NCBI GenBank assembly: GCA_007117515.1
Contig: SKGQ01000004.1
Location: forward strand, 1-45,986
Direction: 5' to 3'
From: Ectothiorhodospiraceae bacterium
Lineage (GTDB): Bacteria > Pseudomonadota > Gammaproteobacteria > Nitrococcales > Aquisalimonadaceae
DNA length: 45,986 nt
In this document: positions 1 through 45,986 of the stretch, one piece after another
Numbering within the stretch: the stretch's first letter is position 1
How the letters are laid out: the number at the start of each line of letters is the position of its first letter
Notes under the pieces: generated by a model
What the model saw: only the letters and a program-made list of their open reading frames with translations
Told to the model about the DNA's origin: nothing
The model's database searches: none
Position numbers and translations under genes: made by a program

Positions 1-2
1 CC

Positions 3-1064
3 TTCATGGAAAACCCGGTCTTCAACGGGCTGATTATCAGCGTGTTGTTGATCGGTATTCTGGTGAATGTGCGGCAGGTCCTTATTCTCGGGCCAGATGC
101 CTCGTGGATCCGCTCCTATCGCGCCAGCCGGGTCACGCCGAAGGTCCCATCCAGCGGTGTCATTGGTCCCCTCATCCGCCTGCTGACCAACCGCAAGGAT
201 GATCGTCTCAGTTTTTCCGCACAGAGCCTGCGCGCGCTTCTGGACAGCATCCGTTCCCGTCTCGACGAGTCCCGTGAGGTGTCACGCTACATCATCGGGC
301 TGCTGATCTTCCTGGGTCTGCTGGGGACCTTCTGGGGTCTGCTGGACACGCTGTCGTCCATCGGCCGCGTGATCAGTGGTCTCACCGTAACCGGTGACGA
401 TGCCGCCACCGTTTTCGGCGAACTGCGCAGTGGCTTGCAGGAGCCGTTGGCCGGCATGGGCACGGCCTTCAGTTCCTCGTTGTTCGGTTTGGCAGGTGCC
501 CTGGTGTTGGGGTTTGTCGATCTGCAGACCAGTCACGCCCAGAACCGCTTCTACAACGATCTCGAGGAGTGGTTGTCGGCGCTGACGTATTATTCCACTG
601 GCGGTGGCGTCACCGCCGGCGACGGCGAATCAGCCTCTGTGCCGACCTATATCCAGGTCCTGCTGGAGCAGACCGCAGACAGTCTGGACAAGCTGCAGCG
701 CAGTCTGACCCGTTCCGAAGAGGAGCGACGCAGTGCCGACCAGAGCCTCAGCGCGATGACTGAGCAGGTGGCAAACCTGGCCGAGCAGATGCGCAGCGAG
801 CAGCGCATGATGCTCAATCTCACGAAGAGTCAGATGGAGTTGCAGCCGGTGCTGAACCGATTGGCGGAATCAGTAGCGGAGCGGCGCGGCGACGAACAGG
901 TGTTGTTCTCCAATCTGCAGCAGCTGAACCAGAACCTGGGTCGCACGCTGGACACGCTGCAGGGTGATCGACATGCGGTCGCCGAGACCCTGCGCAGCGA
1001 GATTCGGTTGCTGGCCCGGACGCTGGCACGGGACAGCGGTCGCGACTTCGACGGCGGACGGTAA
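3..1064 (+). CDS. MotA/TolQ/ExbB-like proton channel subunit (5' end probably outside window)
   Basis: This is an integral inner membrane protein of the MotA/TolQ/ExbB kind, which form ion-driven channels with a MotB/TolR-like partner. A hydrophobic segment lies at about residues 5-30. The conserved TolQ-like pair of helices follows at about 95-118 (a GLLGTFWGLLDTL stretch) and 145-170 (GMGTAFSSSLFGLAGAL). The C-terminal 130 residues are hydrophilic and predicted coiled coil. An ATG lies at position 6, but the frame stays open to the window edge and homologues usually have extra N-terminal sequence, so the true start is probably upstream. The OmpA/MotB-like partner starts 6 bases after the stop, so the two are probably co-transcribed. 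The energised process is unknown. A flagellar role is unlikely because no flagellar gene is nearby. Confidence 0.8.
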   Translation, partial: FMENPVFNGLIISVLLIGILVNVRQVLILGPDASWIRSYRASRVTPKVPSSGVIGPLIRLLTNRKDDRLSFSAQSLRALLDSIRSRLDESREVSRYIIGLLIFLGLLGTFWGLLDTLSSIGRVISGLTVTGDDAATVFGELRSGLQEPLAGMGTAFSSSLFGLAGALVLGFVDLQTSHAQNRFYNDLEEWLSALTYYSTGGGVTAGDGESASVPTYIQVLLEQTADSLDKLQRSLTRSEEERRSADQSLSAMTEQVANLAEQMRSEQRMMLNLTKSQMELQPVLNRLAESVAERRGDEQVLFSNLQQLNQNLGRTLDTLQGDRHAVAETLRSEIRLLARTLARDSGRDFDGGR

Positions 1065-1070
1065 GACCCG

Positions 1071-2393
1071 GTGTTCTCCTCATCCAGACGCACACGCAGC
1101 GGTACCGACATCTGGCCTGGCTACGTCGACGTGCTGGCCACACTGCTCATGCTGTTCGTGTTCGTGCTGACCCTGTTCATGGTCGCCCAGTTCGTATTGA
1201 CCGATGCCCTCAGCGGTCGCGACCGGGCGCTGGAGCGGCTTGAAAGCCAGTTGTCGGATTTGGGCGAGAGCCTGTCCATGGCTCGCGCCGAGCGGGACAG
1301 CCTGGCCGCCGAGCTCGACGTTACCCTGTCCGAACGCGATGACCTGCGGGACCAGCTGTCTGATGCCCTGACCGACTCCGAAAGGTTGATGTCGGAGCTG
1401 GAGTCGGCCGGTGACACGATGGACGAGCAGCGCGGAGAGCTCGCCAGTCTGCAGCAGGATATTGCTGCCCTGCGGGAGTTGCGCGCCGAACTCGAGGGCG
1501 AAATCGCAGAGCTGGCGGGCACCCTCGCGGCGCGCGATGAAGCCCTCGCCGAGCGTGACGAGGAACTGGAAGAAGTGCGCCGCGAGCTTGGTGCAGAGCG
1601 TGATCGCAGCATGGCCCTGGAGGCCGAGCTGGCGGATCAGGAAGAACGCACTCTCCTGGCGCAGCGCGAGATCGAGGAGCGCGAGACCCGGGTTCGGGAC
1701 CTGCAGGCCTTGACCGAAGAGCAGCGTCGGGCGCTCGAAGAAGAGCAGGAGCTGTCCGAGGCCCAGATCGCGCGTATTGATCGGCTGAATCGCCAGGTTA
1801 CTGCGCTACGCGAGCAGCTACGTCGCGTGGCCGCCGCGCTGGAGCTGTCTCAGGAGGAGGTCGCGGAGCGCGACGTGCGTATCGAGGAACTGGGTCGTGA
1901 ATTGAACCTGGCGCTGGTGGACGAGGTGCGCGAGCTCAGCCGCTATCGTTCCGAGTTCTTCGGTCGCCTGCGCGAGATCCTGGGTGATCGGGATGACATC
2001 CAGATCGTCGGTGACCGCTTTCGTTTCCAGTCGGAATTGTTCTTCGGTACGGCAGAGGCGGAAATCGGCGGAGAGGGGCGCGGGCAACTTGACGACGTTG
2101 CGCGCACCCTGCTCGAAATTGCCGAGGAAATCGACGATAACGATATTCCCTGGATTCTTCAGGTGGAGGGGCATACCGATCGCCGGCAGATCCGCACCGA
2201 GCAGTTCCCGTCCAACTGGCAGCTGTCCACGGCGCGTGCGCAGTCCATCGTCGACTACCTGATCGATCAGGGCGTGCCCCCGGAGCGGCTCAGCGCAACC
2301 GGTTTCGCCGAGTTCCACCCAATTGATGAGGGTGATGATGCGGAGGCCCTGAGTCGCAATCGTCGCATCGAACTGCGCATCACATCCCGATAG
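1071..2393 (+). CDS. OmpA/MotB-like peptidoglycan-binding protein with long coiled coil
   Basis: This 440-residue envelope protein is the likely stator partner of the channel subunit just upstream. A short cytoplasmic N-terminus is followed by one membrane helix at about residues 19-40. It begins with the MotB-like motif WPGYVDVLATLL, where Asp20 sits where the proton-binding Asp of MotB lies. Residues 50-290 are an almost unbroken acidic heptad coiled coil. Residues 300-440 form an OmpA/MotB peptidoglycan-binding domain, with a VEGHTDRR motif and a final NRRIEL. The start is GTG at 1071; the upstream ribosome binding site is weak. The coiled coil is much longer than in flagellar MotB, suggesting a reach across the periplasm. 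A ZorB-like role was considered, but no other Zorya gene is present. Confidence 0.8.
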   Translation: MFSSSRRTRSGTDIWPGYVDVLATLLMLFVFVLTLFMVAQFVLTDALSGRDRALERLESQLSDLGESLSMARAERDSLAAELDVTLSERDDLRDQLSDALTDSERLMSELESAGDTMDEQRGELASLQQDIAALRELRAELEGEIAELAGTLAARDEALAERDEELEEVRRELGAERDRSMALEAELADQEERTLLAQREIEERETRVRDLQALTEEQRRALEEEQELSEAQIARIDRLNRQVTALREQLRRVAAALELSQEEVAERDVRIEELGRELNLALVDEVRELSRYRSEFFGRLREILGDRDDIQIVGDRFRFQSELFFGTAEAEIGGEGRGQLDDVARTLLEIAEEIDDNDIPWILQVEGHTDRRQIRTEQFPSNWQLSTARAQSIVDYLIDQGVPPERLSATGFAEFHPIDEGDDAEALSRNRRIELRITSR

Positions 2394-2732
2394 TGAAAAG
2401 CCTGGCCTGATCTTCGGGGCCGTGATGATCCGCGGTTCCCGATGGCCGGTAAAGGCTTGCACGTGGTGACCGAAATTCCGTCGACATCTGGCGACATGGT
2501 TCCGGCGTCGCCGCTGAATCGTCGACAGTCAGAATGGTCCGATCATGCTCCCTGGCATGCGGATCAGTGGCTACGGCGATGACCAGCGTTTGATAACCAC
2601 CTGCCATATGGCCTATCTTGCCGGCATCTTGCCGCGAACGTCTCAAAAAAAGTGGCCAACTGTGGACATGGCGAAGTCATTCGCAGACAATTGCGGCACT
2701 GCGAAGGACGCGCTGACCCGGGAATCGTTCTC
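2394..2732. other. Intergenic region upstream of aroQ
   Basis: This 339-base gap lies between the OmpA-like gene and aroQ. I see no convincing gene, terminator or consensus promoter. The aroQ frame is open back to an ATG at 2652, but those 27 extra codons do not resemble the family. Confidence 0.5.
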
Positions 2733-3176
2733 ATGCCTCAGGTCCTGATTCTTCATGGACCCAATCTGAATCTGCTGGGCACCCGCGAGCCTGATGTGTA
2801 CGGGCAGCAGACGCTGGCCGACATCGATGCGGATTGCCTAAGCCATGGTCAGGCGCTCGGACTCGACGTCGTCAGTTTCCAGAGTAACAGCGAAGGTTCC
2901 CTGGTGGATCGTGTGCAGCAGGCGGCCGCCGACGGCGCAGACTGGATTGTCATCAACCCGGCGGCTTACACGCATACCAGTGTGGCCTTGCGCGATGCGT
3001 TGCTCGGAACGGCGATCCCCTTTATTGAAGTGCATCTCTCCAATGTGCATGCGCGCGAGGAATTTCGGCAGACCTCCTATTTTTCGGATCGGGCCGTCGG
3101 CGTGATCTGTGGCTTTGGTGCGCAGGGCTATCGGATGGCGCTGGATGTCGTCGCCGCACAACTGAAAACGGATTAG
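2733..3176 (+). CDS. aroQ: 3-dehydroquinate dehydratase, type II
   Basis: Converts 3-dehydroquinate to 3-dehydroshikimate in the cytoplasmic shikimate pathway. The 147-residue length is normal for the dodecameric type II enzyme. The N-terminus [20 protein letters not shown] is the family signature, and it decides the start at 2733 over an in-frame ATG at 2652. Other expected parts are the Tyr of the DVYG loop, the NPAAYTHTS motif with the catalytic His, and [14 protein letters not shown] near the C-terminus. It is followed after 14 bases by accB and then accC, an arrangement very common in gammaproteobacteria, so the three are probably co-transcribed. Confidence 0.95.
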
Positions 3177-3190
3177 AGGAACGGCATTCC

Positions 3191-3658
3191 ATGGACATTC
3201 GCAAGATCAAGCGTTTGATCGAGTTGCTGGAGGAGTCCGGCATCAACGAGATCGAGATTCGCGAAGGTGAGGAGTCCGTAAGGATCAACCGTGGGGTGAC
3301 GCAGGCCCCGCCGGTGGCCATGCCGCAGCAATATGCGGCGGCGCCGACTGCGGAGCAGGCCGCCCCGGGCGGCGAGCGCCCGCCTGCCACCGACGACGAG
3401 TTGGACGGCGGCGGCATGCCTGACGGGCATCTGGTGCGTTCACCAATGGTGGGGACCTTTTACCGGGCGCCCGCGCCGGGTGCGAAGGCGTTCGTCGAAG
3501 TCGGCCAGGCCGTGCGCGAGGGGGACACGCTTTGCATCGTCGAAGCGATGAAGATGCTGAATCAGATCGAGGCGGACAAGGACGGCACGGTGGCGGCGGT
3601 CCTGCTCGAAGATGGTCAGCCGGTGGAATACGATCAACCGCTGATCGTTATTCAGTAG
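3191..3658 (+). CDS. accB: Biotin carboxyl carrier protein of acetyl-CoA carboxylase
   Basis: This is the carrier subunit that brings carboxybiotin from AccC to the carboxyltransferase for malonyl-CoA synthesis. The protein is 155 residues. Residues 1-35 are the usual N-terminal segment ([16 protein letters not shown]), then an Ala/Pro-rich linker, then the biotinyl domain. The attachment motif is EAMKML, with the biotinylated Lys at residue 121. An AGAGGAA ribosome binding site overlaps the aroQ stop codon and lies 8 bases before the ATG, consistent with coupling. accC starts 21 bases downstream. Confidence 0.96.
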
Positions 3659-3679
3659 CCCGCAAACACGGATCAAGCC

Positions 3680-5029
3680 ATGCTGGAAAAAGTACTTATC
3701 GCCAATCGTGGCGAGATCGCACTGCGTATCCTGAGAGCCTGCCGTGAGCTGGGCGTGCGCACGGTTGCCGTGCATTCGGTCGCGGATCGGGATCTCAAGC
3801 ATGTCCGTCTTGCCGACGAGACGGTGTGTATCGGCCCGGCGGCCTCTGCCGAGAGCTACCTGAACATCCCCGCAATCATCAGTGCCGCGGAATTGACCGG
3901 TGCTGACGCGATTCACCCCGGTTACGGCTTCCTCTCCGAAAATGCCGACTTCGCTGAACGGGTTGAGAGTTCGGGCTTCATCTTCATCGGGCCAACGGCG
4001 CAGACGATCCGCACCATGGGTGACAAGGTGGCAGCCATCGCGTCGATGAAGGCCGCCGGTATTCCCTGTGTGCCCGGTTCGGACGGACCATTGGATCAGG
4101 ACGAGGCGCGTAACCTGGAAATCGCCCGGGAAATCGGCTATCCGGTCATCATCAAGGCGGCCGGTGGTGGTGGTGGCCGTGGCATGCGTACCGTGCACAA
4201 GGAGGCGGATCTGCTCGGCGCAATCTCGGTGACTCGCAACGAGGCCCGCTCCGCGTTCGGCAATGCCACGGTCTATATGGAGAAATTCCTGGTCAATCCG
4301 CGGCACATCGAGATTCAGGTTCTGGCGGACACGCACGGGAATGCGATTCATCTGGGGGAGCGCGATTGCTCGATGCAGCGCAGGCATCAGAAAGTCGTTG
4401 AGGAATCGCCGGCTCCGGGAGTCACCAGTGAGCAGCGTCAGTTCATCGGTGAGCGCTGCGCTGAGGCCTGTCGAACCCTGGGCTATCGCGGCGCTGGTAC
4501 CTTCGAGTTCCTGTATGAGGATGGCGAATTCTACTTCATCGAAATGAACACCCGGATCCAGGTCGAGCACCCGGTGACCGAACTGGTCACTGGTGTCGAT
4601 CTCGTCAAGGAACAACTGCGTATCGCTTCCGGCGAGCCGCTGCGTTACCGGCAATCAGATATCACCATCAATGGTCACGCCATCGAATGCCGGCTCAATG
4701 CCGAGGATCCGGTCAAGTTCATTCCATCGCCCGGGCTGATTACCCAGTACCACGCGCCGGGCGGGCCTGGCATCCGAGTCGACACCCACATTTATAGCGG
4801 GTACGCGGTGCCGCCATACTACGATTCGATGATCGGCAAGCTGATCGCCTGGGGTGACGATCGCGAGTCCGCCATGGCGCGGATGCGGACCGCGCTGTCC
4901 GAAATCGTCATCGGCGGGATCAAGACGAATATTCCACTGCAGCAGGATATTCTGGCCGACCCCAGGTTCCATGCCGGTGGCACCAACATTCATTATCTGG
5001 AGGACCGGCTCAAGGCCGAATCCCTGTGA
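3680..5029 (+). CDS. accC: Biotin carboxylase subunit of acetyl-CoA carboxylase
   Basis: Carboxylates the biotin on AccB using ATP and bicarbonate, the first half of the committed step of fatty acid synthesis. At 449 residues it is full length. The N-terminal domain begins [20 protein letters not shown]. The ATP-grasp glycine-rich loop ([12 protein letters not shown]) lies near residue 160. The catalytic [14 protein letters not shown] segment lies near residue 290. Its stop overlaps the long reading frame of the next gene, but that gene's better start is 24 bases further on. Confidence 0.97.
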
Positions 5030-5052
5030 CCCGACCCAATTGGAGAGTCCGT

Positions 5053-5625
5053 ATGTTTCGTCGTCTCGCTCTGAGTCTGTCGATTACGATCCTTGTTGCC
5101 GGTGGCGCCAGCGCCACCGATCTGGAGTTGATGGTCAGTGACAAGATGGGAGAGCTGACCCTGGTACACACCCAGCTGCGCGATCAGGGGCAGAATCTGC
5201 GCTTCGGCGCCGGGGTGTTGTACAACGAGGACAGCGACCTGATGGGTAACGCGTTCCTGCAGGTCTCCAATCGCGGACAGGAACGCTGGCAGCCCCTGAG
5301 CTTCGGGGTCGGCGGCAAGATCTACGGTGGTGAGCTTGACCGTCCCGACGAGAGCGTCGCGGCGCTGGCTCTGGGTGGCGATATTGGTATCGGTATCCCG
5401 GCCCAGATTCCGCTGGCCGTGGTGTTCACCGGTTATATCTCGCCCAATGTCACCACCTCCGGAGATACTGACCGGCTGACCGAACTCATGGTCCGGCTTG
5501 AGGGTGAATTGACCCGCGGGGCTCATGTGTTCGCTGGTTATCGTCAGTTCAAGGCCCGCTCCAGCGATTTTCGCGATGTGCGTCTGGATGACGGCGTCCA
5601 TGCGGGCGCGCGACTGAATTTCTGA
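5053..5625 (+). CDS. YfaZ-like outer membrane protein
   Basis: This exported protein of 190 residues resembles the YfaZ family of small predicted outer membrane proteins of unknown role. It has a signal peptide (MFRRLALSLSITILVAGGASA, residues 1-21). Alternating hydrophobic strands typical of a beta-barrel follow, and it ends in Phe (ARLNF), the usual C-terminal signal for barrel insertion. The start at 5053 is chosen because GGAGAG lies 5 bases upstream and the signal peptide starts there; an in-frame start at 5026 overlaps accC. It is probably read through from the acc genes. No function can be assigned. Confidence 0.8.
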   Translation: MFRRLALSLSITILVAGGASATDLELMVSDKMGELTLVHTQLRDQGQNLRFGAGVLYNEDSDLMGNAFLQVSNRGQERWQPLSFGVGGKIYGGELDRPDESVAALALGGDIGIGIPAQIPLAVVFTGYISPNVTTSGDTDRLTELMVRLEGELTRGAHVFAGYRQFKARSSDFRDVRLDDGVHAGARLNF

Positions 5626-5658
5626 GCGGGGCGCCGTTCGGCGGAGCATCGAACGCAC

Positions 5659-6453
5659 CTACAGACTGTCCAGCATCAGCCTTATGGCCATCAGGCCAAG
5701 CATTATTGCAAACAGCCGCCGCAGCAGTTCCGCAGGCAAACGGTATGCGAGCATCGCCCCCACGGGTGCCAGCAGGCCGCTGGTGACGGCTACCGCGACC
5801 ACCGCCGGCCAGAAGACATAGCCGGTGGACCAGTCCGGCAATTCTGGGTGGTTCCAGCCGCTGATCATGAAGCCGATCGTGCCGGCCAGTGCGATGGGCA
5901 GGCCGCAGGCTGCGGATGTGCCCACGGCCTCGCGCACCGCCACCCCGCATTTCGTCAGGAACGGGACCGTAATCGAGCCGCCGCCAATTCCCACCAGAGC
6001 CGAGAGCAGCCCGATGCCGCCACCAATCAGTCGCAGCACGGCGCGACCGGGGAGGGCCAGCGTGCTACGGATCTCACCGGAGAAGCCCATACGCAGGGCA
6101 ACGCTGGCGAGAAACAGGGCGAAGATCACGCGCAGGATTTCGCCGCTGATCCAAGCCGCCACCAGGGCGCCAAGGAGCGCACCGATGACGATGCCAGGTG
6201 TCAGTGCCCGCACCAATTCCCAGCGAACGCCACCACGTAGGGCGTGTGCCCGTACCGAGGCAACGGACGTGGTCACGATGACCGCCAGGGAACTGGCCAC
6301 GGCCATGTGCATGCTGACCGAATCCTGGATGCTCTGCAGACCGAACAACAGCAACAGGACCGGCACGATTATGATGCCGCCGCCGAGGCCAAACAGACCT
6401 GACAGGATGCCTGCGACGACGCCGGCAGCCAGGTAGAGAAAGACCAGATCCAT
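5659..6453 (-). CDS. TauE/SafE family membrane permease
   Basis: This is an inner membrane protein of the TauE/SafE (DUF81) family, whose studied members export sulfite, sulfoacetate or other organosulfur anions. The protein is 264 residues, mostly hydrophobic, with about eight helices. It has two family repeats with glycine-rich motifs: GILSGLFGLGGGIIIVP near the N-terminus and LSALVGIGGGSITVPFL in the second half. The start at 6453 matches the family; a TTG at 6543 would add 30 hydrophilic residues. It stands alone on this strand, so the substrate cannot be inferred from neighbours. Confidence 0.85.
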   Translation of the reverse strand: MDLVFLYLAAGVVAGILSGLFGLGGGIIIVPVLLLLFGLQSIQDSVSMHMAVASSLAVIVTTSVASVRAHALRGGVRWELVRALTPGIVIGALLGALVAAWISGEILRVIFALFLASVALRMGFSGEIRSTLALPGRAVLRLIGGGIGLLSALVGIGGGSITVPFLTKCGVAVREAVGTSAACGLPIALAGTIGFMISGWNHPELPDWSTGYVFWPAVVAVAVTSGLLAPVGAMLAYRLPAELLRRLFAIMLGLMAIRLMLDSL

Positions 6454-6682
6454 TGCAGCGGCATCCGATGACGAGAAGACGGAGTCGGAAACCCTAGCGT
6501 ACTTGCCCTGTGCTGTCAGGCGGGCTGCACGGATGTATTGCAATGCAACATAGTGCTACCTCTGCTGAACAGTGGTGCAACGGTTTCACCGCCTATCCTG
6601 GCTGATAATCATGAGGTGCCTGGGGTTGGTCTGAGGCGGTACACTGGGCGCCTGGAGAGAGCGCGATGAAAGGAATACCGGT

Positions 6683-7645
6683 ATGAGGGTTCGACGGGTC
6701 TGCATTCTGGGCGGCAGCGGTTTCATTGGTCGTCACCTGGTCAACCGATTGCAGGCACATGGCATCAACGCCCGGGTATCGACGCGCTATCGGGAGGGCT
6801 GCCGTCATCTGCTGGTTGTGCCGGGTCTCGAATTGCAGCAACTGGATGTCGAGGATGCCGGTGCGCTGGAGCAGGCCATTGCCGGCTGCGATGCGGTGAT
6901 CAACCTGGTGGGTATCCTCAATGAAAAGGGCGACGACGGCAGTGGCTTTCGCCGGGCGCACGTGGACCTCACGCGCCGCATCATTGAAGCCTGCGGTCGG
7001 GTCGGCGTTCGCCGCCTGTTGCAGATGAGTGCCCTGGGCGCCAATGCAAAGCTGGGTCCGAGTCATTATCAGCGCAGCAAGGGTGAGGCGGAGAATCTGG
7101 CGCTGGAAGCCAATGGCAAGAACCTCGCGGTTACCGTGTTCCGGCCATCCGTCGTGTTCGGCCCGGGAGACAGTTTTTTCAACCGTTTTGCGACCTTGTT
7201 GCGGCTGGGTCCCGTGTTCCCGGTGCCGACGCCAAGCAGTCGATTTGCGCCCGTTTACGTGGGTGACGTGACCGAGGCGATGGTATCCAGCCTGGAGCGC
7301 GAAGAGACCTTCGGCCGCAGCTACGATCTTTGCGGACCAAAGACATACAGCATGCGAGAACTGGTCGAGTACACGGCGCGAACGGCAGGTATGCGGCGTT
7401 TGATCATCGGCTGTAGTGACCGTTTTTCGCGGCTGCAGGCCAGAGTGCTGCAGCGACTTCCCGGTAAGCCGTACTCGATGGATAATTTCCGCTCCTCGCA
7501 GATCGACAACGTTTGCAGCCGCGGCAATGGTCTGGAAGAACTGGGAATTGCTCCGACCGCTATCGAGGCCGTGGTGCCGGGGTATTTGTCCAACACCAGT
7601 CAGCGGATGCGTTACAACCGCTTCCGGCAGACCGCACGCCGCTGA
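6683..7645 (+). CDS. Complex I NDUFA9-like NAD(P)-binding protein
   Basis: This 320-residue atypical short-chain dehydrogenase belongs to the group called complex I NDUFA9 subunit family in bacteria. The Rossmann motif ILGGSGFIGRHL is at residues 8-19. The usual YxxxK position reads HYQRSKGEAE. A substrate-domain motif FRPSVVFGPGDSFFN follows near residue 155. Its bacterial role is not established; it may bind NADPH and need not be a complex I subunit. The ATG at 6683 has AAAGGAA about 8 bases upstream. The next gene on the same strand is cca, a frequent neighbour of this family in beta- and gammaproteobacteria. Confidence 0.85.
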   Translation: MRVRRVCILGGSGFIGRHLVNRLQAHGINARVSTRYREGCRHLLVVPGLELQQLDVEDAGALEQAIAGCDAVINLVGILNEKGDDGSGFRRAHVDLTRRIIEACGRVGVRRLLQMSALGANAKLGPSHYQRSKGEAENLALEANGKNLAVTVFRPSVVFGPGDSFFNRFATLLRLGPVFPVPTPSSRFAPVYVGDVTEAMVSSLEREETFGRSYDLCGPKTYSMRELVEYTARTAGMRRLIIGCSDRFSRLQARVLQRLPGKPYSMDNFRSSQIDNVCSRGNGLEELGIAPTAIEAVVPGYLSNTSQRMRYNRFRQTARR

Positions 7646-7774
7646 TCGAGCTGGTGTTCAACCAGAGAGCAGTCGGTTGATGCATCGCAACAATCCGTCA
7701 TTGCAGTTGCACAATTCGCTCCCTATGTTGCACTGCGCAACAGGTCGCATCCTCCCGTTGCCGCGGATTCGATC

Positions 7775-8962
7775 ATGATGACAGATGATTCCCGCATCGC
7801 CGGGCTCGATGTCTACCTGGTGGGCGGTGCGGTGCGCGATCGTCTCCTCGGGAGGCGGGTCACTGAACGGGACTGGGTGGTGGTCGGGGCAACGCCTGAA
7901 ACCATGCTCGAGCGTGGCTTTCGACCGGTTGGCCGTGATTTTCCCGTTTTTCTGCACCCGGATACCAACGAGGAATATGCGCTGGCCCGCACCGAGCGCA
8001 AGACCGCGCCTGGCTATCACGGTTTCGCAATCCACGCGGCACCAGGGGTCACGCTGGAGCAGGATCTGTTGCGTCGGGATCTTACCGTCAATGCGATGGC
8101 GGAGACGCCGGACGGGCAACTGGTTGATCCGCTGGGTGGTCACGAGGACCTGGAGCGGCGAACGCTGCGCCATGTCTCCGGAGCCTTCGCCGAAGATCCG
8201 GTGCGCATTCTCCGGCTCGCACGCTTTACGGCCCGCTATGCAGGCCTGGGGTTCTGGCCCGCCGAGCAGACCATGGACCTCTGCCGTCGTATGGTGGCGG
8301 AGGGTGAGGTCGACACTCTGGTGCCAGAGCGGGTGTGGCAGGAATGGTCCCGAGCGCTGATGGAGCGACGGCCCGAGGCCTTTCTGCAAGTCTTGCAGGA
8401 CTGTGGTGCGCTGGCCCGGCTGGCGCCAGCCCTGGCCTGCTTGCTGGAGACCCCGGCGGGCGAGCGGGCCCTGCTGGCGCTGGATGAGGCCTGTCAGCGG
8501 GAGGCTCCGCTGCCGGTTCGTTTCGCGGTGTTGACCGCTGATCTCGGCGCGGCGACAGCGACGGACAATGCACTTCCGGCCCTGTGTGATGCTTTTCGGG
8601 TGCCTGCTGCCTGCGCCGATCTTGCGCAGCGTCTTGGCCGCTGGCACCCGGCTTTCGAGCAGGTGCCGGAGAGCGGAGCCGAGCAGGTGTTGTCCCTCAT
8701 AGAGGCCGTGGACGGCCTTCGCCGCAGTGAACGCTTCGAGATGTTTCTGCTGGCGGCGGAATGTCGGTCCGTCGCCGGCGGTGAGGGGGCCTCGGGACGT
8801 GGCAGGCGGGCGGCCGACCTGGTTCGGCAAAGCCGCGACGCGGCGGCAGAGGTAACCGGTGCCCCGTTTGCCGCCAAGGGCCTCAAGGGGCCGGACGTCG
8901 GTCAGGCGGTACGGCAAGCCAGGCTGGAAAGGATCAGAGGCGTGCTGTCGGACGTTTTTTAA
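7775..8962 (+). CDS. cca: CCA-adding tRNA nucleotidyltransferase
   Basis: Adds or repairs the 3'-terminal CCA of tRNAs (class II nucleotidyltransferase). The protein is 395 residues. The head has LVGGAVRDRLLG, the RDWVVVG motif and RRDLTVNAMA; the neck has EDPVRILRLARF. In E. coli the C-terminus carries an HD phosphohydrolase domain. Here the aligned HD positions read ALLALDEACQ and TADLGAAT, so the metal-binding His and His-Asp are absent. Nucleotide addition should be intact, but the phosphatase/phosphodiesterase activities are probably lost. Two adjacent ATG codons (7775, 7778) are both possible. It converges with the cyclase gene, and the two stop codons share TTAA. Confidence 0.92.
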   Translation: MMTDDSRIAGLDVYLVGGAVRDRLLGRRVTERDWVVVGATPETMLERGFRPVGRDFPVFLHPDTNEEYALARTERKTAPGYHGFAIHAAPGVTLEQDLLRRDLTVNAMAETPDGQLVDPLGGHEDLERRTLRHVSGAFAEDPVRILRLARFTARYAGLGFWPAEQTMDLCRRMVAEGEVDTLVPERVWQEWSRALMERRPEAFLQVLQDCGALARLAPALACLLETPAGERALLALDEACQREAPLPVRFAVLTADLGAATATDNALPALCDAFRVPAACADLAQRLGRWHPAFEQVPESGAEQVLSLIEAVDGLRRSERFEMFLLAAECRSVAGGEGASGRGRRAADLVRQSRDAAAEVTGAPFAAKGLKGPDVGQAVRQARLERIRGVLSDVF

Positions 8963-10035
8963 CCGTTGACCACATGCAGCCGGCTGTTGTCGACCCCCAT
9001 CAGATTGAATAGGCGCACGGGGTCGGCAAAGCCACGGATCTTGACGTGACGCCCGTTGCGGAAGCCCAGACCGTTCACATCATGCAATTCCCGCTCAATC
9101 TCGTTGGAAACGACGATATCCATTGATGCGGCGTGGCCGCACAGGCGTGCGGCCAGATTCACGGTCCGACCGATGACGGTGTAATCCAGGTGACTGCCTG
9201 AGCCGATATTGCCGGCGACCACTGGTCCGCGATGAATGCCGATACCCAGGGGCATGCAAACGCCGCTGGACTGGGTCGCCAGTTCCCGCGTCTGGGCCAT
9301 GATGTCGAGCGCGCAGCGGCAGGCCGCGTGCATCATGTCGCTGGCGTCGAAAACGGCCATGATGCCGTCACCGCTGAATTTGTCCACGTAACCGCCATGG
9401 GCATACACCGCTTCGACCTGCGCTCCCAGTTGATAGCTGAGTGTGGCGAACAACTCATCTGCCGGCATGCTTTCCGATTTGGAAGTGAAATCGTGAATGT
9501 CGGAAAACAGGATGCAGACATCCTGTTCATGCGGCGCACTGGCCTTTTCTCCCTGCAGGATCTGTTGGAGCCGGGGCGAGACGTAGCGGGACAGGCTGTG
9601 ACGCACGCGTTCCAGATCGTGGGCTGATTGTGCCTTGCGCAGAAGATTGTCTAGACGGGCGCGAAAAACCACGGGCTCCAGCGGTTTACGCAGTACGTCA
9701 TCGCAACCGGCCGCAAACGCACGACGCCACGTGTCGCAATCCGCCGCAAGGGTGGCAATCACGATGGGTGTGAAACGGTGGTCTGGCAGGGCTCGCAACG
9801 TGGCACAGAGTGTTATGCCATCGTCGGCGCAGTCCTCCAGGTCGATCAGGATTGCGTCCACATGCTGTCGACGGGCCTGTTCCGTTGCTGTCGCGCCGTC
9901 ATTGGCGACGACCATTTGCCTGCCGTCCAGAGATAATACCGTCCTGGCAATGGTCAATGCCTCACCCTGCGCTCCTGCCACCAGGACACGGGGCGCAGTT
10001 TGCCTGTGACTGTCGATCGCCATTGTCTTGCCCAC
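8959..10035 (-). CDS. Receiver-domain class III adenylyl cyclase
   Basis: This 358-residue cytoplasmic signalling protein probably makes cAMP. Residues 15-130 are a response-regulator-like receiver. The phospho-acceptor position (ILIDLEDC) and the conserved Lys (RKPLEP) are present, but the usual acidic pair near the N-terminus is replaced (LVAGAQGE). Residues 175-350 form a class III cyclase domain: metal-binding Asp residues in CILFSDIHDFTSKSE and GYVDKFSGDGIMAVF, and LDYTVIGRTVNLAARL, whose Asp together with the Lys of VDKFSGD favours ATP over GTP. The GTG start at 10035 is preferred to the ATG at 10023 because AAGGA lies 4 bases before it. No partner kinase is nearby. Confidence 0.85.
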   Translation of the reverse strand: MGKTMAIDSHRQTAPRVLVAGAQGEALTIARTVLSLDGRQMVVANDGATATEQARRQHVDAILIDLEDCADDGITLCATLRALPDHRFTPIVIATLAADCDTWRRAFAAGCDDVLRKPLEPVVFRARLDNLLRKAQSAHDLERVRHSLSRYVSPRLQQILQGEKASAPHEQDVCILFSDIHDFTSKSESMPADELFATLSYQLGAQVEAVYAHGGYVDKFSGDGIMAVFDASDMMHAACRCALDIMAQTRELATQSSGVCMPLGIGIHRGPVVAGNIGSGSHLDYTVIGRTVNLAARLCGHAASMDIVVSNEIERELHDVNGLGFRNGRHVKIRGFADPVRLFNLMGVDNSRLHVVNG

Positions 10036-10227
10036 CTATTCCTTGGACCGCCCGATCGCCGGTGTCTGTATTTCGCCCGATTACACATGCGGCACGGTCG
10101 CGGTTTCTATTCTTTTCGGCACATCGATTGTTGGTCTTGAGTATGCCCATGGGCAGGGCGATTGCCGGCCTCGTAACGGTTTCAGAGGCCTGTCGCCAAT
10201 CGCGTACACCTTTGCCCCACCTTCGTA

Positions 10228-11433
10228 CTACAGCTTTTCAACGTGGTTGTAAAGCTGAAAGCCGGTGACGGGAGCTGAAAAATTGCGTCCAAGAGCAAGC
10301 ACCTGGAAACGCTCTCCCATCTCTCCGGGCAACATCAGGGCCTTCGCCTGCTGTGCCAGTTTCAGATGAATGCTGGGGTCGGACGAGGCGGTTGCAGCGA
10401 GTAAATCGGTAAGGCCGGCGGCCATCAGAAAGTGGGATTGGGGGGCATAGCCGAGAACATCCAGGCCGGCCTGATGCCCGGCCAGCGCGACAGCCGTGAA
10501 GTCGACAGAGGCGGTCAGGTCCTGCAGACCCGGAAGCAAGAGCCAGTCATCGTGGGCACGGTGCCTGTAGTGGCAGCGCAGCGTGCCCATCCAGCGTTCG
10601 GGGTGATAGAACTCGGTGCGGGTGTAGCCGTAGTCTATGAACAACAACAGGCCGCGATTCAAGGATGCCGCCAGGCCGCCCAGCCACGGCTCCAGATCCG
10701 CGCAGAGCTCACTGGTGTAGCCGGACTCCAGGGTCCGCCCAAGATCGTCCTCCAACTGCTCGACCCGCATTTTCAGGTCTGGCGGTGCAGACCTGTGCGC
10801 CTCCTGGAAACCATTGTCGGACCACCGGACGCCGACTTGCTGCACATCGCTGGCTTGCCGACGGAAACGCTCCACGGGCAGGGCGTCGATTACTTCGTTC
10901 GCCAGAATGATGCCGTTAAAGGCTTTTTGCGGCAGGCGGTCGAGCCATCCGACCCGCGATAGCGCGGCGCTGGAGAGGCCGCTCAGCGTCTCGGCCTGTT
11001 CCTGCCGCAATGCGCCACTTCGGTCCAGCATCAGATAGCGCGCCGGCAGCGCATCCTCCAACTCCAGTGTCTGCAGGATGTCGCGTGCCAGCAAGCCGCG
11101 GCCAGGGCCAAGTTCAAGAATCGTATCACCGGCGCAAGCCGCCAGGCTGTCACGGCAATGCTGTGCCAGGGTCTGGCCGAAAAGTGACGACATTTCGGGG
11201 GCCGTGATGAAGTCACCGGCTGCTCCGAACCGGGTCGCGCCGGCGCTGTAGTAACCAAGGCCAGGGCTGTAGAGAACACAGTCCATCCAGTCACGGAACG
11301 AAATCCAGTTGCCATCTGCCGCTGCCGCGTCCGCCAGCACCTGGCACAATTGCTCGCTGTGGCCCGCGGCGTAGGCTTCAGGCGCGGGCCAGTCCGCGGG
11401 CAGTGTGCCTGCTGGTGTCTCAGTACGACTCAT
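10228..11433 (-). CDS. MidA/NDUFAF7-like SAM-dependent methyltransferase
   Basis: This 401-residue protein belongs to the DUF185 / MidA family. The eukaryotic member (NDUFAF7) methylates an arginine of a complex I subunit; the bacterial target is unknown. SAM-binding motif I is ILELGPGRGLLARDIL, followed by GIILANEVIDALPVERF. The frame is open to 11799, but the N-terminal part of that is out-of-phase folK sequence. The start at 11433 (MSRTETPAG) overlaps the folK stop by 14 bases, suggesting translational coupling in a folB-folK-midA operon. Confidence 0.88.
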   Translation of the reverse strand: MSRTETPAGTLPADWPAPEAYAAGHSEQLCQVLADAAAADGNWISFRDWMDCVLYSPGLGYYSAGATRFGAAGDFITAPEMSSLFGQTLAQHCRDSLAACAGDTILELGPGRGLLARDILQTLELEDALPARYLMLDRSGALRQEQAETLSGLSSAALSRVGWLDRLPQKAFNGIILANEVIDALPVERFRRQASDVQQVGVRWSDNGFQEAHRSAPPDLKMRVEQLEDDLGRTLESGYTSELCADLEPWLGGLAASLNRGLLLFIDYGYTRTEFYHPERWMGTLRCHYRHRAHDDWLLLPGLQDLTASVDFTAVALAGHQAGLDVLGYAPQSHFLMAAGLTDLLAATASSDPSIHLKLAQQAKALMLPGEMGERFQVLALGRNFSAPVTGFQLYNHVEKL

Positions 11434-11935
11434 CGACAGCCTGGTCCAGATCGATCCGCTGCATGGCCTGGTCGGTATCGTCGAATTCCTGCCAGAGTTC
11501 CCGATAGCTGCGTTGCAGCTGCGGATGCACGGCGTCCGGCGCCAGTTCCGCAAGCGGCCGCAGAACGAAGGCGTAGCGCGTGATTTCATCGCGTGGAATC
11601 TCCAGCCGTCCCTGCCGGATACATCGATCCCCGTATAACAGGATGTCCAGGTCCAGTGTTCGCGCACTGAACTTCCCCTCGTTCCGAACCCGACCCTGAT
11701 CCGATTCCAGCTGCCGCAGCAGATCGGCCAGTTCGACCACCGACAGTTCGCTGCGAAAGCCGACCACCAGATTGATGAAGTCTTCGCCGTCGAAGCCAAT
11801 CGCCCGGCTGCGGTAGACCGGTGAGACCTGAAGCTCGCCGAATTCCCTGCGCAGCGCCGCCAGGCTAGCCCTGATGTTGCGGACCGGCCGCACGTTACTG
11901 CCGATGCTTACGTAGACCTGCAGGGCGTCGGTCAT
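11420..11935 (-). CDS. folK: Dihydropterin pyrophosphokinase (HPPK)
   Basis: Transfers pyrophosphate from ATP to 6-hydroxymethyl-7,8-dihydropterin in folate synthesis. The protein is 171 residues. It has the family opening VYVSIGSNVRPVRNI, the SPVYRSRAIG segment, and the metal-binding ARTLDLDILLYGD motif. Its start overlaps the folB stop by ATGA, so the two are translationally coupled. A second, more divergent HPPK-like protein occurs at 35767-36441 near the C1 genes. This copy is the likely folate enzyme because it sits with folB. Confidence 0.95.
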   Translation of the reverse strand: MTDALQVYVSIGSNVRPVRNIRASLAALRREFGELQVSPVYRSRAIGFDGEDFINLVVGFRSELSVVELADLLRQLESDQGRVRNEGKFSARTLDLDILLYGDRCIRQGRLEIPRDEITRYAFVLRPLAELAPDAVHPQLQRSYRELWQEFDDTDQAMQRIDLDQAVDESY

Positions 11936-12285
11936 GCCGAACCTCGCTCGATGACCACCGCCACGTATTGGGCGCCGGCCACGGCTCCCGGTTTACGCAC
12001 CTCCAGGCGGAGCCAGGTCACCCTGAACTCGTCACGGATTGCGTCGGCGATACGTTCCGCGAGAGTTTCGATGAGTGCGAAGCGGCTTACCTCGATCAAC
12101 GCCTTGATGCGCTCCGAGATGGCGGCATAATCCAGAGTCAGACTCAGGTCGTCATCGCTGGCAGCAGGGCCGATGTCGGTGGCCATGTCCAGGGTGAGCA
12201 CCAGCGGCTGTCGGATGCGCTGCTCCCATTCGTGGACGCCTATGACAGCGTCCACGCGCAATGCGCTGATGCGCACGATATCCAT
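11932..12285 (-). CDS. folB: Dihydroneopterin aldolase
   Basis: Cleaves 7,8-dihydroneopterin to 6-hydroxymethyl-dihydropterin and glycolaldehyde, the step before FolK. The 117-residue length is typical. Key segments are VDAVIGVHEWEQRIRQPLVL, the DYAAISERIKALIE helix and LIETLAERIAD with the catalytic-region Glu, ending with the family Lys (LEVRKPGAVAGA). GGAG lies 7 bases before the ATG. It is divergent from plsY across a short gap, as in many gammaproteobacteria. Confidence 0.95.
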   Translation of the reverse strand: MDIVRISALRVDAVIGVHEWEQRIRQPLVLTLDMATDIGPAASDDDLSLTLDYAAISERIKALIEVSRFALIETLAERIADAIRDEFRVTWLRLEVRKPGAVAGAQYVAVVIERGSA

Positions 12286-12395
12286 TGATCAGCTCCTGCG
12301 GTTCCTCGGTCGGGGGTCGATGATAGCGGCAGCAAAGGCATGTCGACCAGCGACCGGGCTTGACCGCGCCCGGTGCCGCCCGTTCAATACCGCGC

Positions 12396-12989
12396 ATGGT
12401 CATCGCCGTGCTGCTCATACTGCTCGCCTACCTGTTCGGCTCCGTCTCCAGCGCGGTGCTGGTCTGTCGTGCCCTGGGGCTTCCCGATCCCCGAACCAGC
12501 GGTTCGCTGAATCCCGGTGCCACGAACGTACTGCGTATCGGCGGCCGGCCGGCTGCGGCCATGACTCTGGCCGGGGATTTTCTGAAGGGCGTCCTGCCGG
12601 TGTCACTGGTGCTGGGTTTCGGTGGCTCCCCCAACCTGGCGGCCGCTGTCGGTGTCGGGGCCTTTCTTGGTCACTTGTTTCCGGTGTTCTTCAGCTTCCA
12701 TGGTGGCAAGGGTATTGCCACCGGGCTTGGTGTCCTTCTGGCGTGGTCGTGGACAGCTTTTCTCGGCACTACTGGCGTCTGGCTGCTGGTAGCCGTGCTG
12801 TTCCGCTATTCCTCGCTGGCCGGCATGAGCTCCTTCGTCGCGGCATCGGTCTGGCTGCTGGTGCTGGGTGAGCCAGCACCCATGGTGATCGGCATGCTGG
12901 TGATCGCCGTCGCCACCCTATGGCGTCATCAGAGCAATATTCGCAATCTCCTGGCCGGCACCGAAAAGAAACTGGGGGAGAGGTCCTGA
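12396..12989 (+). CDS. plsY: Acyl-phosphate:glycerol-3-phosphate acyltransferase
   Basis: Inner membrane enzyme that makes lysophosphatidic acid from acyl-phosphate in phospholipid synthesis. The protein is 197 residues with several membrane helices. It has the three PlsY motifs: [27 protein letters not shown] and the [17 protein letters not shown] region at the C-terminus. The start at 12396 ([16 protein letters not shown]) fits the family; the frame is open to 12360. tsaD follows 13 bases downstream. Confidence 0.95.
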
Positions 12990-13002
12990 CCTCGGCTGGC
13001 GG

Positions 13003-14025
13003 ATGCTGATTCTCGGTATCGAGAGTTCCTGCGACGAGACTGGACTGGCGCTGTATGACAGCACCGGTGGTCTGCTGGCGCATGTGCTGCACAGCCAGGT
13101 CGACCTGCACGCGCTGCATGGTGGTGTGGTACCGGAACTCGCCTCACGCGACCACATTCGCCGGGTGATCCCGCTGCTGGATCAAGTGCTGCAGCTGGCC
13201 GACCGTGATACCGCAAGAATCGACGGTATTGCCTACACCCGCGGCCCGGGCCTTGCCGGAGCGCTGCTTGTCGGCGCTGGTGTGGCCCGTTCTCTGGCCT
13301 GGGCACTGGACCGGCCGGCTCTGGGGATTCATCACATGGAGGCGCACCTGCTGGCGCCACTGCTGGAGCCGGATCCGCCGGCATTCCCCTTCGTCGCGCT
13401 GCTGGTATCGGGGGGGCATACCATGCTGGTGCAGGTTGCCGGGGTCGGCCGTTACCGCCTGTTGGGCGAGTCAGTGGATGATGCCGCCGGAGAGGCCTTC
13501 GACAAGACGGCCAAGTTGCTGGGGCTCGGGTATCCGGGCGGACCTGCGCTGGAGCGTCTGGCCCGCGGCGGTCGGGCCGGTGCGTTCCGGTTGCCGCGTC
13601 CGATGACGGATCGGCCGGGGCTGGATTTCAGTTTCAGTGGCCTGAAGACCCAGGCGCGAACACTGATTCGCCAGCACCAGAACGCACCGGAAGCGGCAGC
13701 GGATATCGCTCACGCCTTTCAGGATGCGGTTGCGGACACGCTCGCCATCAAGTGCCGCCGCGCCCTGGCCGAGACGGGTGCCACGCGATTGGTAGTTTCC
13801 GGTGGCGTCAGTGCCAACAGCATGATCCGGCGCCGGCTGGATGATACTGCCGCGGCCGCCGCCGCTCAGGTTTATTATCCGCGGTTGGATCTGTGCACGG
13901 ACAATGGCGCCATGGTGGCCTATGCGGGCTGGCGTCGGATGCAGGTGGGTGAGCGGGATGGCCTGGACTTCGATGTGCGGCCGCGCTGGTCGCTGGCCAG
14001 TTTGCATCCGCCAGCCGCGGGGTAG
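13003..14025 (+). CDS. tsaD: tRNA N6-threonylcarbamoyladenosine synthase subunit TsaD
   Basis: Transfers the threonylcarbamoyl group to A37 of ANN-decoding tRNAs, working with TsaB and TsaE. The 340-residue protein opens [19 protein letters not shown]. It has the metal-binding HHMEAHL motif and the nucleotide-binding [10 protein letters not shown] and [10 protein letters not shown] motifs, ending with [14 protein letters not shown]. It lies between plsY and rpsU, the classical position (divergently transcribed tsaD-rpsU in E. coli, collinear here). Confidence 0.96.
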
Positions 14026-14049
14026 TGGATAGGCGTCCTCGGGATTCAG

Positions 14050-14078
14050 TTGTATTCCGCTTGCTGCGCGCATAGAAT
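14050..14078 (+). promoter_or_regulatory. Sigma-70 promoter for rpsU
   Basis: TTGTAT (14050-14055) and TAGAAT (14073-14078) are separated by 17 bases, which predicts transcription from about 14085 into rpsU. This fits the rpsU-dnaG-rpoD block having its own promoter. Confidence 0.6.
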
Positions 14079-14093
14079 CATGCGCCCTTGTGA

Positions 14094-14123
14094 GGTAGGC
14101 AAGCGTGCGGCTGCCTGCCTTTT
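14094..14123 (+). terminator. Possible leader hairpin before rpsU
   Basis: GGTAGGCA and TGCCTGCC can pair (one G-U) around a 10-base loop, followed by TTTT. It lies after the rpsU promoter, so it could act as an attenuator, or end tsaD transcription. The stem is short. Confidence 0.35.
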
Positions 14124-14153
14124 CGGTTTTCGACGGATTAGGTGAACGATTAC

Positions 14154-14369
14154 ATGCCCAATGTGAAGGTGCGAGAGAACGAGCATTTCGAAGTCGCTCT
14201 GCGGCGCTTCAAGCGCTCCTGCGAAAAGGCCGGTGTGCTTTCGGAAGTGCGTCGGCGGGAACATTATGAAAAGCCCACCCAGGTGCGTAAGCGGAAGGCA
14301 GCCGCTGCCGTGAAGCGTCATCTGAAGCGCCTTTCCCGCGAGCAGCAGCGTAGCGTGCGCCTTTATTGA
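14154..14369 (+). CDS. rpsU: 30S ribosomal protein S21
   Basis: Small basic protein of the 30S subunit, needed for initiation on structured mRNAs. From [20 protein letters not shown] it is 71 residues, the normal length. An in-frame GTG at 14142 would add four residues not seen in the family. AGG lies 11 bases before the ATG. It is first in the macromolecular synthesis block rpsU-yqeY-dnaG-rpoD, which links translation, replication priming and transcription. Confidence 0.96.
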
Positions 14370-14394
14370 AACAGCACGTCCCGGGGTGATCGGA

Positions 14395-14850
14395 ATGACT
14401 CAGGACAGTGCACTGCTCGCGCGTCTGCAGGATGAGATCAAGCAGGCGATGCGAGCCGGCGACAAGCGCCGCCTGGGCGTGCTGCGGCTCGTTTCCGCGG
14501 CGGTCAAGCAGCGCGAAGTGGACGAACGCGTAACGCTGAATGACGATGACGTCATCGCCTTGCTGAGTAAGCAGGTGAAGCAGCGGCAGGAGTCCATCGC
14601 TCAGTATGATGCGGCCGGACGAGATGATCTCTCGGAGCAGGAACGCTACGAAATCACTGTCCTGAAGGAGTTCCTGCCGCAGCCGCTGGACGATGCGGAA
14701 ATTGATCGCCTGATCGACAATGCGATCGCCGAAACCGGCGCCGAGTCGATGCGCGACATGGGCAAGATCATGGGCCTGCTGCGTCCAGCCATGCAGGGTC
14801 GTGCCGATATGTCAGCGGTCAGCGGCCGGATCAAGACACGCTTGCAGTAG
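14395..14850 (+). CDS. yqeY: GatB/YqeY domain protein
   Basis: This 151-residue protein of the YqeY family resembles the tRNA-interacting tail of GatB. Its precise role is unknown; it may bind tRNA or aminoacyl-tRNA. The whole family domain is present (LLARLQDEIKQAMRAGDK, RLVSAAVKQREVDER, EITVLKEFLPQPL, MGKIMGLL). The ATG at 14395 is favoured by GGGGTGAT 4-6 bases upstream. It sits between rpsU and dnaG, its usual position. Confidence 0.9.
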   Translation: MTQDSALLARLQDEIKQAMRAGDKRRLGVLRLVSAAVKQREVDERVTLNDDDVIALLSKQVKQRQESIAQYDAAGRDDLSEQERYEITVLKEFLPQPLDDAEIDRLIDNAIAETGAESMRDMGKIMGLLRPAMQGRADMSAVSGRIKTRLQ

Positions 14851-14861
14851 CGCCTGCCATC

Positions 14862-14891
14862 TACTCATGGGCGCGCCCGTACCCATGAGTA
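14862..14891. repeat. Perfect 10-bp inverted repeat between yqeY and dnaG
   Basis: TACTCATGGG (14862-14871) and CCCATGAGTA (14882-14891) are perfect complements around a 10-base GC-rich loop. There is no T run, so it is not a typical terminator. It could be a processing site or a protein-binding dyad inside the operon. Confidence 0.6.
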
Positions 14892-15048
14892 CGCCGATTG
14901 ATATTTGTATCTGCGCAGGTTCTGCGGTTTCCCGGAACGAGTCCCGCTGCACCGCACGCAGTCCCCGGCGGTCTGCAATACTGAGGCTCTTGGCGCAGGC
15001 GAGGGAATGGATCAGCGTTTCCCCAAGTGAGTGGCAGGTGCTGAGCGC

Positions 15049-16788
15049 ATGGCCGGACGAATCCCCGACGCATTCATCGATGATCTGCTGGCGCGGACGG
15101 ATATCGTCGAGCTTGTCGCGGCGCGGGTGAAGCTGCGGCGGAGTGGCAGTAACCACCACGGTCTGTGTCCTTTTCATAACGAAAAGACGCCATCGTTTAC
15201 CGTCAGCGCCGACAAGCAGTTCTATCACTGCTTTGGCTGTGGTGCGCATGGCACCGCGATCCGGTTCCTCATGGAATATGATCGCATGTCTTTCCCTGAG
15301 GCGGTGGAACTGCTGGCACGCCAGGCGGGAATGGAGATCCCCCGCGAGGCGCGCGGAACGGCGCCATCGCCGGAAACCGCTTCCCTGTATCCGTTGCTGG
15401 AACAGGCGGCGAACTGTTACCGGGACTGGCTACGCCGACATGCCGGGCGGGAACGTGTGGTCAGCTATCTGCGTGCTCGCGGCCTGAGCGGCGAGATAGC
15501 GGTGCGCTACGGCATCGGATTCGCGCCACCGGGTTGGGACAATCTGCTCAAGAGGCTGGCGGATCCCGAACAGCTGATCCGCGCTGGACTCGCGATTCGC
15601 AACGAGCAGGGTCGGGTCTACGACCGGTTCCGGGACCGCGTCATGTTTCCGATCCGGGATCGACGAGGGCGCACCGTCGGTTTCGGCGGTCGGGTGCTTG
15701 ACCAGCAGGAGCCGAAGTATCTGAATTCGCCAGAGACACCGGTGTTTCAGAAGGGCCGCGAGCTTTATGGCATGCACGAGTGCCTGGAGTATCTGCGCAA
15801 GCCGGCGGAGATCATTGTTGTCGAGGGCTACATGGATGTGGTGGCCCTGGCTCAGCATGGTGTGCCGAATGCGGTTGCGACTCTGGGTACGGCGACAACC
15901 GGCGCGCATCTGGAGCGTATTTTCCAGGTCTGCCGCGACGTCGTGTTCTGTTTCGATGGCGACCGAGCCGGACGGGAAGCCGCCTGGCGTGCGCTCGAGA
16001 ATGCGCTTGGTGTGCTGCGGGATGACCGTCAGGCACGATTTCTGTTCCTGCCTGATGGAGAGGATCCGGACAGCCTGATCCGGCAACGCGGCGAAGCGGG
16101 GTTTCGCGCGCTGCTGGCGGAGGCCGAGCCGCTGTCGGAGTTTCTGTTCCGTGAGCTGTCGACGGACGCGGATCTGCGCACCATGGACGGGCGGGCCAGG
16201 CTTGCCGAGCGTGGCGCGCCGCTGCTCGCCCGGGTGCCAACAGGTGTGTTCCGGGACTTGCTGGTTGATGAACTGGCGCGCCGGGCCGGTGTCGACCGGG
16301 AGCATCTGCTGTCGACAATGGAGGGACGCGAGACGCCATCGCGTCAGACCCGCCAGACCGAGCGGCAACCGTTGAGCGCGCCCCAGCGCCGCACGACGGT
16401 GCGGCTTGCAGTGGCGTTGCTGTTGCAGCGTCCCGCCCTGGCAGCCTTGGCGGGTGATCCGGCCCGGTTGGCGGCATTGTCGCTGCCGGGCGTGCCATTG
16501 CTTGTGCAGTTGCTTGAACTACTGCGTAAGGAACCGCATCTAACAACAGGCGCGGTGCTGGAGCGTTTCTCCGGCGACCGCCACGAAACGGCGCTGTGGA
16601 AGCTGGCGGCCTGGGATCACATGGTCCCCACCGACGGCGTGGAAGAAGAGTTCATGGACAGCGTTCGGCGGCTGGAGACGTTGCTAGCGGCCGAGCGCTT
16701 GCAATACTTGCATGAGCGACTGCAAGACGAGGGCCTGTCAGAGGATGAACACGCAGAGTGGTTAAGTCTGCTGCAGAGCCGCCGATAA
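15049..16788 (+). CDS. dnaG: DNA primase
   Basis: Makes RNA primers at the replication fork. The protein is 579 residues. The N-terminal zinc-binding domain is visible as CPFHNEKTPSFTVSADKQFY followed by HCFGCGAHG. The TOPRIM core has IIVVEGYMDVVALAQHG and CFDGDRAGREAAWRA. A C-terminal DnaB-interaction region follows. The ATG at 15049 begins MAGRIPDAFIDDLLARTDIV, as in the family, with AGGTG 8 bases upstream; an in-frame GTG at 15031 is less likely. rpoD follows with its own promoter. Confidence 0.96.
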   Translation: MAGRIPDAFIDDLLARTDIVELVAARVKLRRSGSNHHGLCPFHNEKTPSFTVSADKQFYHCFGCGAHGTAIRFLMEYDRMSFPEAVELLARQAGMEIPREARGTAPSPETASLYPLLEQAANCYRDWLRRHAGRERVVSYLRARGLSGEIAVRYGIGFAPPGWDNLLKRLADPEQLIRAGLAIRNEQGRVYDRFRDRVMFPIRDRRGRTVGFGGRVLDQQEPKYLNSPETPVFQKGRELYGMHECLEYLRKPAEIIVVEGYMDVVALAQHGVPNAVATLGTATTGAHLERIFQVCRDVVFCFDGDRAGREAAWRALENALGVLRDDRQARFLFLPDGEDPDSLIRQRGEAGFRALLAEAEPLSEFLFRELSTDADLRTMDGRARLAERGAPLLARVPTGVFRDLLVDELARRAGVDREHLLSTMEGRETPSRQTRQTERQPLSAPQRRTTVRLAVALLLQRPALAALAGDPARLAALSLPGVPLLVQLLELLRKEPHLTTGAVLERFSGDRHETALWKLAAWDHMVPTDGVEEEFMDSVRRLETLLAAERLQYLHERLQDEGLSEDEHAEWLSLLQSRR

Positions 16789-16808
16789 CTTGTGCAATGC
16801 ATCATCCG

Positions 16809-16837
16809 CTGGCATTAAACCAGACGCGCGCTATAAT
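16809..16837 (+). promoter_or_regulatory. Sigma-70 promoter for rpoD
   Basis: A perfect TATAAT (16832-16837) is preceded 17 bases earlier by CTGGCA (16809-16814, four of six consensus bases). Transcription would start near 16844, about 54 bases before rpoD. Confidence 0.7.
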
Positions 16838-16897
16838 TGCCGGTTTATTTAAACTCAGTTCACCATTCACCGACCTCCAGGCGGGCAGCGATCGGCT

Positions 16898-18703
<1,806 letters not shown>

Positions 18704-18728
18704 GTTCCAACCGGTTCAGCAGACCATC

Positions 18729-18765
18729 AAAAAGCCCCGCGACGAACACCGTTGCGGGGCTTTCT
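18729..18765 (+). terminator. Rho-independent terminator after rpoD
   Basis: AAAGCCCCGC and GCGGGGCTTT form a perfect 10-bp stem around a 13-base loop, ending in a short T run. The flanking A and T runs make it usable from both strands. Confidence 0.85.
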
Positions 18766-18819
18766 CGTTGCATCTGCAAACTCGCGCCGATTACGCGGCG
18801 CAGGAATCTGGCCGTGGCG

Positions 18820-19788
18820 TCAGCGGATCTCTGATCGGCGCAGGGTGGGCTCGCCAGCCATCCGTTCTCGTAACAGGACCTGTTCCATGACGCTCTGTAT
18901 GCCATCGATCACCGACTCTGGCTGTTCCAGATGGATGTGGTGGCCACTCCCCGGAACAATACGCAGTTCACCCATTGGGGCTCGCTCTGCGAGGTCTTCA
19001 TGAAGTTCCCGCCAGAGGGTCTCCATGATCAGCCCGCGCTCATTCTGCGGCCAGGCATTGGAACCCCGGCTCAGGATCAGCAGAGGAACGTTGGGCATTG
19101 CTGGAGCCGAAGCGACCTGGGCGGCACTGGTGCGAAACCCAAGAAGCTCGTTACGCGTGGTCGTGACCCGAAGATCAGTGATCAGCAGTCGTTGGGCGGT
19201 GCGGATCAGTTCCTCCGGCAGATTCGGCGGCAATTCCGGCCGATAGTACACCTGCCCGCGCGAATTGCTGGGCGCGATATTGACCCCCGTCGCCTCGTAG
19301 AAGCGCAGTACCTGCTCTTCGTGGGAGGGGTCCACCAGCACCATGCCCGCAACCTCGGCTGGATAGCGCCTGGCAAAAATTCTCAGCGTGTAGGCGCTGA
19401 AGGAATGCCCGACAAGGACGAAGGGACCGCGTTCGACGCTGCTATTGAGAAGGCGATACAGGTCGCTGGCCATCCGTCCTGCGGTGCGGGGGCCGGATGC
19501 CGCGTCGCTCCAGCCCAGCCCGCCGCGATCGTAGGCGCACACCCGGGTGGACTCGGCAAGCTTGCCCTGTACACGGACCCACTCCAGAGAATCGCCGCCG
19601 AGGCCTGCATCGAGAATAACCGTGGGATGCCCGCTACCCTTGCAGTGCAGGTGCATGCGATGCTCGCCGCCGAGCGTTGGCAGGAGTACACCCGGGGCGG
19701 GAATGCTGGTGGCGTGCAGGGCACCATGAAGCAGCAGACCGATAACGGCAGTGGCGGCGGAAGACAGTGACAAGAGACGCGATCGCAT
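18820..19788 (-). CDS. Exported alpha/beta hydrolase
   Basis: This 322-residue protein has an N-terminal signal peptide (RLLSLSSAATAVIGLLLHGALHA up to about residue 27) and an alpha/beta hydrolase fold. The nucleophile elbow is LVGHSFSAY (Ser), a probable acid lies in VLVDPSHEEQ or downstream, and the catalytic His is in VPGSGHHIHLEQP. The VILDAGLGGDS segment forms the oxyanion-hole region. The substrate is unknown, though an esterase or lactonase is plausible. The start at 19788 has GGGAGG 8 bases upstream; the frame is open to 19818. It is divergent from the SDR gene. Confidence 0.8.
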   Translation of the reverse strand: MRSRLLSLSSAATAVIGLLLHGALHATSIPAPGVLLPTLGGEHRMHLHCKGSGHPTVILDAGLGGDSLEWVRVQGKLAESTRVCAYDRGGLGWSDAASGPRTAGRMASDLYRLLNSSVERGPFVLVGHSFSAYTLRIFARRYPAEVAGMVLVDPSHEEQVLRFYEATGVNIAPSNSRGQVYYRPELPPNLPEELIRTAQRLLITDLRVTTTRNELLGFRTSAAQVASAPAMPNVPLLILSRGSNAWPQNERGLIMETLWRELHEDLAERAPMGELRIVPGSGHHIHLEQPESVIDGIQSVMEQVLLRERMAGEPTLRRSEIR

Positions 19789-19910
19789 AGGCACGACCTC
19801 CCTGATGCATGGTTGCACGGAAGTTGACTGTCCCCCCGGTTGCCAGTTTGCAACGAACGCCAGACTGCGTCCAGTATCCTTCGCTTCGCGATTCCGAGAG
19901 GCATTCGAAC

Positions 19911-20675
19911 ATGGAAAACGACGATCGGCGGCTGGCCGGACAGGTCGCTGTGGTGACCGGTGGAAATCGGGGCATCGGTGCTGCGGTTGCCCAGGGTCTG
20001 GCGGCGGCGGGTGCCGATGTGGCCATTACCTATCATCGCTCGACGCAGGACGCCGAAGACGTACAGCGGGCCGTCCATGGCATGGGACGAAGTTGTCTGA
20101 TACAGGCAACGGATGTCGCCGATCCGGCGCAGATGACCGCGCTGGCCGAAGTGACGGCCAGGCGGTTGGGACAACCGACGATCTGGGTGAATCTGGCTGG
20201 CGCGGACATCCTGACCGGCAGTTTCGCCAGGCAATCTGACGAGGAGAAGCTGCAGCGGCTGATTGCCGTCGATCTGCTGGGGACTGTGCGCGGCTCCTGG
20301 GTAGCGGCGGAGCACCTGGTCCGGGGTGGTGTCGTCATCAACACGTCCTGGGATCTGGCGCTGCGCGGTATGGCCGGACGCGAGGCTGAAATGTTCGGTG
20401 CGGTGAAGGGCGGTATCACCGGTTTCAGTCTTAGCCTGGCGAGATCTCTGGCGCCGACACAGCGCGTAAACGTGATTGCCCCAGGCTGGATCGAGACCGC
20501 GTTCGCCCGCGAAGACCTGTCGGAGGAGGCCTACGCTGAAATCGCCCAGCGGATGCCGATGCAGCGTTTTGGCCATGGTGAAGATGTCGCCGAAGCCGTG
20601 ATCTACCTGGCCAGCCCGGCAGCGTCCTACATCACCGGTCAGGTATTGATGATCAATGGGGGATTAACGAGTTAA
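19911..20675 (+). CDS. Short-chain dehydrogenase/reductase-like protein lacking the catalytic Tyr
   Basis: This 254-residue Rossmann-fold protein of the classical SDR type has the nucleotide-binding TGGNRGIG motif and the C-terminal YITGQVLMINGGLTS. The catalytic Ser position is kept (VVINTSWD). The YxxxK motif reads FGAVK: the Tyr codon is TTC (Phe), while the Lys is retained. Reductase activity may therefore be altered or absent, although a different proton donor is possible. GAGAGG lies 9 bases before the ATG at 19911; the frame is open to 19809. The substrate is unknown. TGxxxRxG also occurs in pteridine reductases, which would fit the pterin-rich island downstream but is not evidence by itself. 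Confidence 0.8.
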   Translation: MENDDRRLAGQVAVVTGGNRGIGAAVAQGLAAAGADVAITYHRSTQDAEDVQRAVHGMGRSCLIQATDVADPAQMTALAEVTARRLGQPTIWVNLAGADILTGSFARQSDEEKLQRLIAVDLLGTVRGSWVAAEHLVRGGVVINTSWDLALRGMAGREAEMFGAVKGGITGFSLSLARSLAPTQRVNVIAPGWIETAFAREDLSEEAYAEIAQRMPMQRFGHGEDVAEAVIYLASPAASYITGQVLMINGGLTS

Positions 20676-20683
20676 CCGAGAGG

Positions 20684-20775
20684 TTTCAGTGATTCAGGTT
20701 TCAGTGTTCAGACAAACATTCGACCTCGGCGCAGGCGTTCCGGTTCTGCACCGTCTGAACACTGAAGCACTGAAA
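20684..20775. repeat. Two-part inverted repeat after the SDR gene
   Basis: TTCAGTGTTCAGAC (20700-20713) and its perfect complement GTCTGAACACTGAA (20753-20766) are 39 bases apart. An outer pair, TTTCAGTG (20684-20691) and CACTGAAA (20768-20775), extends the dyad. It may be a small palindromic repetitive element between converging genes. Confidence 0.6.
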
Positions 20776-20794
20776 AATGAACACGTTAATTCTT

Positions 20795-20832
20795 AAAAAA
20801 CCCCCAACCGACGCGTTAGCCGATTGGGGGTT
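20795..20832 (-). terminator. Terminator of the beta-propeller gene
   Basis: CCCCCAACCG (20801-20810) and CGATTGGGGG (20821-20830) form a 10-bp stem with one mismatch. On the minus strand it ends in six Ts, 40 bases after the beta-propeller stop. Confidence 0.8.
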
Positions 20833-20870
20833 CCGAAGTAGCAGACAGCCGCGGTTGCTGTGGTCTTTTC

Positions 20871-21872
20871 TTACCGCGGCGCCATCTCTTTCTCGACGAT
20901 GAAGTCGTGGAAGATCACGCCCCAGGGTGAATCACCCACAGGGATGTCCTTGATCACTTCCCGCGATTTCGTGTCGATTATCGAGATATCGTCGCTCTCG
21001 CCGTTGGCGACGGCGAGCAGGCTACGATCGCGATTCATTGCCAGGCCCCAGGGCCGGTCACCGACATCGATCAGGTCCACCTCTTCAAGTGTTTCCGCGT
21101 CGAGAACGGCGACCGTGTTGTCTCGCCCGAGGGAGACGAAGACCAGTGATTCATCGGCATTAAGGCGAACATCCTTCGGTCGCGCCCGGCGCTGGCCGAA
21201 GCGATGGTTCTGGACGATCTCGTGCGACTCCAGATCGATGATGTTGATCTCGCCGGCGACTTCCGAGGTTACGTAAAGATACTTGCCGTCCGCGGTTACC
21301 GTCAGCTCCCGCGGTCGGGTACCCACCAGGATGTTGGCCACCACCTCATGATCCGGCCAGGTGATCAGATGGACCATGTGGCTGGATTCACTGACCACGG
21401 CGATGATGCTGCCATCCGGTGTCGAAACAACGCCTTCAGGCTCAAGCCCGACGTCGATACCGCCTTTCAACTCACCGGCTTCCGGGTCGATCTGCATCAA
21501 CTGCGCTGTGGCCTCGTTCGAGACATAGATATGCCCGGTTTCCGGATGCACGGTAAATGCTTCAGGATCCTCGCCCCCGGGGATGGTTCCGATCAATTCC
21601 ATTTCGTAAGGGTCAATTACACCGATAAGGTCAGAAATGCCTAGCGCCACGTACAGTTTCGTGCCGTCGCGGGAGAAACCCATGTCGCGCGGACGTTGGC
21701 CACCGACGTCCTCGATGACCTTGATGACTTCCCAGGTCTCCGGGTCAATCACCGTGATCGAATGTTCCCACTCATTGGACACGAACAGGCGTCCAGTCAG
21801 CTCTTCGGCGGCCACCGGGACCATCGCGCCAAGGTAGAGGCCCAATGCCAGGCACCAGTGCTTGATTCTCAT
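20871..21872 (-). CDS. PQQ-associated YVTN beta-propeller protein
   Basis: This 333-residue exported protein is made of about seven YVTN-type blades. Repeated segments such as GRLFVSNEWEHSITVID, KLYVALGISDLIGVID, KYLYVTSEVAGEINIID and SLLAVANGESDDISIID are visible. The signal peptide is at 1-22 (ends VPVAA). It matches the group named PQQ-dependent catabolism-associated beta-propeller protein (TIGR03866), found beside PQQ alcohol dehydrogenase genes; its biochemical role is not established. The ATG at 21872 has GGAGG upstream. It lies 55 bases after the periplasmic binding protein gene, so the two are probably one operon. Confidence 0.85.
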   Translation of the reverse strand: MRIKHWCLALGLYLGAMVPVAAEELTGRLFVSNEWEHSITVIDPETWEVIKVIEDVGGQRPRDMGFSRDGTKLYVALGISDLIGVIDPYEMELIGTIPGGEDPEAFTVHPETGHIYVSNEATAQLMQIDPEAGELKGGIDVGLEPEGVVSTPDGSIIAVVSESSHMVHLITWPDHEVVANILVGTRPRELTVTADGKYLYVTSEVAGEINIIDLESHEIVQNHRFGQRRARPKDVRLNADESLVFVSLGRDNTVAVLDAETLEEVDLIDVGDRPWGLAMNRDRSLLAVANGESDDISIIDTKSREVIKDIPVGDSPWGVIFHDFIVEKEMAPR

Positions 21873-21927
21873 ATCAGACTATCCTCCAGTCGACGTGCGA
21901 GGTGTTATCCCGCTTGCGCCCAATGTG

Positions 21928-22731
21928 TCATTTTTCGCAGGAAACCCCGCCAAGGGTATCCAGATCATCCTGATCGACAACGCCCTCCACCGGTGACTCG
22001 CCGATCACATTATCGTCACGCACGATCCATAGAGGCTGCCGTAGCTGACCGTTTTCCCGGAAGCTTAACGGCCGACCCTTGGAGGCATCGAAACTCTCCA
22101 GATCCTTCAGGTGCTGGATCAGGCTTTCAGGTTTCCGGCTGGCGGTTCGGGTCACGCCATCTCCAACCATGCGCACGGCTACAAAAGCCGTCCAGGCGCC
22201 TTCAGTCATGGGTGTGTCGTAAGCCTCGACGAAACGACCATTGAGATCGCCGGACGAGTAACGGCGGAATCTGTGGTGATGGGCAACGGCGGTGATCTCT
22301 TCATCGTCGGCCTGCTGCTGCCATTGTTCAATCGCATCCTGGCGCATGCTGGCGCTGGGGATGATGCTGAACAGGTTATCCCGGCAAAGCGCGCGCAACG
22401 CGTCATCATCGGAGCCGGTGTTGAACACCGCCAGATTCGGGAACGCCTCGGCGACCTTTGCGGCATTATCACCGTCGGCAGTGACGACAATCGCAATTGC
22501 TTCATCGGCAACCTCACTGTGGCCGGCAACCACGTCCATCGAGAATTCGTAACCCAGGAAGCCGCCCGCGCGGTTGATCTCTTCCAGCCCCATCTCGGCG
22601 CCCTTGTGGGCATCACTGCCTGCATCGCCGATAAAGGCGATGGGGACGATCTCGTCTGCGACGCTAACCGAGGCGAGACTCAACCCAAGCAGCCCCGCCA
22701 GCAGTGGCGCCGCATATCGTGTTCGATTCAT
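21928..22731 (-). CDS. Short periplasmic binding protein of the PQQ-associated ABC family
   Basis: This 267-residue exported protein resembles the substrate-binding protein of the PQQ-dependent alcohol dehydrogenase-associated ABC system (TIGR03863). The signal peptide is at 1-25 (LASVSVADE). The opening IAFIGDAGSDAHKGAEMGLEEINRAGG is that of type I binding proteins, and the ending has the family segment SFRENGQLRQPLWIV. Family members are usually well over 300 residues. The part after IIPSASMRQDAIEQW is much reduced, as if most of one lobe were missing. No ABC ATPase or permease gene accompanies it here. GGAGGAG lies 4 bases before the ATG. Confidence 0.75.
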   Translation of the reverse strand: MNRTRYAAPLLAGLLGLSLASVSVADEIVPIAFIGDAGSDAHKGAEMGLEEINRAGGFLGYEFSMDVVAGHSEVADEAIAIVVTADGDNAAKVAEAFPNLAVFNTGSDDDALRALCRDNLFSIIPSASMRQDAIEQWQQQADDEEITAVAHHHRFRRYSSGDLNGRFVEAYDTPMTEGAWTAFVAVRMVGDGVTRTASRKPESLIQHLKDLESFDASKGRPLSFRENGQLRQPLWIVRDDNVIGESPVEGVVDQDDLDTLGGVSCEK

Positions 22732-22913
22732 CCTGCTCCTCCCTGTGCGGCCTCTACCGTGTCTTTGGCGTTACTGGCCGCGTTATTCTTGATTCACCAT
22801 CTCCTCCAGCATTACACCATCCGCCTGAATACTGCGTGAATGGCTGAACTCTGCCCGAGACTGAATAGTCCCCGGAAGTCTCGCAAGGGAAAACTTCCCC
22901 ACTGTGTTCACTT

Positions 22914-22927
22914 CCTTGGACGCACTG
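22914..22927 (+). promoter_or_regulatory. Candidate activator site (14-base word, copy 1)
   Basis: CCTTGGACGCACTG is identical to 41124-41137. It lies 116 bases upstream of the -24 element of the mtdB sigma-54 promoter, a typical distance for an enhancer-binding protein site. A similar half, TTGGAGTCCAA, occurs at 24103-24113 before fae. Confidence 0.55.
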
Positions 22928-23042
22928 TGCCACCTTCGGTTCACTGAAGGCCTGGGCCCCTATCCGGACGTCAGCCGCACGACTCGCATTTTGCCGCGGG
23001 CTTGCAAGCAGTGGTGCACTGATGTTCTCCTTGCCGGCTCGC

Positions 23043-23058
23043 TGGCACGTCCATTGCT
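23043..23058 (+). promoter_or_regulatory. Sigma-54 promoter before mtdB
   Basis: TGGCACGTCCATTGCT matches the sigma-54 consensus (TGGCACG-N4-TTGCW). The invariant GG (23044-23045) and GC (23056-23057) are exactly 10 bases apart. Transcription would start near 23069, giving a leader of about 47 bases before the mtdB GTG. Confidence 0.85.
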
Positions 23059-23115
23059 TCTGCTCTGGGCCTGAATTGTCATAACAAAGCAAACCAATTG
23101 GGGGAAAGCCACGGC

Positions 23116-24024
23116 GTGAGTACTAAGCCGACGATTTTACACATGCTCGACCCGAACCCTCGGGTCAGCCCGTTCGATGTCAACATGGCGGTGGACGCCG
23201 GGTTCCAGCACATCATTCCGTACACCAACGTTGGCATGGATGAGGTGTTGGGGCTTACCCAGGACGCAATCTTCTCGCGCGGCCCGACCGGCGTGAAGGC
23301 GACGGGCCTTTTCATTGGCGGTCGCGACCCCTGGCTTGCGCTGGACATGGTTGCAGAGGCGCGCAAGTCCATGGTGCCGCCGTTCGAAATGGCAGTATTT
23401 GCCGACCCTTCCGGCGGTTTTACGACTGCCGCTGGGCTTGTTGCCGTTGTCGCCGAGCAGATGCAGGAAGCCGGACTGAAGGGTGGTCTTGACGGTACCA
23501 AGGTTGCGATCTTCGGTGGCACGGGGCCGGTCGGGCTGGTCTCTGCGGTACTGGCTGCGGATGCAGGTGCCGAAGTGGTGGTGGTCAGCCATCGCTCTGC
23601 GGAGGCTGCCGCCAAGCACACTGCGGTGCTCAAGGAACGGTACGGTATCGACACGATCCCCGGTGATGGCTCTAGTGAGTCAAGTCGCGCGAAAATCCTC
23701 AAGGACGTGCATGCGGTAATGAGCACGGCGAAGGCGGGGATTCAGATACTGAGTAACAAGGAGCTCTGCGCCGCGCCGGAATTGCTGGTCGCCGCAGACG
23801 TGAATGCTGTTCCGCCGCTGGGGCTTGAGGGCGTTGGCGTGTCGGACAGAGGCAAGATTCTGGAAGGGACGGTGCGCGGTGCCCGTGGAGTCGGCGCTCT
23901 CGCAGTCGGTGACGTGAAGTACCGGACGCAGAACCGACTCTTTCAGGATATGCTGGCGGGCGATGGAACACTCGATCTCGAGTTCCGGGCTGCCATGAAA
24001 CGGGCAATGGAACTGCTCGGATAA
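23116..24024 (+). CDS. mtdB: Methylene-H4MPT dehydrogenase MtdB
   Basis: Oxidises methylene-tetrahydromethanopterin to methenyl-H4MPT with NAD(P)+ in the cytoplasm, the step after Fae. The protein is 302 residues. The N-terminal [22 protein letters not shown] and [11 protein letters not shown] segments match MtdB rather than MtdA. The nucleotide-binding motif is [22 protein letters not shown]. The GTG start at 23116 is preceded by GGGGGAAAG about 8 bases upstream; a TTG at 23098 would overlap that site. A sigma-54 promoter lies about 60 bases upstream, and fae follows 160 bases downstream. No mch is visible in this window. Confidence 0.92.
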
Positions 24025-24102
24025 TAAGCGCCACTGGCTTGCCTGGGGCGAGCGGCGCCGCGCGGCGACGCCTGACCTGAAGGATGACGAGTCGCCGGGC
24101 AA

Positions 24103-24113
24103 TTGGAGTCCAA
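24103..24113 (+). promoter_or_regulatory. Palindrome TTGGAGTCCAA before fae
   Basis: An 11-base perfect palindrome lies 71 bases before the fae start. It includes TTGGA, which is also in the 14-base word before mtdB and fdh. It could be an operator, but the match is short. Confidence 0.3.
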
Positions 24114-24184
24114 GAAGGAGGGTCAGGACTGTGGGAATTTTCAATCTCTTTAAATCACAAGAGCAATCGCAAGGAGTAAGTAAA

Positions 24185-24697
24185 ATGGCACGAATCAACA
24201 GCATGCGTGTTGGTGAAGCACTGGTTGGTGACGGCGCAGAAGTGGCGCACATCGATCTGATCATCGGTCCCCGCGGTAGCACCGCCGAGTCCGCATTCAC
24301 CAACTCCCTGACCAACAACAAGGATGGGTTCACCTCCTTGCTGGCCGTTGTTGCACCGAACCTGCTGTGCAAGCCGGCCACCGTGATGTTCAACAAGGTG
24401 ACCATCAAGAACGGTACCCAGGCTGCCCAGATGTTTGGTCCGGCCCAGCGCGGCGTGGCCATGGCCGTTGCCGACTGCGTCGAAGACGGCACCATTTCCC
24501 AGGACGAAGCCGACGACCTGTTCATCTGCGTCGGCGTCTTCATCCACTGGGAAGCGAAGGATGACGCCAAGATCCAGGACTACAACTACGAAGCGACCAA
24601 GATGTCGATCAAGCGTGCGGTGAAGAACGAGCCGTCCGCTGCCGAAGTTGTGGCCCAGAAGGGCAAGGCCTCGCATCCGTTTGCCGCTCACGACTGA
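24185..24697 (+). CDS. fae: Formaldehyde-activating enzyme
   Basis: Condenses formaldehyde with tetrahydromethanopterin to methylene-H4MPT, the entry of the H4MPT oxidation route and the main detoxification of formaldehyde made by XoxF. The 170-residue length is typical. The N-terminal [20 protein letters not shown] contains the catalytic His, followed by [25 protein letters not shown] and [15 protein letters not shown]. The start at 24185 is fixed by a perfect AAGGAG 8 bases upstream. An in-frame GTG at 24131 would add 18 residues with no family support. Likely highly expressed; a strong terminator follows. Confidence 0.97.
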
Positions 24698-24720
24698 TAC
24701 AGTCGAAACCGGTATGCATT

Positions 24721-24756
24721 AAAAAGGCCGCCATCCCGAGGGGTGGCGGCCTTTTT
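24721..24756. terminator. Bidirectional terminator after fae
   Basis: AAAAAGGCCGCCA and TGGCGGCCTTTTT form a perfect stem of 13 pairs around a short loop. It serves fae on the plus strand and the converging DUF2380-like gene on the minus strand. Confidence 0.92.
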
Positions 24757-24780
24757 CGTTGCAGCTTCGAAAAAGCTGAC

Positions 24781-25305
24781 TTAGTCGCTCGCTTCTCTGG
24801 GCGCGGGCCAGCCCATCTCGCGATGAATGGCAATGCGCCCGCGGCGCCAGGATTCGTCGGTATTCCCGGCGATGCGGACCGACTTTGCGCCGACCGGGTT
24901 GCCGTTCTCCGTCTCCCGGATCTCCACCCGAAGCGACATGATCAACTCGCTCATCTTGTCGGCGACCGGCATCAATACCCGATCCGCGCCAAGGTCCCTG
25001 CCGATTCTGGCCTGGCAACTCCCGCAGCTGGTTATCCGGCGACCACCGACGTGTTTCTCGGTCAACGCCTGCAACTCTCCGTGATCAACCAGCTCATAAT
25101 CGTCAGCGCGGTCCAGCGCATCACGCAGTTCCGTCGCGAAACGCTGCAACCGGGCCCGCTCATGTTCGGTGATGGGCTGTTCAATACTGCCAAAGGTCAT
25201 CGTGGCATCCAGCACGGCGACCTTTGTTGGGTCACCTGCCGTAACACCGGTAACCCAGACTAAACTCATGACGGCCACCAGGCCGCTGATCCAGCGTCGA
25301 TTCAT
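24781..25305 (-). CDS. Exported DUF2380/DUF3280-like protein
   Basis: This 174-residue protein has a signal peptide (MNRRWISGLVAVMSLVWVTGVTAG, 1-24). The mature domain has KVAVLDATM, ATELRDALDRADDYELVD and a C-terminal DESWRRGRIAIH segment. These resemble the uncharacterised DUF2380/DUF3280 proteins often seen near PQQ dehydrogenase genes. A Cys pair sits in TSCGSCQA. The function is unknown. Its ATG overlaps the cytochrome b561 stop (ATGA), so the two are translationally coupled. GGAGGGGAG precedes the start. The family name is from memory of sequence features. Confidence 0.7.
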   Translation of the reverse strand: MNRRWISGLVAVMSLVWVTGVTAGDPTKVAVLDATMTFGSIEQPITEHERARLQRFATELRDALDRADDYELVDHGELQALTEKHVGGRRITSCGSCQARIGRDLGADRVLMPVADKMSELIMSLRVEIRETENGNPVGAKSVRIAGNTDESWRRGRIAIHREMGWPAPREASD

Positions 25306-25871
25306 TGTTCTCTCCCCTCCACCCTGCCGGGCAACATACGCTGAAAGACGGTATCACGTTTGATGATCAGGTGGCGCAGCGCGGCAGCAGCGTGCATGAC
25401 GACCAGAAAGGCCAGAAAGTAGGCAGAGCCCACATGGATGAACGCAAAGATGTCGTTGGCCAGTTCGTTTTCACCGCCCCACTTGCCCAGATCCACCGGG
25501 ATCCACCAGAAATAAGTGGGGTAACCAGTAAACGACGTCGTGAAGAAACCACTGATGGGCATCACGCCCATCATGATGTAGAGCAGCCGATGGCTGATCG
25601 CGGCGGCACGGCGTTCCCAGCACGGCGTCTCAGGCGGCATTGGCGGTGCCGGATTGCGGATACGCCACCAGACCCGCAGCAGCAGTAGCAGACCCACGGT
25701 CAGCCCGATGTTCTTGTGGTGCCGGAAGAACCAGGCGCGCGTGTCGTCGAACGGCAAATCGACCATGTACACGCCCATCGCGAAGGTGATGATGATCATC
25801 ACGGCCATCAGCCAGTGAAGGCCCATGGCCAGCGGCGTGTAGCGTTTTCCTGTGCCTGCATCCTGCCTCAT
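25302..25871 (-). CDS. Cytochrome b561
   Basis: This 189-residue inner membrane di-heme cytochrome of the bacterial b561 family can pass electrons between periplasmic donors and the quinone pool. It has four membrane helices. Candidate heme-ligand His residues are in LHWLMAVM (helix 1), FRHHKNIGLT (helix 2), SHRLLYIMMG (helix 3) and VVMHAAAALRHLI (helix 4). The ATG at 25871 has GAGG 6 bases upstream. The frame is open to 26186, but that upstream part is not hydrophobic and is unlike the family. Its place between fae and xoxF, with the DUF2380-like partner, suggests a link to methanol oxidation; that is inference. Confidence 0.85.
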   Translation of the reverse strand: MRQDAGTGKRYTPLAMGLHWLMAVMIIITFAMGVYMVDLPFDDTRAWFFRHHKNIGLTVGLLLLLRVWWRIRNPAPPMPPETPCWERRAAAISHRLLYIMMGVMPISGFFTTSFTGYPTYFWWIPVDLGKWGGENELANDIFAFIHVGSAYFLAFLVVMHAAAALRHLIIKRDTVFQRMLPGRVEGREQ

Positions 25872-26288
25872 GGTTATCCTCGTTGTCCTTGAGATGCTGC
25901 GGCCTACTCTGCGCTTCTGGCCATGAATCCTACATGAACTCACATGCGCATCAGTCTCCTGCGCTGACCCTCGGACCTCATGCTGCGAATCGTGTTCCGG
26001 GAAAAACTCCCGAGCGCCGCCGAATGGCTCATCCATCCCTGGTGCCGGCAAGGTCCCGGGAGCATTCGGCGTCGGATTGTTGTCAATACCCTCGACGATA
26101 GCGAATCCGGGCTGGCGTCTGTCCCGAACAAAGGGCTTGACGGGGTGATGGCGTGCCCGGTGGCTTTCGATTTCACTGGCGGGCATATATAAGGTGTTTC
26201 GTTGGTATGAGTCGGAGAGGAGGGGGAGAGCCTGACCGGAACTGGTTGGCCGCCTTCGAATAAAATCATTTTGAGAGTGGAGCGAATA
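25872..26288. other. Divergent intergenic region, cytochrome b561 / small exported protein
   Basis: This 417-base gap has open frames on both strands, but none encodes a recognisable protein. A TATATA at 26186-26191 could be a -10 element for the rightward gene, without a clear -35. No larger structure is seen. Confidence 0.4.
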
Positions 26289-26684
26289 ATGAAGCGATTC
26301 AGTCTTGTCGCATTGCTGACGGCGTCCCTGGCGTTTGCCGGATCGGCGTTTGCAGAGAACGAGTCATACGACTATCCGACCATTGATCGTTATCAGTGGA
26401 TTGAGGAATGCCTGTATTACCAGGGGGAGCGGAACTTTGAAACGCTTTATGCATGTGCCTGCGCCATTGACGTGATTGCAGAACACATGCCCCATGACAA
26501 GTTCGTGCAGGCGGACACGGCCGAAAAAGCAGCCTCCGTGGCAGGTGAGTCCGGTGAATATTTGCGGGAACCGGCTCGGGGCATCCAGGAGCTGCGGCTT
26601 GCTTATGGTGAAGCGAAAAACCAGGCCGACAGGCGCTGCTTTGTGCGGCCCAATCGCCTGAAGAACATCTGGCCGGAATTCTGA
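26289..26684 (+). CDS. Small exported four-cysteine protein of the xox locus
   Basis: This 131-residue protein has a clear signal peptide (MKRFSLVALLTASLAFAGSAFA, 1-22). The mature part has four Cys, in WIEECLYYQ, LYACACAIDVIAEHM and DRRCFVR, which could form two disulfides in the periplasm. From memory, proteins with the same ECxxxx...YxCxCAIDxIA pattern occur beside PQQ methanol dehydrogenase genes, but they have no name and no assigned function. The ATG at 26289 begins the signal peptide and has GGAG upstream. It precedes xoxF by 750 bases, with a foldback element in between. Confidence 0.75.
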   Translation: MKRFSLVALLTASLAFAGSAFAENESYDYPTIDRYQWIEECLYYQGERNFETLYACACAIDVIAEHMPHDKFVQADTAEKAASVAGESGEYLREPARGIQELRLAYGEAKNQADRRCFVRPNRLKNIWPEF

Positions 26685-26794
26685 TTGCAAATCCCGCCCC
26701 GGGCTCGCCCTGAGCCCGGGGTAATTCGCTCGTGCATGGTCATTTCGCCAAGCTTGAATCTTACGTTGTACCCTTTTCTGCTGAACTCATTGCT

Positions 26795-27076
26795 CGTTAA
26801 GGAAACACTGATTTATTCCCGCGCCTGCGTTGGAGTCCGCATTTTTTCCGAGTCAAGGCGCGCTGCGCAGCGCCGCAGTCGTTCTGCGGTCAAGCAGCGC
26901 AACGCAGCAGTCGGGAAAAATGCGGCCCAACCCAAGGGGTCCGGCCGGTTTTGGCCTCTGGCGGCGTTGCGCCACCGGCCCGGTAGCTCGGGCTACCGAA
27001 CCGGCACCGGGCCTTGCCAGATGACCAAAACCGGTCTCGGGCGCAGACGCGGGAATAAATCAGTGTTTCCTTAACG
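26795..27076. mobile_element. 282-bp foldback (MITE-like) element with 35-bp inverted ends
   Basis: The ends 26795-26829 and 27042-27076 are inverted copies with essentially one mismatch. Inside are two further stems. One is 15 bp with one mismatch (26837-26851 with 26911-26925, both containing T/A runs). The other pairs CCGGTTTTGG at 26945-26954 with CCAAAACCGG at 27025-27034. A small hairpin, GGTAGC/GCTACC, lies inside that arm. The whole can fold as a branched cruciform. It encodes no protein and shows no obvious target duplication. Confidence 0.75.
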
Positions 27077-27165
27077 AAACACTCTCCCGGAGCCGTTCAT
27101 TCCGCCCGCTTAACGGCGGCGCAAAGCCGCGCAACGGTTTGTGACAGAAACGACGCACCTTTCTA

Positions 27166-27182
27166 ACGGTGATGAACACCGT
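27166..27182. promoter_or_regulatory. Small dyad before xoxF
   Basis: ACGGTG and CACCGT are perfect complements around ATGAA, about 250 bases before xoxF. It is a possible operator; its occurrence by chance is not excluded. Confidence 0.25.
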
Positions 27183-27434
27183 CTCCGAGGCTGTTCATCT
27201 TTTATGACCGGGGCGCTCAGGGGAGATGCCGCTCAAGACAAGGTCTTGCGTGACCCTGGCCCCCGGGACGTTGGGTTGGCCTGCATCTTGAATACAGTTA
27301 GCTGCGGTGGATTCCGATCGCCACCGCCCGAGCGCATTGTGCTTGGGTGAATCCTGATCGGATCTGTCTTGCGGTCCCGGCAACCCCCAAGAGCCGGACG
27401 CCGTCACACAAAACACTAGGAGGGGGAGAAGAAG

Positions 27435-29252
27435 ATGACTCCGACGAGACTTTCTCGTACGACCCTGGCCTTTATGGCTTCCGCGTCCATGGGCGCAATG
27501 ATGCTGTCCGGTGGCGCCATGGCGAACTCCGACGTCATGGAACGCATCGGCACGCACGTAAACCATCCGATCACGGGCGGTGACTACCAGCAGACGCGTT
27601 ACAGCGAAATGGACCAGGTGAACCGCGACAACGTGCACCGTCTGGTGCCGGCCTGGACCTTCTCCACCGGCGTTCTCCGTGGTCACGAAGGCGAGCCGCT
27701 GGTTGTCGACGGCATCATGTATGTTCATACGCCGTTCCCGAACAACGTCTACGCCATCGATCTGGATACCCGTGAAATTGTCTGGGCCTACGAGCCGAGC
27801 CAGGATTCCAACGTCATTGGCGTGATGTGCTGCGACACCGTTTATCGTGGCCTGGCTTACGGTAGCGGCAAGATCTTCCTGCAGCAGGCGGACACCACGC
27901 TGGTCGCTCTGGACGCCAAGTCCGGTGAAGAGCAGTGGTCCGTGAAGAACGGTGATCCGGCCATCGGTGAAACCAACACCAACGCCCCGCTGGTTGCTGG
28001 TGACAAGGTTGTTACCGGTATTTCCGGTGGCGAGTTCGGTGTCCGTGGTTTCGCGATCGCCTACAACATCGAAGATGGTTCGCTTGCCTGGAAGGGCTAT
28101 AGCACCGGTCCGGATGACGAAATGCTGGTCGACCCGGACAACACCACTGCCATGGGTGAGCCGATCGGCGCCAACACCGGCCTGGATTCCTGGGAAGGTG
28201 ATGAGTGGACCCGCGGTGGCGGCACCACCTGGGGCTGGTTCTCCTATGATCCGGACCTGAACCTGCTCTACTACGGTACCGGTAACCCGGGCACCTGGAA
28301 CCCGGAACAGCGTCCGGGCGACAACAAGTGGTCCATGACCATCATGGCCCGCGACCTGGACACTGGCGAAGCCAAGTGGCTGTACCAGAAGACCCCGTGG
28401 GACCAGTGGGACTACGACGGTGTTAACGAAAACATCCTCGCCGACATTGAAATCGACGGTGAAGAACGCAAGGTCATGGTCAACTTCGACCGTAACGGCT
28501 TTGCCTACACCCTCGACCGCGTGACCGGTGAGCTTCTCGTTGCCGAGAAGTACGATGACACCGTGAACTGGGCTACCCATGTGGACATGGAAACCGGTCG
28601 CCCGCAGGTTGTGGACGAGTACGCTCCCGGCGTCCAGGGTGCCGACGTAAACGTACAGGGCATCTGCCCGGCGGCGCTTGGCTACAAGGATCAGCAGCCG
28701 GCCTCGTTCAACAAGCAGAACGGTCTGTTCTACGTGCCGACCAACCACATCTGCATGGACTACGAGCCGTACGAAGTGTCCTATGTGGCCGGTCAGCCGT
28801 ACGTCGGTGCGACCCTCAGCATGTTCCCGACCCCCGACAGCTTTGGCGGCATGGGCAAGTTCATTGCCTGGGACGCTGCCAAGGGTGAAGTGGTCTGGGA
28901 AGCCGAGGAAGCCTTCGCTGTCTGGTCTGGTGCTCTGACCACCGCCGGCGGCCTGGCCTTCCACGGTACCCTTGAGGGTTACATCCGGGCCCGTGACGTT
29001 GATACCGGTGAAGAGCTGTGGAACTTCCGCACGCCGTCCGGCATCATCGGTAACGTGTTCACCTACGAGCATGACGACAAGCAGTACGTCGGCGTGCTGT
29101 CGGGCATCGGTGGCTGGGCCGGTATCGGCATGGCTGCTGGCCTCGAAGGTGATTCCGAAGGCCTTGGTGCTGTCGGTGCCTTCCGTGGTCTGTATGACCA
29201 CACCCGTCTGGGTGGCACTCTGACCGTGTTTGCTCTGCCTGACTTCGAGTAA
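27435..29252 (+). CDS. xoxF: Lanthanide-dependent methanol dehydrogenase XoxF
   Basis: Periplasmic PQQ enzyme that oxidises methanol to formaldehyde and passes electrons to a c-type cytochrome. The 605-residue protein has a signal peptide at 1-30 (ending GGAMA). The vicinal disulfide is Cys132-Cys133 (CCDTVYRG). Metal/PQQ ligands are Glu200 (GGEFG), Asn284 (GTGNPG) and Asp326. The second Asp of the WDYDG motif, Asp328, is the hallmark that separates lanthanide XoxF from calcium MxaF. Eight beta-propeller W-motifs are spread along the chain (for example [29 protein letters not shown]). A strong ribosome binding site precedes the ATG, and a strong terminator follows, before xoxG. Confidence 0.97.
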
Positions 29253-29277
29253 TCGAGTCTAGATAGACGCACAGTCG

Positions 29278-29308
29278 GGCCGGTCGCCTAGCGACCGGCC
29301 TTTTTTTT
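29278..29308 (+). terminator. Strong terminator between xoxF and xoxG
   Basis: GGCCGGTCGC and GCGACCGGCC form a perfect 10-bp stem with a 3-base loop, followed by eight Ts. Confidence 0.95.
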
Positions 29309-29421
29309 GTCTTGAAAATGAATATAACGAAACATTATCCGTGCAGGCGGTGTTGACCGTCTGTTGGATGATTGACTGGGCTGAGGGCCCGGATAACAGT
29401 TGGACTGTGGAGATGACAAGA

Positions 29422-30027
29422 ATGAGATGCGATTCGAACGCCATGCGCCTGGTTGGTGCGAGGTCCTGGCTGTTTCTGCTGATTATTGCTGCCGGCAGCG
29501 CGCTGGTATTGACAGGTTGTGGTGATAGCTCGGTTGAACAGGACGAGGTCGTCGAGGATGACGCCGACGAGGCGAACAATGACGATGTCACGATGTCTGA
29601 CGAGACGGATGTCGAGGAATACGCAGAAGCAGCCGCCGTTGAAACCGCGGAAGGCGACGTCGCTGATGGCAGTGATATGTATACCGTAGTCTGCGAAACC
29701 GATGACGAAGGTCGCCGTGTCAGTTGTGCGGTTGATCAGGACACCTTCATCGGCTGGCGTACCGTCGGTAGCAACTGTGCCGTTTGTCACGGTCAGGAAG
29801 CAGCCGGTTCCTCATTTGCGCCGAACCTCGTTCGTCGCATGACGGAGATCTCAGAAGAGCGCTTCTATGAAGTGCTCGAAAAGGGGATCCAGACGGAAGG
29901 CAGCGCAATGCCTGGCTTCGGCGACAATCCGAACGTCTGGCCGCGGCGGGAGGCGATCTACGGTTACCTGAAGGCACGGGCCAATGACGACCTGCCCCCG
30001 GGTCGACCGGACCGGTTACAGGATTAA
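29422..30027 (+). CDS. xoxG: Lipoprotein c-type cytochrome, likely XoxF electron acceptor
   Basis: A mono-heme cytochrome c, probably the partner that takes electrons from XoxF. With the start at 29422 it has 201 residues. It has a lipoprotein signal with lipobox LTGC (lipidated Cys33), then a tether at residues 35-85 with 22 Asp/Glu and no Lys/Arg. The heme domain has Cys119-x2-Cys122-His123 (NCAVCHGQ) and a probable Met ligand in GSAMPGFG. Cys91 and Cys102 may form a disulfide. The start is uncertain (29413, 29422 and 29443 are in frame); TGGAG lies 9 bases before 29422. Assignment as XoxG rests mainly on its place between xoxF and xoxJ. Confidence 0.8.
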   Translation: MRCDSNAMRLVGARSWLFLLIIAAGSALVLTGCGDSSVEQDEVVEDDADEANNDDVTMSDETDVEEYAEAAAVETAEGDVADGSDMYTVVCETDDEGRRVSCAVDQDTFIGWRTVGSNCAVCHGQEAAGSSFAPNLVRRMTEISEERFYEVLEKGIQTEGSAMPGFGDNPNVWPRREAIYGYLKARANDDLPPGRPDRLQD

Positions 30028-30060
30028 TCTGCCTACCCTGCGGGGCTGGTGACAATGAGA

Positions 30061-30088
30061 ACGGGCGGCGGCTGGCCGCCCGTCTTTT
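30061..30088 (+). terminator. Hairpin between xoxG and xoxJ
   Basis: ACGGGCGGC and GCCGCCCGT form a 9-bp GC-rich stem with a 5-base loop, followed by CTTTT. It lies 34 bases after xoxG and just before the xoxJ ribosome binding site, so it could partly terminate transcription. Confidence 0.7.
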
Positions 30089-30104
30089 ATGGTGAGGAGT
30101 GACA

Positions 30105-31019
30105 ATGATGTCGTTGCTATCGGTGAATTGGATCCAGCGCGCAGGGCTCGCGATTCTGCCCGCCGCTACCTTGTTGCTGGCCGCGCCCGCCGCCGTCGCC
30201 GGGGACATGTTCACCCGGGATCACGGTGGCCCACCGGAAGATCGTGGAGCGCTGCGGATCTGTGCAGATCCGAACAACATGCCGTTTTCCGGTGTCGGCG
30301 GCGAGGGCTTTGAAAACAAGATGGCTGAACTGTTCGGTGAATCAATGGAGCTGCCTGTGGAGTTTTTCTGGCTGCCCCAGCGGTTCGGTTACATCCGGGC
30401 GACCTTGCGGAGCTGGATGGATGACGAGCGCCGTTATCGCTGCGACGTGATGATGGGCGTGCCCCAGGAAGCTTCCGGACTGACCACGTCGACCCCGTAT
30501 TACTACACAACGCACATGCTGGTGTTCAAGAAGGATCACCCGGTGTTCAGCGAATTGGAACAGGCCAACGACCTGCTTGTCGCCGGCGTTCCCGCAGATA
30601 CCAGAATCGGTGTGTTCGATCGGTCGCCGGCCAATGAATGGATGATCCGCAACGGCATGCGGGGCAACATCAAGGGCTACATCATGGCAGACGGCGATAT
30701 CGGCTTTTACCCCGGCAAGGTCATCGAAGAGGATCTTGCAGAGGGCAATATCGATGCCGCCATCATCTGGGGTCCCATCGCTGGTTACTACGCCAACAAG
30801 GTGACCGAGGAGACCGGACAGGAATTTGAACTGTTGCCAATGGAAGGCGACCTTCGGGCCCGGTTTGCCTTCGGTGTATCGGTGGGCGTTCGTGCCGGTG
30901 ATCACGAGTTGATGCGGCCGCTGCAGGTTGCTCTGCGTGAACATGAAGACGAGATCAAGGCGCTACTCGACGAGTACCACGTGCCCCAGGTCGATCGGCC
31001 GGAGCGCCGCCGTCGCTGA
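30105..31019 (+). CDS. xoxJ: XoxJ/MxaJ-like periplasmic binding protein
   Basis: This 304-residue exported protein has the extracellular-solute-binding fold that accompanies PQQ methanol dehydrogenases (quinoprotein dehydrogenase-associated family, TIGR03871). XoxJ is thought to help activate or mature XoxF. The signal peptide ends near LLLAAPAAVA. The mature protein opens LRICADPNNMPFSGVGGEGF and has FFWLPQRFGYIRATLR, RCDVMMGVP and IDAAIIWGPIAGYYA, all typical of the family. GAGGAG lies 5 bases before the ATG at 30105. Confidence 0.88.
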   Translation: MMSLLSVNWIQRAGLAILPAATLLLAAPAAVAGDMFTRDHGGPPEDRGALRICADPNNMPFSGVGGEGFENKMAELFGESMELPVEFFWLPQRFGYIRATLRSWMDDERRYRCDVMMGVPQEASGLTTSTPYYYTTHMLVFKKDHPVFSELEQANDLLVAGVPADTRIGVFDRSPANEWMIRNGMRGNIKGYIMADGDIGFYPGKVIEEDLAEGNIDAAIIWGPIAGYYANKVTEETGQEFELLPMEGDLRARFAFGVSVGVRAGDHELMRPLQVALREHEDEIKALLDEYHVPQVDRPERRRR

Positions 31020-31106
31020 TGGTCCGCTGCTGTTGCATCCGAGGTGGGTCCCCACCGCTTCGCGATGTCAGAATTCTTAAGAAGTCTGTGTCTGGAGGAG
31101 TGATCC

Positions 31107-31796
31107 GTGAAATTGATACCGCTGCTGACAACGCTTGCCCTCGGTCTTACTCTGGCAACTGCCGCTCACGCCGATAACCGAGACGAATTTTCAAAGGCCA
31201 ACCAGCTTCTTTTCCTGACACCGCATATGGATGCGCTGGACGAGTCGGGAACCCAGGTCCGTTATCGCTACGAACGCTCGGGCACGCATCAGGATGAGGA
31301 TGATGTGTTTTCCGACCACATCACCCTGTCGATTACTGACGTACTCGACGAGAGTTTTCGTGCCGGCGAGGTGGAATTCCTGACCGGCGACCGCCAGCGG
31401 CCGTTTCCGGGATTCCGGCAGGCGCGAGGCAACCCGGTCCTCGCCGGCTTTCTTCAGCATGATATCAATCGCATGAGTCAGGCTTCGGGTGCGCCGGTGC
31501 GATTCTTCCAGAACCGGATCAAGATGAAACTGGAAGATGAGCCGGTGATGGAGGAAGTCAGCTTCGAATTCGACGGCGAGGAATTTAACGGTCACCAGAT
31601 CACCGTGACGCCGTATGCCGACGACTCTGATCGCAGCCGGTACGACCGGGAGTTCTGGGACAAGTACTATGTGTTCACGATCTCGGAGGATCTTCCCGGT
31701 TACATCTACAAGCTCGAGGCCGTGGCGCCGAATTCCAATGCCGAGGAGCCTTACTACAAGGATGTGCTGACGCTGGAAGTGATCGACCGCCCATAG
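31107..31796 (+). CDS. Exported protein of unknown function in the xox locus
   Basis: This 229-residue protein has a signal peptide at 1-22 (LTLATAAHA). I recognise no named domain. The mature part is acidic and strand-rich, with ANQLLFLTPHMDAL, VRYRYERSG, GNPVLAGFLQHDINRMSQ and HQITVTPYADD. From memory, similar unnamed proteins occur near methylotrophy genes. A GTG start at 31107 follows GGAGGAG by 6 bases, a strong site. It is 87 bases after xoxJ on the same strand, and a terminator follows, so it is probably the last gene of the xox unit. Confidence 0.7.
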   Translation: MKLIPLLTTLALGLTLATAAHADNRDEFSKANQLLFLTPHMDALDESGTQVRYRYERSGTHQDEDDVFSDHITLSITDVLDESFRAGEVEFLTGDRQRPFPGFRQARGNPVLAGFLQHDINRMSQASGAPVRFFQNRIKMKLEDEPVMEEVSFEFDGEEFNGHQITVTPYADDSDRSRYDREFWDKYYVFTISEDLPGYIYKLEAVAPNSNAEEPYYKDVLTLEVIDRP

Positions 31797-31823
31797 GCAT
31801 CACAGCGCGTCTCCGCTAGTACG

Positions 31824-31857
31824 ACCGCCGGCGATTCAATCGTCGGCGGTTTTTTTT
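31824..31857. terminator. Terminator after the xox locus
   Basis: ACCGCCGGCGATT and AATCGTCGGCGGT form a long stem with one mismatch, followed by eight Ts on the plus strand. It overlaps the very end of the converging DHPS-like gene. Confidence 0.9.
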
Positions 31858-33260
31858 CGCCCCTTGTTCCGTTTGCGCCGTGCTTCCATGGTTGGCCCCG
31901 GATTTCGATGCACCAACTTGTCCTCCGGCGGCGGATCAACCAGTGCCCCCCAACGCAGCTCCTCATCCTGTACGTATCGCTTGCCAAGTTGCAGCGCGAT
32001 CTGTGCCCGGGCCAACTCCGCCCCCAGGTAGAAGGCATGACCGCCGTCCTCTTCCACACCGAGATGGGGAAACAGTTCGAATGGGTCGTGATGGCTGTGC
32101 AGTCCGTCTCGATTGTAGATGTGAAGACCGTCCTCCGTAACATGAATGCGGAAGTTCGGATCGCGTACGCGGCTTGCCAGCTCGCGGATTTCTTCCAGGG
32201 TGTCTGGATGTGGTTTGCGCTCATGCAGGGCAAGGAGGTCGTTGCCGTAGCCCTTCGGCAGGTCACTATTCTCGCGGGCTGCGAACATGATGCGCCGGGC
32301 GCGGTCGGTCTCCCGGACAACCGTCCGAGCGTGCTCTGAAACCTGCGTTGTCAGCATATGGGTGATACGGAGTTCCGAGCAGATGCCCATGAGCAGCGTG
32401 CTGATCCCGACCGTGTCTGCTTCGGTCAGCTCGGTTACGTTACCTGCACCGAACATTATTTCGGTGTGCGGATGACGGGCGCGGAGATCGCGATAACGAC
32501 AGATCGCTTCGGTGAAGCCGAAATGTATCGGGTCCAGAATCGCGTCGGCGACATGATCCCTGCCGCGTTTTTCCATGCCCTCGATGGCGCGAGTCAGAGA
32601 ATCGAGATCACCTGCCTCGGCAGGGATCAGAATCGGCGTTGACGGCACTTCATCGGCAATCCACAAAGTCTTCTCGGTCAGGCTCAGCAGGTAGTCAGCG
32701 CCTGCCCGGCCGCCACGTAACAGATCCTCGGTGTCCAGAGAATCGACGCTCACCTTGAAGCCGGATTCCTGCAGCGCCTGGACCGATTCCTCCAGGTGGG
32801 GAAAGGCTGTTTCCGGCAGGCATCCCAAGTCGATGACATTGGCGCCTTCTGACTGAAGGATACCCGCGCGTTGGACGATGGATTCGACATCCAGCCGCGG
32901 AGCATCGGTGATTTCCGCGAAGATTTTCAGATCGTAACGACTCAGATCAGGCGCCTTGCCCTGGAACCCCAGATGCACGGCAAGATCCTTGAGGTCTGTG
33001 GGCCCACGCTCGACTGGTATGCCGTAGCGCTCCTCCAGTTCGCGGATATCGCCCCTGCAATGGCCGGGTAATACAAGACGATCCGCACCTTCGATGGGAG
33101 GCAGCCGGCGAGCGATCATCGCCACGGTCATCAATGCGGCGACATTGATTCCGATGTTGTGCACCCGGAAACGTTCCGTTTCCGGGTCGAGTTCTGCCAG
33201 AACCCTGCGCAGACTGGGTTCCGCGAGATGGCCTGTCAGGAATAGTATGGAATCGTTCAC
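31836..33260 (-). CDS. Dihydropteroate-synthase-like protein, probably H4MPT biosynthesis
   Basis: This 474-residue protein of the DHPS-related family (DUF6513 plus a pterin-binding TIM barrel) is found in bacteria with the H4MPT pathway. It probably joins the pterin and the arylamine precursor of methanopterin. Residues 1-120 form the N-terminal domain (ILFLTGHLAEPSLRRVLAEL). The barrel contains IFAEITDAPRL, EGANVIDLGCLPET, GFKVSVDSLD and AILDPIHFGF. The C-terminus is Lys/Arg-rich. The start is GTG at 33260 by similarity; an ATG at 33299 is an alternative. It lies downstream of the sigma-54 activator gene on the same strand. Confidence 0.82.
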   Translation of the reverse strand: MNDSILFLTGHLAEPSLRRVLAELDPETERFRVHNIGINVAALMTVAMIARRLPPIEGADRLVLPGHCRGDIRELEERYGIPVERGPTDLKDLAVHLGFQGKAPDLSRYDLKIFAEITDAPRLDVESIVQRAGILQSEGANVIDLGCLPETAFPHLEESVQALQESGFKVSVDSLDTEDLLRGGRAGADYLLSLTEKTLWIADEVPSTPILIPAEAGDLDSLTRAIEGMEKRGRDHVADAILDPIHFGFTEAICRYRDLRARHPHTEIMFGAGNVTELTEADTVGISTLLMGICSELRITHMLTTQVSEHARTVVRETDRARRIMFAARENSDLPKGYGNDLLALHERKPHPDTLEEIRELASRVRDPNFRIHVTEDGLHIYNRDGLHSHHDPFELFPHLGVEEDGGHAFYLGAELARAQIALQLGKRYVQDEELRWGALVDPPPEDKLVHRNPGPTMEARRKRNKGRKKTADD

Positions 33261-33421
33261 GCGGGGGCCTATCGGGCTGCAGTCACCGAACCGATCCATT
33301 AGAGGGCGGTGGTCGGTGCAAGAGATCCGGAGAAGCAAGGTCAGCGGCGAGAATGGTGTTCGGCCGAGGCAGCCTGGGCAATCGCAGGCCGGACTGTGCC
33401 GCAGACTTCGGCGCACCGCAT

Positions 33422-35401
33422 TCAGGAGCTTCCAAGTTTCACATTATGCCGACGCATCTTTCGGTAGAGGGTGTTACGGCAGACATTGAGATGCTTGGCC
33501 ACCCGGGTAATGTTCCAACGATAGCGTTCCAGGACTTCCACCAGGGCTTCTCGTTCGGCAGCTTCCAGCGGGTTGCTGCTGACCGGCGCCGCGTCGTTTC
33601 CATCCAGATCCTCGGCCTCGCCGGAAACGGAGCCAGACAGTTCCATCTGTCGGAGTTCGGGGGGCAGGTGATCCAGGTCCATGACGTCATCCGACAATGC
33701 GAGCGCCGTCCGCAGAACCAGTCGCAGCTGACGAATGTTGCCCGGCCAGGGGTATTCCTGGAGCAGCGTCCAGACCGAATCCTCGATTTCGACCGTCGGC
33801 CCGTCAGCCATTTCCGACTTGAGGACTTCATTGATCAGGCGCTTCTTGTCACTGCGTTCGTTGAGCGAGGGTAGGGTCAGCGTCAGGCCGTTGAGTCGGT
33901 AATAGAGATCCTCGCGGAAGGCATCCCGCTTGACCAGATCCCTGAGCGAGCGGTGGGTCGCGCTGATAATGCGGATATCGACTTTTACCGCGGTGCTGCT
34001 CCCCAGCGGCAGAACCTCTTTGGTTTCCAGCACGCGCAACAGGCGAGCCTGCAGTTCCAACGGCATATCGCCGATTTCATCCAGAAACAGGGTGCCGCCG
34101 TTGGCCTCCAGAATCTTGCCGCGCTGACCCTTGCGGCTGGCACCGGTAAACGCGCCCGCGCGGTAGCCGAACAACTCGCTCTCGATGAGCGTATCGGGGA
34201 TCGATGCGCAGTTCACTGCAATGAAGGGCTGATCGGCCCGACTGCCGGATTCATGGATGGCGCGACTGAAAACCTCCTTGCCGGTGCCGGTTTCACCCTG
34301 CAAAAGCAGCGGAATGTCGCGCTCGAGAATTCGCTTCGCGCAGCGAATGTTGTAGGCCATGGTGCTGTCGCCATAATGCAGGCTGTCGAGTGGGGTACTG
34401 TTCGGTGAGGCGTTTGTCGAATGACCGGCGTCGGTGCCGACTGCCGTTCCGCCCACGGTACGGATCAGTTTGTCTTCCATTCCTCGCGGACGTTGCACGA
34501 CGGCAAAAAACAGGCGGCTGTGCGTCACTTCCCGCAATGGTTTCGGATGCAAGCCCTGGAAACGCGGTCCGATACAGAGTTCTTCCATCCCGGTTTCAAA
34601 GACCTCATCGATACCCTGGCCGTGGAGCTGGTTCTGATCGTCGACGCCCAGTTGCATCAGCGCACTGCGGTTCGCGCTCAGGATCTGCCCGTCGCCGCGA
34701 ATCGCGATCATGCCCTCGCCCGATGTCGCGACATATTCAGCGCGACTGTGGAACCGGAGCACGAAATCCTCTTCATGGGCTTTCAGGAACAGGCGGTTCT
34801 CAATGATCTGAGCCGACATGTCCACCAGCGCCATCGTGTGCTGCTGGGCATACTGGGAGTCGCTTGAAGCGTCCAGCACACCGAGCAGGGCACCATCGGG
34901 GCTGCGAATGGGCACGGCGGCACACGTCAGGCCGGTATTTCTGGAAAGGAAATGCTCTGCGTGGTGGATGACGACGGCTCGCTGTTCAACCAGACAGGTG
35001 CCCATGCCGTTGGTGCCTTGCTCGGGTTCGTTCCAGATTCCGCCGGCTCGCAAACCGCTATCCCGCGCCGCACGATCAAACCCCGGTTCCGAGAGACAGC
35101 GCAGAATGACACCTTCATGGTCGGTCAGGACAACAGCATATTTCGACCCGGCAACCTGTTGGTAAAGGGTCTGCATTTCGAAATCGGCGATCTCGATCAG
35201 ATCGCTGAGGCGATCCTCTCGTTCCCGTAATTCCGGATGGGTCAGTATCGGTGGTGACTTGTTGTCATCAGGTTTTAGCCCATAATGTTCTGCGCAGCGC
35301 CGCCATGACGCTTCGATTGCCGTTTTCCCGATCCTCCTCTCCCCGTCCAGGGTGGCCCGTACCAGGGCCGCATGATCAACTGCACTTTCAGGCATCGTCA
35401 T
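33422..35401 (-). CDS. Sigma-54-dependent activator (AcoR-like)
   Basis: This 659-residue enhancer-binding protein opens sigma-54 promoters. Residues 60-210 hold a GAF-like sensor region, followed by a PAS-like region at about 215-330, as in AcoR-type regulators. The AAA+ domain has Walker A GETGTGKE (369-376), the sigma-54 contact loop GAFTGA (416-421) and Walker B GGTLFLDEIGDM. A Fis-type helix-turn-helix ends the protein (ERYRWNITRVAKHLNVCRNT). Its signal is unknown. It lies between two C1 loci that each have a sigma-54 promoter, making it the obvious candidate regulator. ATGs at 35401 and 35395 are both possible. Confidence 0.92.
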   Translation of the reverse strand: MTMPESAVDHAALVRATLDGERRIGKTAIEASWRRCAEHYGLKPDDNKSPPILTHPELREREDRLSDLIEIADFEMQTLYQQVAGSKYAVVLTDHEGVILRCLSEPGFDRAARDSGLRAGGIWNEPEQGTNGMGTCLVEQRAVVIHHAEHFLSRNTGLTCAAVPIRSPDGALLGVLDASSDSQYAQQHTMALVDMSAQIIENRLFLKAHEEDFVLRFHSRAEYVATSGEGMIAIRGDGQILSANRSALMQLGVDDQNQLHGQGIDEVFETGMEELCIGPRFQGLHPKPLREVTHSRLFFAVVQRPRGMEDKLIRTVGGTAVGTDAGHSTNASPNSTPLDSLHYGDSTMAYNIRCAKRILERDIPLLLQGETGTGKEVFSRAIHESGSRADQPFIAVNCASIPDTLIESELFGYRAGAFTGASRKGQRGKILEANGGTLFLDEIGDMPLELQARLLRVLETKEVLPLGSSTAVKVDIRIISATHRSLRDLVKRDAFREDLYYRLNGLTLTLPSLNERSDKKRLINEVLKSEMADGPTVEIEDSVWTLLQEYPWPGNIRQLRLVLRTALALSDDVMDLDHLPPELRQMELSGSVSGEAEDLDGNDAAPVSSNPLEAAEREALVEVLERYRWNITRVAKHLNVCRNTLYRKMRRHNVKLGSS

Positions 35402-35766
35402 GTCGCAAGCTCTCTTCCGGGATTATCGTTGTTCTTATCGGTTGTTTGTTGTTACCGATGGCCGGCTCCCCTCAATCGCTCTGCCGCCGGCGCCCGGTTT
35501 GCGCCGATGCGGAAGGCCGGTGCGCGGTCGCTGCCCGGTCCATGCTGAATCTCTTCCGTGCGGGGGTGGTTTGACTATCTCCACCAACTCTTCAGGGGTG
35601 TCACCTTGAGACGACACTTCCCTGACCAATCGTCAACATTCCTTCCTGAGGCAAATAGCAATATGGCAGTGCCGCAGCCAGTATTCAAGGAGGGGAGGCT
35701 CCCCTTTGTTGCCCGGCCTACCGGCCGGGCAACAAAGGCGTGGAAATTTCCTGGCGGCAGCTGGTC
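35402..35766. other. Intergenic region between the HPPK-like and activator genes
   Basis: This 365-base gap has no credible gene on either strand. It contains the strong hairpin at 35704-35737 near the HPPK-like stop. No consensus promoter for the activator is visible. Confidence 0.45.
35704..35737. terminator. 15-bp perfect hairpin after the HPPK-like gene
   Basis: CTTTGTTGCCCGGCC and GGCCGGGCAACAAAG are perfect complements around TACC. There is no T run on the minus strand, so it may stabilise the 3' end or terminate only weakly. Confidence 0.6.
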
Positions 35767-36441
35767 TCAGTGGGCCACTGGTCCGGCGGTAGTGATGCGA
35801 TGGTCTCCGTACATCCGCAACAGGATTGGCGCATGTCCAATCCGCCAACCATCAATGTTCAGTTCCCGCAACGGGCCGGGTTTCGCTGGCGCGGGCTGCG
35901 CGGTGGTGTTCAGCGCCGTCATGATTTCGTGCATGGGCCGCTGAATAAATGTCGGCAGGGTCCGCCAGTAGGCGTTATCGAGAGAAGCGGCCCCATCCAG
36001 GGGACCGACCAGAATGTCCAGATCGATGCTGACGGGGAGGGCCGCACCGTCGGCTGAGCGCCGGCGCCCGAGATGACTTTCTATACGCTGCAGTTCCGTC
36101 TTGAGTCGCCGCGGCGACATCGGACTACGCAGATACACGGCCAGGTTGAGAAAACGAGCGCCGCCCGCCTGGTTGCCGGCGGCCTTCGTGCTGTAAACCC
36201 GACTGACGATCAGTGCACCGTAGCGACGCGCCAATAGGGTAAGAGCCGCCACCAGGCGTGTTTCGGCCCGGTCATTGCTGCCCAGGGACAACACATACCC
36301 CCAGCCCGAGCCCGCCGCGAGGCCGCATTCCCGCTCCAGAGCCAGCGGCAACGGTGACGGCACACCGGAGGCCAGCCATGCGCGCATTCCTGTGGCCGGC
36401 ATGGTCCGCATGGTTCGCGCACTTCGCATTGGACGGGACAC
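35767..36441 (-). CDS. Second HPPK-like pterin pyrophosphokinase, probably for H4MPT
   Basis: This 224-residue protein has an HPPK fold: YVLSLGSNDRAETRLVAAL starts the domain near residue 48, and VSIDLDILVGP carries the metal-binding Asp pair. It diverges strongly from the folK product at 11420-11935. Its place next to formate dehydrogenase and near the DHPS-like gene suggests methanopterin synthesis, which is inference. The first 45 residues do not resemble HPPK, and several starts are possible (GTG 36441; ATG 36429, 36411, 36402). Its start lies 10 bases after the fdhA stop, so it is probably the last gene of the fdh operon. Confidence 0.75.
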   Translation of the reverse strand: MSRPMRSARTMRTMPATGMRAWLASGVPSPLPLALERECGLAAGSGWGYVLSLGSNDRAETRLVAALTLLARRYGALIVSRVYSTKAAGNQAGGARFLNLAVYLRSPMSPRRLKTELQRIESHLGRRRSADGAALPVSIDLDILVGPLDGAASLDNAYWRTLPTFIQRPMHEIMTALNTTAQPAPAKPGPLRELNIDGWRIGHAPILLRMYGDHRITTAGPVAH

Positions 36442-36451
36442 GGCGGCCGAC

Positions 36452-38668
36452 TCAGTTGCCCGAGCCGGTGTGCCGAACCTCGTCGCTGGCCGGTGCCACG
36501 GAGACTGCGCTGTACTTGAACGACGGGATCTTTCCCTGAGGGTCGACGGCCGGATCGGTCAGCACGTTGGCACAGGCCTCGCGGAAGTGCATCGGGATGA
36601 ACACGGAGCCCTCGGCAACACGATCCATCAACTGCGCCTTGAGCTGGATGACACCGCGACGGGAGCGCACTTCCACCATCTGACCGTCAGTGATATGCAG
36701 TGAGACCGCATCGTTCGGGTTGATCTCGACAAAGGCCTCCGGGCTGATGCTGTGCAGTGCCGTGGACCGCCGGGTCATGCTGCCGGTGTGCCAGTGTTCG
36801 AGCATTCGGCCGGTATTCAGCACCAGCGGATACTCGGTATCAACCTTCTCGTGCGGCGGGCTCTGCCGGGCAGCGACCAGCTTGGCCTTGCCATTGGGCC
36901 GCGGGAAGCTTTCGGTGAAGACGATACGCTCGCCCTCGGAGTTGTCCGGATCATGGCAGGGATACCACTTGCCATCCCGTCCCAGCACCTCATGGCTCAG
37001 GTTCTGATACTCGGTCGTGCAGCCGACGAACTCGTCGAACACATCCGACACCGAGGCGTAGTCCATGTCCGCACCCAGGCGCTTGCCGATCTCGCAGATC
37101 AACTCCCAGTCCTGGCGGGCATCACCCGGCAGGGCCAGCGCCGGCCGGCCGATCTGCACCCGGCGGTCGGTGTTGGTGTAGGTACCAAGCTTCTCCATGA
37201 AGGAACTGCCGGGCAGGATCACATCCGCGAACTCGGCGGTTTCGGTCATGAAAATGTCCTGCACCACCAGGAAGTCCAGCGCCATCAGCCCCTTGCGCAC
37301 CTTGTTGGTGTCCGGATCGGAAACGAACGGGTTTTCGCCCTGGACGTACATGCCCTTGATGCTGCCGTCCAGCGCACCGCTCATGATCTCGGTGACCGTC
37401 AGGCCCGGGTTCGGCGACAGTTCGGTTTTCCAGTAGGCCTCGAACTTCTTCTGGATCTCCGGATCGTTGACCGGCTGGTAGTCCGGATAGACCATCGGGA
37501 TCAGCCCCGCATCGGAGGCACCCTGCACGTTGTTCTGGCCGCGCAACGGATGCAGCCCGGTGCCCGGCTTGCCGACATTGCCGGTGATCATCGCCATGGC
37601 GATGATGCAGCGCGAGTTATCCGTGCCATGGGTGTGCTGACTGATGCCCATGCCCCAGAAGAACATCGAGCGCCGGTCAGCACTCAGCAGGCGAGCCGCC
37701 TCGATCAGGTCATCCTTGTCCACGCCGCAGAGGTTGGCGACCACCTCCGGCGAGTACTCTTCAACGGTCTCGCGAATCTCGTCGAAGCCCTCGGTCCGGT
37801 TATCGATGAACTCGTGGTCGATCAGGTCTTCCTTGATCAGCACGTGCATCATGCCGTTGAACAGCGCCACGTCCGTGCCCGGATGGATCTGCAGATAGAT
37901 CGCTGCGTGATCCGCCAGCCGCGGACGGCGCGTATTCACGATCACCAGCTTTGTGCCCTTTTCGGCAGCTTCCTTGATGAAGGTGGCGGCCACCGGATGG
38001 TTCTCGGTGGGGTTGCAGCCAGCGAGCAGGGCGGTGTCGGCGTTCTCTATGTCCCGCACCACATTGGTCACGGCACCGGAGCCAACGCCCTCCAGCAGGG
38101 CGGCCACCGAAGAGGCGTGGCACAACCGTGTGCAATGATCGACGTTGTTGGTGCGGAAGCCGGTGCGGACCAGCTTCTGAAACAGATAGGCTTCTTCGTT
38201 GGAGCCCTTGGCCGAGCCGAAACCGGCCAGCGAATCACCACCGTGGGTGTCGCGGATCTCGCCGAGCTTGCGGCCCACAAGCTCCAGCGCTTCTTCCCAG
38301 CTTGCTTCCCTGAAATGCGGCATGACGTCGTCATAGTCAACGATGCCGCCGGGCTTGCGCTTGCCACCGCGTTCGCCTTTGACGTCTGCCGACAGCGCTG
38401 TCTTCGGGTAGCTGTCTTCGCGCCGGATCAGCGGCTTGGTCAGACGCTGTGCATGCATTGCGTAGTCATAGCCGTAACGGCCCTTGACGCAGAGGCGGCC
38501 GGAGTTGGCGGCGCCATCGCGGCCGCTGACATCCAGGATCCGGCGCTGCTCGCTGTCAACCCGATAGGTCAGGGCGCAGCCCACGCCACAGTAGGGACAA
38601 AGGGAGTCGACACCCTTGAAGCCAACGGCCTTGCGGGCTTCACCAGTGGAACCGGGAATCTTGCGCAT
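36452..38668 (-). CDS. fdhA: Formate dehydrogenase catalytic subunit (Mo/W)
   Basis: Oxidises formate to CO2 at a bis-pterin molybdenum or tungsten centre in the cytoplasm. The 738-residue protein starts with a [4Fe-4S] domain (CPYCGVGC and LCVKGRYG). The active site is Cys183-His184 (RLCHASS), a Cys enzyme rather than a selenoenzyme. Molybdopterin-binding segments such as LLAGCNPTENHPVA and LHPLRGQNNVQGASDAG follow, and the C-terminal cap is present (LNTGRMLEHWHTGSMTRRS). It lacks the NuoG-like N-terminal iron-sulfur domain found in the long fused forms; here that is a separate gene just upstream. AAGGAGAGG lies 7 bases before the ATG. The metal cannot be read from sequence. Confidence 0.93.
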   Translation of the reverse strand: MRKIPGSTGEARKAVGFKGVDSLCPYCGVGCALTYRVDSEQRRILDVSGRDGAANSGRLCVKGRYGYDYAMHAQRLTKPLIRREDSYPKTALSADVKGERGGKRKPGGIVDYDDVMPHFREASWEEALELVGRKLGEIRDTHGGDSLAGFGSAKGSNEEAYLFQKLVRTGFRTNNVDHCTRLCHASSVAALLEGVGSGAVTNVVRDIENADTALLAGCNPTENHPVAATFIKEAAEKGTKLVIVNTRRPRLADHAAIYLQIHPGTDVALFNGMMHVLIKEDLIDHEFIDNRTEGFDEIRETVEEYSPEVVANLCGVDKDDLIEAARLLSADRRSMFFWGMGISQHTHGTDNSRCIIAMAMITGNVGKPGTGLHPLRGQNNVQGASDAGLIPMVYPDYQPVNDPEIQKKFEAYWKTELSPNPGLTVTEIMSGALDGSIKGMYVQGENPFVSDPDTNKVRKGLMALDFLVVQDIFMTETAEFADVILPGSSFMEKLGTYTNTDRRVQIGRPALALPGDARQDWELICEIGKRLGADMDYASVSDVFDEFVGCTTEYQNLSHEVLGRDGKWYPCHDPDNSEGERIVFTESFPRPNGKAKLVAARQSPPHEKVDTEYPLVLNTGRMLEHWHTGSMTRRSTALHSISPEAFVEINPNDAVSLHITDGQMVEVRSRRGVIQLKAQLMDRVAEGSVFIPMHFREACANVLTDPAVDPQGKIPSFKYSAVSVAPASDEVRHTGSGN

Positions 38669-38696
38669 GATGAATCCTCTCCTTCGCGGACAGCCT

Positions 38697-39374
38697 TCAG
38701 TCGCTGCCCAGCGGCTCCAGTTTAAGGTCGGCCAGTGCGCGGTTGGTCAACGCACCGGTGGGACATACGGCCATGCATTCGCCGCAGGACACGCAGGTGC
38801 TCTCGCCCATCGCCGTGTCCAGGTCAAAGGCGATTCGTGTGCCGTAGCCCTTGCCGGACCGGGTAATTACATCGTTATGCTGCAACTCGTTACAGCCCCT
38901 CACACAGCGGTCGCAGAGAATGCAGGCCTGGTGATCGACGGCGATCACCGGCGAGGTGAGATCCACGCCCTGTGGTCGCCCGCTGGCACCATCCCGCAGG
39001 CGGACCTCCGTTATGCCGTAATCGCGGGCCATGTTCAGTAACTCATCGTCACCGGTGGCGGCATCGCGAGCGCTGTCCTCAGGATAGTCGGAAAGCAGCA
39101 TCTCCAACAGCATGCGGCGATGCTTCTCGACTTTCTCCGAGCGCGTGTTCACTTCCATGCCGTCATCACAGGGACGCACGCAGGAGGCCTGCAGATTGCG
39201 TGCGCCGGTATCGACAACGCACATCCGGCAGACGCCCACCGGACGCATGCGCGGGCTGTGGCAGAGCACCGGAATATCGATGCCGAGTTCGCGGGCCGCA
39301 TCCCAGATGGTGGTGCCGGCAGGAACTTCGATGGCCTTGCCGTCGATGGTCAGCTTGACGGTGTCGTTGCTCAT
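38697..39374 (-). CDS. Formate dehydrogenase iron-sulfur subunit (NuoG/HoxU-like)
   Basis: This 225-residue electron-transfer subunit corresponds to the N-terminal domain of NuoG or HoxU. It has a [2Fe-2S] ferredoxin domain (VLCHSPRMRPVGVCRMCVVD plus a later Cys in QASCVRPC) and two [4Fe-4S] clusters (CILCDRCVRGC and CVSCGECMAVCP). The usual His-Cys3 cluster motif after EMLLSD is lost: the segment reads DYPEDSARDAATG, without His or Cys. It links the NADH subunit upstream to the catalytic subunit downstream. Its start overlaps the upstream stop by four bases (ATGA). Confidence 0.9.
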   Translation of the reverse strand: MSNDTVKLTIDGKAIEVPAGTTIWDAARELGIDIPVLCHSPRMRPVGVCRMCVVDTGARNLQASCVRPCDDGMEVNTRSEKVEKHRRMLLEMLLSDYPEDSARDAATGDDELLNMARDYGITEVRLRDGASGRPQGVDLTSPVIAVDHQACILCDRCVRGCNELQHNDVITRSGKGYGTRIAFDLDTAMGESTCVSCGECMAVCPTGALTNRALADLKLEPLGSD

Positions 39375-40996
39375 GCGTCCTCCTTCTTTCCAAGCCGCTG
39401 AGCGACCTCCGGAAACATTTCCATTACCCCGGTTACCGGTGACAGCGCCACCTGACCGAGGCCGCAGATCGAGGTCTGGGCCAGGGTGTCATCAAGTTCA
39501 TGCAGCAGCCCGGCCAGCCCGTCCTCGATATCGCCCTTGAGCGCGTCCTCGAGCATGGCCACTGCCTTGCTGCTGCCAACGCGGCAGGGCACACACTTGC
39601 CACAGGATTCGTTGCGGAAGAAGCGCGCCTGGGCGGTCGCCAGATCCAGCAGATCGCGACCTTCGGCGACGGCAACAAAGGCGCCGGAGCCGAGCGCGCT
39701 GCCAGCCTTCTGCATGGCGTCGAAATCCAGTGGCGTATTGGCCCTGTCGGCAGGCAGGAAGCGGGTCGAGGCGCCGCCCGGCGAGAATGCCAGCAGTTGT
39801 CCGCCATCGGCCACACCACCGGCACGGGCAATCAGGTCAGCCACCGTGGTGCCCATCGGCACGCAATACACACCAGGATTGGCGACATCGCCGGAGACCG
39901 CCATGTACTTCAGCCCGGGACAGTCGTTGACACCCTGGTTCTGCCACCACTCGCCACCGTTCTGCAGAATCATCGGCACCGCGGCGAAGGTTTCCACGTT
40001 GTTCATCAATGTCGGCAGCCCATTGAGGCCGACATTGGTCGGAAACGGCGGTTTGTTGCGAGGTTCGCCGCGCTTGTCTTCCAGTGCTTCCAGCAGCGCC
40101 GTCTCTTCCCCCAGGATGTAGCCACCGGGGGAGATAAAGACTTCCATATCGAAGGGCTTGCCGGGGCCGAAGGCGTCAGGCCCGAGCACACCCAGTTCCC
40201 GTGCCCGAATCAGCTCGTGGCGAAGGATCTCGGCGGCCTCACCATATTCATGGCGCAGGTAGACGATGCCGCGCTCGGCCTCGATGACCCAGCCGCCAAT
40301 GATCATGCCCTCGATCATCAGATGCGGCAGCGTTTCCATGATGCAGCGATCCTTGAAGGTGCCCGGCTCGCTCTCGTCTGCATTGCAGACCAGTTGCTTC
40401 GGACCACCCTTGGCGCCGCGGGTGAAGGCCCATTTCATGCCGGTGGGGAAGCCTGCGCCGCCCATGCCCCGCAGACCCGAGGCCTTGAGCTCGTCAATGA
40501 CAGTGTCGCGGCCGGCATCGGCGGCGCCATCACGCAGTTTGCGGAATACGCCGTAGTGAGCGTCGGCGGTCGGATAAGGGTCGGTGGCGGCGTCAACCGC
40601 TCGCATGACCTTCTGCTCCCGCGGTTGACCGCTCAGCGCCAGCTTTACCTCGGTGGCATTGCTGGCGGCGTGGTGGTGGTCCACCAGCGCCACCGGCGCC
40701 TGCTCGCAGCGTCCGAGGCAGGAGACTTCGCGCACCTCCACATCCGGATCCTGCTTCAGTTCCTCAAGCAGCGTCTCGCGAAATGCCGGTGCGCCCTGCA
40801 TGCGGCAGACGACGTCACGACAGACCTCGACCACGTGTTTGGCTCCGGGCTTCTCCTGAAAAACGGGGTAGAAGCTCCGCAGGCCCTCCAGCCGGTACAG
40901 CGGTTCACCGGTTTCTTTCGCCAGCTGCTTGAGCGTCTCGTCGCTCAGCCAGCCCTCTCGCTCCTGCAAAGCGAGCATTGTTTGCAACAACTTCAT
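39371..40996 (-). CDS. fdhB: NAD-reducing formate dehydrogenase subunit (NuoE-NuoF fusion)
   Basis: This 541-residue subunit passes electrons from formate oxidation to NAD+. Residues 1-150 are NuoE-like, with [2Fe-2S] ligands in VCRDVVCRM and SCLGRCEQAP. Residues 190-541 are NuoF-like: GMGGAGFPTGMKW (FMN/NADH), CNADESEPGTFKDR and the [4Fe-4S] CGKCVPCRVGS with a later Cys in SICGLGQVA. The E-F fusion resembles the beta subunit of the tungsten-type Fdh1 of Methylorubrum. The start at 40996 (MKLLQTMLALQERE) is fixed by the sigma-54 promoter just upstream and by GGAG 9 bases before it. The longer open frame to 41068 includes the promoter. Confidence 0.93.
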   Translation of the reverse strand: MKLLQTMLALQEREGWLSDETLKQLAKETGEPLYRLEGLRSFYPVFQEKPGAKHVVEVCRDVVCRMQGAPAFRETLLEELKQDPDVEVREVSCLGRCEQAPVALVDHHHAASNATEVKLALSGQPREQKVMRAVDAATDPYPTADAHYGVFRKLRDGAADAGRDTVIDELKASGLRGMGGAGFPTGMKWAFTRGAKGGPKQLVCNADESEPGTFKDRCIMETLPHLMIEGMIIGGWVIEAERGIVYLRHEYGEAAEILRHELIRARELGVLGPDAFGPGKPFDMEVFISPGGYILGEETALLEALEDKRGEPRNKPPFPTNVGLNGLPTLMNNVETFAAVPMILQNGGEWWQNQGVNDCPGLKYMAVSGDVANPGVYCVPMGTTVADLIARAGGVADGGQLLAFSPGGASTRFLPADRANTPLDFDAMQKAGSALGSGAFVAVAEGRDLLDLATAQARFFRNESCGKCVPCRVGSSKAVAMLEDALKGDIEDGLAGLLHELDDTLAQTSICGLGQVALSPVTGVMEMFPEVAQRLGKKEDA

Positions 40997-41032
40997 TCCG
41001 GAACGCTCCGTCCAAAAGATCTTAAAATTATT

Positions 41033-41048
41033 TGCAATGCCCGTGCCG
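41033..41048 (-). promoter_or_regulatory. Sigma-54 promoter of the formate dehydrogenase operon
   Basis: Read on the minus strand, CGGCACGGGCATTGCA has the invariant GG (41047-41046) and GC (41035-41034) exactly 10 bases apart, and full TTGCA. Transcription would start near 41022, about 26 bases before the ATG at 40996. Confidence 0.85.
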
Positions 41049-41123
41049 CTGAATTTCGGACCGGTCATGCACTATGTCCTGCCGGCCGCTGCTGCCATTG
41101 TGACGCAGGCTGAACAGGCTGTA

Positions 41124-41137
41124 CCTTGGACGCACTG
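41124..41137 (+). promoter_or_regulatory. Candidate activator site (14-base word, copy 2)
   Basis: CCTTGGACGCACTG is identical to 22914-22927. It lies 76 bases upstream of the -24 element of the fdh sigma-54 promoter, in the opposite orientation relative to the promoter from copy 1. A GGACGCAC...GTGTACGTCC dyad (41128-41159) overlaps it. Confidence 0.55.
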
Positions 41138-41185
41138 ACACGTCAAAATGTGTACGTCCGCTGAACCCCAAAGGAGTTCCAAATC

Positions 41186-41572
41186 ATGACCAGCAGTGAT
41201 CGCCGCCAGGACACCGTCTACGACGAGGAAACCATCAAGGCCCGTCTGGCCGAGGAGCTTCCCAACTGGTACTTCGAAAATGGCTGGATCCGCCGCAAGT
41301 ACAAGACCTCCGGCTGGAAATCCACTCTGATGGTGATAAATACCGTCGGCCATCTGGCCGAGGCCGCGTTCCACCATCCTGACATTTCGGCGTCTTATGC
41401 CTTTGTCGTGGTCAAGCTCATGAATCATGCCGCCAAGGGCGTCACCGACAAGGACTTCGAACTGGCCCGCAAGATCGAAGACGTCGTCATGTGGCAGCCG
41501 GGCCAGATCGAGGGCGGCTCCCTTGAAGGCACGCCGGACGATCCGCGTTTCAAGTACATCAAATACGATTGA
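41186..41572 (+). CDS. Pterin-4a-carbinolamine dehydratase-like protein
   Basis: This 128-residue protein of the PCD/DCoH family dehydrates 4a-hydroxytetrahydropterin in other organisms. The full active-site pattern is intact: EAAFHHPD, then Tyr after five residues, the third His in LMNHAAKGVT, and Asp in DKDF. No phenylalanine hydroxylase gene is nearby. It lies between formate dehydrogenase and the fhc genes, divergent from fdh, so a role with tetrahydromethanopterin is possible; that is inference. AAGGAG lies 8 bases before the ATG. It converges with fhcC. Confidence 0.85.
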   Translation: MTSSDRRQDTVYDEETIKARLAEELPNWYFENGWIRRKYKTSGWKSTLMVINTVGHLAEAAFHHPDISASYAFVVVKLMNHAAKGVTDKDFELARKIEDVVMWQPGQIEGGSLEGTPDDPRFKYIKYD

Positions 41573-41586
41573 GCAGCCGCGCGGGT

Positions 41587-42399
41587 TCAATCCCGCAGCA
41601 GGAGTATTTCACCAAGCCCCTGAACACTGCGATCGCCAAGCCAGCGCTGGACCCGTTTCGGGTTCAGCGCGGCGAACGGGCCATCCAGCTCCCGCCAGGC
41701 CCTGCTCATCAAGGCCAGAATCGACAATGCATGTTCGCCATTGTCGCGAAACAGCGGTGACAGGTTGGTCGGCGGTTGCCGCAGCAGAATCGTGCCACGG
41801 CGCATGGCCCAGCCGAGGCCATCGCCCGTGCTGCCTAGAACGGCGATGGTGCCGGCGCGCATCCTGGCTGCTGTCCAGGCACCGCAGTTTCCTTCGATGA
41901 GCACCGAGCCGCGCCGCATGCGCTCACCGACCCGATCACCGGCGTTGCCGCGGACCAGCAGCAGCCCGCCTTCCATGCCGTATTTCTCGCCCGGTCGGGC
42001 TGCGGCTACGCAATCGCCGGCATCACCGTCGATGACGAGACGGCCGCCGCGCATGGCGTTGCCGGCGTACTCGCCGGCATCCCCCGTAATATGCAGTTTG
42101 CCGCCGCGCATCTTGCGCCCGGCGTACGGACCGGCAGATCCGTGGACGCTGATCTGGCCCTCGGTCATGCCGTAGCCGATACCCCACAGACTGGCGCAGT
42201 CGGTTTCGAAAACCAGTGCATCGCAGGGCGTGCCGTTAATCTCGAAGACGTCGCCGAGTGGCAGCCGTTCGGCACCTTTCCAGACCTGGATCTCGGCAAT
42301 GGCGTCCGCGGTCAACTCACGCAGTCGCTCCGGCACCAGGTGACTGACATCAACCGTCGACGCGGTTGATTCCCGCAGGCGCAGGCTCAGTGCCGTCAT
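41587..42399 (-). CDS. fhcC: Formyltransferase/hydrolase complex subunit C
   Basis: Subunit of the Fhc complex, which converts formyl-H4MPT to formate through a methanofuran analogue. The 270-residue protein is a beta-helix made of glycine-rich repeats (for example YAGRKMRGGKLHITGDAG, YAGNAMRGGRLVIDGDAG, VGERMRRGSVLIEGNCG), like FwdC/GltB C-terminal domains. Its start overlaps the fhcD stop by ATGA. It is last in the fhcB-A-D-C order visible here. Confidence 0.95.
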   Translation of the reverse strand: MTALSLRLRESTASTVDVSHLVPERLRELTADAIAEIQVWKGAERLPLGDVFEINGTPCDALVFETDCASLWGIGYGMTEGQISVHGSAGPYAGRKMRGGKLHITGDAGEYAGNAMRGGRLVIDGDAGDCVAAARPGEKYGMEGGLLLVRGNAGDRVGERMRRGSVLIEGNCGAWTAARMRAGTIAVLGSTGDGLGWAMRRGTILLRQPPTNLSPLFRDNGEHALSILALMSRAWRELDGPFAALNPKRVQRWLGDRSVQGLGEILLLRD

Positions 42400-43295
42400 G
42401 CCATCACCTCCCGCAGATGGAAATGGTGCTTGCCGAGTTTGCCGCCGTAGTTGCCCGCGGTGACGCTCAGCACGCCCTGCTCGCTGCCGCGCGCGGTGAT
42501 TGCCTGAATACCGCTGCGCATGGCGCGTGAAACGTGCTCCGGGGTGAGGCCGTTGACCACGATCTCGAGTACCGCACCCACGTCCGGGCCAAGCTCGCTG
42601 CGCGGTGAAACCCCACGCAGGGTCGGACAGTAGGCATCGTTGCTCGAGGCCATCAGTGCCTTGTACTGGGAGCCAACCTTGGAGCCGGAACGGACCACAC
42701 CGCCGGGAAACGGCATGATCACGCCGGCTTCCTGTTTCATCGCAGCTACCGCATCAGAGGCTGCATCCAGCGCGTCGCGGTGACTGCGCGCGGTGAAGAT
42801 CAGGTTACCGCCACCCACGGATGACACCATGCCGGTGGATTCCTGACAGATGAATTCGCCATCCATCACCGGCACCCGCCAGTAGCGCACACCATCAACC
42901 ACCTTGGATGCCTGATAGCCATCGCCGAAGAAGCGGATCTGGCTACCCATCGGTACCTGGCGCTCGCCCTCGATGCCGGCGTATATCGCTGAACCCGGCG
43001 CAGTCAGCACTGCCTGGCCGACGCGGTTGGATACCTGCTTGCCCAGGTCCTTGCTGCTCATCGCGAACAGCAGGCAGGCCACGCCAGGGCGGCCATCCGG
43101 CGTTTCGTCGGCGCTCAGCTGGGCCTCGATGCCGCCCTCGACGCCGCAGCCAATGACCGAAGTGGCAAAACCGGTAAAGGCAGTCGCCGCGTGGTTGGCC
43201 CAGGTCTCGTCCGGACCGGTGATGATGACGCGCGTGGCCCGCATGTCGAAGGCCTCGGCGTACGTGTCCTCAATGTATACGCCGTTGATCTTCAC
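42396..43295 (-). CDS. fhcD: Formylmethanofuran:H4MPT formyltransferase
   Basis: Transfers the formyl group between tetrahydromethanopterin and the methanofuran analogue. The protein is 299 residues from the GTG at 43295 (KINGVYIEDTYAEAF opening). This start is preferred to the TTG at 43310 because it gives a GTGA overlap with the fhcA stop, and GGAGG lies 5 bases upstream. Conserved segments include GCGVEGGIEA, GRPGVACLLFAMSSKDL and PFPGGVVRSGSKVGS. Confidence 0.96.
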   Translation of the reverse strand: MKINGVYIEDTYAEAFDMRATRVIITGPDETWANHAATAFTGFATSVIGCGVEGGIEAQLSADETPDGRPGVACLLFAMSSKDLGKQVSNRVGQAVLTAPGSAIYAGIEGERQVPMGSQIRFFGDGYQASKVVDGVRYWRVPVMDGEFICQESTGMVSSVGGGNLIFTARSHRDALDAASDAVAAMKQEAGVIMPFPGGVVRSGSKVGSQYKALMASSNDAYCPTLRGVSPRSELGPDVGAVLEIVVNGLTPEHVSRAMRSGIQAITARGSEQGVLSVTAGNYGGKLGKHHFHLREVMA

Positions 43296-44935
43296 CGCTC
43301 CCTCCGACAACTGTAGGCCACCAGTCTGCCGCGACCGTCGCCCTCGATGTCGTCATCGCGGACCGGGTAGTTGGCCAGGCTCATGGCGTAATGCGAACGG
43401 AAATGCTCGTCCAGAGATTTCTCGATGCCGGCATCGTGTTCGGTCCGCATCCAATGGGTCACGCCCCAGGAGATATCGACAATCCCGCCGTTGCGGACCA
43501 CCAGATGGCCGTCCTTGAAAACCATGCTGGCATCGCGGAATACGGCTTCCCAGTCATCGCCCGGCGTGTAAACCGCAATATCCGCCGCCGAGCCCGGCGC
43601 AAGATTGCCGCGGTCAGTCAGCCCCAGGAGCCGTGCCGGGCCCGAGCGGGTGATCACCGCAATCTCGTAGAGGTCGTACTCGCGGTCCATTGATGCCAGG
43701 TGGGTCGCCGTCTGGGCTTCTGCATGAATGCTCGACAGGCGATCGTTACGGAAGCTGCGGTCCATCAGCAGACGGATCAGATGCGGATAGCTGGTGAACG
43801 AGGCGCCGTTCGGATGATCGGTGGTCAGCACCACGCGCCACGGGTCGTTGACGCCGAGGAACAGCTCCAGACCGATGGTCCATTGCAGGGCATTGACGAA
43901 GCTCTTGTCGCGGTACTTGAACGGCACCACGCCACAGCCGGCCTCACATTCCAGATCCGCCGCCAGCCAGCGCTTCGGGTTCGCGTGCTGGTGGGCAGCG
44001 TACTGCAGCATGGCATCGGCCGAGATCGTGCAGGTCTGTCCGAACATCACCTGACCGACGTCGACGCTAACGTTGTCGTGGCTGTTGACGTACTCGGCAA
44101 TCGGCGCGGCTGCCGAGGAAAAACCCATGTCGCCTTCAGTGCCGTAACTGTGGAACTGGAGATGGGTCAGATGCACCGGAATCCCGCCGGTCGCCCCCAT
44201 TGTGGCCAGCGTGGTGTCGACATTGCCCGGGACCCCGAGATTGCAGGTATGAACATGCAGCGGTTTCGGCACGCCAAGTTCCTGCACGGCAGTCGACAGG
44301 GTCTCGAGTACGCGCCGTCCGGTGACGCCGTAATAGGGGTTGGTCTCGTCCAGGTCCATCTTGCGCTGGTTGAACTTGAAGGCGTTGATCCCGCCCGGGT
44401 TGACCACCTTTATGGCCATGCAGCGGGTGGCCTGCAGGATCCAGCTGACGTAATCGTTGATCTGCGCCTGCGGCGCATCGGCGGCCAGCAGCTTGAGCAG
44501 AAAATCGTCGTTCCCGAGCATGGCGAAGCCGCCCTTGTCCATGATCGGGATATCGCCCATTTCCTGGTGCGCGAGGCGGGCGTTGACCGGCAGCAGGGCG
44601 GGCTCGAACACCGCCGTGTAACCCATGCGTGCATATTCCATCCCGGTTTCCCAGGCAGTGGGCACTGGGCCACGCAGGCTGTCCTCGACTTCGGCGCGCA
44701 ATTCCGGTGGCAGCAGCGTGCGAGCGATGTTGACCTTGCCACCACCCACATGGGTGTGCATGTCGATGCCGCCGGCCATGACGATCTTGCCGCGCAAGTC
44801 GTGGGTCTCGTCCGGGCGCGTGTCCGCGCCCGGCGCATCAATGATGCGACCATCCCGGATCCAGATGTCACGGACCTCGCCGTTGATGCCCTGCACCGGA
44901 TCGTAGACGGTGCCGCCACTTAGCAGTGTCAGCAT
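43292..44935 (-). CDS. fhcA: Formyltransferase/hydrolase complex subunit A
   Basis: Amidohydrolase-fold subunit that hydrolyses the formyl group to formate. The 547-residue protein has the metal-binding GGIDMHTHVGGG motif near residue 55, a Lys candidate in CMAIKVVNPGG, PLHVHTCNLGVPGN, HLTHLQFHSYGTEG and the Asp-containing VLTTDHPNGA. Its start overlaps the fhcB stop by 7 bases (ATGCTGA), so the complex is translationally coupled along the operon. Confidence 0.96.
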   Translation of the reverse strand: MLTLLSGGTVYDPVQGINGEVRDIWIRDGRIIDAPGADTRPDETHDLRGKIVMAGGIDMHTHVGGGKVNIARTLLPPELRAEVEDSLRGPVPTAWETGMEYARMGYTAVFEPALLPVNARLAHQEMGDIPIMDKGGFAMLGNDDFLLKLLAADAPQAQINDYVSWILQATRCMAIKVVNPGGINAFKFNQRKMDLDETNPYYGVTGRRVLETLSTAVQELGVPKPLHVHTCNLGVPGNVDTTLATMGATGGIPVHLTHLQFHSYGTEGDMGFSSAAAPIAEYVNSHDNVSVDVGQVMFGQTCTISADAMLQYAAHQHANPKRWLAADLECEAGCGVVPFKYRDKSFVNALQWTIGLELFLGVNDPWRVVLTTDHPNGASFTSYPHLIRLLMDRSFRNDRLSSIHAEAQTATHLASMDREYDLYEIAVITRSGPARLLGLTDRGNLAPGSAADIAVYTPGDDWEAVFRDASMVFKDGHLVVRNGGIVDISWGVTHWMRTEHDAGIEKSLDEHFRSHYAMSLANYPVRDDDIEGDGRGRLVAYSCRRER

Positions 44936-45986
44936 GAGGAGGACTCCCGGGCCGGCAATTCGGCCAGTATCTGGTCGAGGATATCGGCGGCGCTGGGCAA
45001 CCGGCTGTCACGCAGCCTGCGCAGGGGCAAGCTCACGACATGGTCGCAGCGCACACTGGTACCTGCGTGATCGAGACCGGGAACACCAATCGGGATCAGC
45101 ACGTCCGGCCGCCAGTCGAGCTGGTCCACATGGGGCGTCAGCACGATGCTCGGCACATCCGGCTTCGATGGCAGATGCTCACCCTCAAGCCCGCCAACCC
45201 AGACCATGCAATCGGTGGTTCCCGAGGCAAGCAGGCGTTTCGCATCGATCAATCGCGGCTCGTAAATCACGTCATCGCCGCGGTAACGGATGCGGCCCGC
45301 ATAACCGGTGGACCAGAGGCAGACTTCCTCGAAGGTGGTGGCGCTTTCATTCCCAGCCAGTGCCAGACCGCCCCAGCGCTTCTCGGCGTTCAATGACTGC
45401 ACAAGGGTCTGCAGCGCCTCCACCAGCAAATCGCCGTGGGCACCCAGGCCGGACGGACCCCAGACCACGGCACCGTAATCCACCGGTCGCATGGCTTGCG
45501 CGAGATCCGCCAGAGCCGCCATCGGCAGAGAATCCGTCGCGCCATCGTCCAGTGCACGTTCTTCCAACAGGCATCGCAAGGCCCCTATCGCATATGGCAC
45601 ATCTTCAACCGCGCAGTCGATGTGCTGCCAGTGCAGCGCATCACTATCCTTGCCAGCCGGCGCCAGCGGGCCGATCACGACAACATCGCGTGGCTTGGCT
45701 GCCAGGAAGGCGCCGGTGGCGCCATCCAGGAAGCGCTCAGCGAGACGCGGCGCCACATCGGCGCCATTGGAGCCGATCAGCAGGCCCATCTGCGCCCGGT
45801 TGCGCAGTTCCGAAAGCGTCGTGGTCATGCCGCCTGATGACTGCATCGCGAGCACGCCCTGGAAGCCACCGATGCCGTGCAGGTGGTCCATGGCTGCCTG
45901 AGTGCGGTGCGCGAGCTTCAGTGCGGAGCGGCTGCCAGCAACGTCGGTTGCGAGTCCGGTCAACAACGGCTCACGGGCCTCGCCCA
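44929..45986 (-). CDS. fhcB: Formyltransferase/hydrolase complex subunit B (5' end outside window)
   Basis: This subunit has the molybdopterin-oxidoreductase fold of FwdB/FmdB, but in bacteria it is thought to lack the metal centre and act structurally. About 350 residues are present. The frame stays open to the right window edge (the last complete codons encode GEAREP), so roughly 80 N-terminal residues are missing. Visible segments include GIGGFQGVLAMQSSGGMTTT and AEKRWGGLALAGNESATTFEE. It is first of the visible fhc genes, and its promoter is beyond the window. Confidence 0.92.
   Translation of the reverse strand, partial: GEAREPLLTGLATDVAGSRSALKLAHRTQAAMDHLHGIGGFQGVLAMQSSGGMTTTLSELRNRAQMGLLIGSNGADVAPRLAERFLDGATGAFLAAKPRDVVVIGPLAPAGKDSDALHWQHIDCAVEDVPYAIGALRCLLEERALDDGATDSLPMAALADLAQAMRPVDYGAVVWGPSGLGAHGDLLVEALQTLVQSLNAEKRWGGLALAGNESATTFEEVCLWSTGYAGRIRYRGDDVIYEPRLIDAKRLLASGTTDCMVWVGGLEGEHLPSKPDVPSIVLTPHVDQLDWRPDVLIPIGVPGLDHAGTSVRCDHVVSLPLRRLRDSRLPSAADILDQILAELPARESSSC

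Follow-up and report, generated by a model that had tools for sequence, protein, structure and literature searches.

The 270-bp folded repeat lying ahead of xoxF in this Ectothiorhodospiraceae bacterium is probably a MITE, a non-autonomous transposon put at TTAA by a DDE transposase of the IS5 family, whose folded strand would aid its propagation. Terminal repeats, a target duplication, very many copies, absence in relatives and the existence of IS5 elements with similar ends all lead us to the MITE. Its interior fold appears, from comparisons across genomes, to be a widespread conserved module: a terminal stem, a hairpin arm, a tiny hairpin and an inverted hairpin arm, a layout that recurs with unrelated ends and stems. 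The window from which we worked (the whole stretch of DNA that was analysed) is 45,986 nucleotides long and belongs to an assembly of 210 contigs that is 97% complete (G000).

Comparison with other copies set the ends of the element proper (Table 1). It reads GGAAACACTGATTTATTC...GAATAAATCAGTGTTTCC, with an 18-bp terminal repeat, and the target duplication TTAA stands on either side of it. The preliminary description had placed a foldback at 26795-27076. The foldback is real, with 51-nt inverted arms (26794-26844 and 27027-27077) that are 86% complementary, but its limits were slightly off: the outer 6 nt (CGTTAA and TTAACG) are the TTAA duplication plus a flanking CG. In the DNA fold the outer stem runs for 29 consecutive pairs, one unpaired position and nine more pairs, and the fold energy of the 282 nt is -115.4 kcal/mol, where shuffled sequences average -57.7 with an SD of 3.9 (z = -14.7; 0 of 200 shuffles were as good). 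The two internal arms and small hairpin described at first reading are all present in this predicted fold, and a CCC...GGG piece similar to the tiny hairpin was found in most of the two-arm elements we compared. As for the absence of coding capacity, a 129-aa TTG ORF does cross the element mechanically (26685-27074, plus strand); that the element is nonetheless non-coding is what its many divergent copies suggest. Arms A and B are the two best matches in the window to R1, our covariance model of the motif hairpin, the arm-A E value being flattered because one R1 training sequence (L355) comes from the same genome.

Table 1. Coordinates, in the window, of the element upstream of xoxF and of its surroundings.
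Feature	Position	Strand	Basis or remark
Element (probable MITE), 270 bp	26801..27070		Ends by copy comparison; copies in G000-G003, G005, G006, G011
Left target-site duplication TTAA	26797..26800		TTAA both sides
Right target-site duplication TTAA	27071..27074		TTAA both sides
Left terminal inverted repeat GGAAACACTGATTTATTC	26801..26818	+	247 sites with <=3 mismatches in own assembly; control 1
Right terminal inverted repeat	27053..27070	-	Exact inverse of left repeat
Outer stem, left strand	26801..26833	+	Pairs with 27038-27070, DNA fold
Outer stem, right strand	27038..27070	+	DNA fold
Arm A	26837..26925	+	Stem 26837-26851 with 26911-26925, capped by motif hairpin; inverted repeat and fold
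Motif hairpin, forward copy (CAAGGC...AACGC, 52 nt)	26854..26905	+	Regular-expression match
Motif hairpin, forward copy, covariance model R1	26842..26917	+	67.3 bits, E 1.2e-18
Tiny hairpin CCC-AAG-GGG between arms	26930..26940	+	Fold
Arm B, bearing the inverted, more diverged motif copy	26941..27037	+	Fold
Motif hairpin, inverted copy	26952..27028	-	Covariance model R1, 17.2 bits, E 0.0032
xoxF upstream region, outside element; contains blocks conserved in G001 and G002	27126..27434	+	Alignment
xoxF-type PQQ methanol dehydrogenase gene	27435..29252	+	TIGR03075, 718 bits vs cut-off 480

The element has a great deal of company. Its own assembly holds 259 candidate copies, an uncertain count since the repeat itself fragments the assembly (contigs L008, L010, L019, L022-L027, L029 and L030 start or stop inside a copy); all 40 of those we scored matched. 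The 18-bp end, allowing up to three mismatches, occurs there at 131 + 116 sites, against 1 + 0 for a reversed control. In 800 kb sampled from Methylonatrum kenyense AMT 1 (G002) we counted 52 clusters, which make up about 0.7% of the sequence and include seven full-length copies; 36 of the 52 are intergenic by a crude ORF caller. We compared the flanks of 73 full-length copies from seven genomes: in 37 the 4 nt on the two sides are identical, mostly TTAA or CTAG. Other copies too have empty sites in relatives (L009, L017 and L021, for example). The preliminary description had supposed that the end sequences recur in other proteobacterial genomes, which the searches for copies and ends bear out. 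It had also raised the idea of a non-autonomous element moved in trans, and this gains support from the copies, the target duplication and the related ends in other proteobacteria.

Some copies sit in curious places or come in other sizes. Those in L229, L230 and L231 (G000) and L181 (G002) are nested in another dispersed hairpin repeat, of the GGAGAAG.TTTTTCTCCGG...CTGTTGG type, which M. kenyense also has without the element. In L253 (G001) a near-perfect palindrome (ggctgctcatcaaccgttaa and ttaacggttgatgagcagtc), perhaps a terminator-like hairpin, has the element (1105-1373) at its center. Longer variants that share the ends also exist in M. kenyense: L063:223-552 and L154:3675-4004, each of 330 bp, differ in the middle, and L108:2857-3262, of 406 bp, seems to contain three arms.

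Which transposase could have moved all these copies? YTAR is the target of the IS5 group and TA that of elements with IS630-like ends; for elements other than the IS5 type, the end and target classes we name are presumed ones. Both the ends and the target of our element fit those of IS5-family elements. Insertion sequences of 1202-1214 bp with YTAR flanks, whose similar ends depart from the 18-mer at 0 to 5 positions, are found at L033/L044/L055 (G004) and L032 (G011), both genomes of the same family, and at L119 (Thiobacillus sp. 65-29), and their transposases are of the IS5 family by NCBIfam. They share terminal repeats and flanks with the element, whereas they are 1.2 kb long and have a transposase gene. 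The likeness of L032, L033 and L119 to the element is confined to the ends; blastn of the window element against them gave no match at E 1e-5, and they have no match to the motif of its arms, except in a short element neighboring L032. No partner transposase came to light in the element's own, fragmented assembly, where searches for DDE_Tnp_1 and DUF772, and tblastn with an IS5-type transposase, all came back empty. The one such trace in G002 is a 47-aa remnant of an IS5-type transposase that contains a stop codon (L200, G002:C24:201810-201950), possibly left by a lost partner. In five short elements (L098, L091, L111, L076 and L149) similar ends, mostly with YTAR flanks, enclose interiors that are unrelated; the class of the ends and that of the interior therefore seem to combine freely. 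The ends, the target sites and the empty sites all speak strongly for insertion by an IS5-family transposase; we infer such an enzyme as the mover, its partner copy having been lost, being missing from the assembly or having gone unrecognized.

At the locus under study, this transposase would have inserted the element at TTAA between two genes. The upstream one (26289-26684, plus strand) encodes a small protein that looks secreted, can be aligned with sequence in the corresponding position of G001 and G002, and matches no entry of Pfam or NCBIfam at E 0.001. The downstream gene was rightly taken for xoxF: its product is a dehydrogenase of the PQQ methanol/ethanol family (TIGR03075), it contains WDYDG, in which DYD is presumably the signature of XoxF, and the gene is 84-96% identical in G001-G003. 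A fixed regulatory structure of xoxF, whether RNA or DNA, is suggested by the location of the element about 365 bp upstream of the start codon and by its very stable fold, but we give this reading next to no credence. The element is absent from the orthologous upstream regions of the three nearest relatives (G001, G002 and G003), many copies lie elsewhere, and no Rfam family reaches its gathering score in the window stretch around the element. In G002 the alignment runs right through the insertion site, at 71% identity over 512 columns, with flanks too diverged to align the empty target base by base. A lone element conserved at xoxF had been named at the outset as the sign of such a structure, and we found the reverse on both counts; by these comparisons an ancestral role in regulating xoxF is refuted, and we dropped it. 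The stretch conserved between species starts about 50 bp downstream of the element (around 27126), so the native xoxF leader looks intact. A species-specific effect of the element on xoxF expression is possible.

The MITE reading explains how the element came to be where it is, and the interior is a subject in itself. Between genera the element is 63-70% identical, and the lineage consensi take broadly the same folded shape (that of G003, from three copies, folds somewhat differently), with many stem pairs changed on both sides between lineages. An alignment of 13 diverse full-length elements has 73 predicted pairs, and 40 of these show double changes; RNAalifold over all 73 copies had given a poor consensus, and we used the lineage consensi and the 13-element alignment instead. 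Following a 55-bp core into more distant genomes, we came upon elements that keep the layout but have other stems, and in L258 and L263 other ends as well. Common to both arms, in inverted orientation, is a motif made up of CAAGGC, a 7-bp stem, GCAG, an inner hairpin, CAA, a stem and AACGC. As a pattern of about 52 nt it occurs in 44 of 369 genomes of the class (38 of 272 genera; its reversed form in none) and in 14 of 398 genomes of a phylum sample, eight of them outside the class, the element's own genome being included in these counts.

We went through 72 loci in all, among them L392, which has no strict motif match. In these we outlined 58 elements with an outer inverted repeat, and 14 motif instances were without one; none of 724 random positions in the same loci had such a repeat. 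Forty-five of the 58 are 255-285 bp long with the motif starting 49-57 bp from the end, and six of the other 13 are 140-180 bp. Within the 45, the first 30 bases have a median pairwise identity of 0.33 (2% of 990 pairs above 0.6) and the arm-A stem one of 0.39 (6% above 0.6). Since most of these loci were found by the letter pattern of the motif, conservation of the motif itself is built into the sample, which is not so for size, layout and complementarity.

A few further sightings belong here. The motif model matches arm B weakly in the element's own genus. A 272-bp, CTAG-flanked element with the same layout lies at L109:465-736 in a Methylotenera oryzisoli MAG (motif model E 7e-4 and 0.095), and an Anaerotignum match (L095, E 0.009) was dropped for want of the layout. 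An Rfam scan of 12 loci returned no above-threshold match resembling the element, the families over threshold being tRNA (L335) and TwoAYGGAY (L341); the latter, RF01731 at L341:1137-1252 on the minus strand, is close to a motif element in G320. A plasmid search gave no match for the window element, L259, L333 or L365 and two records for L361, one full-length at 74% in Comamonas odontotermitis and one partial in Cupriavidus basilensis; in NZ_CP083452.1, the one plasmid record whose annotation we inspected, the repeat class has no annotated feature. A phage search with L361 gave no match. Five stretches of viral contigs match the motif pattern, of which L358, L360 and L361 have the full layout; L359 and L362, with no outer repeat, were dropped.

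It was the mispairs in the motif that spoke to the nature of selection. Pairing holds in 96.2% of the cells of 40 motif hairpins; shuffling the partners lowers this to 71.8% and sliding the strands to 48.7% or less, and 12 of the 15 pairs have double changes. At the free stem positions, 2-6, of 53 distinct stems there are 23 G.T/T.G mispairs and 0 A.C/C.A (p = 2e-7, an optimistic value, since the motif stems of one genome are related; most loci were found by letter pattern). Two larger counts were set aside: an earlier one of 54 vs 2 (72 distinct stems from 92 strings) includes two positions wholly or partly fixed by the pattern, and one of 43 vs 0 includes position 7, whose 3' letter is pattern-fixed in most loci. 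So one-sided a count implies that the fold of one strand appears to be selected, and selection on double-stranded DNA or repair by template switching, both of which should leave the two kinds of mispair equally, fit it poorly. Strand-specific selection on the motif is supported by the data.

The count bears directly on a rival account of the element, an ordinary type II MITE with a functionless interior, its stems kept by template switching during replication (quasi-palindrome repair) and its motif shared by descent or recombination. Everything that argues for a MITE applies to this account as well, short elements with the same ends and unrelated interiors do exist, and strand bias is slight in the long arm stems (79 vs 54 in 62 arms) and absent from resident copies. 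We nevertheless judge it unlikely. Template switching should yield as many A.C as G.T mispairs, unlike the motif stems, and it is the loop letters, the size and the motif offset that are kept while stems and ends vary. In the resident copies (59 from the element's own genus), private stem changes stand at parity, 22 G.T to 23 A.C, the same when split by arm, and selection on resident copies as RNA was rejected on that ground. Across all cells of these copies G.T is commoner, 145 to 45, a figure we left unused because it arises from a few shared variants (41 vs 32 distinct variants). With private mutations in resident copies free of bias, selection probably acts on propagating copies.

Two inverted hairpins under selection on one strand bring REPINs to mind, in which selection acts on a folded single strand. 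A system of that kind would have inverted REP-type hairpins moved as single-stranded DNA by a Y1 (RAYT) transposase, the DDE-type ends being secondary, and Y1 transposases are indeed present in 24 of the 28 genomes we took with the motif and in 12 of the 20 taken without it (chosen by hand and only roughly matched by family). Our own assembly and M. kenyense, both rich in copies, have no Y1 match at E 1e-5, and the ends and target duplications are of the DDE type; we regard this reading as highly improbable, and to judge from those two genomes a Y1 transposase does not seem to be the general partner. As REP, BIME and REPIN sequences with RAYTs are presented in PMC3733652, the element shares with them inverted pairs of short hairpins and a high copy number; its motif differs in being about 52 nt with internal loops, set inside DDE-type ends with target duplications, in a genome with no Y1 transposase found.

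The closer relations are type II MITEs, defined in PMC10969869 by a similarity to insertion sequences that is confined to their ends, with Correia, Chunjie, QMITE and ERIC as examples. Like them, the element is below 500 bp, has exact terminal repeats and a target duplication, is present in many copies that are polymorphic for insertion, lacks a transposase gene and resembles insertion sequences at its ends only. It departs from them in that what stays constant from genus to genus is the interior fold and the size, with ends that differ, for which the cases described in the sections we draw on from that paper offer no parallel. Another class that conserves fold over sequence is that of attC sites, whose R boxes serve IntI recombination. 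Five sequence strings appear in no paper of the open-access literature searched, and concept searches of the same literature found no paper that apparently describes the interior fold, which is weak evidence of novelty.

What might the fold be for? The branched interior presents two inverted copies of the motif hairpin, so that either strand would bear one forward copy. We suppose that the element retains its fold because a single strand folded in this way, be it extruded or replicating single-stranded DNA or else RNA, helps it to propagate, probably by binding a protein; both that partner and the benefit are conjecture on our part. A bolder reading, to which we give an even chance, is that there exists in the Pseudomonadota a superfamily of MITEs defined by an interior fold of about 268 bp that holds two inverted copies of the ~52-nt hairpin, its members having unrelated ends and presumably different transposases to move them. 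The motif would then be a selfish piece of structure that passes from one transposon family to another and, as folded single-stranded DNA or RNA, raises the propagation of its carrier.

MITEs are usually classed by their ends, and the interior is treated as leftover; here it is the interior that is conserved and the ends that vary. In its covariation and its tolerance of wobble pairs on one strand, that interior resembles structured RNAs, and the covariance model R1 can be used to annotate this repeat class. Why some MITEs reach very high copy numbers may thereby become a testable matter: does the folded interior recruit a protein of the host or of the transposon?
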